This document shows positions 1 to 43,259 of a DNA stretch of 43,259 nt, piece by piece (the stretch's first letter is position 1; every line of letters begins with the position of its first letter). Source of the stretch: a virus. The translations under genes were made by a program, and so were the position numbers. Where the stretch lies: positions 1 to 43,259 of IMG/VR virus record IMGVR_UViG_3300009172_000012; one strand, 5' to 3'. The notes under the pieces were generated by a model, which saw nothing but the letters and a program-made list of their open reading frames with translations, searched no databases and was not told where the DNA came from.

Positions 1-896
1 ACGAAGTATCTGTTTTCTGAAAAGTCATACTGGCCTGTGCCAGTCCCATTTTCTAGGGTCATCTCCATTCTGGCATAATCGTAATCCGCTAGCGTTGCTC
101 CCTCGCCAGACGCAAACTCTAGGATAATACGAACCTCATCTGGGACTGCAGCTGTTTGGCCATCTTTGTTTACCAAAGAAAATGCAAACCTAATTTCATC
201 TGCTGGGGACTGCTTGTCAAAAGATCCGACACTAATACCATTAAGGTGGACATGGTTTCCAGAATCCACAGTTAGCCTACCAGCGGCGTCAGAAGAGATG
301 TCTGACATGTCTCCACGTATCATCATGATGTTATTTAAGAATCTGCAACGCTCATTGCGAGCGACCCTCTCGCTTGACGTAAATATTCTGTTGTCCGCGT
401 TTGTTTGAAATACTGGGTAGTCCTCTAGAGTTCCATCGAGGTCGAGGTCATACTCTCCAATAATAACATCGTCATTTGCATCTCCATCAAGAGGCGTGTA
501 TATTGAGGAAATTGCTTGGGCTAATTCTGCGGAGTGGTATTCCCAGTTTTCAGTTTGGGTAAACCCATACAAGAGTCTGCTATCTGTGGTCGTAGCAGAG
601 GGGTTTGATCCTGCAGAGAACACTCCAACCTCTGTAATCTCATACCTTTCTTCAGTTGGCAACTCTGCGGTTAGAACTATCTTATCTATTCCGCCTTCTT
701 TTACATACCCACGAGAAATTATTGGTGAGCGGAACATCTCAAAGTCAAGAGACTCTTTTGCTGAGTAATCGCCAAAGTCGCCCAAGTCCCTATCCACCGC
801 CTGAGGTCCACAACCAACTGCAATGTACGAAGCGTAGGCTGGAGCTTGGCCAACTAGATACTTTGCCAAAATGTTCTTACCAGTATTTGTTATCAT
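1..896 (-). CDS. Minor tail protein, 3' end cut by window edge
   Basis: The ATG at 896 follows the purine-rich stretch AAGGGA at a good distance, and the frame stays open to the left edge, giving about 298 residues. The N-terminus reads MITNTGKNILAKYLVGQAPA, then YIAVGCG. I associate this opening with minor tail proteins lying after the tape measure in actinophages; that is recollection, not a search. Residues about 60-100 contain EITEVGVFSAG, a beta-rich pattern seen in many tail-tip and baseplate-associated proteins. It is the last visible gene of the tail-tip operon, 24 bases after the preceding stop. Its exact role (baseplate wedge, fibre adaptor or other) cannot be told from this fragment. 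Confidence 0.75.
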   Translation of the reverse strand, partial: MITNTGKNILAKYLVGQAPAYASYIAVGCGPQAVDRDLGDFGDYSAKESLDFEMFRSPIISRGYVKEGGIDKIVLTAELPTEERYEITEVGVFSAGSNPSATTTDSRLLYGFTQTENWEYHSAELAQAISSIYTPLDGDANDDVIIGEYDLDLDGTLEDYPVFQTNADNRIFTSSERVARNERCRFLNNIMMIRGDMSDISSDAAGRLTVDSGNHVHLNGISVGSFDKQSPADEIRFAFSLVNKDGQTAAVPDEVRIILEFASGEGATLADYDYARMEMTLENGTGTGQYDFSENRYF

Positions 897-920
897 AATT
901 CCCTTATTTTTTCACTTGAT

Positions 921-1415
921 TTAAGATAGTCCCGATGGATATATTGTATCACCTAAGATATCTCCAGCAGATAGAACTTGGATCTCTACCTCATACTCAG
1001 GGTCTAAGTTTATCAGATCTACGACGATATCGCCAGTGTTTGGGTCTAGATATATGTGATCTCCACCCTCACCGTTGCCTACAATTGGAACATGGTCTCC
1101 AAGCTCTATAGAGAAGCTCCTAAATAGCCTGTCTGCGGTATTCTGTAGTGCAAGAATGTTTAGCGGGTTATACTTTAGGTTTATCTCTGCAAGGTTAGCT
1201 ATCGGTTGGTAAATTATATTCTGTCCATTGATTGTATCGTGCCTAGCAATGTTTAGTATTTCTTTTCCGCCAATGTTTTCAAAGGTTAGCTTTGCCATTA
1301 GCTCTATTGGCAAAGCCTCATTAGTTATCAGGACTATGTCTGGGGACGCTATCTTAATGTTTGCATCTGCTGTGTTTGAGTAAGGAACTGGAATGTTCGG
1401 GGTTGCATCTACCAT
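921..1415 (-). CDS. Tail-tip associated structural protein, 164 aa
   Basis: The start codon overlaps the stop of the preceding 1432-aa gene by one base (TAATG), so translation is probably coupled. The protein is acidic and beta-rich, with no signal peptide or membrane segment. It has a central stretch resembling IYQPIANLAEINLKYNPLN and a C-terminal half rich in GD/DP turns. Position between two minor tail genes suggests a small baseplate or tail-tip component. I do not recognise a named domain and the function is inferred from context only. Confidence 0.7.
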   Translation of the reverse strand: MVDATPNIPVPYSNTADANIKIASPDIVLITNEALPIELMAKLTFENIGGKEILNIARHDTINGQNIIYQPIANLAEINLKYNPLNILALQNTADRLFRSFSIELGDHVPIVGNGEGGDHIYLDPNTGDIVVDLINLDPEYEVEIQVLSAGDILGDTIYPSGLS

Positions 1416-4400
1416 TACAAAACCTCACTAACATATGCGACCATTGATGGTCCTTTATCTGATCTCTCGTATTCAATACTATAAACTACGAACCTGGTAT
1501 CTGGGTCACCAGTTTCTGATATGCCCTCATTGTTTAGATAATCAACCTTAACGATGTCTCCCAGCTGTAGTGTTGGCATTCCAAATATCTTTATGCCAAC
1601 AGACTTCCTAGGCTTCATTATTTTTGATATCATCCACCCCATCAGGTTATTGGCATCGTCTTGTGTTTGAATGTAGGGAGCCTCTAAAGAAAAATCTTTT
1701 TTGCCATAAGTAAGGCGACTAAATTTTATGTCCTGGTACTGCTGCTTGGCAACAGAAGGAGAGGATATTGTACTTGTAGAAGAAAATGAAACATTTGAGA
1801 AATCGCTCTTCTTGGTAAAGTACTCGTCAACAGAGTATTCCTTTTGTGACTCTTGCGTAAAAGTAACCCCCTGAATCCTTAGGTAATTTCCGCTTGATTC
1901 ATCTAGGCTAAGAGCCGTGTCTGTAGCATTGAATATTAAGAACTCTGCCCCGTAGGCTCCAGCCATAAAACCAGATACCGTATACCCCTTTAGTCCGTTG
2001 TAGGTAGGAGCCAGCTGTGCCGACAGTGCTGGGTAAGCCTTGTCATACCTTACGTTAAAGTATGAAGCCTCCCTCATAATTGTTCCAAACTCTTCGAAGT
2101 AAAGGTCGTACCTTGGTGGCTCAGATGGGCTGATTCCAGCAAGGTGTGTCTGCTTAACCATTCCACTCATAGAATATTTTCTAAAGGATTCGTTTACAGT
2201 TATCTCATCATCTCCGAAGATAGAGCTGATGGTTGTGTTTACAGCAAAGGCAGTGTTCTGGCTGTAGTTGTTTGCTACGGCATATATGTTTTCGAACATA
2301 CACCTAGCTGAACCACGTACGAATATGCCCATGTTGTTATATATAGGTAGTGGATTTTCATCATCTACCGACGAAATAAGATTATTATTTATATAGAGAT
2401 AGAACCTTCTGGACGATCCTATATCTTCATACTCTACCGCAAGGTCATAAACAGTTGGGTTTGACTCTCCGACAACCCTCTCTTGCCCTACAAAGCTTCC
2501 AGAGTCTGCTATTATGCTTGAGATGCCACTCCACAGCTTTACTGGGATTGCTTTATCTGTACCAACCTCTTTAGTTATTTTATAAAACACAATGTTGAAT
2601 AGCTCTAGGTCTGATCCAAAATCATTAACGTCTATGTCTGTTAATGAGATTATCTCAAAGTAGTAACCGTTATTGGTTTCTGGGTTTACCATTAAGGCTA
2701 GGCCTCCAGATGCACCACCGACGTTTATATTCTTTTCTGGTGTTGAACCAGCAACCTCATAGTATGTTGAACTGCCCACTGGAGTTTGACCACGATTTTC
2801 GTTATTCTCAATCTTGCCTATGATTCGCATTCTGGTTCCAAAGTGCTTAAACTTATTGTCTAATGGCTTATGAACGTATGATATAAAATCTACTGGGGAC
2901 TCTGTGGTAGCAAACTTTGGTCCATTCAGTATCAGGGCTGAGGACTGCACAGATCCCTTTTGAGTAGAGTAAAGGCTATTGATGGTCGTCTCATTTATGT
3001 ATGAGCTGCTAAGGAAGTTTCTAATTATTCCATTTCTGGTTGTCTTTTTTGCAAGCTCATTATCTACCCCTGCTGTGCCTACTTCTGTAGATGGCACTGC
3101 AGTTCTTGAGAATAAGTACTGCGACTCCATTGAGCATCCACGCACATTGTTGTTGTCATACCAGTACGGGTCTATACCAGCTGCGTGGTTTGTTATTTCT
3201 GTTCCGAACTGTCCCCTACCGTGCCTGGCCACAGCGCCATTTGAAAGGTATGTAACGCCATCTATATCTTCATAGCTTGGCTCTGAGTATATCCTAATTA
3301 ATCCAGTTGGATACATCTTTCCATTAAATGGGATATTTGCAAAATACTTTTGATACTCTTGAGAGCTTGATACCCACACATTTCCAATTCCAGATACATT
3401 GAACTGAGTAGCGTCATACTTTATAACTTCTCCGTTAGCATAAAAATAACCAGAATGCCTAGCAAGCCAATAGACACCCTCTCCGAAGTCAATGACATTG
3501 TTTGTAACCACCCTGTTTACTACCTCTGGGACACTGGATGCCAGGTCTGAGTTTAGTGGTATGGCTGATAGCACATAGCTAGACTGGGCTCCAGTCTGAT
3601 CGTTTTGAGACTTTGTTAGCTCTGTCCCAGCTACCTCCCACAATAGCGCTGGCCTGTAAATCCAAAATCTATCCTGGTCTAATAGAGAAGCTTGCTTAAT
3701 TGATCCAACAGATTTCTGTAGATACCTAGACGTGTAATTTATCTTTCCATCATTGTAAACCTGGTTGTCTTGCGAGGTTATCTCTTCAATATTTGCCAAT
3801 TTAATATTGGTTGCTTGGTTGCTATAAACTGCTGAGCGTGAGGAGTCCTTGGTTCCACGAAGTGTCGTGTCGGTTGTCCTGGTTGTCTCTAACGGCATCA
3901 TGTAGTCTTTGCTCATCATGATGAAGTTGTTGTACTCGTCAAAGAACATAGATGTTTGTGTTGAGACAGCTATGTCGTTCAGCACTTCCGCTATCGTCTT
4001 ATCTGGTCCAACATAAAAGAATGGAATAATATTTTCTGACTCGTCTGGTGCTTTTAAGAACTTATAATTAGAAAAACCAATGGAGTCAAGGAGCAGAGAT
4101 GTGGCATAACTAACTGATGCATTCGGTATGAGAAGCTGAGGGGCAGTCAGGGACTCAAAATAAAAGAATAAGTCTCTTAGCTGTATAGACACAGACCTAT
4201 CGTTTGTTCCAATTGCTGGGAACCCATCTGAGTACACAACCTTTATGGGTACTGACAATGCCACGTTGTCTACGTATATCTTTTCATATAGCTTTATCTG
4301 AAAGCTTCTACCGACAAATGATGAGATTATGCTGTCGCTATTTGCTGCACTAAAAGATTGATCGTAGTCAAAAAGATCTAGAGACCCCGTTGAGGCGAGT

Positions 4401-5713
4401 AGCTGACCTACGGGCATTCCGCTAATTCCAAGGTCTGATGCGTTTTTGGAAACCTTAAATCTTGTTACCTTTTCAGAAAGATCTACGGTTAGTCTTGGCG
4501 ATAGCTCGATTAGGTCAAAGGTTGAGTCTTGCACATTCATGGTATCTACGGCAACTCTTAGTCCAGAGATGTACTGAAACTCTGTGTTTTTTGTTTCGCC
4601 AGTTGCTGGCTCTACGTAAGATGCTGGACCTGATAGCACAGTTACGAAGTTTGGATTCTGGCTATCTGAATCCTCGGACAACTTCCATCCATATGCTGGA
4701 ATAAAGCTTTCGTAAGATGTCCCTGTCCAGATATAATAAGTACCCACGTCAGTTGCTGAGGACCTTACAAGGTAAGCATTTCCTGTAAAAGTATCTTGTG
4801 GAAGAAGTGTTGCCGAAGTAAGATCACTAGCCTTTAAAAATATGTTCGAGTATTGCTCTGGCACAATCAAACCATAAGAAATCTCAACGTAACCGTCGGC
4901 ACCAATAATTGCAGTTCCATCCGACCTTACAGAGTTCTGAGTAAAAGATACAGCATCTATCCAGTTGTCATTGTAAAGGTATTGGATCTTCCATTTAACG
5001 GGTGTAGTCTGGTTTGCATACCCATAGAACGGATCGCTAAATGCTGATGATAGGTTGGAGAATGGACCCAGATCTACGCTACCAACATTTGTTTGCATCT
5101 TTACGACTACCCTGTTTGCTGGCACTGGGTCTTTGTATATAACAAATGGAGCTGTGTCGTCGATGTAGTAGTCGGACTGGTATGGCTGGCTGGCTATTCC
5201 TCGCTCCACTCCAGAGTCTGTCCTATAAGATGTCCAATACTTGAACTGGTCATCCTTGTGTGCCATGTAGTACCTAGGTCTTTTAGCCTGGTCTGGATTA
5301 GAGTGAAACGTGTACCTGTCTGAGAAATACCTTAGCTTAGATATTCCAGACCTTGGCCTAAATTTGTTAAAGCATGACTCTAGTGAAAACAATAACTTTT
5401 CTTTGTCTTTACTGGATACGAATGTTAGTGGTAGCTCGTTGTTATCGTACCCTCCGTCAATGACTACGTCTGCATCTGTGGCTCCAGTATAAAAATTACC
5501 TTCGTCGTATTCGCTAAAGTTATTTGGTAGGGCAGAATAAACACTTTGATTTGCTGGGGTTAGAGTTATTCTTTCGAGTGGCCTGTATCTGTAGTTGCCG
5601 ATATAGGAAATGTTTTCTGCAATGTTCATGTTCCATTCTGCTATTACCTCAGACTGGGCCTTTACTACTGAAGAAGTTTCTAGGTGCTCTTTAAGAATGT
5701 CATTTTGAAACAT
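1415..5713 (-). CDS. Large minor tail protein / tail-tip hub, 1432 aa
   Basis: The start at 5713 (MFQNDIL) is chosen over an in-frame ATG 33 bases upstream because it forms a TAATG overlap with the preceding stop, the junction type used throughout this operon. Residues about 1000-1190 look like a LamG/concanavalin-like sandwich (YYFEIISLTDID, later FYLYINNNLISSV). The C-terminal 100 residues (LMGWMISKIMKPRKSVG, then LQLGDIVKVDY and FVVYSIEYE) resemble the barrel region of baseplate hub proteins. Size and place, second gene after the tape measure, fit a tail-tip hub or Tal-like protein that carries receptor-contacting domains. No peptidoglycan hydrolase motif was seen. The hub role is inferred. 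Confidence 0.8.
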   Translation of the reverse strand: MFQNDILKEHLETSSVVKAQSEVIAEWNMNIAENISYIGNYRYRPLERITLTPANQSVYSALPNNFSEYDEGNFYTGATDADVVIDGGYDNNELPLTFVSSKDKEKLLFSLESCFNKFRPRSGISKLRYFSDRYTFHSNPDQAKRPRYYMAHKDDQFKYWTSYRTDSGVERGIASQPYQSDYYIDDTAPFVIYKDPVPANRVVVKMQTNVGSVDLGPFSNLSSAFSDPFYGYANQTTPVKWKIQYLYNDNWIDAVSFTQNSVRSDGTAIIGADGYVEISYGLIVPEQYSNIFLKASDLTSATLLPQDTFTGNAYLVRSSATDVGTYYIWTGTSYESFIPAYGWKLSEDSDSQNPNFVTVLSGPASYVEPATGETKNTEFQYISGLRVAVDTMNVQDSTFDLIELSPRLTVDLSEKVTRFKVSKNASDLGISGMPVGQLLASTGSLDLFDYDQSFSAANSDSIISSFVGRSFQIKLYEKIYVDNVALSVPIKVVYSDGFPAIGTNDRSVSIQLRDLFFYFESLTAPQLLIPNASVSYATSLLLDSIGFSNYKFLKAPDESENIIPFFYVGPDKTIAEVLNDIAVSTQTSMFFDEYNNFIMMSKDYMMPLETTRTTDTTLRGTKDSSRSAVYSNQATNIKLANIEEITSQDNQVYNDGKINYTSRYLQKSVGSIKQASLLDQDRFWIYRPALLWEVAGTELTKSQNDQTGAQSSYVLSAIPLNSDLASSVPEVVNRVVTNNVIDFGEGVYWLARHSGYFYANGEVIKYDATQFNVSGIGNVWVSSSQEYQKYFANIPFNGKMYPTGLIRIYSEPSYEDIDGVTYLSNGAVARHGRGQFGTEITNHAAGIDPYWYDNNNVRGCSMESQYLFSRTAVPSTEVGTAGVDNELAKKTTRNGIIRNFLSSSYINETTINSLYSTQKGSVQSSALILNGPKFATTESPVDFISYVHKPLDNKFKHFGTRMRIIGKIENNENRGQTPVGSSTYYEVAGSTPEKNINVGGASGGLALMVNPETNNGYYFEIISLTDIDVNDFGSDLELFNIVFYKITKEVGTDKAIPVKLWSGISSIIADSGSFVGQERVVGESNPTVYDLAVEYEDIGSSRRFYLYINNNLISSVDDENPLPIYNNMGIFVRGSARCMFENIYAVANNYSQNTAFAVNTTISSIFGDDEITVNESFRKYSMSGMVKQTHLAGISPSEPPRYDLYFEEFGTIMREASYFNVRYDKAYPALSAQLAPTYNGLKGYTVSGFMAGAYGAEFLIFNATDTALSLDESSGNYLRIQGVTFTQESQKEYSVDEYFTKKSDFSNVSFSSTSTISSPSVAKQQYQDIKFSRLTYGKKDFSLEAPYIQTQDDANNLMGWMISKIMKPRKSVGIKIFGMPTLQLGDIVKVDYLNNEGISETGDPDTRFVVYSIEYERSDKGPSMVAYVSEVL

Positions 5714-6351
5714 TATGCCTCTTCCAGAGATAGAGATATGTTCCAAAAATCAAAGGTGCTTGTCCCACGCTTTTCAACGCTGTAATTAAAGTCTGCAAAG
5801 AAGACTTCTACAATTTCATTATACTTATTCATATTGCTAAAGGCTGCTGCATCGTCTCCAAAATTCTTGTAGTTGTCATAAGCCAGGTATACCCAGAACG
5901 ACCCTTGGTGATTGTTGTACCAATCTAATATTTCTACACCCCCAGCTCCACCATCTGTAGTAAACTCTGCGGTAGTACCCTTGTATGGAGATACCCCTCC
6001 TGCCTCAGTGAAGCCAGCTAGGGTGTTGTATGCCCTGGATGGTAGCAGTGTCCAAGATGTGCTTATTGTTATCTTGTCTGCAATATGGTATGAGCGCATT
6101 CTTCCATTAATAGTTCTTTGTCTCTGCTCTATTCTTTCAGTGTTAATGCTGACTGGAGCACGATTGTCATCGGATAGAATTATAAATTGATTTAATAGTG
6201 TAGTGTCTGACTCCGCCGTTGCTGTTCCTACTTCAAGCCCGTCTGGCACATAGAAACCATTAACTAGGGTTCCAGGATTGTCGGCAAGGAGCATTCCCTG
6301 TGGCCTACCACGGGATCCCTGGCGTCCTAAAAGATAGTCTTTTGTTGCCAT
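5713..6351 (-). CDS. Distal-tail-like minor tail protein, 212 aa
   Basis: This gene lies directly after the tape measure and overlaps its stop by one base (TAATG). The protein is beta-rich and lacks a signal peptide. A central ISTSWTLLPSRAY segment and a C-terminal EVFFADFNYSVEKRG then DFWNISLSLEE pattern fit a structural beta-sandwich. In siphophages the gene after the tape measure commonly encodes the distal tail (Dit) protein joining the tube to the tip. I assign that role by position, not by a motif I can name. Its TAA stop also overlaps the next ATG by one base. Confidence 0.7.
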   Translation of the reverse strand: MATKDYLLGRQGSRGRPQGMLLADNPGTLVNGFYVPDGLEVGTATAESDTTLLNQFIILSDDNRAPVSINTERIEQRQRTINGRMRSYHIADKITISTSWTLLPSRAYNTLAGFTEAGGVSPYKGTTAEFTTDGGAGGVEILDWYNNHQGSFWVYLAYDNYKNFGDDAAAFSNMNKYNEIVEVFFADFNYSVEKRGTSTFDFWNISLSLEEA

Positions 6352-9300
6352 TAGAACTTGTTGCTCCTAATTCTTTGTGAGTCAATCTGCTTAATCTGAG
6401 TCATAACTGATCTAGCAATCTGGTCTGGGTTAGCATCTGATTTTACGCTTACGTTTACACTATAATTATACACTGATTCGCCTGCATATGTTCCGTTATT
6501 TATAGCCTTTAGGTTTTCAGTTCCGAAACTCTCTACCGCATACTTCTTAACTACGAACTCTCCTGGAGTAAGCATTGCTGGTACTGTGTCTGTGCCCATT
6601 GCATATCCACCAGAAGCAAAGTATTTCGGAACCATTCCGCCCATAGCGTATTTTGGAACCATACCACCCATAGCAAACTTGAGTCCTGTTGACTGCATCA
6701 GCTGAATGTTTTGCTTGGTTAGTGCGGCCTTTTGAGCTGCAGAGATATCTCCACCCCTAACGGAAGCACGATTAGCAAGCACAGTGTCTCTAACCTGGTT
6801 TGCAAAGTCTAGAGGAGAAGCCGCCTGACCCGACTTAACTGCAGCTATAGAAGAAGCTGCTGCTGTGTCTCTGTCTAGAACCGTTACGCCATCCGCACGG
6901 AAGACTGAAGTGGCAGCCTTATCCAATCCGCTGCCCTCGGTCGTTGGAGCCTTCATTCCAGTAAGCTTTTGAAGTAATGCCATTGCGTCTATTAGCATTT
7001 GCACATAGTCTTTACCACGCTGCATGGCTTCGTCAAAGGCTAGCTTGGCATCGTTATATGCCTCTTCCTCTAGAGCAATAGCGTCTAGTCTTAGCTGCTT
7101 TTCTTTGTCTAGTGCTTCTAAAACATACTCTTGCTCTTCTAGCTTCTTCTGTTGCTGGAAAAGCTGCACACTTTGTATTGCATATATCTGGTCTTCTAGT
7201 CCAATTATCTCAGCTAGCTTAACTTCCCTGAGCTGCTCATACGCATAGATCTGGTCTTGGATTGAAAGAATCTCAGCTTCGGTTGCTTTTTTCTGCTGCT
7301 CAAGTGCGAACACTGCCTGAGAGATTTCATACTGCCTCTCTTCAACCTGTACCCTGGTTAAACCAGAAGCTGTCTTTAGGCTTTCAATCTCTCGCTCTTG
7401 TGCCGTAGCTAGCTTATTCCTAGCATCTTCAGCTCTTTGAGCAGACTGCTTATCCTTAAGTTCTTTAGCCGCACGTGCCGCGCCAGCGATGTCTCCCTGG
7501 CTAAGGGCGTCAGCTATGTCAAGCTGGGAGCTTTGCTCGTCTGCTAGTTGCTGGTTTATTGAGAGAACCTTGTCCAGAGCTGCGGCTTGATCCTCATACT
7601 TATTGTTTATGGACTCAGTCAGCTTATCAATTATTGTCAGGTCATTAGATAGCACCGAGGACTCATCTTGAAGTGCAGACATTGGCCTGTCAGTGCTTAG
7701 CTCAAGAGATCTCTGTAGGTCAGATATTTCTTTCTGTAGAGCTTCAACTGGCCTGCTAATGCTCATTTCAATGTCGCGTTGCTTGTCGTCGATAGTGGTC
7801 TGTATGCTGTCTATTGACTTTTGAGTCTTTTCGATAGCATCATTTGTGGAATCTACAGCATCTTGTGCACTCTTTACTCTGTCTTGGAAGTCGTCATCTA
7901 CCCTGTCACGCCTGATGCCGAAGGACTCCATTGCTTGTCCATACAAGTTGTCAAACTCGCTCTGTATTCCTTCTGGGGTTGAAAGCTGTATCTTTAGACT
8001 TATCTTCTTGTCCTTCTCTATACCGTTAAGGTAGTCTCTGAGAAGCCTTGCATTTATCTGACCGTCTTCTAGGTCTTTAATGAATTCTTGTGCTAGGGCT
8101 GGGTTGGACAGAATGCCCTCGATCTGGTCTGCCTCATACCCCATCTTACCAAGAGTTTGAGCTACGTTTACGAAAGCGCTATTGAGTTCTCTAGCTGCTG
8201 CTTGCTCTTTTAGCAAACCCTTAATTGCATTACTGCGAGCCAGCGTATCTACCTGCTTTAAGAGGCCCACAAGCCTTTCCCAAGACTTTGTTCCAACCTT
8301 GGTTGTAGCTATTGCAGCAGCAAGTGCAGAGTCTTTGGCGGACTCAAAGGCTTGAGTTATGCTAAAGCCTTGCTGGCGGAGCTTATTGTAAGCAGAGTTG
8401 GTTTCCTGTAGCTGCTGCCTTTCTTCTTTAAGGCCTTCTATTGCTTTTTGGAATGGAGACTGCTGGTTGCCGCCAGAAGGTGCTCTAATCTTCTTTTCTA
8501 GATCCAAGATAGCTGACATAGTTTCCACAAACATATCGTAATCTTCTGCGCTCATGGCGGCTTTAGCGCCTGCCAAGAACGTGCTATTTCCAATTATGTC
8601 TAGGGCGTCTGAAACGCTTTGACCGTTTGAGGTCAGCCACGAAAGGACACTGTTCTGCTCTTCTAGGTCGGCTAGGTAAGTCTTCATGTCGGCTTGTCCA
8701 CGGACATCATTGACATCTTCTTCAGAAGCTGCTAGGTCTTTAAGCAAGGCAATAACGGAGTCATAGCTTGATGTGGTTCCAGCTGCTATGTCCTGTGCTT
8801 TTGCGTCTATAAGAAGCTGCCTAGTCTTTTCATCTGTCACTGCGGCAAGAGCTGCTTCTTCGTTGCCCAATGCTTCTAGCAGATCTGGATAAAGGTCTAC
8901 AATATCCTGATTTGCTGTTAACTGGTCGGTGATTGCTTCAGTAGAAAGGGCAATGGCTTCTTGTCTTTCAGTCTCTACGTCAACGGCGGAGGCTTCTGCA
9001 GTTATTCCGATTGCTTTGCCCAGTCTAACTTCAAGCTCAATAATCTTTGTCTGTAGCGCAGCCCTATCTTCTAGGGATGAATTAAAGTCGTCTCCAGCAG
9101 CTAGTATCTCAAAGTCTATTGGCTTAAGGCTAACCCCTGCTTGAATTGCTTCAAACAGTATAAGCTTATTGTTAATGTCATCTATGCCGTCTAGCTGCTT
9201 CTTGTCTACTCCGATATTTGCAAACATCTTTTCTAGCACTGTTCCAGCACTAGGCCCTAAAGAGTTTACGTTAGACAGAAGCTCTCCCACAAGACCGCTA

Positions 9301-12300
9301 TAGGCATCCGCACTTATAGTTCCAGAGCTAAACCCTGTGCTCAAGGTCTCAAAGAAGGATGAATACTCGGAGCCAAGGGCCTGAAGGTCTCCAACCATGT
9401 TGGTTGAGCCAGACATCCCGTCAAAGTTAAAGCTGTTATAGTTATCTAGGTTATAGTCGGCTATGCGGTTTAGTGTTGATTCGTAATCAGAAACTACCTT
9501 TTCAAAAGACTGCTCGGCAGCTGCTTGTATGTTGTCAAAAGTGTCTTCATTCCTAGGATCAAACTTTAATCCTATAGACAGGTCTATGCCTGTCTTTCCA
9601 GCCTCGGAAGCGATAGCCGCAACAAACTCCTGAATCCTAGCTGGATCTGTGCCCTCTGGAGATAGTGCGAGAAGCTCTATTACAAGGCCGTTAAGAGCCC
9701 TCTCGGCTTGGTCTCGTGTCGCATTTCTTATGTTTTGTATGTCTTCTTTAAAGCCACCGTCACTGGCAGACTTGTCCTTTAGGTCTGCAAACTCATCGCT
9801 GGTTCTAATTGCAGCTGCCCTAGCGGACCCTCCAGTTTCTAGACCTTGAACCGAATTTATTTGACTGCTTCTATCCACAGACCTCGTTGCCGCAAAGCCT
9901 ATCAGTCCTACTATTGAGTCAAGCTTCTTACCAGCTGCGAATGCTGCATTTCCCATACCTTCAATTTTTTGCTTTTGCTTTTCTTGAATGTCTCCGACAA
10001 TCTTGAAAGCAGCAAATGCGGTTAGCGCTACTCCTAGGAATGGAATAAACTTTAAGAATAGGGGAACGATCTTTCCTAGCACCCCACCCAAACTGCCTCC
10101 TACGGCAATGAGGTTACCGAAGCTGCTTTTTACTCCGCCAGAGAATACCTTGGTTACTCCAGCTAGGCCCTTAGCTCCTGCTATGGATGCCTTTATTGCA
10201 GCAGGTCCGCCCTTTGCAAAGTCAAGCAAGCTTTGTCCAGCCATCTGGCCTGCCATCTTTTTATAGAGAGCTATGATTAGTGGCAGGATGGCGCTGAGGG
10301 CAAACATGGCATTTGATATTCCAAACACGGCATCTTGCAAACCAGACATTTCTCCGCCTAGTCCGCTAGTAAGCATTGATATGCTGCTAAATGCGAAAGA
10401 AGCCTGCATGATTCCAGATGTCATTCCTTGCATAGACCTGGTAGAGTCTCCAGTAGCTTTTATAAGCTTTTTAGTCTTCATGTCATAGGCGTTGCCCTGC
10501 TTTGCACCAGATGAGACTAGGCCTAGACCAGTGGCATCTGCCCCCTGCATCCTTTGCCTTACACCAGCTGCATAAGCGTTTTGGTTAGTGGTCGATCTGC
10601 GCCCTGCGGGCATGTTGAATATTTGCTGAGATGCTGCTGAAGCTAGCTGTTGTCCTGCTGCGGCCATGTCGTCTTGACCACTTGCCAATCCTTGCTCAAG
10701 TCCAGCTACAAGGTTTTCTCCAGACCGAGATGTTCTCTTGGATGGAGACTGCATCTGTCCAGCTTTGTTGGTAGCATCTACCAGAGCTTTTTGATAAAAG
10801 TCATTTGCTTTTTTAACGTTTCTTTCTGCAGCTCGCTTAAGACCTGGGTTGGCTGACTTTATCTCTGCAACTTTGGTTACCGCAGTAGCTTGCTTAGCAA
10901 ATGCTGGAGATACTTGTTTAGACAACTCTGCATTAGACTCTAGCTTTTGCAAAAGCTTTTTTAGAACCTTTGCTTGAGTGTCCTGCTCGGCCTCTGTTAG
11001 GCTTAGACCTCTCGTGTACTTGTCCATCAGGGTGTCTATCTCTTGCTGAGACGTTCCCATCTCCAACATTGTATCTTTTATAGCTTTTTGGTTATTAGGA
11101 CTCCTAGAGACTGAGCCAGCGAATCTATTCTGAGCTCCTACCTCGGGCTGGAACAGTTGACTATTCCATCCTGCTTTTCCAACTTTCTTTTTGTCGACAT
11201 CTATTATGTGTGCCCTGTCAACTTGTGTTAAGTCTTTTATTTCTGCGTCTGAGAATACTGGGTTTTGACCTGCTTCAATCTTGGTCCTGTTTATCTCTTC
11301 GAGCTCTACCCTTAGCTTTTTGGCTACTGATAGCTGCTGCTCGTACTCCTTGACACCCTCAGCACCTCGCTCATCTGAAAGCTGAGTGCGAACCGAACGC
11401 TTCTCTCCAAACTTGCTAGCACTGTACTTTCTTTCTGTAGAGAATGACTCTGGCAACTTCTTTCCAGAATCTTTCGCTAGCGACCTGACTTTATTTACAA
11501 ACTCATCTTTTGTTACTTTAACGCTTGAGCTTAGCTCGTCAAAGGCTTGGTCAATTAGCTGAGGAGCATCTCTCAACTCTGCAACCAACTTTTCAATTGC
11601 CCTTAGGCTATTTAGATTTCCGACCTCTAGACTATTTCCGCCTGGGGATCTTAAAGTTCCTCCTGGTGTAGCCCCACGGCCCTTCTTGTACCCTGGGATA
11701 TCCCCAGCGACCATACCGTTAATAAGGCCTGCGTACCTTCGTGCCATGTCTTTTGGAATAACCGCTTCACCAGGCTCAAGCATTGCTGGAACCTTGTCTC
11801 CGCTGCCAGTACCTGGAACAGAAACAACTCCGGACTTATACTTTTTAACTGCTCCTCGGCCAATGTTGGTAGCCATTCCAGCGCCACCAAACTGCTGCTG
11901 CCTCTGTATTGCCTTACCGTATGCAGCTGTAAGTTTTTCTATGGCAGCTGCTTCGGATGTGAATGCCTGAGCAAGTCTATTATGAGTTTGTTCTAGAGAT
12001 GCTGCTACCGCCATTTCTTGCAGCTGCTTCTCGGTTAGGTAGTTTGTTTGCTCACCTAGAACTTGAGACTGTTTTCCAGTTTTTTGGAAGATGTTCATTA
12101 CTGCCACAAAACCCTTGATCAGGTTAGCAGCTCCGTTAGCTAGAAGACCAAATGTCATTAGGGCTACTGGACCGATTATGCCAAGGACTCCAACGAGTCC
12201 AGCTACGAATTTCTTAACCCCAACGTCTAGGTTATTGAATTTATCTATTACGTTTGTTGCAAAATCAACTAGAGGGGTAACTATCTGTAAGAACAGTTCT

Positions 12301-13835
12301 CCAATGGGCGCTATGGCAGCTTGTAGCCTCTCTACGGACCCTCTAAACTGGTTCATTGCAGAAGCTGCAGTCACTCCAAGCTCTTTCTCAGATATGCTTG
12401 CCAAATCTGCAGCAGAGTAGGCTGCTAGGTCTAGAACTCTGGCAGCTTGGGTGCCATCTTTGTTTATGTTTTCAAACAATGTAGACATGCGGGCAAACTG
12501 GAACTTGCCGAATAGCTGCTCAATGGCTCTTGACCTATTTAGTGGGTCAAGTGTGTCCATAGCATCTGCCAGATCTATAATAGTGCTCTTTACGTCTCCA
12601 GCATTTTTGTCTACGATATCAACTAGGTCAATTCCGAATCCCATGAATAGCTCTTTGGCTACCTTAGTTGGGTTGATTAGTCTACCCAAAGAGGACTTTA
12701 GTGCGTTAGCACCTTCGGATGCATTTACGCCACCCTCTTTCATTGCAGCAAGGAAGAATGCTAAGTCTTTTACGTCTCCACCAAGTGCCTGGATAACTGG
12801 GGCTACCTTTGGAATTGCGGTAGTTATGTCGTCAAGAGATATGACTGTCTGGTTTTCTACAGCGTTTAGGAAGTTTATGGAATCGGCTAGGTCTTCATTT
12901 GAAAGCTTGAACGCATTCTGCAAGGAGATTGTGGTTTCCAGTGCCTTCTGCTGATCTAGCTGACCAAGCACAGATATCTTTATGGCAGCAGATGTCTGAT
13001 TGATTAGGTCTTGTCCAGAGAATCCAGCTGCAGCTGCTTCGGCTGCTATACCTATGGTGTCTGATACAGCGATACCATATTTGGTAAATTCGTCAGCAAG
13101 GTCTCTAACATCATTCAGTGCCTTGTCGGACTCTGCACCTGTTGTGAAAAGATCTCCGTACACCTTCTTGAAGTCAATGACCTGTTGCTCAAGCTTCATG
13201 AATGTTTTTGCAGCGATACCGCCGAAGATTGCTAGGGGTAGTGTAAAACCAACCATGAGCTGTCGTCCAGCCCACTGTGTGTTCTTACCGAAGTTTAGAA
13301 GATTTGTAGAACCCTGCCTCAATAGCTGGTTCATTATTTGTTGCTTCTGGGCAGCTATCGCTGTCTTTGTTCCCAGATTATCCATGTCTAGGGTTAGTGG
13401 TCTAACCGCTACGGCCTTCATGGCTCCGCTGGCGTCGCGTCCAAGCTTCACATACTGAGTCTGGAGAGTCTTTACTCTTTCACGAGCAGTCTTTTCTATC
13501 GTTGATAGTTCGGACTTAAAGAATCTTCCAAAAGTTTTTGTGGAGGCTGCTGTGTGCCTGAAGTACTGCCCAAAGGATAGCTTGTTTTTTTCTAGTGAGC
13601 TTGTGAATGACTCGGATGAAGTCTGTATGCTTTGTATGCTGGCAGCAAACCTCCCAGAGGCGTTTACGCCGCTGAGAAGCTGCTGTGATAATTTGCCAGC
13701 TGCTGCAGACTGAGCTGCAGTACCTCGATTCATGGAGGTTTGGAACTGAGAGATCTGACTCTGGAGGCCTCTAATGGATGCTAAGGCACCAGACGTGTCA
13801 ACGTCTATCCTTATACTGGATTGTATATCAGCCAT
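6351..13835 (-). CDS. Tape measure protein, 2494 aa
   Basis: This is the longest gene in the window, placed after the tail chaperones as usual. The N-terminus (MADIQSSIRIDVDTSGALAS) is typical of TP901-type tape measures. Residues about 190-480 form the PhageMin_Tail-type core, with a hydrophobic stretch LPLAIFGGIAA followed by repeated helical segments. Further hydrophobic helices lie near residues 545-600 and 1170-1290. Residues about 1980-2250 are Gln/Glu/Lys-rich coiled coil. The motif VPAMLxPGE occurs twice, near residues 690 and 2420, the second followed by FVVKKYA. A Shine-Dalgarno-like AGAGGT precedes the ATG. The protein sets tail length; its size implies a very long tail. Confidence 0.96.
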   Translation of the reverse strand: MADIQSSIRIDVDTSGALASIRGLQSQISQFQTSMNRGTAAQSAAAGKLSQQLLSGVNASGRFAASIQSIQTSSESFTSSLEKNKLSFGQYFRHTAASTKTFGRFFKSELSTIEKTARERVKTLQTQYVKLGRDASGAMKAVAVRPLTLDMDNLGTKTAIAAQKQQIMNQLLRQGSTNLLNFGKNTQWAGRQLMVGFTLPLAIFGGIAAKTFMKLEQQVIDFKKVYGDLFTTGAESDKALNDVRDLADEFTKYGIAVSDTIGIAAEAAAAGFSGQDLINQTSAAIKISVLGQLDQQKALETTISLQNAFKLSNEDLADSINFLNAVENQTVISLDDITTAIPKVAPVIQALGGDVKDLAFFLAAMKEGGVNASEGANALKSSLGRLINPTKVAKELFMGFGIDLVDIVDKNAGDVKSTIIDLADAMDTLDPLNRSRAIEQLFGKFQFARMSTLFENINKDGTQAARVLDLAAYSAADLASISEKELGVTAASAMNQFRGSVERLQAAIAPIGELFLQIVTPLVDFATNVIDKFNNLDVGVKKFVAGLVGVLGIIGPVALMTFGLLANGAANLIKGFVAVMNIFQKTGKQSQVLGEQTNYLTEKQLQEMAVAASLEQTHNRLAQAFTSEAAAIEKLTAAYGKAIQRQQQFGGAGMATNIGRGAVKKYKSGVVSVPGTGSGDKVPAMLEPGEAVIPKDMARRYAGLINGMVAGDIPGYKKGRGATPGGTLRSPGGNSLEVGNLNSLRAIEKLVAELRDAPQLIDQAFDELSSSVKVTKDEFVNKVRSLAKDSGKKLPESFSTERKYSASKFGEKRSVRTQLSDERGAEGVKEYEQQLSVAKKLRVELEEINRTKIEAGQNPVFSDAEIKDLTQVDRAHIIDVDKKKVGKAGWNSQLFQPEVGAQNRFAGSVSRSPNNQKAIKDTMLEMGTSQQEIDTLMDKYTRGLSLTEAEQDTQAKVLKKLLQKLESNAELSKQVSPAFAKQATAVTKVAEIKSANPGLKRAAERNVKKANDFYQKALVDATNKAGQMQSPSKRTSRSGENLVAGLEQGLASGQDDMAAAGQQLASAASQQIFNMPAGRRSTTNQNAYAAGVRQRMQGADATGLGLVSSGAKQGNAYDMKTKKLIKATGDSTRSMQGMTSGIMQASFAFSSISMLTSGLGGEMSGLQDAVFGISNAMFALSAILPLIIALYKKMAGQMAGQSLLDFAKGGPAAIKASIAGAKGLAGVTKVFSGGVKSSFGNLIAVGGSLGGVLGKIVPLFLKFIPFLGVALTAFAAFKIVGDIQEKQKQKIEGMGNAAFAAGKKLDSIVGLIGFAATRSVDRSSQINSVQGLETGGSARAAAIRTSDEFADLKDKSASDGGFKEDIQNIRNATRDQAERALNGLVIELLALSPEGTDPARIQEFVAAIASEAGKTGIDLSIGLKFDPRNEDTFDNIQAAAEQSFEKVVSDYESTLNRIADYNLDNYNSFNFDGMSGSTNMVGDLQALGSEYSSFFETLSTGFSSGTISADAYSGLVGELLSNVNSLGPSAGTVLEKMFANIGVDKKQLDGIDDINNKLILFEAIQAGVSLKPIDFEILAAGDDFNSSLEDRAALQTKIIELEVRLGKAIGITAEASAVDVETERQEAIALSTEAITDQLTANQDIVDLYPDLLEALGNEEAALAAVTDEKTRQLLIDAKAQDIAAGTTSSYDSVIALLKDLAASEEDVNDVRGQADMKTYLADLEEQNSVLSWLTSNGQSVSDALDIIGNSTFLAGAKAAMSAEDYDMFVETMSAILDLEKKIRAPSGGNQQSPFQKAIEGLKEERQQLQETNSAYNKLRQQGFSITQAFESAKDSALAAAIATTKVGTKSWERLVGLLKQVDTLARSNAIKGLLKEQAAARELNSAFVNVAQTLGKMGYEADQIEGILSNPALAQEFIKDLEDGQINARLLRDYLNGIEKDKKISLKIQLSTPEGIQSEFDNLYGQAMESFGIRRDRVDDDFQDRVKSAQDAVDSTNDAIEKTQKSIDSIQTTIDDKQRDIEMSISRPVEALQKEISDLQRSLELSTDRPMSALQDESSVLSNDLTIIDKLTESINNKYEDQAAALDKVLSINQQLADEQSSQLDIADALSQGDIAGAARAAKELKDKQSAQRAEDARNKLATAQEREIESLKTASGLTRVQVEERQYEISQAVFALEQQKKATEAEILSIQDQIYAYEQLREVKLAEIIGLEDQIYAIQSVQLFQQQKKLEEQEYVLEALDKEKQLRLDAIALEEEAYNDAKLAFDEAMQRGKDYVQMLIDAMALLQKLTGMKAPTTEGSGLDKAATSVFRADGVTVLDRDTAAASSIAAVKSGQAASPLDFANQVRDTVLANRASVRGGDISAAQKAALTKQNIQLMQSTGLKFAMGGMVPKYAMGGMVPKYFASGGYAMGTDTVPAMLTPGEFVVKKYAVESFGTENLKAINNGTYAGESVYNYSVNVSVKSDANPDQIARSVMTQIKQIDSQRIRSNKF

Positions 13836-13859
13836 TAAGCAGTACCTCTTTTGTTATAG

Positions 13860-14183
13860 CTACTTAGCTATGTTGCCACCGACTGAAGCTTCTCCCATAT
13901 TAATACCCGATGCTACTTCTATAATTTTGTAAACTGTAGGTAGGTCTAGAACGTCTTCAAGTGCATCTAGGTCCTCAGCAAGTTCTGCCTTGTACTGTCG
14001 CATTGCAATTTGTACACATTCTATTAGGATGCTCATTGACTTGTCGTTATCATCTGCGACCTTAGAAATACTCTCAAATTTCTTCATAAAGCTACGTAGT
14101 AGCGATATCTTTAGCGGCCTTACTTGTATTTCTGTTCCGTCTATTAGCTTAATTGTCTTTTCTTCTGTGACTGTCGTAGCCAT
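13860..14183 (-). CDS. Tail assembly chaperone, short G-like form, 107 aa
   Basis: This small acidic helical protein lies just before the tape measure. Its whole length aligns with the N-terminal 95 residues of the neighbouring 231-aa protein: shared IDG.EI, PLKI, LR.FM, FE.I, EC..IAM.QY and DLPT.Y.I motifs, roughly 40-45% identity by eye. It is therefore the equivalent of lambda gpG, which coats the tape measure during tail assembly, but made from its own gene. It has its own extended -10 promoter (14219-14227) and a GAGAGGA Shine-Dalgarno. It ends with SVGGNIAK and has no T-like extension. Confidence 0.85.
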   Translation of the reverse strand: MATTVTEEKTIKLIDGTEIQVRPLKISLLRSFMKKFESISKVADDNDKSMSILIECVQIAMRQYKAELAEDLDALEDVLDLPTVYKIIEVASGINMGEASVGGNIAK

Positions 14184-14218
14184 TGTTTCCTCTCAAATAA
14201 CCTTAGTTGGTCTTTACA

Positions 14219-14227
14219 ATTATAACA
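14219..14227 (-). promoter_or_regulatory. Extended -10 promoter of the G-like chaperone and tape measure
   Basis: TGTTATAAT follows the stop of the GT-like gene; a leader with GAGAGGA precedes the ATG at 14183. A TTGACA 22 bases further up lies in coding sequence at wrong spacing. Confidence 0.75.
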
Positions 14228-14237
14228 TACAAGGTGT

Positions 14238-14933
14238 CTATTTTTTTGTCAAATCCTGATAGTCTAGGCCCATTCCAATGCCAAAGCCAGCGTTTTGAGC
14301 GTTTATGCCCTGAAGAGAAGTTATATCGTTAGGATCGCTTGTTTTTCCTCCAGAGAATACCCTTGCCTTCATAGCTTCCCAAGGATCTGGCCCCTTGTTT
14401 CCAGACTGCTCATCTAGATCTACGCCCTGTATTGCTGCTAAGAACTTTTTCTCTTGGTACTCAGAGTCTCTCTTGGCTTCAATTATGGCGATAAGCTCTG
14501 GCATAGAAATATGAGATTCCAGATCTTCGTAGTCTTTCCATATACCCAACAAAAAGGCTTCTGACTCCAGGCCTGCAAGGTCTAGAGTCTCCCATGAACC
14601 ACCATCTTCTTCTTTCTTGTTCTTTGATACAGATTTTTTATCGGGCTTGCTGGTGCTAATGCCAGCTGAAATATCTAAAATCTCATATAGCGTCGGTAGG
14701 TCAAAGCTATCCTCGACGTCTTCGTCTGTTTTTATTATAGGGTGGTATTGCTTCATTGCAATCTTTATGCACTCTACCATTGCCGACATTGCATCGTCAT
14801 CATTTTTCGCTAGCTTGATGTTTTCAAAAATATCCATAAACTGTCTAAGGTATTTTATTTTAAGTGGGGTGATGTGTATCTCATCTCCATCTATTGTGTG
14901 GAGGTACTTAGACTCATATATTTTGGTTGCCAT
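14238..14933 (-). CDS. Tail assembly chaperone, long GT-like form, 231 aa
   Basis: Residues 1-95 are paralogous to the downstream 107-aa chaperone. A charged Lys/Glu linker follows (about 96-115: SKPDKKSVSKNKKEEDGG), then a C-terminal domain with ALIAIIEAKRD-like helices and an end rich in Gly and Asn. This matches the shape of a gpGT fusion (tail-coat G part plus tape-binding T part), yet it is one uninterrupted reading frame, so no frameshift is required. No Shine-Dalgarno is visible; TATACT sits 6 bases before the ATG, pointing to a leaderless mRNA. A strong terminator lies immediately upstream. Confidence 0.85.
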   Translation of the reverse strand: MATKIYESKYLHTIDGDEIHITPLKIKYLRQFMDIFENIKLAKNDDDAMSAMVECIKIAMKQYHPIIKTDEDVEDSFDLPTLYEILDISAGISTSKPDKKSVSKNKKEEDGGSWETLDLAGLESEAFLLGIWKDYEDLESHISMPELIAIIEAKRDSEYQEKKFLAAIQGVDLDEQSGNKGPDPWEAMKARVFSGGKTSDPNDITSLQGINAQNAGFGIGMGLDYQDLTKK

Positions 14934-14939
14934 TAGTAT

Positions 14940-14948
14940 AGTATACCA
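14940..14948 (-). promoter_or_regulatory. Extended -10, leaderless GT-like chaperone gene
   Basis: TGGTATACT ends six bases before the ATG at 14933. Its first T is the last T of the terminator tract. Confidence 0.75.
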
Positions 14949-14952
14949 AAAA

Positions 14953-14988
14953 GAATGCCACCCCGATCAAAAGACTGGGGTGGCACTC
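14953..14988 (-). terminator. Terminator after the major tail gene
   Basis: GAGTGCCACCCC and GGGGTGGCATTC form a 12-pair stem with one G-U around a 12-base loop, followed by TTTTT. The T run leads straight into TGGTATACT. Confidence 0.9.
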
Positions 14989-15013
14989 TAGTTATTTAGT
15001 TATTGGTTAGCGA

Positions 15014-15634
15014 TTAGCTTACCTGGTTGACTGTACGATCTACAATCTTACCGTAGGAAGCTGCGTCGTTTGGAAGCAAGCGGAAGCTTACCTCAAACAT
15101 TGTCGACTCGTCTCGCTTTGCAGATACTGTAACATTCTCAATTGAGAGTGCACGGTATGCAACGTAGACGCGCTCGATGCCTGCTCCAGCTGCTCCAGAA
15201 CCTGGACCAACAGCGACAAGACCACGCTCAAGTGGTACTTCTCCGATGTCACCTGCGGACAGGTTCATCTCTTTGTTTCCAGCTACTGTAGTTAGATCTG
15301 TGCTTTTTCCAGCTAGGGAGTAAAGCAAGTTCTCTAGTGTTGACTCAGCAAAAGCAGTGTTCAGGTTAACCTGCATACCCTGCTTGTATAGCTTTGCAAC
15401 GTCAAGAACCTGGTCTACCTGTACCTCGCCAAAGTCGGGCTGGAAAACAATTTCCAGACCATTCATAGTGTAACCAACATTTCTGAAGTCTACGTCGTCG
15501 GACAGTGTTGTCGTAAACGCCTCATCTTCAACGTATGCTGGTAGGTCAGCGTCTGTTAGAGTTCCTGCTTCATATGTAAATAGTGCTGCTGCACCAACAA
15601 TGATATTAGAACTTGAACCACGTGTATATGCCAT
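15014..15634 (-). CDS. Major tail tube protein, 206 aa
   Basis: Position (after tail-completion genes, before chaperones and tape measure), length and composition fit the siphophage tail tube subunit. The protein is beta-rich with the pattern VGYTMNGLEIVFQPDFGEVQVDQ in its first third and an ALSIENVTVSAKRDESTMFEVSFRLLP end typical of tube proteins that stack as hexameric rings. It has a strong GAGGTGA Shine-Dalgarno six bases before the ATG, a 50-base leader, two extended -10 boxes upstream, and a strong terminator downstream. It is thus an independently transcribed unit suited to high expression. Confidence 0.88.
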   Translation of the reverse strand: MAYTRGSSSNIIVGAAALFTYEAGTLTDADLPAYVEDEAFTTTLSDDVDFRNVGYTMNGLEIVFQPDFGEVQVDQVLDVAKLYKQGMQVNLNTAFAESTLENLLYSLAGKSTDLTTVAGNKEMNLSAGDIGEVPLERGLVAVGPGSGAAGAGIERVYVAYRALSIENVTVSAKRDESTMFEVSFRLLPNDAASYGKIVDRTVNQVS

Positions 15635-15686
15635 AATATTTCACCTCTTTTTCATTAGAATAAGTGGGCGGTGTTTCCTCACAACC

Positions 15687-15714
15687 ATTATAGCAGTCTT
15701 TTGATATTATATCA
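15687..15714 (-). promoter_or_regulatory. Two extended -10 boxes of the major tail gene
   Basis: TGATATAAT (15714-15706, sharing the TGA stop of the preceding gene) and TGCTATAAT (15695-15687). They precede a leader of about 50 bases ending with GAGGTGA. Confidence 0.75.
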
Positions 15715-16293
15715 TAGCGATTGGTCATTATTTGTTAAGTCTGGCATCTGGTGATACTTGTAATCAATGATTATTTTATTACCACCAAATGTTCTAGTTG
15801 TTCCAAAATCTATTACGTCACGGACCTCTTCTAGCTGGTACACCTTAAAGGTGTGAAAGTAAAACTTGTTTGTAACGTTTATGGGTGACTGCTCTGTTCC
15901 GACATTAATAGCACCCTTGTTTTTTGCCCAAAGGTTTATTTCTTCTGCTGTTTCATCTTCACGATCCATCATCCTGAGCAGGTGCTCCTGAACCTGAATC
16001 ATCTTTTCCGTAGCATTTTCTTGAGTAGCATAAAAATAGTATAGGACTTGCTCGTCCTTTATGTGTGGGAACGGAGACCTTCTCATTCTAAACATCCTAT
16101 CCCAAGTTGACATCACGCCTGAGTAGGGATAGATATTGCCATTAACGGTCATGTACTGCTCTGTTAAATCTTCTATGTTTGAAGGTCTAGATGGGAAGAA
16201 TGGTACTCCTATTCCAGAACTTACAGTCGCAAGCTTTTCTTGTATGTAACTATTTATCCAAAGTATTGGTGTGTTTAATAATGATTCTGTCAT
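15712..16293 (-). CDS. Tail terminator-like neck protein, 193 aa
   Basis: The gene overlaps the upstream stop by four bases (ATGA) and is the last of the neck operon before the major tail gene, the usual place of the tail terminator. The sequence has helical N-terminal half (WINSYIQEKLATV; QENATEKMIQVQEHLLRMM) and a beta-rich C-terminal part (KFYFHTFKVYQLEEVRD). This alpha/beta layout fits tail terminator proteins that cap the growing tube, but I recognise no signature residue. Its TGA stop forms part of a TGATATAAT promoter element. Confidence 0.65.
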   Translation of the reverse strand: MTESLLNTPILWINSYIQEKLATVSSGIGVPFFPSRPSNIEDLTEQYMTVNGNIYPYSGVMSTWDRMFRMRRSPFPHIKDEQVLYYFYATQENATEKMIQVQEHLLRMMDREDETAEEINLWAKNKGAINVGTEQSPINVTNKFYFHTFKVYQLEEVRDVIDFGTTRTFGGNKIIIDYKYHQMPDLTNNDQSL

Positions 16294-16970
16294 TCAATAC
16301 CAGCCCCTATACTAGTTATCCACTTATAGCCAGTTTCTAAGCCAGCCGATCTTCCTACCTTCTTGCCTCTTTTAAGATTTTTCACATAGGCAAATGGGTT
16401 TTCAAGATAGTCTACTATCCCTGTCGACCTCAAGAATGCTTGAGAGAAATATTGAGACATAAATATATTAAAGGATTCTTCCAGGCCACCCCTTGCAGCC
16501 TTTCCTCCTGGTTCCGAAACTTTGACGGTTCCTGAAGTAAACACAGTCTCTCCGTCTTGTTCAAAGACTAGCTTTTGAGATTTCCTGGGGGTAATTGTTA
16601 CTGGAATTCCATACTCCATAATCCTTGCCTTGTCATAGAATGGAACGTCAGAGCCGCTCTTTATAGATGACGATTGCCTAAAGGTTGATTGTAGAGATAA
16701 ACCAGATCCAGTGATTGTATAAGTTATGTCAAATAGTCTTGCGTCTGGGCTTCCAGACATATACCACTCATAGACGTGCTGTAGGGCTTCTGGATTTACC
16801 CTGGCATTAGAATCTATGAACTGCTTAAGACCTTCTACAGTTATCTCTCCAAGTCTTTTAGACAACTCTTTCTTACCTCTGAGAGTTCCCTCCATAAAGC
16901 CAGATGAATAATCTAAGATATTCTTCATGTCTTTTTCAAACTGAACATTGTCAAACCTAACACTTATCAA
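16290..16970 (-). CDS. HK97 gp10-like tail completion protein, 226 aa
   Basis: The start is a TTG at 16970 overlapping the previous stop as TTGA, so it is probably reached by coupled translation; the next in-frame Met is 14 codons further in. The N-terminal segment (FDNVQFEKDMKNIL) and later EITVEGLKQFIDSNARVNPE resemble gp10-type proteins, whose opening helix is followed by a repeated KxL pattern. Such proteins lie between head-tail stopper and tail terminator and help finish or join the tail. Identification rests on position and weak similarity. Confidence 0.6.
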   Translation of the reverse strand: MISVRFDNVQFEKDMKNILDYSSGFMEGTLRGKKELSKRLGEITVEGLKQFIDSNARVNPEALQHVYEWYMSGSPDARLFDITYTITGSGLSLQSTFRQSSSIKSGSDVPFYDKARIMEYGIPVTITPRKSQKLVFEQDGETVFTSGTVKVSEPGGKAARGGLEESFNIFMSQYFSQAFLRSTGIVDYLENPFAYVKNLKRGKKVGRSAGLETGYKWITSIGAGIE

Positions 16971-17416
16971 AGGTCTGCCGCCTGATTCTCAGATCGCTTC
17001 AGCACTACATTGTAGTAAGAGATTCCTCCGAATGGACCAATGAATGGTGTCTGGGACGCTACCTCGAAAATAGTGGACTTGCCAGCTCTAGGACCAGATG
17101 TTTCAACGTATAGAGGGTTGCAGTTTTTATCTGTAATGTTTGTAAAGATTACGTTTGTTATGGAATTCTTTGAGCCTCTGTCTGATAGACGAGAATCATT
17201 CTTTATCCTGCCTATCAAAGTGGTGTCTTGTGTGATATTTACGTTAGGCTTTATTTCTTCTTGACTTGGATTAGATGATACAAAGCTGCAAGCAATTGAA
17301 CGATCGGCTATCCATGACTTCTTTACAGTACCGTACCCAGCAGACTGCTCAACGATGGGGTGGTAGATCTCTGCTTCCATTGGAAACATGTAGTCTGTTA
17401 GATCGCCGCAAGCCAT
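16967..17416 (-). CDS. Head-tail stopper / head closure protein, 149 aa
   Basis: A short beta-rich protein with MFPMEAEIYHPIVEQS near the start and IGPFGGISYYNVVLKRSEN near the end. Head closure proteins (SPP1 gp16 and HK97 gp7-type) have this size, begin with a barrel strand naming the measured quantity, and lie right after the connector gene. The ATG is two bases after the previous stop (TAAAATG), with GGAG nine bases upstream. The role is inferred from gene order and fold-like pattern. Confidence 0.65.
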   Translation of the reverse strand: MACGDLTDYMFPMEAEIYHPIVEQSAGYGTVKKSWIADRSIACSFVSSNPSQEEIKPNVNITQDTTLIGRIKNDSRLSDRGSKNSITNVIFTNITDKNCNPLYVETSGPRAGKSTIFEVASQTPFIGPFGGISYYNVVLKRSENQAADL

Positions 17417-17417
17417 T

Positions 17418-18578
17418 TTACAGCACTCCCAACTTCTTTATTGACTTGTAGTGCTTGGCTAGAATCTTATCTGCAAGCATGTTTCCAGTACCGTCCATAA
17501 TCCTGCTATCAAACTGTATCTTGAACTGGTCTGTGTTATAGGAAGAAACGTACCTTTGGTAGTATTCTAACTTGCCGCACTTTATATCTTCAACCAGAAG
17601 CTTGGCTGCGTAGGCAATGTCTGGTGCTATTATCTTTGGACCAGCATCTAGAATAAACACATAGTCAACTGACTTCTCAAAAGCTTTTGTTGAGTATGTC
17701 CCAGTCCAGATGTCTCCCGATCCAGATGGAAGGGTTATCGGTGCTGACTCATACCTATTTATAGGATCTGCGTAGGTCTTGTATATTGCAGAATTGTCCA
17801 TGGTTACCGCGTAGTTTTCATTCCAAAATCTTTTAGATGTTCCAAAAGAACTAGGTATGGCTAAAGAGTAGTCTGCTATTGTCTTGTTAATTCTAAAAGA
17901 ATATTCATCTATTATTTCGGTAATCCTAAAACTTGCATTTAAGTCATTGTAGTTTACAGAGTCAAAGCCTGATAGTGTAACTGTATGACCAACACCATAC
18001 TCATTAATAACCGATGTAGTTAGGGCTACGTTATCTGTGATGCTTTGATTTACGTCATAGAAACCAGAGATAGCCAATGCACTGTCTTCACCGTCGAATA
18101 CTAGGCTATTGTTTTCATATACCTTTAGAACCTTGTTTACCTGGCTCCAAACTGGAAAGTAGTCTGTGCCGTTTCCTACGGACTGAACAACTTCTTTTTT
18201 ATTATAAAAGCCATCTTCTAAAAACTCATCGATTATGGACCTGGCAACTATCTCAAGAGTTGTATACTCCTGTATTTCAGTTGCGGTGCCTGTTGCTGCC
18301 AAGGCATTGGGGTCTACGTATGGACGGTACACATTCAAATCGCTAATTACGACTGTGGCACCTGAGGCATCATACACTCTTACCGAGAATTCTCTGTCTA
18401 ACTCTACTTCACTCTGTGGTAGGCTATAGCTTATTTTCTTTGTAGCAGATGAGGTAACAGCTACAGACTTCTTAAAGTGGTCTACTGAGTCTTCTAGCTC
18501 TAGGGTATAGCTAGTATTTGCTAATGGTACATCCCAAGATGCCACTAGGGGATATGGGGAAACTCTTAATATTTGCAT
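17418..18578 (-). CDS. Head-tail connector / neck protein with extra domains, 386 aa
   Basis: Residues 1-90 look like an Ig/fibronectin-type strand sandwich (VASWDVPLANTSYTLELED). Residues about 105-140 are helical (LEIVARSIIDEFLEDGFYNK), then a long beta-rich insert, and the last 60 residues are helical (DIAYAAKLLVEDIKCGKLEYYQRY ending KHYKSIKKLGVL), as in adaptor proteins that dock under the portal. It is larger than a standard connector, so the Ig-like and middle domains may be decoration. It follows the 103-aa gene by four bases. Confidence 0.6.
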   Translation of the reverse strand: MQILRVSPYPLVASWDVPLANTSYTLELEDSVDHFKKSVAVTSSATKKISYSLPQSEVELDREFSVRVYDASGATVVISDLNVYRPYVDPNALAATGTATEIQEYTTLEIVARSIIDEFLEDGFYNKKEVVQSVGNGTDYFPVWSQVNKVLKVYENNSLVFDGEDSALAISGFYDVNQSITDNVALTTSVINEYGVGHTVTLSGFDSVNYNDLNASFRITEIIDEYSFRINKTIADYSLAIPSSFGTSKRFWNENYAVTMDNSAIYKTYADPINRYESAPITLPSGSGDIWTGTYSTKAFEKSVDYVFILDAGPKIIAPDIAYAAKLLVEDIKCGKLEYYQRYVSSYNTDQFKIQFDSRIMDGTGNMLADKILAKHYKSIKKLGVL

Positions 18579-18582
18579 TTAG

Positions 18583-18894
18583 TCATCCTAAGTTTGCTTT
18601 AATCTCGTCTGGAGATGCTATCCGAACAGCACTTCTTGTTAGCCAAGTATTAGATGCTTCTTCGGATACAAAGTTATAGCCTTTTACGATGCTACCTACA
18701 CCCTGCCAGTTAATATTTCTTGAGGAAAAGATAGCAACAGTGGTGAGCTTTGTCTCTTCCTTCTTTACTTTTACTTTAGGTTTAGCTGAAGCAGTCCCGA
18801 CACCTATCACGCCACCGCTGATTAGCGCTATGGCAGCAATGTCTTTTTCCGTCTCAGGCTTTTCAGCACTGGTACTTGATATCTTGCCTGACAT
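18583..18894 (-). CDS. Small protein after the major capsid gene, 103 aa
   Basis: Two starts are possible: ATG at 18906, and ATG at 18894 preceded by GGAG with six bases spacing. I prefer 18894, which leaves a short leader after the TGGTATAATT promoter at 18917-18925. The N-terminal third is disordered and Lys/Glu-rich, with an alanine/glycine helix (IAAIALISGGVIGVGTASA); the C-terminal half (VAIFSSRNINWQGVGSIVKGYN, then WLTRSAVRIASPDEIK) is beta-like. It could be a head decoration or neck-fitting protein. I do not recognise the family. Confidence 0.6.
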   Translation of the reverse strand: MSGKISSTSAEKPETEKDIAAIALISGGVIGVGTASAKPKVKVKKEETKLTTVAIFSSRNINWQGVGSIVKGYNFVSEEASNTWLTRSAVRIASPDEIKANLG

Positions 18895-18916
18895 TATATT
18901 CTCCATCTACACAACA

Positions 18917-18925
18917 ATTATACCA
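18917..18925 (-). promoter_or_regulatory. Extended -10 promoter after the capsid terminator
   Basis: TGGTATAAT starts 11 bases beyond the terminator hairpin and restarts transcription for the neck operon. Confidence 0.78.
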
Positions 18926-18936
18926 GAATAATGAAA

Positions 18937-18964
18937 GGGAGCAGGAGCGAATGCCCCTGCTCCC
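18937..18964 (-). terminator. Terminator after the major capsid gene
   Basis: GGGAGCAGG and CCTGCTCCC pair perfectly, extended inward by three more pairs (one G-U) to a four-base loop, and are followed by TTTCATT. It lies 21 bases after the capsid stop. Confidence 0.88.
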
Positions 18965-18985
18965 TAACAATAAGGTTAATCAGAT

Positions 18986-20107
18986 TTAGCTATCTGCAGC
19001 TGCGTCAGCAAATGCGATGGCGTCCTCTTCTTCCCACTGAATACCGAAACGTACGAATACGGTGTACTCAATGGTGTCCTTCTTTGCCTGGTACTCACGG
19101 TTAACGGTGATGTCTCTCTGGAATCCCCATACACGGTTCTGTGGGAATGTCAAGTCGACATATCCTGCAGGGTAGTAAGGAACTTCCTGAACATCTACGC
19201 CAAGAACACGAGTAGTGCGAGCACTACCGAATGTCTGAGCGGCACCGTCTAGGTAAGACTGGCGGTTATCTGGTGTACCTGCTGCACCTGCGTGAGATCC
19301 GAAGGCCTCAGCAATTGCGTCTGCAAGTGTACCGTTGTTCTTAACGATACCCTGGAACACGTCTGTACCCGCATAGAACTTTAGGTTGTTCTTGATTGCA
19401 CGGTACTTACGTGGCATAGCCAGGATAATGCTCTGCATAACCTCTGGAGTCCATCCACCATTGGCTACAGTAACTACAGCCTCGTGTGCGTCTCCAGTGG
19501 TAGCCTTGTTGACAAAGCCATCCATGATGGACAGGAAGTTTCCTGTTGTTCCATCACCGTTGATTGCTAGGTCTTCAATGTCATTTGCAAAAGCATTTGT
19601 CATCAAACGAACTAGGTGGTCCTCTAGAGCAGCACCTTCGATGCCATCCTCCAGAGACTCTGATGATACTTCCCAGTCAAGACGGATCTTCTTTGTAGTA
19701 AGCTCCACCTTGCTGAATGTAGCACCAGTGTTGGTGTAGTCACCGACAGCTTGTGCAGCTGCACGGATAACACGCTCTCCAACATTGACCTTCTCTAGCT
19801 CCATTGTGTTTGCACGCATAGTTACGCGGCGTCCATCTTTGGCGAGAACGGTTGCATCCCAAACGTAGTCAATAAAACGACGTGCCTGTTCAGGGCGTAG
19901 GATACCACTACCAGCAGCACCAGAAGGGTTTACAGCGTTCGCTCCAGATGTACCTCCGAAAGTAGCTGTTGGGGTGTTACCCAGTGTGCTTGCACCTGGG
20001 CTAGTTACACCACCAATACCACCAGATGCGAATGAACCTTCTCCGTTAAATAGACCTGAGTCATCTCCGGTTGCGTCTGGATTGTTTTTGATAATCTCTT
20101 CCGACAT
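18986..20107 (-). CDS. Major capsid protein, HK97 fold, 373 aa
   Basis: The start at 20107 (MSEEIIKN) is chosen because a near-perfect AGGAGGTGA lies five bases upstream; an in-frame ATG 81 bases earlier would overlap the protease gene and lacks such a site. After a Ser/Gly-rich N-terminal arm (1-65), the body reads like an HK97-fold capsid: helix ARRFIDYVWDATVLAKDG, E-loop-like strands, WEVSSESLEDG, spine-helix segment LVRLMTNAFANDIEDLAINGDG and a C-terminal IEYTVFVRFGIQWEEEDAIAF strand. Residues are followed by a strong hairpin terminator. Its place after the protease is standard. Confidence 0.95.
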   Translation of the reverse strand: MSEEIIKNNPDATGDDSGLFNGEGSFASGGIGGVTSPGASTLGNTPTATFGGTSGANAVNPSGAAGSGILRPEQARRFIDYVWDATVLAKDGRRVTMRANTMELEKVNVGERVIRAAAQAVGDYTNTGATFSKVELTTKKIRLDWEVSSESLEDGIEGAALEDHLVRLMTNAFANDIEDLAINGDGTTGNFLSIMDGFVNKATTGDAHEAVVTVANGGWTPEVMQSIILAMPRKYRAIKNNLKFYAGTDVFQGIVKNNGTLADAIAEAFGSHAGAAGTPDNRQSYLDGAAQTFGSARTTRVLGVDVQEVPYYPAGYVDLTFPQNRVWGFQRDITVNREYQAKKDTIEYTVFVRFGIQWEEEDAIAFADAAADS

Positions 20108-20110
20108 ATT

Positions 20111-20120
20111 GTCACCTCCT
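20111..20120 (-). promoter_or_regulatory. Shine-Dalgarno setting the capsid start
   Basis: AGGAGGTGAC read on the minus strand, close before ATG at 20107. It is the strongest ribosome site in the window and rules against the upstream in-frame ATG. Confidence 0.85.
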
Positions 20121-20150
20121 AAGTGATTGTTTTGTCTTATATTATTATTA

Positions 20151-21503
20151 TTAATTAAATAAGTCGGCAGTTTTGAGGAAACGGCCACCCCATAGGGATT
20201 GCTCAGACTTTTCTATCTGAGCCTCCTGTACGATCTCGCCTAGATCGCCAGATTTGCGGAAAGCGGTGTCAGTTTCAACTGCATCAACCCTCTTTCCAAG
20301 TTCTGTAAAACCATTCTCAGCATCTTGTAGCTTAGCGTTAGCTGTGCCGATTGATTTCTTTAGTTCGGTAATCTCGTCATTAAGTGACTTTACTACCGAT
20401 GTTAGGTCGCTAAAGGCTGTGGCAAGGTCGTCTTTAATCTCTGCAATTGCAGAAACAACCTCGTTTGATTTTGATACTTCTTCAGTTACCTCGACAGCTG
20501 GGGCAGGGGAGTCTGACTTTTCGTCATACGACTTGTCATCTTCCTCTTCCTCCATGTATGAAGACTTTTCGGTGGCTTCAGCTTCGTCAGCCTTTTCCTC
20601 CATGTCGTCTTCGTCCATGTCATCTGTCTTGGCAACGTCAGTCTCATCAGCCTTGGCGGCTTCTAATCCTGTATCTGCCTCTGGAGCGACCGATGCTGCG
20701 TCTACAACGGTAGTCTCTTCGACTACTTCTGCTTCTGTATTGTCAGTCATAGGATCTTCCTCCTTGTCCATCTTAGCAAGATTAGTACCTTTGGCACTAT
20801 CAACTAAGAACTTTATCATTCCTGATTTTTCGCTGTCATTTGTTTCAACGAAACCTATGTTCTTCATGGGGTTGCCACTAATTGGGCTCTCAGAAGACTC
20901 TTCCTTGGAAAGAACAACGATAGAGTTTTCGTTATCCCAAAATACGTTTTCAATTTCTGTTGTGTCACCTTTTATTACGTCAGCGCCATCTACCTTCTCA
21001 ACGGAAAGGATGTTTGCAAACTGATTTGCTGGTGTGTCAACTAGTGATAGTTCTACTAGGTCATAGTCTTTAATGATACGAATTGACTGATCTGCCTTTT
21101 CGTCATAAGCGTCATCCCACTTATTCATTCTACCGCCAATAGAGAACCCAGACAAAGTTCCATCTAGAACCTTTTCCCAGGTGTCTTGTGCACCCTTAGA
21201 GACATAGGCAGATACGTAAACGCCTGAATAAAACTTCTTTGTTTCTGGGTCAAAATACTTTTCTTCCTTGAAGGAAACCATCTTGCCGACTGCAAGTGGC
21301 TGGTGCATCTCTCGAATATTTCCACGGAATCTTTCAAATGCTTTAAGAGAAGCATCTGTAGTTACGATATCCATTTGCTTGTCTACATTGTCAAGCGTTG
21401 CAAATCCTGAGACGATTCTACGCTCTTTATCAACCTTGCTGAATGGCATTGACAGACGTAGGTTGTCGCCGTCTGAGTCCCACTGTGCTTTAGAAATAGT
21501 CAT
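20151..21503 (-). CDS. Prohead protease (XkdF-like) fused to scaffold-like C-terminus, 450 aa
   Basis: Residues 15-165 match the S78_2/XkdF-type capsid maturation protease: VSGFATLDNVDKQMDIV, candidate catalytic His67 in REMHQP, candidate Ser121 in SGFSIGG, and the closing ELSLVDTPAN. This enzyme trims scaffold and capsid N-termini inside the prohead. Residues about 245-335 are extremely acidic (runs of Asp/Glu with Ala and Thr), and 340-430 form a coiled coil (IAEIKDDLATAFSDL; LNDEITELKKSIG). The C-terminal half therefore looks like the scaffold in the same polypeptide, consistent with no separate scaffold gene. A TATAAT lies eight bases before the ATG with a weak AAGG. Confidence 0.9.
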   Translation of the reverse strand: MTISKAQWDSDGDNLRLSMPFSKVDKERRIVSGFATLDNVDKQMDIVTTDASLKAFERFRGNIREMHQPLAVGKMVSFKEEKYFDPETKKFYSGVYVSAYVSKGAQDTWEKVLDGTLSGFSIGGRMNKWDDAYDEKADQSIRIIKDYDLVELSLVDTPANQFANILSVEKVDGADVIKGDTTEIENVFWDNENSIVVLSKEESSESPISGNPMKNIGFVETNDSEKSGMIKFLVDSAKGTNLAKMDKEEDPMTDNTEAEVVEETTVVDAASVAPEADTGLEAAKADETDVAKTDDMDEDDMEEKADEAEATEKSSYMEEEEDDKSYDEKSDSPAPAVEVTEEVSKSNEVVSAIAEIKDDLATAFSDLTSVVKSLNDEITELKKSIGTANAKLQDAENGFTELGKRVDAVETDTAFRKSGDLGEIVQEAQIEKSEQSLWGGRFLKTADLFN

Positions 21504-21511
21504 ACTACCTT

Positions 21512-21552
21512 ATTATATACCCATTTTGTCAAAATATAACAATATTATAACA
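21512..21552 (-). promoter_or_regulatory. Tandem -10 boxes of the protease gene
   Basis: TGTTATAAT (TATAAT at 21549-21544) gives a leader of about 35 bases; a second TATAAT (21517-21512) ends eight bases before the ATG at 21503 and would give a nearly leaderless mRNA. A further TATAAT lies at 21562-21557. The whole gap is AT-rich. Confidence 0.6.
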
Positions 21553-21565
21553 TAAAATTATAAAA

Positions 21566-23185
21566 TTATTCGCTTGACGAACCTTCCCCTTGAGCGTTTC
21601 TTCCAGAAATAGTTGATGGACTGTCGGAGTTATTGTTTGTTCTTTCCGCATCCCTCTCTCTATTACCAGCAAGGTTAGCCCTAGCATCTGCAGACTGTCG
21701 TGTTGACATCTCGAATGGAGTATCACCGTCTGGTCTTTGTGGTAGGCCAAGTGTTGCCCTGGCCTCATTTGGAGTCATAACCTGTGTCTTTATGTAACGC
21801 TCTAATATCTGCGACTGAGCGATCTCGTCAGTTAGGGTTAGCTCGTTGAAGTTAAACTCTAGAACATCTGTTCTTTCACGAACGATCTTGTTAATCATCT
21901 TTTCTAGGTTAGTCTGTGCTGGTCTTGCGACCTGCTCCTTGAATGTTCTGTCCTGTGCCAAAGCTGATGCGATTGAGGAAGCGTCTGCACCACCAATTTT
22001 TGACAAAGGTACTTGGTGAGCAACTAGGATATCGTCACGATTACGAACACGGTATTCATTAAAAGATGCTTCCTGAACGCCATTCTCAATTGGCTTCATG
22101 TCAAACTCTACTTTGTTATTGTCAGAGTCTCCAGGCAGAGGTATATACAGTGTTCTGTGCGACTGGCCTTTAAGACTGGTCTGCAGGAACCTGAACATCT
22201 TGTCTTCTGCATCTGCAGAAAGCTTTGCACCCTTTAGAGTTACAACATACCTTGGAACTGCTTTATTAGCAAAGTAGTCAATGTTGTACTGGGAGGCTAG
22301 TTGGTCTCCCTGCAATGATGATATGGCAGACATGATATCTGGAATACCGTAAAAAGTATTTAGTGGTGAGTACTCTTTGTAGTGCAAGATCTCGTTTGGT
22401 CTTGGATCCCCTGTTACTGGGTTCTGGTTCTTTGCCCCGAAGTTTCTAAAGTAAACAACCTTTTGTCCGATAATCTGCACATATCCATCTTTAAGTCTAC
22501 GTGCCCGCATTGTTGTAGCTGGTATGTGACCAACATATCCAATGTCGCCGTTAGTCTTACGACCAACCTCTAGGTATCCGTTTCCAGTAGCCTGAACATC
22601 TGTGTAGAACTTCATCATTGTATTAGTGAATGAGTCATCCTGGTTTAGGTTCTCTAGCCAATCTTTTATCTCAATTTTTGATCGCTCTATTCGTTTGCGA
22701 GCTCTTGCTGTGGCCTCTTCATTATTGCTGTCTTCAAGCTTTAGCATTGTCCTCTCGGACACCTTAAAGTCAAACCCAAGGCCTACAATGTTTTCTACCT
22801 TGGCATCAATAGCTGCGTGGTTAGCAAAGGATGTGTCGTAATAGTTGGCAAGTTCGTATAGGTTCCATGGTGGTGTTATTACGTCAAAGAGTCCGTATCC
22901 ATTTCTATAGACGTTACCTGGATTTATCTCTTTTGAAGCTGCACCGTTACCAGAGCTTATAGCCCTAGCGCTTGTTGTATACTGAGGAGACAGGGTATCA
23001 ACGTAGCTGCCTACTGCCTCGTCGTATGCCTTTACTACCCTGTCGGTCCTACGCTTGAAGTTCTTTTCTAGACCAGAAAGAGACTTGAGGTCATCCCAGG
23101 TCTTGTTGAATGGGTCCTGTGCCTTGAACAGATCTTCCTTTTGCTCGATATCTGGCAAGCTTGCATTAATATAATATTCGTCCAT
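21566..23185 (-). CDS. Portal protein, 539 aa
   Basis: The ATG overlaps the stop of the upstream small gene by one base (TAATG), with GGAG and AAGG upstream. The core is a clear HK97-type portal: DSFTNTMMKFYTDVQATGNG, then YLEVGRKTNGDIGYVGHIPA, NEILHYKEYSPLNTFYGIPD, and AISSLQGDQLASQYNIDYFA. A helical region follows (RVRNRDDILVAHQVPLSKIG), ending with an NEARATLGLPQRPDGD segment and a disordered polar C-terminus. Twelve copies would form the DNA entry channel at one capsid vertex. The next genes, protease and capsid, are in the canonical order. Confidence 0.95.
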   Translation of the reverse strand: MDEYYINASLPDIEQKEDLFKAQDPFNKTWDDLKSLSGLEKNFKRRTDRVVKAYDEAVGSYVDTLSPQYTTSARAISSGNGAASKEINPGNVYRNGYGLFDVITPPWNLYELANYYDTSFANHAAIDAKVENIVGLGFDFKVSERTMLKLEDSNNEEATARARKRIERSKIEIKDWLENLNQDDSFTNTMMKFYTDVQATGNGYLEVGRKTNGDIGYVGHIPATTMRARRLKDGYVQIIGQKVVYFRNFGAKNQNPVTGDPRPNEILHYKEYSPLNTFYGIPDIMSAISSLQGDQLASQYNIDYFANKAVPRYVVTLKGAKLSADAEDKMFRFLQTSLKGQSHRTLYIPLPGDSDNNKVEFDMKPIENGVQEASFNEYRVRNRDDILVAHQVPLSKIGGADASSIASALAQDRTFKEQVARPAQTNLEKMINKIVRERTDVLEFNFNELTLTDEIAQSQILERYIKTQVMTPNEARATLGLPQRPDGDTPFEMSTRQSADARANLAGNRERDAERTNNNSDSPSTISGRNAQGEGSSSE

Positions 23186-23565
23186 TAGCCTTCATCTCCA
23201 TAAAGATCTAGCGTCTTCTTTGCCGCTGTAAGTGCACCTAGGTCATTCATGCTTGGGATAAGCCCCTGCTTCATTCTATCGACCTGCTCGGAGTGTTCTT
23301 CGTCTGAAATCTTTTTCATGTTAGGATAAAAGACTGCTCTTCCGTCGGGCTGACCCCAATATGTTGCTGCGTCGTGCAGAGCTTTAATCCTTGACTTGTC
23401 GTCTCTCATGCCCTCGATTGACAGTGCGTTCTTATCGCTGTCCATAAATGGCTTGCCATTGGGCTTTACCCAAACATATGTTCCATAATTAGAGAACTTT
23501 TCCTCTATAACCTGGATCTTTGTCTCACCGATCTGACCAGGGAAGCGTGGTTTTTGATTATTCAT
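23185..23565 (-). CDS. Small protein before the portal, 126 aa, apparently leaderless
   Basis: The ATG at 23565 (MNNQKPRFPG) is chosen over an in-frame GTG two codons earlier because TGGTATACT ends seven bases before it, which would put the transcript 5' end at or next to this ATG; no Shine-Dalgarno is present. The protein contains GTYVWVKPNGKPFMDSDKN and HDAATYWGQPDGRAVFYPN, a basic-acidic mix with a C-terminal helix. It is coupled to the portal gene by a one-base overlap, suggesting a head assembly or packaging-related role, but I do not recognise the family. Confidence 0.7.
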   Translation of the reverse strand: MNNQKPRFPGQIGETKIQVIEEKFSNYGTYVWVKPNGKPFMDSDKNALSIEGMRDDKSRIKALHDAATYWGQPDGRAVFYPNMKKISDEEHSEQVDRMKQGLIPSMNDLGALTAAKKTLDLYGDEG

Positions 23566-23572
23566 AACCACT

Positions 23573-23581
23573 AGTATACCA
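23573..23581 (-). promoter_or_regulatory. Extended -10, leaderless pre-portal gene
   Basis: TGGTATACT ends seven bases before the ATG at 23565. The short gap after the 1178-aa gene holds no ribosome site. Confidence 0.72.
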
Positions 23582-23583
23582 TA

Positions 23584-26500
23584 CTATGCAGGTCTTACCG
23601 TAGCAGACTGCCAAGAAATGTCTTTATAAGTATTATATTCGTATTGACCGAAACGCAAATCCCGTTCATCGTCAACAATAAACTTGTTTGTGCCAGTGTA
23701 AGTCTTGTATATATCGGCTGGGTTCACACCGTAGTAGCTAGTTGATGAAAGAACCAATACGCCATTCCATAGATAGGCATTAGCCCAGAACTGCCAGTCT
23801 AGCTCTGATGTACCCAGGAACTTTACCTTAAACCATGGCCTTATAGATGTATTCTGAACCTCTTGTAGGTTTGTTGACTCGTAATGTGTTATGGTGTTTA
23901 CCAAGATTGGACCATTAATCCTCACTGCCCCCGAGAAGTTGTCAAAGTTTAGGTTGTTAGCGAAGCTGAAGCCAAGCATGGCCCACTCATCTATTGTCAG
24001 CTCTGGCTCTTTTACAATCTTGCCATTAAGATAAAAAGCAATTCCGTTTTCTAATTGACCAGTAAGTGTGTTTTTTGCATATATTTTCCCACGTTTTCCA
24101 TCGGGATGTGTAGAAACTACGTAAAACTTTAGGTAAGCGTTATTGCTCTGAACTTCAAATATTTGCTTTTCTGCTGCTGGGAAAACGGGATCTGAATACC
24201 TTACTGCCATCTGCATTGCAATTACGTTAAAGCTTGACGACAGTCCTTGGTTAATTGGTATGGAAAGCCCTCTGTCAACAAGTGCGTCATAATCACCTAC
24301 CTGCTTAATACCGCTATTCTTTGTAAGGTATAGGTAAGGTGTGCTGCCCTTGTATATTGAGAATGGATTTCTGCTCTTGTAGTCAAAGTAAACGCCAGAC
24401 TTCTTATATGGGTATATTGGTGTTCCGAATCGTGTTCCAATTGGGTTAGAGGAATACTTGTTGAATGCCTGTGAGGATAGCTTAAGTGATCTTATACCTA
24501 GTGGCTGGCTAAGTACTCCAGTCGGTTGTGCCTCTATGTGAACCATTATGGCTATGCCTTCAAACCCAGTGTTTCCTGGAGGGTATATGATAGCACCGTC
24601 TATAACCTCATACTTTGTATATAGCCATTCATCTCCTGGCTCTACGACATTGTTTGTGGATAGGGATACTGTACTAGAAAAGGATGTCTTGGTTGAACTG
24701 ACACCAGAATTTACGTACTTAAAGGATACATATGTCTTTACGATAGAGCTTGAGGTGTCGTATACCCCATTAACAATGCTGGTTGGAATTGGGTAGTCGA
24801 CGTTAAACTGAATAAAGTCTAGGTCATAGAATGAGTTGTTCTCAGCATCCTTTACAAACTGTGCGAAGTAGGAGAGTGGCTGGTAATCTTCCCAGTAAGA
24901 ATCTGTAGAAATATCCAATGCCAGAGTACCAAATCTTTTCTGTGGCAGAAGTGTATAACTAGCTACGTACTCTGTAATTGGCTCTGTGGGGAATGTCTCT
25001 GGGAATTCGGCATCCCAAAGAGTCTCCCAATAGTCACCGTCGTTACCAAAGTATGCGTCTCCAGCATCTGCGATTGCTCCAATAGCATACTCGTCAAATA
25101 GGTCCTGGTAGTTCTGAAGAACTCCTGTGCTGTCAAACCATCCAGATATGTCTATTAGGTTTCTGTCAGTAGAGAAGGATATGTTGTGTATGTATCCAGA
25201 GTATGTCTGGTCTAGCTCTTTGCTGCCTGCAACGTAAACCTTTATCTGGCTAGGGTTGCCCAGGAAAGACGATACGTTTTTGCCAAAGCTATTAGCAAAT
25301 TTCTTAATGTCTATGCCCGCTAATATGATCTCACTACCTGGATTTTTTGTTGTGGTATATATAGTTTCTTCCACACCATTGTAATAAAACTTATACAAGA
25401 CCTCATCTTGTAAGCTAGTGATCTTTAGGTAGTTTCCAGTTGCTGGATTCTCTAGCTTAAACAGCACTTCTTCTGTAGTGGGTGGTGTGTCTTCCTCAAA
25501 CAGTCCGTACACTGCTGCTGTTTTTTCATCAAGAATGTTTAGCTTGTCAAAGAGAAGGTATCCAGTCGTATCTGTCCAGGTGGGTGGCTTTAGGGTTATT
25601 ACGTCCCCTAGTGGGTTTACGATTGCAGAGCATGCTGTTATTAGCTGGTCGTATGTTTTGTTATTTAAGTACACTGCTGGTAGTGCATAATTAGCAAAAG
25701 ATAGCCGATTGCTGTCTGTCGAAAATCCTTCTTTAGCACCCTGGTTCCATCTACCAAGATCTGGATAGCTGTAGCTATTCGTGTAGTCTGCAAAAGAATA
25801 GTCTATAAGTGTTGACGTTCCGCTGTATGCAGTATTAATGTTTTCTGGAAGCTCTACACCTTGTCCATATACCCACCTGCGTTTTGCTATTACTAGAGGA
25901 ACTAGGTAAGAATATATGGCAACTGCGTCTACCCCAATTGGAGTGACGTCGTCATAAGCGTAAAACCCTAGCCAGTCCTGACTCTTTGCAGATGCGTTGT
26001 ACTCTGTTGGCAGGACCAGGGTTGTCTGATCAATCTCAAACGATATAATTTCTTCTGCGTTTAGCAATACGCTTGCAGAGTTTGGAGATACTCGAACATC
26101 AACGAGCATTGGCCTGAACCACTCTCCAACAAAATGAGAACCAGAGCTATTGCCTATCTTTAAGGTTAAGAATGCACCCTCTACATAAAGACCATCTGTG
26201 GAGGAAATTGGTCCAAAGATTCTTCGCTCTTCTGCTGAGCCTGCGTTAATCCTCATCCACATTTCTACTGTATAAGTCTTATATCTACCAGCTTCATTTA
26301 GGCAGCCAAGTCCTGGTATGATCAGTGATGGCTTGTTATTGCTGTTTGCGGAAAGCAGGGTAACATCTGATGCTCCGTATACCATTGGAATACCAGAATT
26401 TCTAGCAACTAGAGCGTTGTCGCTAGTTAGGTAGTATGCATTGTTTTCTTGTAATCCATAGGCACTTGCTGCTACCGCAGTAGACTGGCTAAGTGCAATA

Positions 26501-27120
26501 TTGCTGGGGAATGAAGTTGTAGAAACTCCCAAAGAAGAGGAGTGGAATTCTTCTGACCATTGACCAACTGATAATCCATTTATGTAGAATACATAATCTC
26601 CTGGTGGGGTTCCTAGAGCAATATAGTTTATCTTTATTACTACCCTGAAATCTGTGCCCTCTTCTGGTATGTCGAAGGTTTCTGATAAGAATAGCCAGTT
26701 TTTGATTACCGATGTATTAAATGTTTTTAGAACTTGAGTAGTGACTCCTCCAGAGTCATATTCATATCCGATTTCAAAACCAGATACGTATACGCTGTCA
26801 GAATATGCGTATAGCCCAATTGCAAAGGTAGCTAGCTCTGAGCTAAGTATGGCGGTATTAGTTATTTCTGGACTAACAGCTACTACTTGTCCAGAGCCAT
26901 CTCCAGTAAGTGTTGTAGTAAAAGTATCGGGAAATGGCTCATCGGATACTAGAAGATTGGGTGTTGCCGTGGCATTTGATATTGTCCACCCTGCATCTGA
27001 GATATCTCTAAAGGAATCTGGTATTGTAGAAATATAATCAGCTTTATCATCCAATGCCCACAAAGCAAGTGGATGCTCAGCAAACACCTTTTCTGCATAT
27101 AGGTTGGACGGACTAGTCAT
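23584..27120 (-). CDS. Large LamG-like virion structural protein, 1178 aa
   Basis: The ATG follows AGGAG. The opening FAEHPLALWALDDKADYIS is a pattern I associate with LamG/concanavalin-containing structural proteins of actinophages. Residues about 280-420 show a LamG-like sandwich (YTVEMWMRINAGSAEERRIF; FLTLKIGNSSGSHFVGEWF; GVDAVAIYSY). Further similar strands occur around 565-640 and 985-1110 (LKFYVVSTHPDGKRGKIYA). The C-terminus is YNTYKDISWQSATVRPA. It probably binds carbohydrate or forms a side fibre or head fibre. It is odd in lying between the adhesin genes and the portal module rather than after the tape measure. Function is inferred. Confidence 0.75.
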   Translation of the reverse strand: MTSPSNLYAEKVFAEHPLALWALDDKADYISTIPDSFRDISDAGWTISNATATPNLLVSDEPFPDTFTTTLTGDGSGQVVAVSPEITNTAILSSELATFAIGLYAYSDSVYVSGFEIGYEYDSGGVTTQVLKTFNTSVIKNWLFLSETFDIPEEGTDFRVVIKINYIALGTPPGDYVFYINGLSVGQWSEEFHSSSLGVSTTSFPSNIALSQSTAVAASAYGLQENNAYYLTSDNALVARNSGIPMVYGASDVTLLSANSNNKPSLIIPGLGCLNEAGRYKTYTVEMWMRINAGSAEERRIFGPISSTDGLYVEGAFLTLKIGNSSGSHFVGEWFRPMLVDVRVSPNSASVLLNAEEIISFEIDQTTLVLPTEYNASAKSQDWLGFYAYDDVTPIGVDAVAIYSYLVPLVIAKRRWVYGQGVELPENINTAYSGTSTLIDYSFADYTNSYSYPDLGRWNQGAKEGFSTDSNRLSFANYALPAVYLNNKTYDQLITACSAIVNPLGDVITLKPPTWTDTTGYLLFDKLNILDEKTAAVYGLFEEDTPPTTEEVLFKLENPATGNYLKITSLQDEVLYKFYYNGVEETIYTTTKNPGSEIILAGIDIKKFANSFGKNVSSFLGNPSQIKVYVAGSKELDQTYSGYIHNISFSTDRNLIDISGWFDSTGVLQNYQDLFDEYAIGAIADAGDAYFGNDGDYWETLWDAEFPETFPTEPITEYVASYTLLPQKRFGTLALDISTDSYWEDYQPLSYFAQFVKDAENNSFYDLDFIQFNVDYPIPTSIVNGVYDTSSSIVKTYVSFKYVNSGVSSTKTSFSSTVSLSTNNVVEPGDEWLYTKYEVIDGAIIYPPGNTGFEGIAIMVHIEAQPTGVLSQPLGIRSLKLSSQAFNKYSSNPIGTRFGTPIYPYKKSGVYFDYKSRNPFSIYKGSTPYLYLTKNSGIKQVGDYDALVDRGLSIPINQGLSSSFNVIAMQMAVRYSDPVFPAAEKQIFEVQSNNAYLKFYVVSTHPDGKRGKIYAKNTLTGQLENGIAFYLNGKIVKEPELTIDEWAMLGFSFANNLNFDNFSGAVRINGPILVNTITHYESTNLQEVQNTSIRPWFKVKFLGTSELDWQFWANAYLWNGVLVLSSTSYYGVNPADIYKTYTGTNKFIVDDERDLRFGQYEYNTYKDISWQSATVRPA

Positions 27121-27134
27121 ATTTCTCCTAGTCT

Positions 27135-27143
27135 ATTTTACCA
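27135..27143 (-). promoter_or_regulatory. Extended -10-like box of the 1178-aa gene
   Basis: TGGTAAAAT (one mismatch to consensus) 14 bases before the ATG at 27120, with AGGAG between. Confidence 0.55.
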
Positions 27144-27146
27144 CAC

Positions 27147-27175
27147 TAGGGCAAACCATTTAGGCAATTGCCCTA
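27147..27175. repeat. Inverted repeat at the end of the 118-aa gene
   Basis: TAGGGCAA and TTGCCCTA are perfect complements around a 13-base loop, overlapping the TAG stop. No T run follows on either strand, so it is not a standard terminator. Confidence 0.6.
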
Positions 27176-27529
27176 TAGCTGGCTGACACCGATCCAAGAC
27201 TGAGACTCTTCTTCCCAAACATAAACCATTCCGCTGTCGGAATCTGGGGTCCAAGAATCTGCAGGTAGTGAGACTGGAGCTTGCCAGTCATTATTACCGT
27301 CTAAGGACCAAGACGCATGTGGCCTTGGGAGTATAAAGATGTCTAAGTCTTCATCGTATGTTGATCCTAAAATCGGAGTAAGTTTTCTGAACGCTCCAGT
27401 TAGGCTGTATTCAACCCACTGGCCAGGCCTGTTGAGAGCTTCTCCAAAGAAGCTAGATGAAGCATCCGATGGGGCAACAAGAATTTCAACTACGATGCCG
27501 TTTTCTATTTTCGCAAAGTTTTTACTCAT
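27173..27529 (-). CDS. Small partner protein of the glycine-rich adhesin, 118 aa
   Basis: The protein is a clear paralogue of the 110-aa protein at 33934-34266: both run F..I.N..V..I.V, then a W-containing turn, an F.K......YD..LD.FI..P. segment, SW.LD....W.AP, and end Y.WEEESQSW-like. Proteins of this kind are common next to fibre genes in aquatic phages. Its start overlaps the stop of the glycine-rich fibre gene by one base (TAATG). Repeated pairing with a glycine-rich fibre suggests a fibre chaperone, cap or tip subunit; this is inference. Confidence 0.7.
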   Translation of the reverse strand: MSKNFAKIENGIVVEILVAPSDASSSFFGEALNRPGQWVEYSLTGAFRKLTPILGSTYDEDLDIFILPRPHASWSLDGNNDWQAPVSLPADSWTPDSDSGMVYVWEEESQSWIGVSQL

Positions 27530-29409
27530 TAGTCTATTAAGCTCCTTAGGTATCTAACCACTACTCTTCCTGCTTGGCCAGCGCCGCCAGCGTTACCGTT
27601 GTATCCGCCAGTGCCGCCCCCGCCGAAGCCGCCGCCGCTTCCGTAATAAGTCGTGGTATTTCCAAAGGATCCACCAGCGCCGCCACCACCAAAGGTCATG
27701 CCGAAGACGCTTCTAGCTGCTCCTCCGCCAGAGTTTGTGGAGATTGAACCAGAACCATTTGCACCGCCACCCCCAGCGCCACCACCGCCTGCGCCCGAGC
27801 CAGAATTGGCTCCAGAGCCGCCGTTGTTTCCTTGGCCAGAGATGCCTGGCCCACCGCTTCTTGGGTTGTTTGTTGAGGCTCCGCCACCACCAGAGCCGCC
27901 AGCGCCACCGCCTGTGTATGAGCCACCGTTGCCACCACCGCTCGTTGATCCAATGCCGCCCATGGCTGAGCTTCCGCCGCCGCCACCGCTGCCGCCACCG
28001 CTGCCGACGCTAATAGATGTAGTCTCTGTTGACTGTCCGTAGTATGTAAGACAGCCGCCACCGCCAGCGCCGCCGCCTGAACCGCTCTCACCGCCACCAC
28101 CGCCGCCAGCTTGAATGGTTACGTCGCAAGACAATGGTCCGCCGCTAATCGTAATACTACCACTAGAGCTAAAGCTGTTGTAGTAATATGTTGCATCGCT
28201 AGACAATGACCCACCCGATACCGTTAGTGGTGGGTTGGTCAGAATGGTAAGTGACTGGTCTGCAAAGGAGCCAGCGGCATCCGTTGCTCTAACCGTAAAT
28301 GTGGCTGTTGTTCCTGGGGTTGCAGAAGAAGCTCCAGATACAAGTCCAGAGCTAGACAGGGTTATTCCGTCGGAAATGGCTCCCGACTGGACCGCGTAGG
28401 TTACAGTTCCGCCAGCCGAGCCAGTAGAAGTAGAAAGCTGCTGGGAGTAAGCAACGGCGATGCCTGCGTCTGGTAGTGATGAAGTCACCCATACTGGCTT
28501 GTCATTAGCTATAAAGTTAATAGCCTTGTCTGTAAAGTTGCCACCATCATCGGTCGCTCTAATAGTCATAGCGGTTGAATCACCTTCGGAAGCCGATCCG
28601 CTAAAGGTTCCTTCTACAGTTCCGTTTACATTTAAGGTTAGCCCTGCTGGTAAAGTACCAGCAGCAACGGTGTATACAACGCCTGAGTCTGAATCTGTTG
28701 CTTCTAGCAGGGTAGCTGTTGTAACCCCCTGAAGGTTGTAGAAAGCTGAAGTTCCAGTAACCCATGACGGGACTGAACCAGCGGTCATTCCGTTTACAAC
28801 TTTGTGCGCGTTAGAGCCAGTAGGAACTGGTATTCCTGGGTTAGATACAGAAAGAGTATATGGAGAATTAGATACATCGAAGCTATCTGGCCTTACGGCA
28901 TTTAGCTGAGTCGAAGATATCCTCGTTACAGACTTAGCTGACTGAGGAACGTTGTTCTGGCCAATAAACTCTACCTGAACATCAGATGCGAAGTTTCCTC
29001 CAGTTATAAGAGTTGCGGTATCTATGTTTGGAAGAGATGGTGTTCCTATGGTAGATACAAAGGCTCCAGAAACTACTGAGTCACCAGCAGAAGTTGTGGA
29101 ATTAAGCGTTCCAGAGTATGTAAAGAGTATTTTTTCACCTAGAGCTGCACCGATAACGATCACCTTGTTAAAGATGTCGGAAACCTCTATGAATGAAGTA
29201 TTTGTGTAACCAGCGTAAAGTCCATTTTTAGATACGGCGTAAATATCAAAGGTTGTGTCTCCGCCTTCTAGGGATACTTCATATCTTCCTGCTGGGTAAT
29301 CTGAGTTTAGGGGAACCGTAGTGTTGTCTGTAGATGTGACAGATACCGAAAAGTTACTGAATGAACCAGATGATGATGCTGCCGCTGCGCCGAAACTACT
29401 TACTGCCAT
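27529..29409 (-). CDS. Glycine-rich adhesin-like tail fibre with Ig-like domains, 626 aa
   Basis: Residues about 1-115 form an N-terminal beta domain. Residues about 115-205 look like an IPT/TIG domain (ITGGNFASDVQVEFIGQNN). Two He_PIG-type Ig domains follow at about 205-305 and 305-395 (GTLPAGLTLNVNGTVEGTFS; YSQQLSTSTGSAGGTVTYAV). Residues about 420-610 are a glycine-rich sequence dominated by GGGG and GSGG runs, ending AGRVVVRYLRS. Such tips can pack as polyglycine-II helices with variable loops for receptor recognition, as in gp38-like adhesins. The start overlaps the preceding stop by one base. The glycine codons make this stretch locally GC-rich. Confidence 0.85.
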   Translation of the reverse strand: MAVSSFGAAAASSSGSFSNFSVSVTSTDNTTVPLNSDYPAGRYEVSLEGGDTTFDIYAVSKNGLYAGYTNTSFIEVSDIFNKVIVIGAALGEKILFTYSGTLNSTTSAGDSVVSGAFVSTIGTPSLPNIDTATLITGGNFASDVQVEFIGQNNVPQSAKSVTRISSTQLNAVRPDSFDVSNSPYTLSVSNPGIPVPTGSNAHKVVNGMTAGSVPSWVTGTSAFYNLQGVTTATLLEATDSDSGVVYTVAAGTLPAGLTLNVNGTVEGTFSGSASEGDSTAMTIRATDDGGNFTDKAINFIANDKPVWVTSSLPDAGIAVAYSQQLSTSTGSAGGTVTYAVQSGAISDGITLSSSGLVSGASSATPGTTATFTVRATDAAGSFADQSLTILTNPPLTVSGGSLSSDATYYYNSFSSSGSITISGGPLSCDVTIQAGGGGGGESGSGGGAGGGGCLTYYGQSTETTSISVGSGGGSGGGGGSSAMGGIGSTSGGGNGGSYTGGGAGGSGGGGASTNNPRSGGPGISGQGNNGGSGANSGSGAGGGGAGGGGANGSGSISTNSGGGAARSVFGMTFGGGGAGGSFGNTTTYYGSGGGFGGGGTGGYNGNAGGAGQAGRVVVRYLRSLID

Positions 29410-29741
29410 TATGCAATCTCCGATCCGAATGCCTGGAATGTTAGTGCGTCGGTAGTACCAGACTGTACTGTGATGACGTCTGTAGCGGATAGCGTAACTC
29501 CAACTGTAATAGCTGTAAAGTTATTTGCTGTAACCGTTCCATCGTAGACAATGGCGTTAGACGTAGCAGCTGATGCTCCTGCTGCTCTTGCAAAGATTCT
29601 GCAGGTAGCATCTGTCGCAGTTGTGTTGGTTACTAGGAGGGTTGAAATGACAGCCTCTGTAGCAGATGGTACTGTGTATAGGTCTGCATTGCTTGTATTA
29701 GCAGGGGCAGCCTGTCCTAAGATCTTGTACGTTGTCGCCAT
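29409..29741 (-). CDS. Small beta-sandwich fibre/collar protein, 110 aa
   Basis: The sequence opens MATTYKILGQAAPANTS, continues with LYTVPSATEAVISTLLVTN and ends VTLSATDVITVQSGTTDALT then FQAFGSEIA. I recognise this as a small structural family found beside tail-fibre genes in many aquatic phages, with a jelly-roll-like pattern. It has its own TGTTATAAT promoter (29766-29774), an AGGAG Shine-Dalgarno and a one-base overlap with the adhesin gene that follows. It may adapt the adhesin to the virion; that is inference from pairing. Confidence 0.7.
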   Translation of the reverse strand: MATTYKILGQAAPANTSNADLYTVPSATEAVISTLLVTNTTATDATCRIFARAAGASAATSNAIVYDGTVTANNFTAITVGVTLSATDVITVQSGTTDALTFQAFGSEIA

Positions 29742-29765
29742 TAATTACTCCTATTTTCTTGTTCT

Positions 29766-29774
29766 ATTATAACA
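29766..29774 (-). promoter_or_regulatory. Extended -10 promoter of the 110-aa collar-like gene
   Basis: TGTTATAAT just after the stop of the 273-aa gene, with a leader holding AGGAG. Confidence 0.72.
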
Positions 29775-29780
29775 GATGTT

Positions 29781-30602
29781 TTAGGCACCCATCAACATAA
29801 AGTTGTTTGTGAAAGTTGGTTGAGCACTAGCTACCGCTGAATCTGTGTAATTGTTTGCGTTTGACTCTGCTGTAGAAATTGAAGTGTTAATTGTTGTAAA
29901 GAAGTCTGCATCGTCATTAATTGCTGCGGCTATCTCATTCAGGGTGTTTAGCACTCCTGGGGCTGAATCTATGACATTAGAGAGTGCAGTAGATATCCTG
30001 TCAGCGACAGTGTTTCCCGCTGTGCCGTCAACCGTTGCGTCTCCAATTAGAGAATCCGTGTTGGCGTTAGCGTTAGACTGTGCAGTAGCCGCTGAACCAG
30101 CAGCGTCATAGTTTGTAGCTAGACCATCTGAATAGGTATTAGCTGTAGATACCGCATCTGTCTCGGCAGTGTCAGCATATGCCTGGTATGCAGTAGTGAT
30201 GGCTGTCTCTCTACCATCTGTGTAGGTTGCTGCAGTAGCAACTGCATTGGTCTCTGCATTTGTAACGTCTGTTCCGATTGAAGTAATGAAATCTGCGTTA
30301 TCGCCTATGGCTGCAGCAAGCTCGTTAAGAGTATCTAGTGCTCCTGGGGCTGAATCAATTATCCCTGCAACGGCGGTAGAGATTTCTGAATCTACCTGAG
30401 AAGAAGTGTAATAGTCGGTAAGAGCAGTAGCTAGTGCTGCAGCATCTTGGAAGTATGAAAGGGTGGTCCAGTTATTGACACCGTCACCGATCTTAAAGCT
30501 GTTGGTCTCAGACTCCCAGCCAATCTCGCCTTCTCCAAGAACTGGATTGGCGGCTGTCCACTGATCTGAAGTACCTCGACGCTGTTGCATGCGTGTTGAC
30601 AT
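29781..30602 (-). CDS. Tail fibre protein with Mtd-type N-terminus, 273 aa
   Basis: Residues 1-52 (MSTRMQQRRGTSDQWTAANP, then GEIGWESETNSFKIGDG and a W..L.YF end) match the N-terminal domain of the major tropism determinant family, a virion-anchoring trimer domain. Residues 80-110 and 215-245 carry the short fibre repeat DSAPGALDTLNELAAAIGDN and a second copy. Between them are alanine-rich helical repeats (YTDGRETAITTAYQAYADTA). The C-terminus is very short (TFTNNFMLMGA), so this may be a shaft or connector lacking its own tip. An AGGAG and a TATAAT box lie upstream. Confidence 0.8.
   Translation of the reverse strand: MSTRMQQRRGTSDQWTAANPVLGEGEIGWESETNSFKIGDGVNNWTTLSYFQDAAALATALTDYYTSSQVDSEISTAVAGIIDSAPGALDTLNELAAAIGDNADFITSIGTDVTNAETNAVATAATYTDGRETAITTAYQAYADTAETDAVSTANTYSDGLATNYDAAGSAATAQSNANANTDSLIGDATVDGTAGNTVADRISTALSNVIDSAPGVLNTLNEIAAAINDDADFFTTINTSISTAESNANNYTDSAVASAQPTFTNNFMLMGA
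30184..30224 (-). repeat. Copy 1 of a 41-base fibre repeat
   Basis: It encodes YTDGRETAITTAYQ in the 273-aa fibre. By eye it matches copy 2 at 35 of 41 bases. Confidence 0.7.
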
Positions 30603-30631
30603 TTATGACTCCTAGGGTATTTACTTATATA

Positions 30632-30637
30632 ATTATA
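30632..30637 (-). promoter_or_regulatory. -10 box of the 273-aa fibre gene
   Basis: TATAAT in CACGCTATAAT immediately after the stop of the DUF6065-like gene, followed by a leader with AGGAG. Confidence 0.62.
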
Positions 30638-30642
30638 GCGTG

Positions 30643-31353
30643 TTATTTAAAATCTTTCCTGTTCCAATCAAGCAGCTTGTATCCCTTTTCTATCTTTGAC
30701 TTGACCTTTGAAAATTGGGCTTGGGTGAACTTTGGGTCGTGTTCTTCGATTGAATGCTGCCACGCCTCTCTTTTAAATGGAAAAACTTGGGCAATTGGGG
30801 TTCCTGCTGGAATGATTCCGCTGGCGTTTTTTTTAAAAAGAAAAGGCAGGTTTACTGTATTGTGATAGCCATCTAGGTCAACAACTCCAGATAGAGTTAA
30901 AAACGGCAAATCATTTCTATTAAATGGATGGGTAATCAGAGCGGAATATCCTTTTGGCAAAATCATCGACCAAGCATTCTCGAACTTAAAGGGTTTTGGA
31001 TTGCAATATTCTGGTACAAGAGCATCTGGAACCTGGTCCTGATGATGATTGGAAACAAACTCTGGGGTGCCGTAGGACCAAGTTACGAAAATTTCATCAT
31101 TTTCATTTCTTACAAATATGTCACTTCTTAGGGTAATAATGTAGCCAGTAGAAAAAGCGTCCATTATTGGTGGACAAGCCTTGATTGTTGTGTTCTGATT
31201 TCCATCGGCGTAGTGCTCTATTTTTTTACTGCCGCCCTTATACCTTCCAAACTTCTTAAACCATTCTGGAATAGCCTTTACTGCTGGTACTGGCACATTT
31301 CCAGCAAGGTATTCCTCAGGAATTGACGGTTTAAAAATAATTTTCTTTGACAT
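30643..31353 (-). CDS. Aquatic-phage conserved protein, DUF6065-like, 236 aa
   Basis: The sequence layout is one I recall from cyanophage and other aquatic phage proteins of unknown function: AIPEWFKKFGRY, then TIKACPPIMDAFSTGYIITL, FKFENAWSMILPKGYSALIT, LSGVVDLDGYHNTVNLPFLF and AGTPIAQVFPFKREAW. The DUF6065 label is from memory. The GVVDLDGY and IAQVFPFKR segments sit in a jelly-roll-like pattern superficially like dUTPase motifs, but the usual catalytic set is not evident. It has an extended -10 promoter and AGGG site of its own. It does not look like a virion protein and may act during infection. Confidence 0.65.
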   Translation of the reverse strand: MSKKIIFKPSIPEEYLAGNVPVPAVKAIPEWFKKFGRYKGGSKKIEHYADGNQNTTIKACPPIMDAFSTGYIITLRSDIFVRNENDEIFVTWSYGTPEFVSNHHQDQVPDALVPEYCNPKPFKFENAWSMILPKGYSALITHPFNRNDLPFLTLSGVVDLDGYHNTVNLPFLFKKNASGIIPAGTPIAQVFPFKREAWQHSIEEHDPKFTQAQFSKVKSKIEKGYKLLDWNRKDFK

Positions 31354-31378
31354 TGATACCCTATCTAATATTACTTAA

Positions 31379-31387
31379 ATTATAGCA
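31379..31387 (-). promoter_or_regulatory. Extended -10 promoter of the DUF6065-like gene
   Basis: TGCTATAAT, then a 25-base leader with AGGG before the ATG at 31353. No -35 recognised. Confidence 0.7.
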
Positions 31388-31452
31388 TGGATGAGTAGAT
31401 AAATACATAGCAGGCATTAATCTTAAAACTACTAGTGTTTAAGCTTGGCTTA

Positions 31453-31761
31453 TTAGCCTATTGAATCTAGGACTTCTTTTAGCTCCTCGACGGTGAGTCC
31501 AAGCTGCATCAGCTTTTCGGCTGTTGTGGGAATGGACGGCACTGGCATTAGTGGATCTGATGGTCTTGGACCAGCCATAAATTGAGCGTCAGGGTCGGAT
31601 GCGTGAGCGATTGTTGCCTCTGCCCAGCTCTGAGGTTCCTCAGCACTAGCCCAAGCTGTTCCGTCTGGCCAATGCGGCTGAATGATTGTAGGCATTTCTG
31701 CTTCATCATCAAGCCAAATTTTTAGCTCGAAAGCTTTTTCTTCGTTTATTTCGTATCTCAT
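31453..31761 (-). CDS. Small fibre-assembly-like protein, 102 aa
   Basis: The protein is acidic and tryptophan-containing: an N-terminal FELKIWLDDEAEMPTI, a central HWPDGTAWASAEEPQSWAEA and a helical end LMQLGLTVEELKEVLDSIG. The central and end motifs resemble fibre-assembly or fibre-tail peptides coded after adhesins in many phages. AAGGG lies before the ATG and it follows the 329-aa propeller-like gene within ten bases, so it may serve that protein as a chaperone. The role is inferred from pairing. Confidence 0.6.
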   Translation of the reverse strand: MRYEINEEKAFELKIWLDDEAEMPTIIQPHWPDGTAWASAEEPQSWAEATIAHASDPDAQFMAGPRPSDPLMPVPSIPTTAEKLMQLGLTVEELKEVLDSIG

Positions 31762-31770
31762 TTTTTTCCC

Positions 31771-32760
31771 TTATCCGATTGCAATGAAGCCTCCTTGGTC
31801 AACCCTAGAGACATAAACCTTTTGATTAGTCTCAGAAGATTGTGGGCCGTTAAATCTTGTTTCGCTATTTAATCTAGTACTACCGATACTGACCTGTGTA
31901 TAACCGCTATTCCAAGTATCTGAATACCAATATGAACCATGCTGCTGTAGCCAGAAGAAGAATGTACCAAAAGCGTAGTGCAGAACGCTATTGCCGTTAA
32001 GCTGTAGTGGGTCGGGAGCTGTTGTAAAAGTGTTCGTACCCGTCCTTTTCCAAAGCTGTTTAGAATTGCTTCTTGTCCCATAAAAATAAGTCCCGTCTGT
32101 GGTGACAGATCTGCCGCCATCATTCCAGTTCAGGGAGGAAGTGTACTGAGTCCAAGATGTGCCATTACCTATAAAATAAACAAAATCATTTGAGTTGAAA
32201 TTTGAAAGCGTAGGCTGAATCATCCACTCACTTGAGCTTCTGGCGGCTTGGTTAAATCTGTGGGACTGCTGAGCGTAGGTCAGGGGTCCAGTTCCAGATA
32301 CACCATTGTTAAGGGAGTAGTAAATGAAATCTGTTTCCATTTCTCCTACCCTACCGCTTATGTAAAATGCATTCGGATCAACGGGGCTTGCTATTACTGC
32401 ACGGCGTTCTCCGTAGTTGTCGGTGCTGCTGTTGGGTGCGGTTGTCCATGAACCGCTAGCCCCAGTTGTCGAAATCTTAACGCTGTTTGTAGCATAGCCT
32501 CTTGGTACTGCAATAAAGACATTTGCGTTAGCTCCAAAAGCACCCACGTTGTTATCCACCGTTAGTGCTGTAAAGCTAGTGCCAGGACCACCCGTTTGTA
32601 GCCAGTAATTACCATTGCCTCGCCAGATTATCAGGACGCCATCTTTTTCGGTTATACCAGCTTCGCTATCTGCACCGTCCAGGAATACCGTGTAAAACGA
32701 TTCTGGGTCGAAGCCAGCAGAAGCCTGTGAGCTTAGAATTCCAAGAAGAATAAAGCTCAT
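31771..32760 (-). CDS. Beta-propeller-like receptor-binding candidate, 329 aa
   Basis: The start overlaps the stop of the upstream Mtd-type fibre gene by one base (TAATG). The N-terminus (MSFILLGILSSQASAGFDPE) is hydrophobic but also resembles the start of the neighbouring 192-aa virion protein, so I read it as a virion-attachment peptide rather than a signal. The rest shows repeating strand patterns with Trp/Tyr (YWLQTGGPGTSFTAL; FIYYSLNNGVSG; WTQYTSSLNWNDGGRS; WKRTGTNTFTTAP; YWYSDTWNSGYTQV) like BNR/sialidase propellers. No catalytic sialidase residues were identified. It may be the tip domain working with the upstream shaft. Confidence 0.65.
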   Translation of the reverse strand: MSFILLGILSSQASAGFDPESFYTVFLDGADSEAGITEKDGVLIIWRGNGNYWLQTGGPGTSFTALTVDNNVGAFGANANVFIAVPRGYATNSVKISTTGASGSWTTAPNSSTDNYGERRAVIASPVDPNAFYISGRVGEMETDFIYYSLNNGVSGTGPLTYAQQSHRFNQAARSSSEWMIQPTLSNFNSNDFVYFIGNGTSWTQYTSSLNWNDGGRSVTTDGTYFYGTRSNSKQLWKRTGTNTFTTAPDPLQLNGNSVLHYAFGTFFFWLQQHGSYWYSDTWNSGYTQVSIGSTRLNSETRFNGPQSSETNQKVYVSRVDQGGFIAIG

Positions 32761-33605
32761 TATGCAATTGCCCCGATCAGATATGCCACGGTAGGACTTC
32801 CAAACAAAACGGTTGCTGCTGCATACTGGGCATCGATGGTCACAGCAGCATCTTTAGAATTAATTGTTGCTCCGCTACCCGAAATTGTAATAACTCCAGT
32901 ACCAATGTTTACGATGTCTACTCTATCTCCCGCAGAAAATACAGAACCTGGGACGGTAATTGTTCTAGTTCCAGTAACAGTTATGACTTCACCCTTGTCA
33001 GCAGCCGTCAGCGTGTAGCTGGCGGTCTTTGCATTTACGGAGGGGGTAAGAGATGCCTTAGCATCTAAAGTAGTCTGTAGGGACGTTACATCGCTGATAG
33101 CGTGGGTATGAGATGCGTCAGCCTTAGCTGCAATAGAATTGGTAACGGTAGTAGCAAAGTCTGCATCATCGCCCAATGCTGCAGCAAGTTCGTTTAGGGT
33201 ATCTAGTGCAGCAGGAGAAGAATCTACCAATGCTGCTACTGCTGAATCTGTATATGAGTTTGCAGTAGATACCGCGTCAGATTCTGCTGTATCGGCATAT
33301 GTCTCTGTAGCATATCCAGTAAAGTCAACGTTACCTAATTGTGATGCTGGTACATTGGTTGTACCGTCGAGGGTAGCGACACCACTAGCAGTTCCCAAGG
33401 AAGCAATCTCAACATAGTCACCCAAAGATGTATTTAAAGTTGTCTGATCGATGAAGTATCCCAGGTTAGCCCAGCTATTAACTCCATCACCCATTTTGAA
33501 CTTATTGGTGTCTGATTCCCAACCTAGTTCTCCAGATGCAAGAATGGGGTTAATTGAGGTCCACTGCTCTGCAGTACCCTTGCGCTGTTGCATACGTGTT
33601 GACAT
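32760..33605 (-). CDS. Tail fibre protein with Mtd-type N-terminus and shared C-terminal module, 281 aa
   Basis: Residues 1-52 are the Mtd-like N-terminal domain (MSTRMQQRKGTAEQWTSINP). The repeat ALVDSSPAALDTLNELAAAL occurs near residue 130. The last 85 residues (YTLTAADKGEVITVTGTRTI, VDIVNIGTGVITISGSG, ending VAYLIGAIA) form a beta module also found at the C-termini of the 160-aa and 208-aa proteins. It has a TATAAT box upstream, an AGGAG Shine-Dalgarno, and is coupled to the propeller-like gene by TAATG. It is probably the shaft/anchor of that fibre. Confidence 0.8.
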   Translation of the reverse strand: MSTRMQQRKGTAEQWTSINPILASGELGWESDTNKFKMGDGVNSWANLGYFIDQTTLNTSLGDYVEIASLGTASGVATLDGTTNVPASQLGNVDFTGYATETYADTAESDAVSTANSYTDSAVAALVDSSPAALDTLNELAAALGDDADFATTVTNSIAAKADASHTHAISDVTSLQTTLDAKASLTPSVNAKTASYTLTAADKGEVITVTGTRTITVPGSVFSAGDRVDIVNIGTGVITISGSGATINSKDAAVTIDAQYAAATVLFGSPTVAYLIGAIA

Positions 33606-33630
33606 GACACTCCTATTTAAGTCTTATTCA

Positions 33631-33636
33631 ATTATA
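33631..33636 (-). promoter_or_regulatory. -10 box of the 281-aa fibre gene
   Basis: TATAAT just after a long hairpin (33652-33688), then a leader with AGGAG. No extended TG in register. Confidence 0.6.
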
Positions 33637-33651
33637 CATTATTTTTACAAA

Positions 33652-33688
33652 GATAATGACTATGACTAAAAGAGCCATAGCCACTATC
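33652..33688 (-). terminator. Long hairpin after the 78-aa gene
   Basis: GATAGTGGCTATGGC and GTCATAGTCATTATC pair over 15 positions with three G-U pairs and a seven-base loop. Only a short TTTG follows, so termination is plausible but not sure. Confidence 0.55.
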
Positions 33689-33704
33689 CTATAAAAGATG
33701 TTTA

Positions 33705-33941
33705 CTAGATAACTAGTGTGTCTGCTTCTTCTGCAGTTAGTGGCTCTCCTGCAACTAGCTTAGCTTTTGCAGATGCTTTAAGATCTGCTAGTGCTTGTGC
33801 TGCTGCTTCTTTTGCCTGGCGATCTAGCTCTGCCTGTGCCGCCATTTCATCACGCTCTGTGATTTCCTCAGCAGATAGCGGTATGTATTTTGTGGTCTTA
33901 GCCTTAGCATCAACCACTACCTTCATAGGTGCTTCATTCAT
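33705..33941 (-). CDS. Small helical fibre-associated protein, 78 aa
   Basis: The protein begins MNEAPMKVVVDAKAKTTKYI and then is almost entirely a charged Ala/Glu/Lys/Arg helix (EEITERDEMAAQAELDRQAK) ending PLTAEEADTLVI. Such short coiled-coil proteins are common after fibre genes in aquatic phages. It overlaps the preceding 110-aa gene by eight bases and is followed by a long hairpin. It may be a chaperone. Function is not shown by the sequence. Confidence 0.65.
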   Translation of the reverse strand: MNEAPMKVVVDAKAKTTKYIPLSAEEITERDEMAAQAELDRQAKEAAAQALADLKASAKAKLVAGEPLTAEEADTLVI

Positions 33942-34266
33942 TTACTTCACTCCAATTCTGGGAATCTTCGTCCCATGTGTATAGTTTATCGTCTGTTGGG
34001 TAAGGGGTTGGCGCTGTCCAGTTGCAAGTATCATCTAGTGTCCAAGACTCATAAGGCTTAGGCGGGATAAAGGCATCTAGCTCAGTGTCATAACTGAATC
34101 CTACGCCTGCAAAGTTCTTGCGAATGTTGCCGTTATAGCTTGTCTGAATCCAAGTGCCACCTAGATTTTCTACAAACCAGTCATAGCCCTCATTGGGAAA
34201 GTCGTTGTCTCCAACTAATACCCTGAGAACGATGTTGTCGTTGTCTATCTCTGCAAAATAACTCAT
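33934..34266 (-). CDS. Small partner protein of the second glycine-rich adhesin, 110 aa
   Basis: It is paralogous to the 118-aa protein at 27173-27529 (same FI.PKPYESWTLDD...W.AP motif and Y.WDEDSQNW end). The start overlaps the stop of the glycine-rich fibre gene by four bases (ATGA), with GAGGT upstream. The repeated arrangement adhesin then small partner argues for a dedicated assembly or tip role. Confidence 0.7.
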   Translation of the reverse strand: MSYFAEIDNDNIVLRVLVGDNDFPNEGYDWFVENLGGTWIQTSYNGNIRKNFAGVGFSYDTELDAFIPPKPYESWTLDDTCNWTAPTPYPTDDKLYTWDEDSQNWSEVNE

Positions 34267-35600
34267 GCTGCATACCTCACAATTACAATTCCAGAACCGC
34301 CCGCTGCACCAGTGCCATTACCAACCCCAGCAGTAGAACCGCCAGCACCACCACCACCGCCAGTGTTTACTGTTCCGGCGCTACCTGCTGAATTATTAGA
34401 AGTGCCTTGACCGCCACCGCCATCGCCACCTGGACCAGGGGCACCACCATTGCTTCCACCACCGCCACCGCCAGCACGAATTACAGCAGTTCCAGATATA
34501 GAGCTAGAGACTCCATCTCCACCATGTCTTTGACCATCTGTGTTTCCAGCTTCGCCAGCACCGCCACCACCACCACCGTTAGGGTTTGAGCCAGCACCAC
34601 CTGCAAAGCCTTGTCCAGTAGACGGAAAGCCTCCCTCATAACTTGTGCCTTGCGCTGAACCGCCACCGCCGCTTGCTCCGTTGCCGCCGTCTGCATCAGT
34701 AGAACCGCCACCGCCACCGCTAGAGGTTATTGTGCTAAATACTGAGCTAACGCCTGTGCCACCAGAACCGCCACCGCCAGCCGTTCCACCTGCGCCGACT
34801 GTGACCGTGTAGCCAGTTGCCGACAAGCTCAATGCCGTTTCAGCACCAGCGCCACCACCAGAAGTTCCAAAACTAGTTCTGTATCCGCCAGCACCACCGC
34901 CACCGCCCTGAGAACCGCCACCGCCGCCGCCACCTGCGATAACCAGATAGTCACAAGTCAAAGACTCGGTAGGAGTGAATGTGCCTGAAGATGTAAAGGT
35001 GTGAATCCAGTAGCCATCAACGTTAGTAATTGTGCCACCTGTTGCTTTTGGCGGCAATACAAACGATCCTGTTGCCCCAGTTGCATCTGCGTTTGTGACT
35101 AGGTAGAGCGAGGCTGTTGTGTATTCCACAAAATCGCCTACGGTAGCATAAATCTTGATAGAGGTTATTGCCTCAGCTACATCACGATAAAAGTTTGCCA
35201 CGCCTTGATACGCCTCGGTAGCATTATTTTCGCTAACCGCCATAAAAGTAGCGTATGTGTCCTGAGCAGAACTGAAATTAGAAATGTAAAGCTCTGCATT
35301 ACCGAAGGTGTTTGCCGTAGCGCCGTTCTTTTGCAACGAGAGATTTTCAAGAAAGCTTGTTGGACCAACACCCCTGCGGTTAAGAGTAGAACCGTCACCT
35401 GCTATACCTGTTGTGTGATACACAGAGCTAGTATCACCATTGAACTGAAACCTATACTCAGTCGCAATTCCAGAGGCGTTTGACCTCGCACTAATAAGCA
35501 CCTTAAGGTCTGCACCATCTACGCCCTCAATAGGGTCAAATTCTATGCTTGAGGCTCCGCTTGAGCCTACCGTTACCGTTTCTAAAAGTGTGTAAGCCAT
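34263..35600 (-). CDS. Glycine-rich adhesin-like tail fibre, 445 aa
   Basis: Residues 1-190 are a beta domain (LLETVTVGSSGASSIEFDPI; YRFQFNGDTSSVYHT; ASLYLVTNADATG) related to the two upstream proteins of 163 and 192 aa. Residues about 195-225 form a linker with CDYLVIAGGGGGGG. Residues 225-435 are glycine-rich with short aromatic and polar loops, ending GSGIVIVRYAA. This repeats the plan of the 626-aa adhesin but with a different N-terminal anchor and without Ig-like domains. A GGAGAGG site precedes the ATG. Confidence 0.83.
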   Translation of the reverse strand: MAYTLLETVTVGSSGASSIEFDPIEGVDGADLKVLISARSNASGIATEYRFQFNGDTSSVYHTTGIAGDGSTLNRRGVGPTSFLENLSLQKNGATANTFGNAELYISNFSSAQDTYATFMAVSENNATEAYQGVANFYRDVAEAITSIKIYATVGDFVEYTTASLYLVTNADATGATGSFVLPPKATGGTITNVDGYWIHTFTSSGTFTPTESLTCDYLVIAGGGGGGGSQGGGGGAGGYRTSFGTSGGGAGAETALSLSATGYTVTVGAGGTAGGGGSGGTGVSSVFSTITSSGGGGGSTDADGGNGASGGGGSAQGTSYEGGFPSTGQGFAGGAGSNPNGGGGGGAGEAGNTDGQRHGGDGVSSSISGTAVIRAGGGGGGSNGGAPGPGGDGGGGQGTSNNSAGSAGTVNTGGGGGAGGSTAGVGNGTGAAGGSGIVIVRYAA

Positions 35601-35602
35601 TG

Positions 35603-36094
35603 TTAGACCTCTCCATGTATGCCGAATAATTTAAATGTGCTGCCAATGGCAAAGCTTCCGCTGTTAACACCTATGGCTATAGAGCTAATTGCGGTATTGC
35701 TTGCATAGCGACCCGACACTATTGTTTGTATTGACCCTGTTCTTCCATTGTGAGCAAGCGTAGACTTATGCTTGTCGCTTGCCGAGTAGTCAAAAATTTC
35801 CATTTTTGTAATGTTAGCTACTGTCGTTGTTCCGCTTTCAGTGTTAAAATGCCTAGCGGCAGTTTCAGCACTCGAGCCACTTGAACTGCCAGTGTTGTAT
35901 ATATAAACATACTTGTAATTAGTTCCCCCATCACCGTTCAAAGTGATAAGCCCTTGCACGCTACTCGTAGCGCCTTTGTGTTCAATCATCAATACAAGGT
36001 CTGAGTAGTCCTGACTAATGCTTCCAAAAGACACTTCACTGGCTGCTACTGCAAGCGTGAGTGTTGCTAGTGGTATGTATGTAGATGTAGCCAT
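35603..36094 (-). CDS. Fibre-associated beta-sandwich protein, 163 aa
   Basis: The protein shares an overall pattern with its neighbours on both sides: an opening strand pair (IPLATLTLAVAASEVSFGSI), DYSDLVLMIEH, a GLITLNGDGGTNYKYVYIY segment and a closing SFAIGSTFKLFGIHGEV. The family is common in aquatic phage fibre regions. An AAAGG precedes the ATG and it is two bases from the next gene. It may be the anchor or collar of the adhesin. Role inferred. Confidence 0.65.
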   Translation of the reverse strand: MATSTYIPLATLTLAVAASEVSFGSISQDYSDLVLMIEHKGATSSVQGLITLNGDGGTNYKYVYIYNTGSSSGSSAETAARHFNTESGTTTVANITKMEIFDYSASDKHKSTLAHNGRTGSIQTIVSGRYASNTAISSIAIGVNSGSFAIGSTFKLFGIHGEV

Positions 36095-36096
36095 GA

Positions 36097-36675
36097 TCAG
36101 CCTTTCACGCCGTAAAGAGAAACCCTAGAGTAAGCCGCAAAATCTCCAACAATGGGAGCGAGAGAAATCTCTGTTAGTGATGCGGTGTTCATCCACAGCC
36201 CTGAGGATAATCCAACCTGTGTTGCATAAGCCGCATCAAGATTCATGCCCCTTAAGCTTCTTGAGGTTGTGTATTTATTTGAGCTAAACGCATCAGTCAG
36301 GTCAACTACAGCAACGCCAAACGCATCTGTGGTGTCACTGGCAGAGGGTTCGGCAAAAGGAATTATGTAGCTAGTGGTAGCCTCGGCATAAGACGAGACA
36401 GTGCTACCATCACCTTTCAAAAAGTGCATCTGGCGATAGTTAGCGGTTGTGTCACCATTGAATGTCATTATGACATTGTTTGAACCACTAATAGCCCTAG
36501 TGTCTCTAGTTGTAGCCCGTATCTGAAGGTGTTTGTAATCCGAAGCATAGACATCAAGATTCTCAAAAACAATACTGGTCGAGCTAGTAGATAAAACTTC
36601 CGACTCAAGTAGGTCATAGGAACTAGCAGCGCTAGCGCCAGCCGCTCCTAAATATCCAAAAAACCAGGGGGCCAT
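36097..36675 (-). CDS. Fibre-associated beta-sandwich protein, 192 aa
   Basis: It opens MAPWFFGYLGAAGASAASSY, similar in style to the start of the 329-aa protein at 31771, then shows the fold pattern shared with the 163-aa and 445-aa proteins: SIVFENLDVYASDYKHLQIR, VIMTFNGDTTANYRQMHFL and a final AAYSRVSLYGVKG-like strand. The Asn-Gly-Asp-Thr core motif is common to all three. An AGGA lies before the ATG. It is likely a virion protein of the fibre complex. Confidence 0.65.
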   Translation of the reverse strand: MAPWFFGYLGAAGASAASSYDLLESEVLSTSSTSIVFENLDVYASDYKHLQIRATTRDTRAISGSNNVIMTFNGDTTANYRQMHFLKGDGSTVSSYAEATTSYIIPFAEPSASDTTDAFGVAVVDLTDAFSSNKYTTSRSLRGMNLDAAYATQVGLSSGLWMNTASLTEISLAPIVGDFAAYSRVSLYGVKG

Positions 36676-36676
36676 A

Positions 36677-37159
36677 CTATCCTAGATCACCAACCAAAAC
36701 ATATACTCCAGAAGCTACGCACTTTACAGATGCTGGTGCATACTGTGCATTTGTTAGAAGTTTTGCACCTTTAGAATTTAGAGTTACTCCGCTACCTGCT
36801 GCAAATGTAATCTGTAGGGCATTGTTCTGAAGGAAGTCAACCTGCTCTCCAACAGAAAGAACATCATCTACTGTAATAGTAATTGCTGCAGAGTTTGTAA
36901 TCAGCTTTCCAGCATCTCCAGATACAAGAGAATAGCTTGTAGCCTTGTCATCGATTGTCTGGCCAGTATCAAAGCCGCCGTCTGTTCCAGCAGTTCCCTG
37001 TACTCCACCATATCCAAGAGCAGTCCATGCAGTTGCACCATCGCCTAGCTTAAATAGGTCTGTGTCTGTCTCAATGCCGATTTCTCCTACAGCAAGTGTT
37101 GGATCATTTGATGTCCAGTTTGCTGCGGTATCGTTACGAAGTTGAATTTGTACTGCCAT
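36677..37159 (-). CDS. Short Mtd-type fibre protein with shared C-terminal module, 160 aa
   Basis: Residues 1-52 are the Mtd-like N-terminus in a shorter variant (MAVQIQLRNDTAANWTSNDP; FKLGDGATAWTALGYG). They join almost directly to the 85-residue C-terminal beta module (YSLVSGDAGKLITNSAAITI; VDFLQNNALQITFAAGSG; ending YVLVGDLG). It is thus the minimal case of the shared anchor-plus-module plan, with no repeats between. GGGAG precedes the ATG. Confidence 0.75.
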   Translation of the reverse strand: MAVQIQLRNDTAANWTSNDPTLAVGEIGIETDTDLFKLGDGATAWTALGYGGVQGTAGTDGGFDTGQTIDDKATSYSLVSGDAGKLITNSAAITITVDDVLSVGEQVDFLQNNALQITFAAGSGVTLNSKGAKLLTNAQYAPASVKCVASGVYVLVGDLG

Positions 37160-37161
37160 GA

Positions 37162-37719
37162 TTAGAAGCTCCCTGAAGTTCCACCGATGATTGGCGCTAG
37201 CCCACCATAGTTAGTATTTGCTTTGCCGCCATCCAGGTTAAAGGCTGGGTCGACATAGTCTGTAATGTCTGCAATCACGTGTGTGTGTACAGTATTTGCT
37301 TTTCCGCTAATAGAAGTATTAATTGTAGTGATAAAGTCTGCATTGTCACCAATAGCAGCGGCTAGTTCATTAAGAGTGTCTAGAGTAGCTGGTGCTCCAT
37401 CAACAAGGGCTGCGACTGCAGCGTTAATATCTGCAGTAACATCAATATTTAGTTGAGCAGCTGGAACAAATCCGCTTGCATCCAGGGTAGCAACACCATT
37501 TGCTGCACCAGCAGAAGCTAGTGGAACATAGTCTCCTAGAGATGTAGACAAGGCTGTTGTGTCAATAAAGTAAGTAAGACTTGACCAAACGTTTACCCCA
37601 TCACCCATTTTGAACTGATTAGTGTCAGTCTCAAAACCGATTTCTCCTGCAGCTAGAACTGGATTAGCGGTAGTCCACTGAGTCCCAGTTCCTCGACGCT
37701 GTTGCATGCGTGTTGCCAT
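37162..37719 (-). CDS. Tail fibre protein with Mtd-type N-terminus, 185 aa
   Basis: Residues 1-52 (MATRMQQRRGTGTQWTTANP; FKMGDGVNVWSSLTYF) are the Mtd-like anchor, followed by LASAGAANGVATLDASGFVP, the repeat ALVDGAPATLDTLNELAAAI and a short proline/glycine C-terminus (YGGLAPIIGGTSGSF). It lacks the C-terminal beta module of its relatives. An extended -10 promoter lies at 37745-37753 and AAGGAG precedes the ATG, so it heads a new transcription unit running to about 33705. Confidence 0.78.
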   Translation of the reverse strand: MATRMQQRRGTGTQWTTANPVLAAGEIGFETDTNQFKMGDGVNVWSSLTYFIDTTALSTSLGDYVPLASAGAANGVATLDASGFVPAAQLNIDVTADINAAVAALVDGAPATLDTLNELAAAIGDNADFITTINTSISGKANTVHTHVIADITDYVDPAFNLDGGKANTNYGGLAPIIGGTSGSF

Positions 37720-37744
37720 TGATGCTCTCCTTATTTACTACTAT

Positions 37745-37753
37745 ATTATAGCA
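37745..37753 (-). promoter_or_regulatory. Extended -10 promoter of the 185-aa fibre gene
   Basis: TGCTATAAT followed by a leader of about 20 bases with AAGGAG. No clear -35. Confidence 0.72.
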
Positions 37754-37759
37754 TTAAAA

Positions 37760-38221
37760 TTAATTAAAGTTATCTGTTGCCGTTCCACCATTCCATGTGT
37801 TATCCCATGAAGTAGTTGAGGCTGTTCCTGCGTCCTGATAATCAGCACCAGCATCTGTTACGATACCGCCATCATAAAAGCGGGTAACGATAAATCCGTT
37901 TCCGTCAATTGATGTGTCGTGGATGTGGTCTGGTAGCTCTTCTGCATCTGTAAGAGTTGCAATGTATACCCATACGCCGTTAAAGAAAATTCCCATGCGA
38001 CCAAAGGTGCTATCTAGATAGATATCTCCTTCGCTAGCACCCTCTGGTGGGGTAGCAGATCTAGCAAGGTTAAGGTCTTGTAGAAGTGCATCTACATAAC
38101 CCTTAGTTGTTAGATGTGTGCTTTGAGTAGGAGTGGCAGCTGTGACAGTACCTCCGAAAGTACCGTCATTTGCTATTTGTATTCCATTTTTGACTTTAAA
38201 GTCTTTGTTAACTGTAGCCAT
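37760..38221 (-). CDS. Fibre-associated protein sharing an N-terminal anchor with the 585-aa fibre, 153 aa
   Basis: The first 14 residues (MATVNKDFKVKNGI) repeat those of the upstream 585-aa protein almost exactly. Then come STHLTTKGYVDALLQDLN, a common trimeric fibre segment, PPEGASEGDIYLDSTFGRMG with a FFNGVWVYIATL motif, and a C-terminal aspartate/threonine-rich tail. It looks like a short fibre built on the same anchor. AAGGAG lies upstream of the ATG. Confidence 0.7.
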   Translation of the reverse strand: MATVNKDFKVKNGIQIANDGTFGGTVTAATPTQSTHLTTKGYVDALLQDLNLARSATPPEGASEGDIYLDSTFGRMGIFFNGVWVYIATLTDAEELPDHIHDTSIDGNGFIVTRFYDGGIVTDAGADYQDAGTASTTSWDNTWNGGTATDNFN

Positions 38222-38247
38222 TAACTGCCACTCCTTTTCTCAATTTA

Positions 38248-40005
38248 TTATGCTAGTAGTGTTCCCATTACGGTTACTGTAGATGTGTTGTTGGTTGTTG
38301 TAACTAGCAACTCTACGTTTGTACCGTTTATTCCTGCTGAGATAGCTGATGCAGAACCATTGGTTCCAACAATCGCATACTCAGTGATCGCAATGTTGTC
38401 AGAAGTGTCTAGGGTTACAAGAACCTCTGATACCTCGGTGTGTGTTCCATAAGCAACCTTAACCAAGAACTTTGCTGAGCGGTAGTCTGCCTTTGCAAAG
38501 CTATAAGCTACTGCCTGGGATGCGGTTGCAACTGACAAAGTTGAAGCAACCTGTGTAGCAACAGTGTTGATATCTATCTCTGTGAAGTTAGGAACTACAG
38601 CCTCTAGAGCAGTTACTGCACGAGCATTTGTGAAGTAAAGGTTTGAGCCTTCAGATAGGTCGGTAGTGGAAGAGTCAGCAACGCCGTTTTCTGCGGTAAT
38701 GACTAGACCGTTCTCGTCTCCAGTGATGACAATGTTTGTCTTGGTTGCACCAGTTAGAAGAGCAGCAGTAGATACCTTTGCACGAGTGTCTGTGAAGTAC
38801 TCGTTGGTAGCACCTTCTGCTATGTCGTCTGTATCTAGTGCAGAGATTGTTGCATTAACACCTGAGGTTAGTCCATCTGCATAGGTCTTTGCGTCAGCTT
38901 CTGCTGTATCGGCATAGGTCTGGGCACTTGCTAGGGCTGCGTTAGCCTTAGAAGTAGCATCTCCCGAAGCTGTAGCAATAGCATCTGCTTCTGCTGTGTC
39001 CGCGTAGGTCTGGTAAGCAGTGGTGATAGCTGTCTCTCTGCCGTCAGTGTATGCGGCAGCGGTAGCTGCTGCTGCAGCCTCTGCTGCATCAACATACTGC
39101 TTTGGAGCTGCACCTAGTGCAACGGTAGGATCTGCAGAAAGAACTAGCTGTCCAGTCATTGTCGATCCAGACTTAGCAACCTTCTCACCAATTGAGGTGG
39201 TTAGGTTAGTAATTACATCTGGGTTATCTCCAAGGGCAGCTGCTAGCTCATTTAGGGTGTCTAGAAGTTCTGGAGCACCGTCAACTAGAGCAGCTACAGA
39301 GTTGTCTGTGTAAGTGTTAGCTGTTGTAACAGCGTCTGACTCTGCAGCGTCTGCGTAAGCCTGGTAAGCGGTAGTGATTGCAGTTTCGCGGCCATCGGTG
39401 TACCCGTTAGCAGAAGTGATTGCGTCAGCTTCTGCTGTGTCAGCATAAGTCTGTGCGCTAGTTAGAGCAGCGTTAGCCTTAGTAGTAGCATCTCCTGCGG
39501 CAGTTGTAACTGCGTCGGACTCTGCTGTGTCAGCATAGGTCTTTAGCAATCCGTCTAGCGTAGTGATTTCGCCATCTGTGTAAAGGTTAGCTGCTGCTTC
39601 TGCTGCGTCTGCTGCGACTCCTACCTCGGTGTCTGTAGCAAATGAAGAAGCTAGAGTAACAGCAATTGCTGCGTCTCCAGAACCATCGAAGCTTACAGAA
39701 CCAGTAGCGTCTCCACTAATAGATATTGTACGAGCGGTTGCAAGTGCTGAGGATGTGTCAGCGTTACCAGTTACGTTACCAACGACATCTGCTGTAATTT
39801 CGTTTGCAGCGAAGTCTCCGTTTGCGTCACGTAGTACTACCGTGTCTGCGGTTGCTGCTGATGTAGCAGAGCCGCCGATAAGACCAATAATATAGTTTTG
39901 GTCAGCGGTTGTCTTTGTAAGAATATCAAAATTGTTTACCTTGGCAGTTGTGCCTTCAACAATTAGTCCTGCTTTTACTTTAAAGTCTTTATTGACTGTT
40001 GCCAT
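38248..40005 (-). CDS. Long repeat-rich tail fibre shaft, 585 aa
   Basis: The anchor MATVNKDFKVKAGL is followed by about 400 residues of alanine-rich repeats of the type YADTAESDAVTTA and YTDGRETAITTAYQAYADAA, plus the fibre repeat ALVDGAPELLDTLNELAAAL near residue 235. A segment NEYFTDTRAKVSTAALLTGA is also typical of trimeric fibres. The last 110 residues (YSFAKADYRSAKFLVKVAYG, then EVSEVLVTLD) are a beta domain related to the 148-aa protein just upstream. It is probably a trimeric side-fibre shaft. An AGGAG precedes the ATG. Confidence 0.82.
   Translation of the reverse strand: MATVNKDFKVKAGLIVEGTTAKVNNFDILTKTTADQNYIIGLIGGSATSAATADTVVLRDANGDFAANEITADVVGNVTGNADTSSALATARTISISGDATGSVSFDGSGDAAIAVTLASSFATDTEVGVAADAAEAAANLYTDGEITTLDGLLKTYADTAESDAVTTAAGDATTKANAALTSAQTYADTAEADAITSANGYTDGRETAITTAYQAYADAAESDAVTTANTYTDNSVAALVDGAPELLDTLNELAAALGDNPDVITNLTTSIGEKVAKSGSTMTGQLVLSADPTVALGAAPKQYVDAAEAAAAATAAAYTDGRETAITTAYQTYADTAEADAIATASGDATSKANAALASAQTYADTAEADAKTYADGLTSGVNATISALDTDDIAEGATNEYFTDTRAKVSTAALLTGATKTNIVITGDENGLVITAENGVADSSTTDLSEGSNLYFTNARAVTALEAVVPNFTEIDINTVATQVASTLSVATASQAVAYSFAKADYRSAKFLVKVAYGTHTEVSEVLVTLDTSDNIAITEYAIVGTNGSASAISAGINGTNVELLVTTTNNTSTVTVMGTLLA
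39011..39051 (-). repeat. Copy 2 of the 41-base fibre repeat
   Basis: It encodes the same YTDGRETAITTAYQ peptide in the 585-aa fibre. Confidence 0.7.
39362..39402 (-). repeat. Copy 3 of the 41-base fibre repeat
   Basis: A more diverged copy in the same 585-aa gene, again coding YTDGRETAITTAYQ. Confidence 0.65.
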
Positions 40006-40024
40006 TTTCTATCTCCTAGTTTGA

Positions 40025-40471
40025 TTATGCCTTGAGACCGAGGCGAGCGTATCGCACGGTCACTGGCTTAATGATTGCGTCTGGGGTAATCGTCAAAGCG
40101 ACAGTGTCCCCAGTCCTAGAGACATCAATGGTGCCCATGTTCCCATTATTGTCTATTGTGCCGTACTCTGAAACTGATACGTCAGTACCGTCCATTAGTA
40201 GGGTCAATTCTGTTGCATAGAAGTAGTTGTCGCCTGCTGTAGTCTTTGAGATTGATACAATGTACTTTACCATTCTCCACTCAGTAGCGTCAAAGCTGTC
40301 TATGATGGTGACATTTGAAATGTCGGTAATAACATTCTCATTATTACCAAAAGATCCAAGGTCAGTAGCCTGTGCGGCCGAAGTATCGATCAGGTCGATA
40401 TAATCCTGTTGAGAGGGACGATCTCCAGTCTCAAAGGTTGATTTCACATAATTAAGGGTAGTTCTAGCCAT
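40025..40471 (-). CDS. Fibre-like protein, apparently leaderless, 148 aa
   Basis: Residues 1-45 (YVKSTFETGDRPSQQDYIDL) look like a short anchor. Residues 55-145 (DSFDATEWRMVKYIVSISKT, ATELTLLMDG, VSVSEYGTI) resemble the C-terminal beta domain of the following 585-aa fibre, a domain I recall from cyanophage fibre proteins. There is no Shine-Dalgarno; TATAAT ends six bases before the ATG, implying a leaderless mRNA. A 19-base gap leads to the 585-aa fibre gene. Confidence 0.72.
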   Translation of the reverse strand: MARTTLNYVKSTFETGDRPSQQDYIDLIDTSAAQATDLGSFGNNENVITDISNVTIIDSFDATEWRMVKYIVSISKTTAGDNYFYATELTLLMDGTDVSVSEYGTIDNNGNMGTIDVSRTGDTVALTITPDAIIKPVTVRYARLGLKA

Positions 40472-40477
40472 GTATCT

Positions 40478-40483
40478 ATTATA
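40478..40483 (-). promoter_or_regulatory. -10 box, leaderless 148-aa gene
   Basis: TATAAT ends six bases before the ATG at 40471 in the context CACGCTATAAT, the same context as the box at 30632. No ribosome site follows. Confidence 0.7.
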
Positions 40484-40501
40484 GCGTGGTTTTAAACAAT
40501 C

Positions 40502-40810
40502 TTAAATAATATAGTTACTGTAGCCTATGATCTGTATGCCAATTCCAGGTATATTGTTTGCACCGTAACCAGAAACACCAATATTTGTGAGCCTAATTCT
40601 AAATGGTAGAGTATCTTTTATCTTTATTACGGGATTAGGACTTACGATATTAGAAATGGGGTAGGTCTTTGTCTTTATGGACCTTGTTTTGGGAGACTTG
40701 TCTATGATTTTAGAATTTACATCTATATTTGATATTGATGATATGGGGTAGTTCTTCTGCTTAAGTTCTTTTGTTTTATAATCTTTAGAATAGATTACTG
40801 ACTTAGCCAT
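40502..40810 (-). CDS. Unrecognised basic protein, 102 aa
   Basis: The N-terminal half is Lys/Ser/Ile-rich (YSKDYKTKELKQKNYPISS) with an internal duplication of the K.YPIS.I motif near residues 19 and 48. The C-terminal half reads PFRIRLTNIGVSGYGANNIP and ends IQIIGYSNYII. I recall similar endings in phage structural neighbours but cannot name a family. It is coupled to the upstream 134-aa gene by TAATG. No membrane segment strong enough for a holin was seen. Confidence 0.6.
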   Translation of the reverse strand: MAKSVIYSKDYKTKELKQKNYPISSISNIDVNSKIIDKSPKTRSIKTKTYPISNIVSPNPVIKIKDTLPFRIRLTNIGVSGYGANNIPGIGIQIIGYSNYII

Positions 40811-41214
40811 TAATCAGTTACGTCCTCGACGATTACCAACTTACCCTGAGCTACCGTCCAGACTTGGCTGGTTGCTGCATTTGATAGCTGTATGTCAAAG
40901 ATATCTCCAGTCTCTAGCTGCAAAGACTCACTAGCCGTTAGGGATACTGTAAACTCTCCTACTGCATCTTCAGCTAAGGCTGCTGGAGTAAGGGTTAGAA
41001 TTACTGAGGCAGTGTCAGTTATGACTCCCAAGTCTGCTGCATTGGTTGGCCTCTTTACTTTCATGGCTATGACCCAGTCCGCAATGGTCAGCGGTGCCTT
41101 GTCGTCGTCAGTTACATATACCGTGAATGCAGCGGTATCTCCTCGAACAACTGTCCAAGTAACTTGTGGAGGTATGTTTCCAACGGAATATCCAGAATCT
41201 CTAAGCGTAGCCAT
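40810..41214 (-). CDS. Ig-like, BppU-type N-terminal-domain-like protein, 134 aa, apparently leaderless
   Basis: The sequence VTWTVVRGDTAAFTVYVTDD, followed by W.I...VKRP and FTVSLTASESLQLETGDIFD, matches the beta-sandwich pattern of baseplate upper protein N-terminal domains found across phages. No Shine-Dalgarno is visible and TGTTATAAT ends seven bases before the ATG, so the transcript probably begins at the start codon. It lies divergent from the lysis cassette. The baseplate connection is inference. Confidence 0.65.
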   Translation of the reverse strand: MATLRDSGYSVGNIPPQVTWTVVRGDTAAFTVYVTDDDKAPLTIADWVIAMKVKRPTNAADLGVITDTASVILTLTPAALAEDAVGEFTVSLTASESLQLETGDIFDIQLSNAATSQVWTVAQGKLVIVEDVTD

Positions 41215-41221
41215 ACTAATA

Positions 41222-41230
41222 ATTATAACA
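41222..41230 (-). promoter_or_regulatory. Extended -10, leaderless 134-aa gene
   Basis: TGTTATAAT, with TATAAT at 41227-41222, ends seven bases before the ATG at 41214. No -35 and no Shine-Dalgarno are visible. Confidence 0.75.
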
Positions 41231-41240
41231 CAGCATTGAG

Positions 41241-41269
41241 TTGAATTTTAGGTAAACTACTGCTATACT
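41241..41269 (+). promoter_or_regulatory. Promoter of the lysis cassette
   Basis: TTGAAT (41241-41246) and TATACT (41264-41269) are separated by 17 bases, with the extended element TG at 41261-41262. It is the only promoter seen here with both hexamers at standard spacing. Transcription should start near 41276, giving a leader of about 50 bases. Confidence 0.8.
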
Positions 41270-41285
41270 TATAAGTCTAAACTAC

Positions 41286-41310
41286 GGCACCCTTAAAAAG
41301 GTGTCTTTTC
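41286..41310 (+). terminator. Terminator-like hairpin in the lysis leader
   Basis: GGCACCCTT and AAGGTGTC form a stem of about eight pairs with one G-U and one bulged C around a short A loop, followed by TTTTCTTTT running into the AGGAGG of the lysin gene. Placed after the start site and before the ribosome site, it could act as an attenuator. Confidence 0.5.
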
Positions 41311-41314
41311 TTTT

Positions 41315-41320
41315 AGGAGG
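41315..41320 (+). promoter_or_regulatory. Strong Shine-Dalgarno deciding the TTG start
   Basis: AGGAGG lies six bases before TTG at 41327; no other start has a comparable site, so this sets the lysin N-terminus. Confidence 0.85.
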
Positions 41321-41326
41321 TACAAC

Positions 41327-41947
41327 TTGAAAAAGATTGTAATACTAGGAGCGGTAGGAATTTTAATGAGCTGTTCGTCAGCTACCGTTGCGGATGATAG
41401 TGGATCATCGTTTAAAGCTACAAGTGTTGTTTACAGTAGTCCAAATGTTTTGGATATTTCTGTAAATCAAAAGATTGATATTATTGCTTATACCCTTAAG
41501 ATGTTGAAAGAACAAGAGCAAGAAAAGCTTGAGCAAGCCAGAGCCCTTGCTGTTACAAAAAATGCTAATGCACTTAGGTATCAAATATCTGAGCTGTCAA
41601 AACATATTGATAAAACCAGATATGTGTTTAGTGGCTCTACCCCTGCTGGCTGGGACTGCTCAGGTCTTGTAGTATGGTTTTATGGAGAGCTGGGAATTGA
41701 ACTTCCTCATTCAGCAACTAAGCAAGGATTTATTAAGCCAAAGTCTTCTACCCCAATGCCTGGAGACATAGTCGTCTTCCAGTATAACGGTGCAAAAAAC
41801 TTTGTTCATTCGGGCATTTACATTGGAAACAACGAAATAATCCATTCTGGATTCCGTGCTGGTATGCCAACAGCAATTATTGATTTAGATGACCCAGCTT
41901 TTAATGGGCAGACACATTACTTTATAAGGTTAATGGATTCAAAATGA
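41327..41947 (+). CDS. Exported NlpC/P60 peptidoglycan endopeptidase (endolysin), 206 aa
   Basis: The start is a TTG at 41327, with AGGAGG six bases upstream. Residues 1-15 are a hydrophobic signal sequence and Cys16 lies in an ILMSC context that could be a weak lipobox. Residues 45-80 are helical (coiled-coil-like). Residues 95-206 are the NlpC/P60 domain: Cys111 in WDCSG is the nucleophile, His161 in FVHSGIYIG and His173 in IIHSG complete the usual triad. The enzyme should cut D-Glu/diaminopimelate-type peptide links. It is read opposite to all neighbours, from its own promoter, and overlaps the next gene by ATGA. Confidence 0.92.
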   Translation: MKKIVILGAVGILMSCSSATVADDSGSSFKATSVVYSSPNVLDISVNQKIDIIAYTLKMLKEQEQEKLEQARALAVTKNANALRYQISELSKHIDKTRYVFSGSTPAGWDCSGLVVWFYGELGIELPHSATKQGFIKPKSSTPMPGDIVVFQYNGAKNFVHSGIYIGNNEIIHSGFRAGMPTAIIDLDDPAFNGQTHYFIRLMDSK

Positions 41948-42534
41948 GAAACAAAACTATAGCTAAACTTGGCGTGCCCATTTTATTAGCAGCAGCTTTA
42001 GCCGAGGCTGGTGCAATGCCAAATCTGGCTGTTTTTGCAGATGAGCCTGTTACTACCCAGACACTGGAAATACCTACTAAGGCTATGGGCATTCTAGATA
42101 TAATGATTTTGAATAAAAGATTTAAAAGATCTACCCCTCAGATTGTAGAAGTAGCGCCATGGCTGAAGCCAGAAATGCAGTCTATAAAAATATCGGACGC
42201 TGAACTAGTTGAGGTACTTCGTAATGTTGGGTTCGAGGGGTATGGCTTGAAGATGGCATGGGCTATCGTACAACAAGAGTCAACATCTAGAATTTATGCA
42301 CACAATAGAAATAGGTCTACGGGTGATAACTCATATGGCCTGTTTCAAATTAACATGATTGATGGCCTTGGCCCTAAAAGACTTGAGAAGTATGGGCTAG
42401 AAAAGAATGAAGATCTTTTTACCCCACTAGTAAATGCCCAGGTTGCTTTCAAGATATCTGGTGGTGGAGCTAATTGGGGTGCGTGGACAACTTACAAAAA
42501 AGCGCAGGAAAACATTAACCAGTTTCCTGGCTAA
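41944..42534 (+). CDS. Exported lysozyme/transglycosylase-like endolysin, 196 aa
   Basis: The ATG overlaps the upstream stop (ATGA). Residues 1-32 are a signal peptide with likely cleavage after VFA32. Residues 83-190 resemble an SLT/lysozyme-like fold: the helix YGLKMAWAIVQQESTSRIYA with candidate catalytic Glu112, the motif SYGLFQINM at about 130-138, and NWGAWTTYK at 178-185. It should cleave glycan strands, complementing the upstream peptidase. The stop (TAA) overlaps the TAG of the convergent 208-aa gene by three bases. Confidence 0.88.
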   Translation: MRNKTIAKLGVPILLAAALAEAGAMPNLAVFADEPVTTQTLEIPTKAMGILDIMILNKRFKRSTPQIVEVAPWLKPEMQSIKISDAELVEVLRNVGFEGYGLKMAWAIVQQESTSRIYAHNRNRSTGDNSYGLFQINMIDGLGPKRLEKYGLEKNEDLFTPLVNAQVAFKISGGGANWGAWTTYKKAQENINQFPG

Positions 42535-43157
42535 GCCAAGTCTCCTATTAGCAACCAAGAGTCCGATGCAGTTTTTACAATGGTTGCACCCGAATACTGC
42601 TCCCTTAGAGTTACTAAAGATTCTGCGCTAGCAAGAATTACCCCAGTTGCTGGGGCGATGGTAACTGTACCTAGGCCATATCTAGCTATGTCAATTCTTT
42701 GTCCAATTGCAAATGGTACTGTAGCATTTGTCGGAATTGTAATTGTTCTATTTGATGCTGAATCCATTATGATAAATTGACCAGAGTCAGACGCCTGAAC
42801 CGTGTAGTCTGCAATCTTTGTTAAAAGCTCGGAACCATCATTTACGTATCTCCAGGATCCATTGTAGTAATACTGTATCTGGTTTATCTGAGCTCCAGCA
42901 TCTGTCTGTCTAACAAAGCATACAAGACCATTGATAGGTGTTGGCAAAGCTGTGTCTCTTGCTGTAGCGTTTTGAAAATTATTAATGCCAGCTTCTGAGC
43001 GAACCACGTCCTCGAAGATTACTGTGCTTGAAAAGGTGTTAGTGTTTAACCAGTTATAGGCGGCAGCTGTGTTTGTTGCACCACCGACGGCATACCAAGT
43101 ATCTGTATTTTCATCATACATGTACGCTAGTTTTCCGCTGGTACTTATAGTTGCCAT
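42531..43157 (-). CDS. Fibre-like structural protein with shared C-terminal module, 208 aa
   Basis: The N-terminal 35 residues (KLAYMYDENTDTWYAVGGAT) are a repeat-like beta segment, followed by DTALPTPINGLVCFVRQTDA and YYYNGSWRYVND. The last 90 residues (DYTVQASDSGQFIIMDSASN; IDIARYGLGTVTIAPATG; ending WLLIGDLA) match the C-termini of the 281-aa and 160-aa proteins. The start overlaps the upstream stop by one base (TAATG). It is a virion protein by pattern. Confidence 0.78.
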   Translation of the reverse strand: MATISTSGKLAYMYDENTDTWYAVGGATNTAAAYNWLNTNTFSSTVIFEDVVRSEAGINNFQNATARDTALPTPINGLVCFVRQTDAGAQINQIQYYYNGSWRYVNDGSELLTKIADYTVQASDSGQFIIMDSASNRTITIPTNATVPFAIGQRIDIARYGLGTVTIAPATGVILASAESLVTLREQYSGATIVKTASDSWLLIGDLA

Positions 43158-43259
43158 TAGGAGATCTCTACCCCACTAAAATGAAAATTAACTGTTGTTG
43201 CAGATGCTGAAGCACTTATAATTTCTAACTCTCCCATTACCTGCTTAATGTCCCAGACT
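43157..43259 (-). CDS. C-terminal end of a structural gene cut by window edge
   Basis: Reading in from the right edge gives VWDIKQVMGELEIISASA, then TTVNFHFSGVEIS and a TAA stop whose last base is the A of the next ATG. Only 33 residues are visible. The coupling suggests it belongs with the following fibre-like gene, but the product cannot be named. Confidence 0.6.
   Translation of the reverse strand, partial: VWDIKQVMGELEIISASASATTVNFHFSGVEIS

Follow-up and report, generated by a model that had tools for sequence, protein, structure and literature searches.

Tail assembly chaperones of described phages

Few recoding events in phages are as conserved as the frameshift that yields the tail assembly chaperones G and GT, and the ratio of both products matters for assembly of the lambda tail. 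In lambda, gpG and gpGT are made from one gene by low-level -1 frameshifting at a ratio of about 30:1 (PMC5009743). In some T4-like phages, as summarized in PMC10885494, a short gene and a fused long gene replace frameshifting (Vladimirov, Gautam and Davidson, 2022, doi 10.1016/j.virol.2021.11.003), and to the extent of this summary the principle of a short and a fused long gene is already known from T4-like phages. For the Microbacterium phages of cluster EA, a fused long form with a duplicate short form is not described in the passage of PMC7302621 considered here. No other siphophage with such a pair was found in the open-licence literature.

The window analyzed here, i.e., the whole stretch of DNA, is the 43,259-base IMG/VR virus contig IMGVR_UViG_3300009172_000012. 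Its two chaperone genes, GT and G2, resemble lambda gpG/gpGT, HK97 and other siphophage G/GT loci in their position between tube and tape measure genes and in encoding G and G+T products. Unlike lambda, GT and G2 are two genes and have no conserved slippery site. They share with the T4-like chaperones, as far as these are summarized, a separate short gene and an in-frame fused long gene with no frameshift judging by sequence; this likeness is one of arrangement, and no membership in the T4-like family is claimed. New here is a second case of the principle, found in a siphophage-like lineage whose start signals are conserved and whose sister clade has retained frameshifting. In addition to lineage and sister clade, the proximity to Streptomyces phages and the nature of the signals, leaderless and Shine-Dalgarno, distinguish it from the T4-like case in its summarized form.

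Of the named phages, Streptomyces phages of the Stanwilliamsviridae (Targaryen, StarPlatinum, Mandalore) are the closest relatives. They have homologous G, T, tube and tape measure proteins in identical order, and their chaperone homologues are annotated as tail assembly chaperone. Unlike the window, they possess a single G ORF, T is an open frame overlapping G in the -1 frame, and G2 is absent. The overlaps (L003:2785-2845, L004:2785-2845 and L005:2758-2851) are open in the -1 frame without a canonical slippery heptamer, and all three loci have GACCCGGAA in common where the sister clade of the fused lineage has GGGAAAC. The G and T ORFs of these phages are mostly annotated as separate genes; an unusual type of frameshift may therefore have escaped annotation.

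Layout of the locus and family assignment

The minus strand of the window holds a siphophage-like late region, as judged from ORFs and profile matches, with the gene order portal, head protease, major capsid, adaptor-like genes, major tail protein, GT, G2 and tape measure protein. The position of GT and G2 between the major tail protein and tape measure genes is the same in the window and in relatives. The major tail protein gene (15014..15634, minus strand) matches PHROG 2175 and PHROG 885, and its Streptomyces phage homologue is annotated as major tail protein. The tape measure protein gene (6351..13835, minus strand) encodes 2494 aa and matches PHROG 10030, tail length tape measure protein, with an E-value of 2e-105. 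The major tail protein is the presumed partner of the T domain and the tape measure protein that of the G domain.

GT (14238..14933, minus strand) encodes 231 aa as an in-frame G+T fusion. According to the original prediction, which was made from the letters alone, this gene holds a G-like domain, a charged linker and a T-like domain in one frame, and this is borne out by the ORF coordinates and by profile searches against tail chaperone families, in which PHROG 10504 matches residues 1-112 (E 2.9e-18) and PHROG 10474 residues 131-191 (E 7.8e-14). Together with the AlphaFold2 model, a 44-row alignment places the G domain at residues 1 to about 96, a variable and charged linker at about 97-112 and the T domain at 113-231. 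One open frame runs through all three parts; a lambda-type T overlapping G in a shifted frame is absent from GT and present in the sister clade. G2 (13860..14183, minus strand), which follows GT, encodes a separate short chaperone of 107 aa, a paralogue with the G domain only, that also matches PHROG 10504 (E 2.3e-21). The G domains of GT and G2 share 47% identity over 95 aa (E 2e-29), by which the short and the long product have the N-terminal domain in common. The paralogy had been predicted and stands, while the identity of 40-45% guessed by eye was too low. Divergence at the three codon positions of G2 is 0.27/0.18/0.57, therefore G2 is under purifying selection.

Tblastn searches against Streptomyces phages gave E-values down to 8e-30, with matches mostly annotated as tail assembly chaperone. 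Pfam returned no usable match for GT or G2. No relative of GT was found in bacterial and archaeal genomes, so no host is named. In the phage collection searched GT had no match closer than 60% identity, and those named phages of the collection that were examined are frameshift-type. AlphaFold2 models were built from 44-row alignments and reached a mean pLDDT of 64.8 for GT (about 82 over the G domain) and 76.3 for G2. Both modelled G domains contain two strands and four main helices in the same order, as expected for the G-domain homologues that had been postulated. In the PDB, the GT model matched the HK97 tail assembly chaperone 2OB9 best, although weakly (Z 5.0, next unrelated row 3.7); for the G2 model, 2OB9 is likewise a weak match, at Foldseek rank 1 (E 0.45, probability 0.60) and in second place after re-alignment (Z 4.5). 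Among viral models, tail assembly chaperones account for many of the named matches and for the best named match of GT as well as of G2. The structure matches are weak alone, but they are consistent with sequence and position, and sequence comparison supports GT and G2 as members of tail-assembly-chaperone families.

Fused and frameshift-type loci among relatives

Searches of viral contigs yielded 214 IMG/VR loci; some of these overlap, being pieces of the same contigs. The window and three Streptomyces phages were added and the loci were classified by frame, three remaining loci being cut by contig ends. GT followed by G2 occurs in 138 loci including the window (100 distinct after removal of duplicates), and a single G with T in the -1 frame and without G2 in 77 loci including the three Streptomyces phages (35 distinct). 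Mixed loci were absent among these 138 and 77, and none of the 138 fused loci lacks G2. The pair, for which a survey of related phages had been suggested, thus recurs, and its recurrence in about 100 distinct loci confirms that layout and signals are real and not due to chance. A GT fusion might also be an artefact of one wrong base in the assembly or sequencing of a frameshift-type locus, as a single indel could join the frames, but this is supported by no tool result, and the 100 distinct fused loci come from many datasets, carry G2 in each case and form one clade. The probability of this explanation is close to nil, and sequencing error as cause of the fusion is ruled out by this recurrence.

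An in-phase slippery heptamer is found in 32/32 distinct non-Streptomyces frameshift-type loci (26 GGGAAAC, 4 CCCAAAC, 1 GGGAAAT and 1 CCCAAAT), located at the same codon near the end of G or at most one codon away. The site G_GGA_AAC of the sister clade is like that of lambda. The frameshift-type loci L104-L108 have CCCAAAC replacing GGGAAAC and sit on a long basal branch of the frameshift clade. In the fused genes, any heptamer in the linker was detected in 13/100 loci, these being of seven kinds, and no slippery site is shared among the 100 distinct loci. A stretch of dual use is expected to conserve synonymous sites. In frameshift-type G, synonymous sites are most conserved in the G/T overlap, at codons 99-111, whereas the linker of fused GT shows no such peak. 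The claim that the frameshift has been replaced in the fused genes appears to hold at the sequence level: a conserved slippery site is absent from them, and a slippery site is present in each distinct IMG/VR locus of the sister clade.

It could be argued that GT still yields a short form by recoding, i.e., by slippage of -1 or +1 onto a nearby stop similar to dnaX, with G2 as an additional and partly redundant copy. In the window, GT codon 228 is the site of an in-phase A_AAA_AAA, and some relatives contain scattered heptamers, yet codon 228 lies three codons from the GT stop, which makes a product of the size of G impossible, the scattered heptamers occupy no common position, and the fused linker varies in length and sequence. 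The lack of a synonymous-site peak in the fused linker, compared to the peak in the frameshift-type overlap, also counts against recoding, and G2, being present in every fused locus, does not look dispensable. This explanation is considered very improbable.

Start signals of GT and G2

An intrinsic terminator hairpin followed by a T run (TTCTTTTT; 14952..14989, minus strand) is located between the major tail protein gene and GT. The 66-nt stretch at this site folds at -30.0 kcal/mol, and a hairpin with z < -2 precedes GT in 97/99 fused loci (median -23.5 kcal/mol). Before G2 a hairpin of z < -2 is present in 6/99 fused loci, and the GT-G2 gap has no terminator. An extended -10 box, TGGTATACT (14940..14948, minus strand), ends 6 nt before the GT ATG, from which a leaderless transcript is predicted. 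An abutting -10 box, defined as at least 5/6 matches located 0-10 nt before the ATG, is found at GT in 98/99 fused loci, and a Shine-Dalgarno sequence (match of at least four bases) before GT in 0/99. As controls, 3/94 major tail protein genes, 2/92 tape measure genes and 152/1,980 shuffles (7.7%) have an abutting -10 box. The feature is not unique to GT, as 38/91 fused loci show it for the upstream gene, which encodes 193 aa in the window.

This 193-aa gene (window 15712-16293), upstream of the major tail protein gene, may be a second leaderless gene. On the minus strand of the window, many late genes are immediately preceded by extended -10 boxes (TGn plus TATAAT or TATACT), at positions 41230, 37753, 31387, 29774, 18925, 15714, 15695, 14948 and 14227, that at 41230 likewise near an ATG; the phage therefore seems to use many single-gene promoters.

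The 54-nt gap between GT and G2 contains the extended -10 box TGTTATAAT (14219..14227, minus strand) of a putative G2 promoter, and the Shine-Dalgarno sequence GAGAGGA (14188..14194, minus strand) precedes the G2 ATG. Each of these two signals recurs upstream of G2 in 99/99 fused loci, the -10 box at a distance of 18-45 nt and the Shine-Dalgarno sequence with a match of at least four bases, and a start pattern like that of G2 precedes frameshift-type G in 35/35 loci. That each gene has its own promoter, GT a leaderless one and G2 one with a Shine-Dalgarno sequence, agrees with the original prediction, in so far as the respective patterns recur in 98/99 and 99/99 fused loci. In one locus (L176:4376-5156), an ORF similar to class I methyltransferases (motif VLELGCGSGND) is inserted between GT and G2. 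Despite the inserted gene, G2 retains its own -10 box and Shine-Dalgarno sequence there, as expected of an independent unit, and this is counted in favor of such a unit.

Evolution of the two-gene arrangement

A tree of four neighboring genes (1,171 columns) was calculated for 44 fused and 24 frameshift-type representatives with the Streptomyces phages outside. In this tree, the fused loci form one clade (93), the frameshift-type loci form the sister clade (92) and the outgroup of Streptomyces phages is of the frameshift type. Frameshifting is therefore most simply the older state, and the sequences point to a single change from frameshifting to duplication plus fusion. The similarity of GT and G2 is 0.407 within the same genome and 0.405 between different genomes, therefore the duplication is old and the copies have not been homogenised since.

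It was attempted to date the duplication on the G-domain tree of 98 columns, which failed: G2 groups with frameshift-type G, GT stands apart on long branches, and an AU test did not reject GT and G2 as one clade (p 0.26). The T tree gave no resolution either. An early duplication is possible, the frameshift clade having then lost the first copy.

The G domains of GT evolve faster than G2, with a mean identity of 53% compared to 69%, and the GT G domain is less conserved in 924/946 genome pairs. GT also differs at residues that are fixed in G2 and frameshift-type G, such as R22, S27, L28, N46 and S49. These differences would fit a split of function in which G2 is the tape-measure chaperone and GT mainly a chaperone of the tube protein, with a G domain that no longer coats the tape measure. 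However, GT retains the invariant P23, L24, K25 and F36 and the same secondary structure, and a minor subunit is also expected to change faster. Such a split is judged unlikely, and it and the main explanation given below are not mutually exclusive.

Proposed mechanism and implications

The preferred reading, with a probability of roughly 0.84, is that GT and G2 are the long and short chaperones, equivalent to lambda gpGT and gpG, that they originate from a duplicated frameshift locus and that their ratio is most likely set at initiation. The start sites, the protein ratio and the binding to tape measure and tube proteins we infer from sequence. An ancestral G/T frameshift locus would have been duplicated, G and T being joined in frame to form GT in one copy and only G being kept as G2 in the other. 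With a terminator closing the major tail gene and a promoter of its own, GT would then be transcribed as a leaderless mRNA, and a second promoter inside the unit, together with the Shine-Dalgarno leader, would give more G2. G2 would also be carried on GT read-through transcripts, and since such transcripts include G2 with no terminator in between, G2 mRNA should be at least as abundant as GT mRNA. Two initiation events would thereby replace the frameshift ratio, with the short form exceeding the long form. By analogy to lambda, from which both steps are taken (PMC5009743), many G2 and few GT molecules would coat the tape measure protein via their G domains and T would recruit the tail tube protein.

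Under this mechanism, control of the short-to-long ratio would have moved from elongation to initiation. Leaderless and led mRNAs differ in their response to the state of the ribosome pool, and for this reason the ratio, and with it tail assembly, could be sensitive to growth or stress of the host. We put this forward tentatively; for a ratio set by frameshifting such sensitivity is less likely.

For annotation, a short gene after a fused chaperone is not to be treated as a stray ORF, and an absent slippery site need not mean that a frameshift was overlooked. How initiation signals may rebuild a ratio that is otherwise based on elongation is suggested by the conserved terminator and by the conserved leaderless and Shine-Dalgarno promoters. 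The sister clades have homologous proteins and the same gene order and differ in just the step of frameshifting versus two genes, therefore it becomes testable whether slippage itself is needed or only the ratio it provides. The swap between the frameshift and the two-gene method is thus visible within one virus family.
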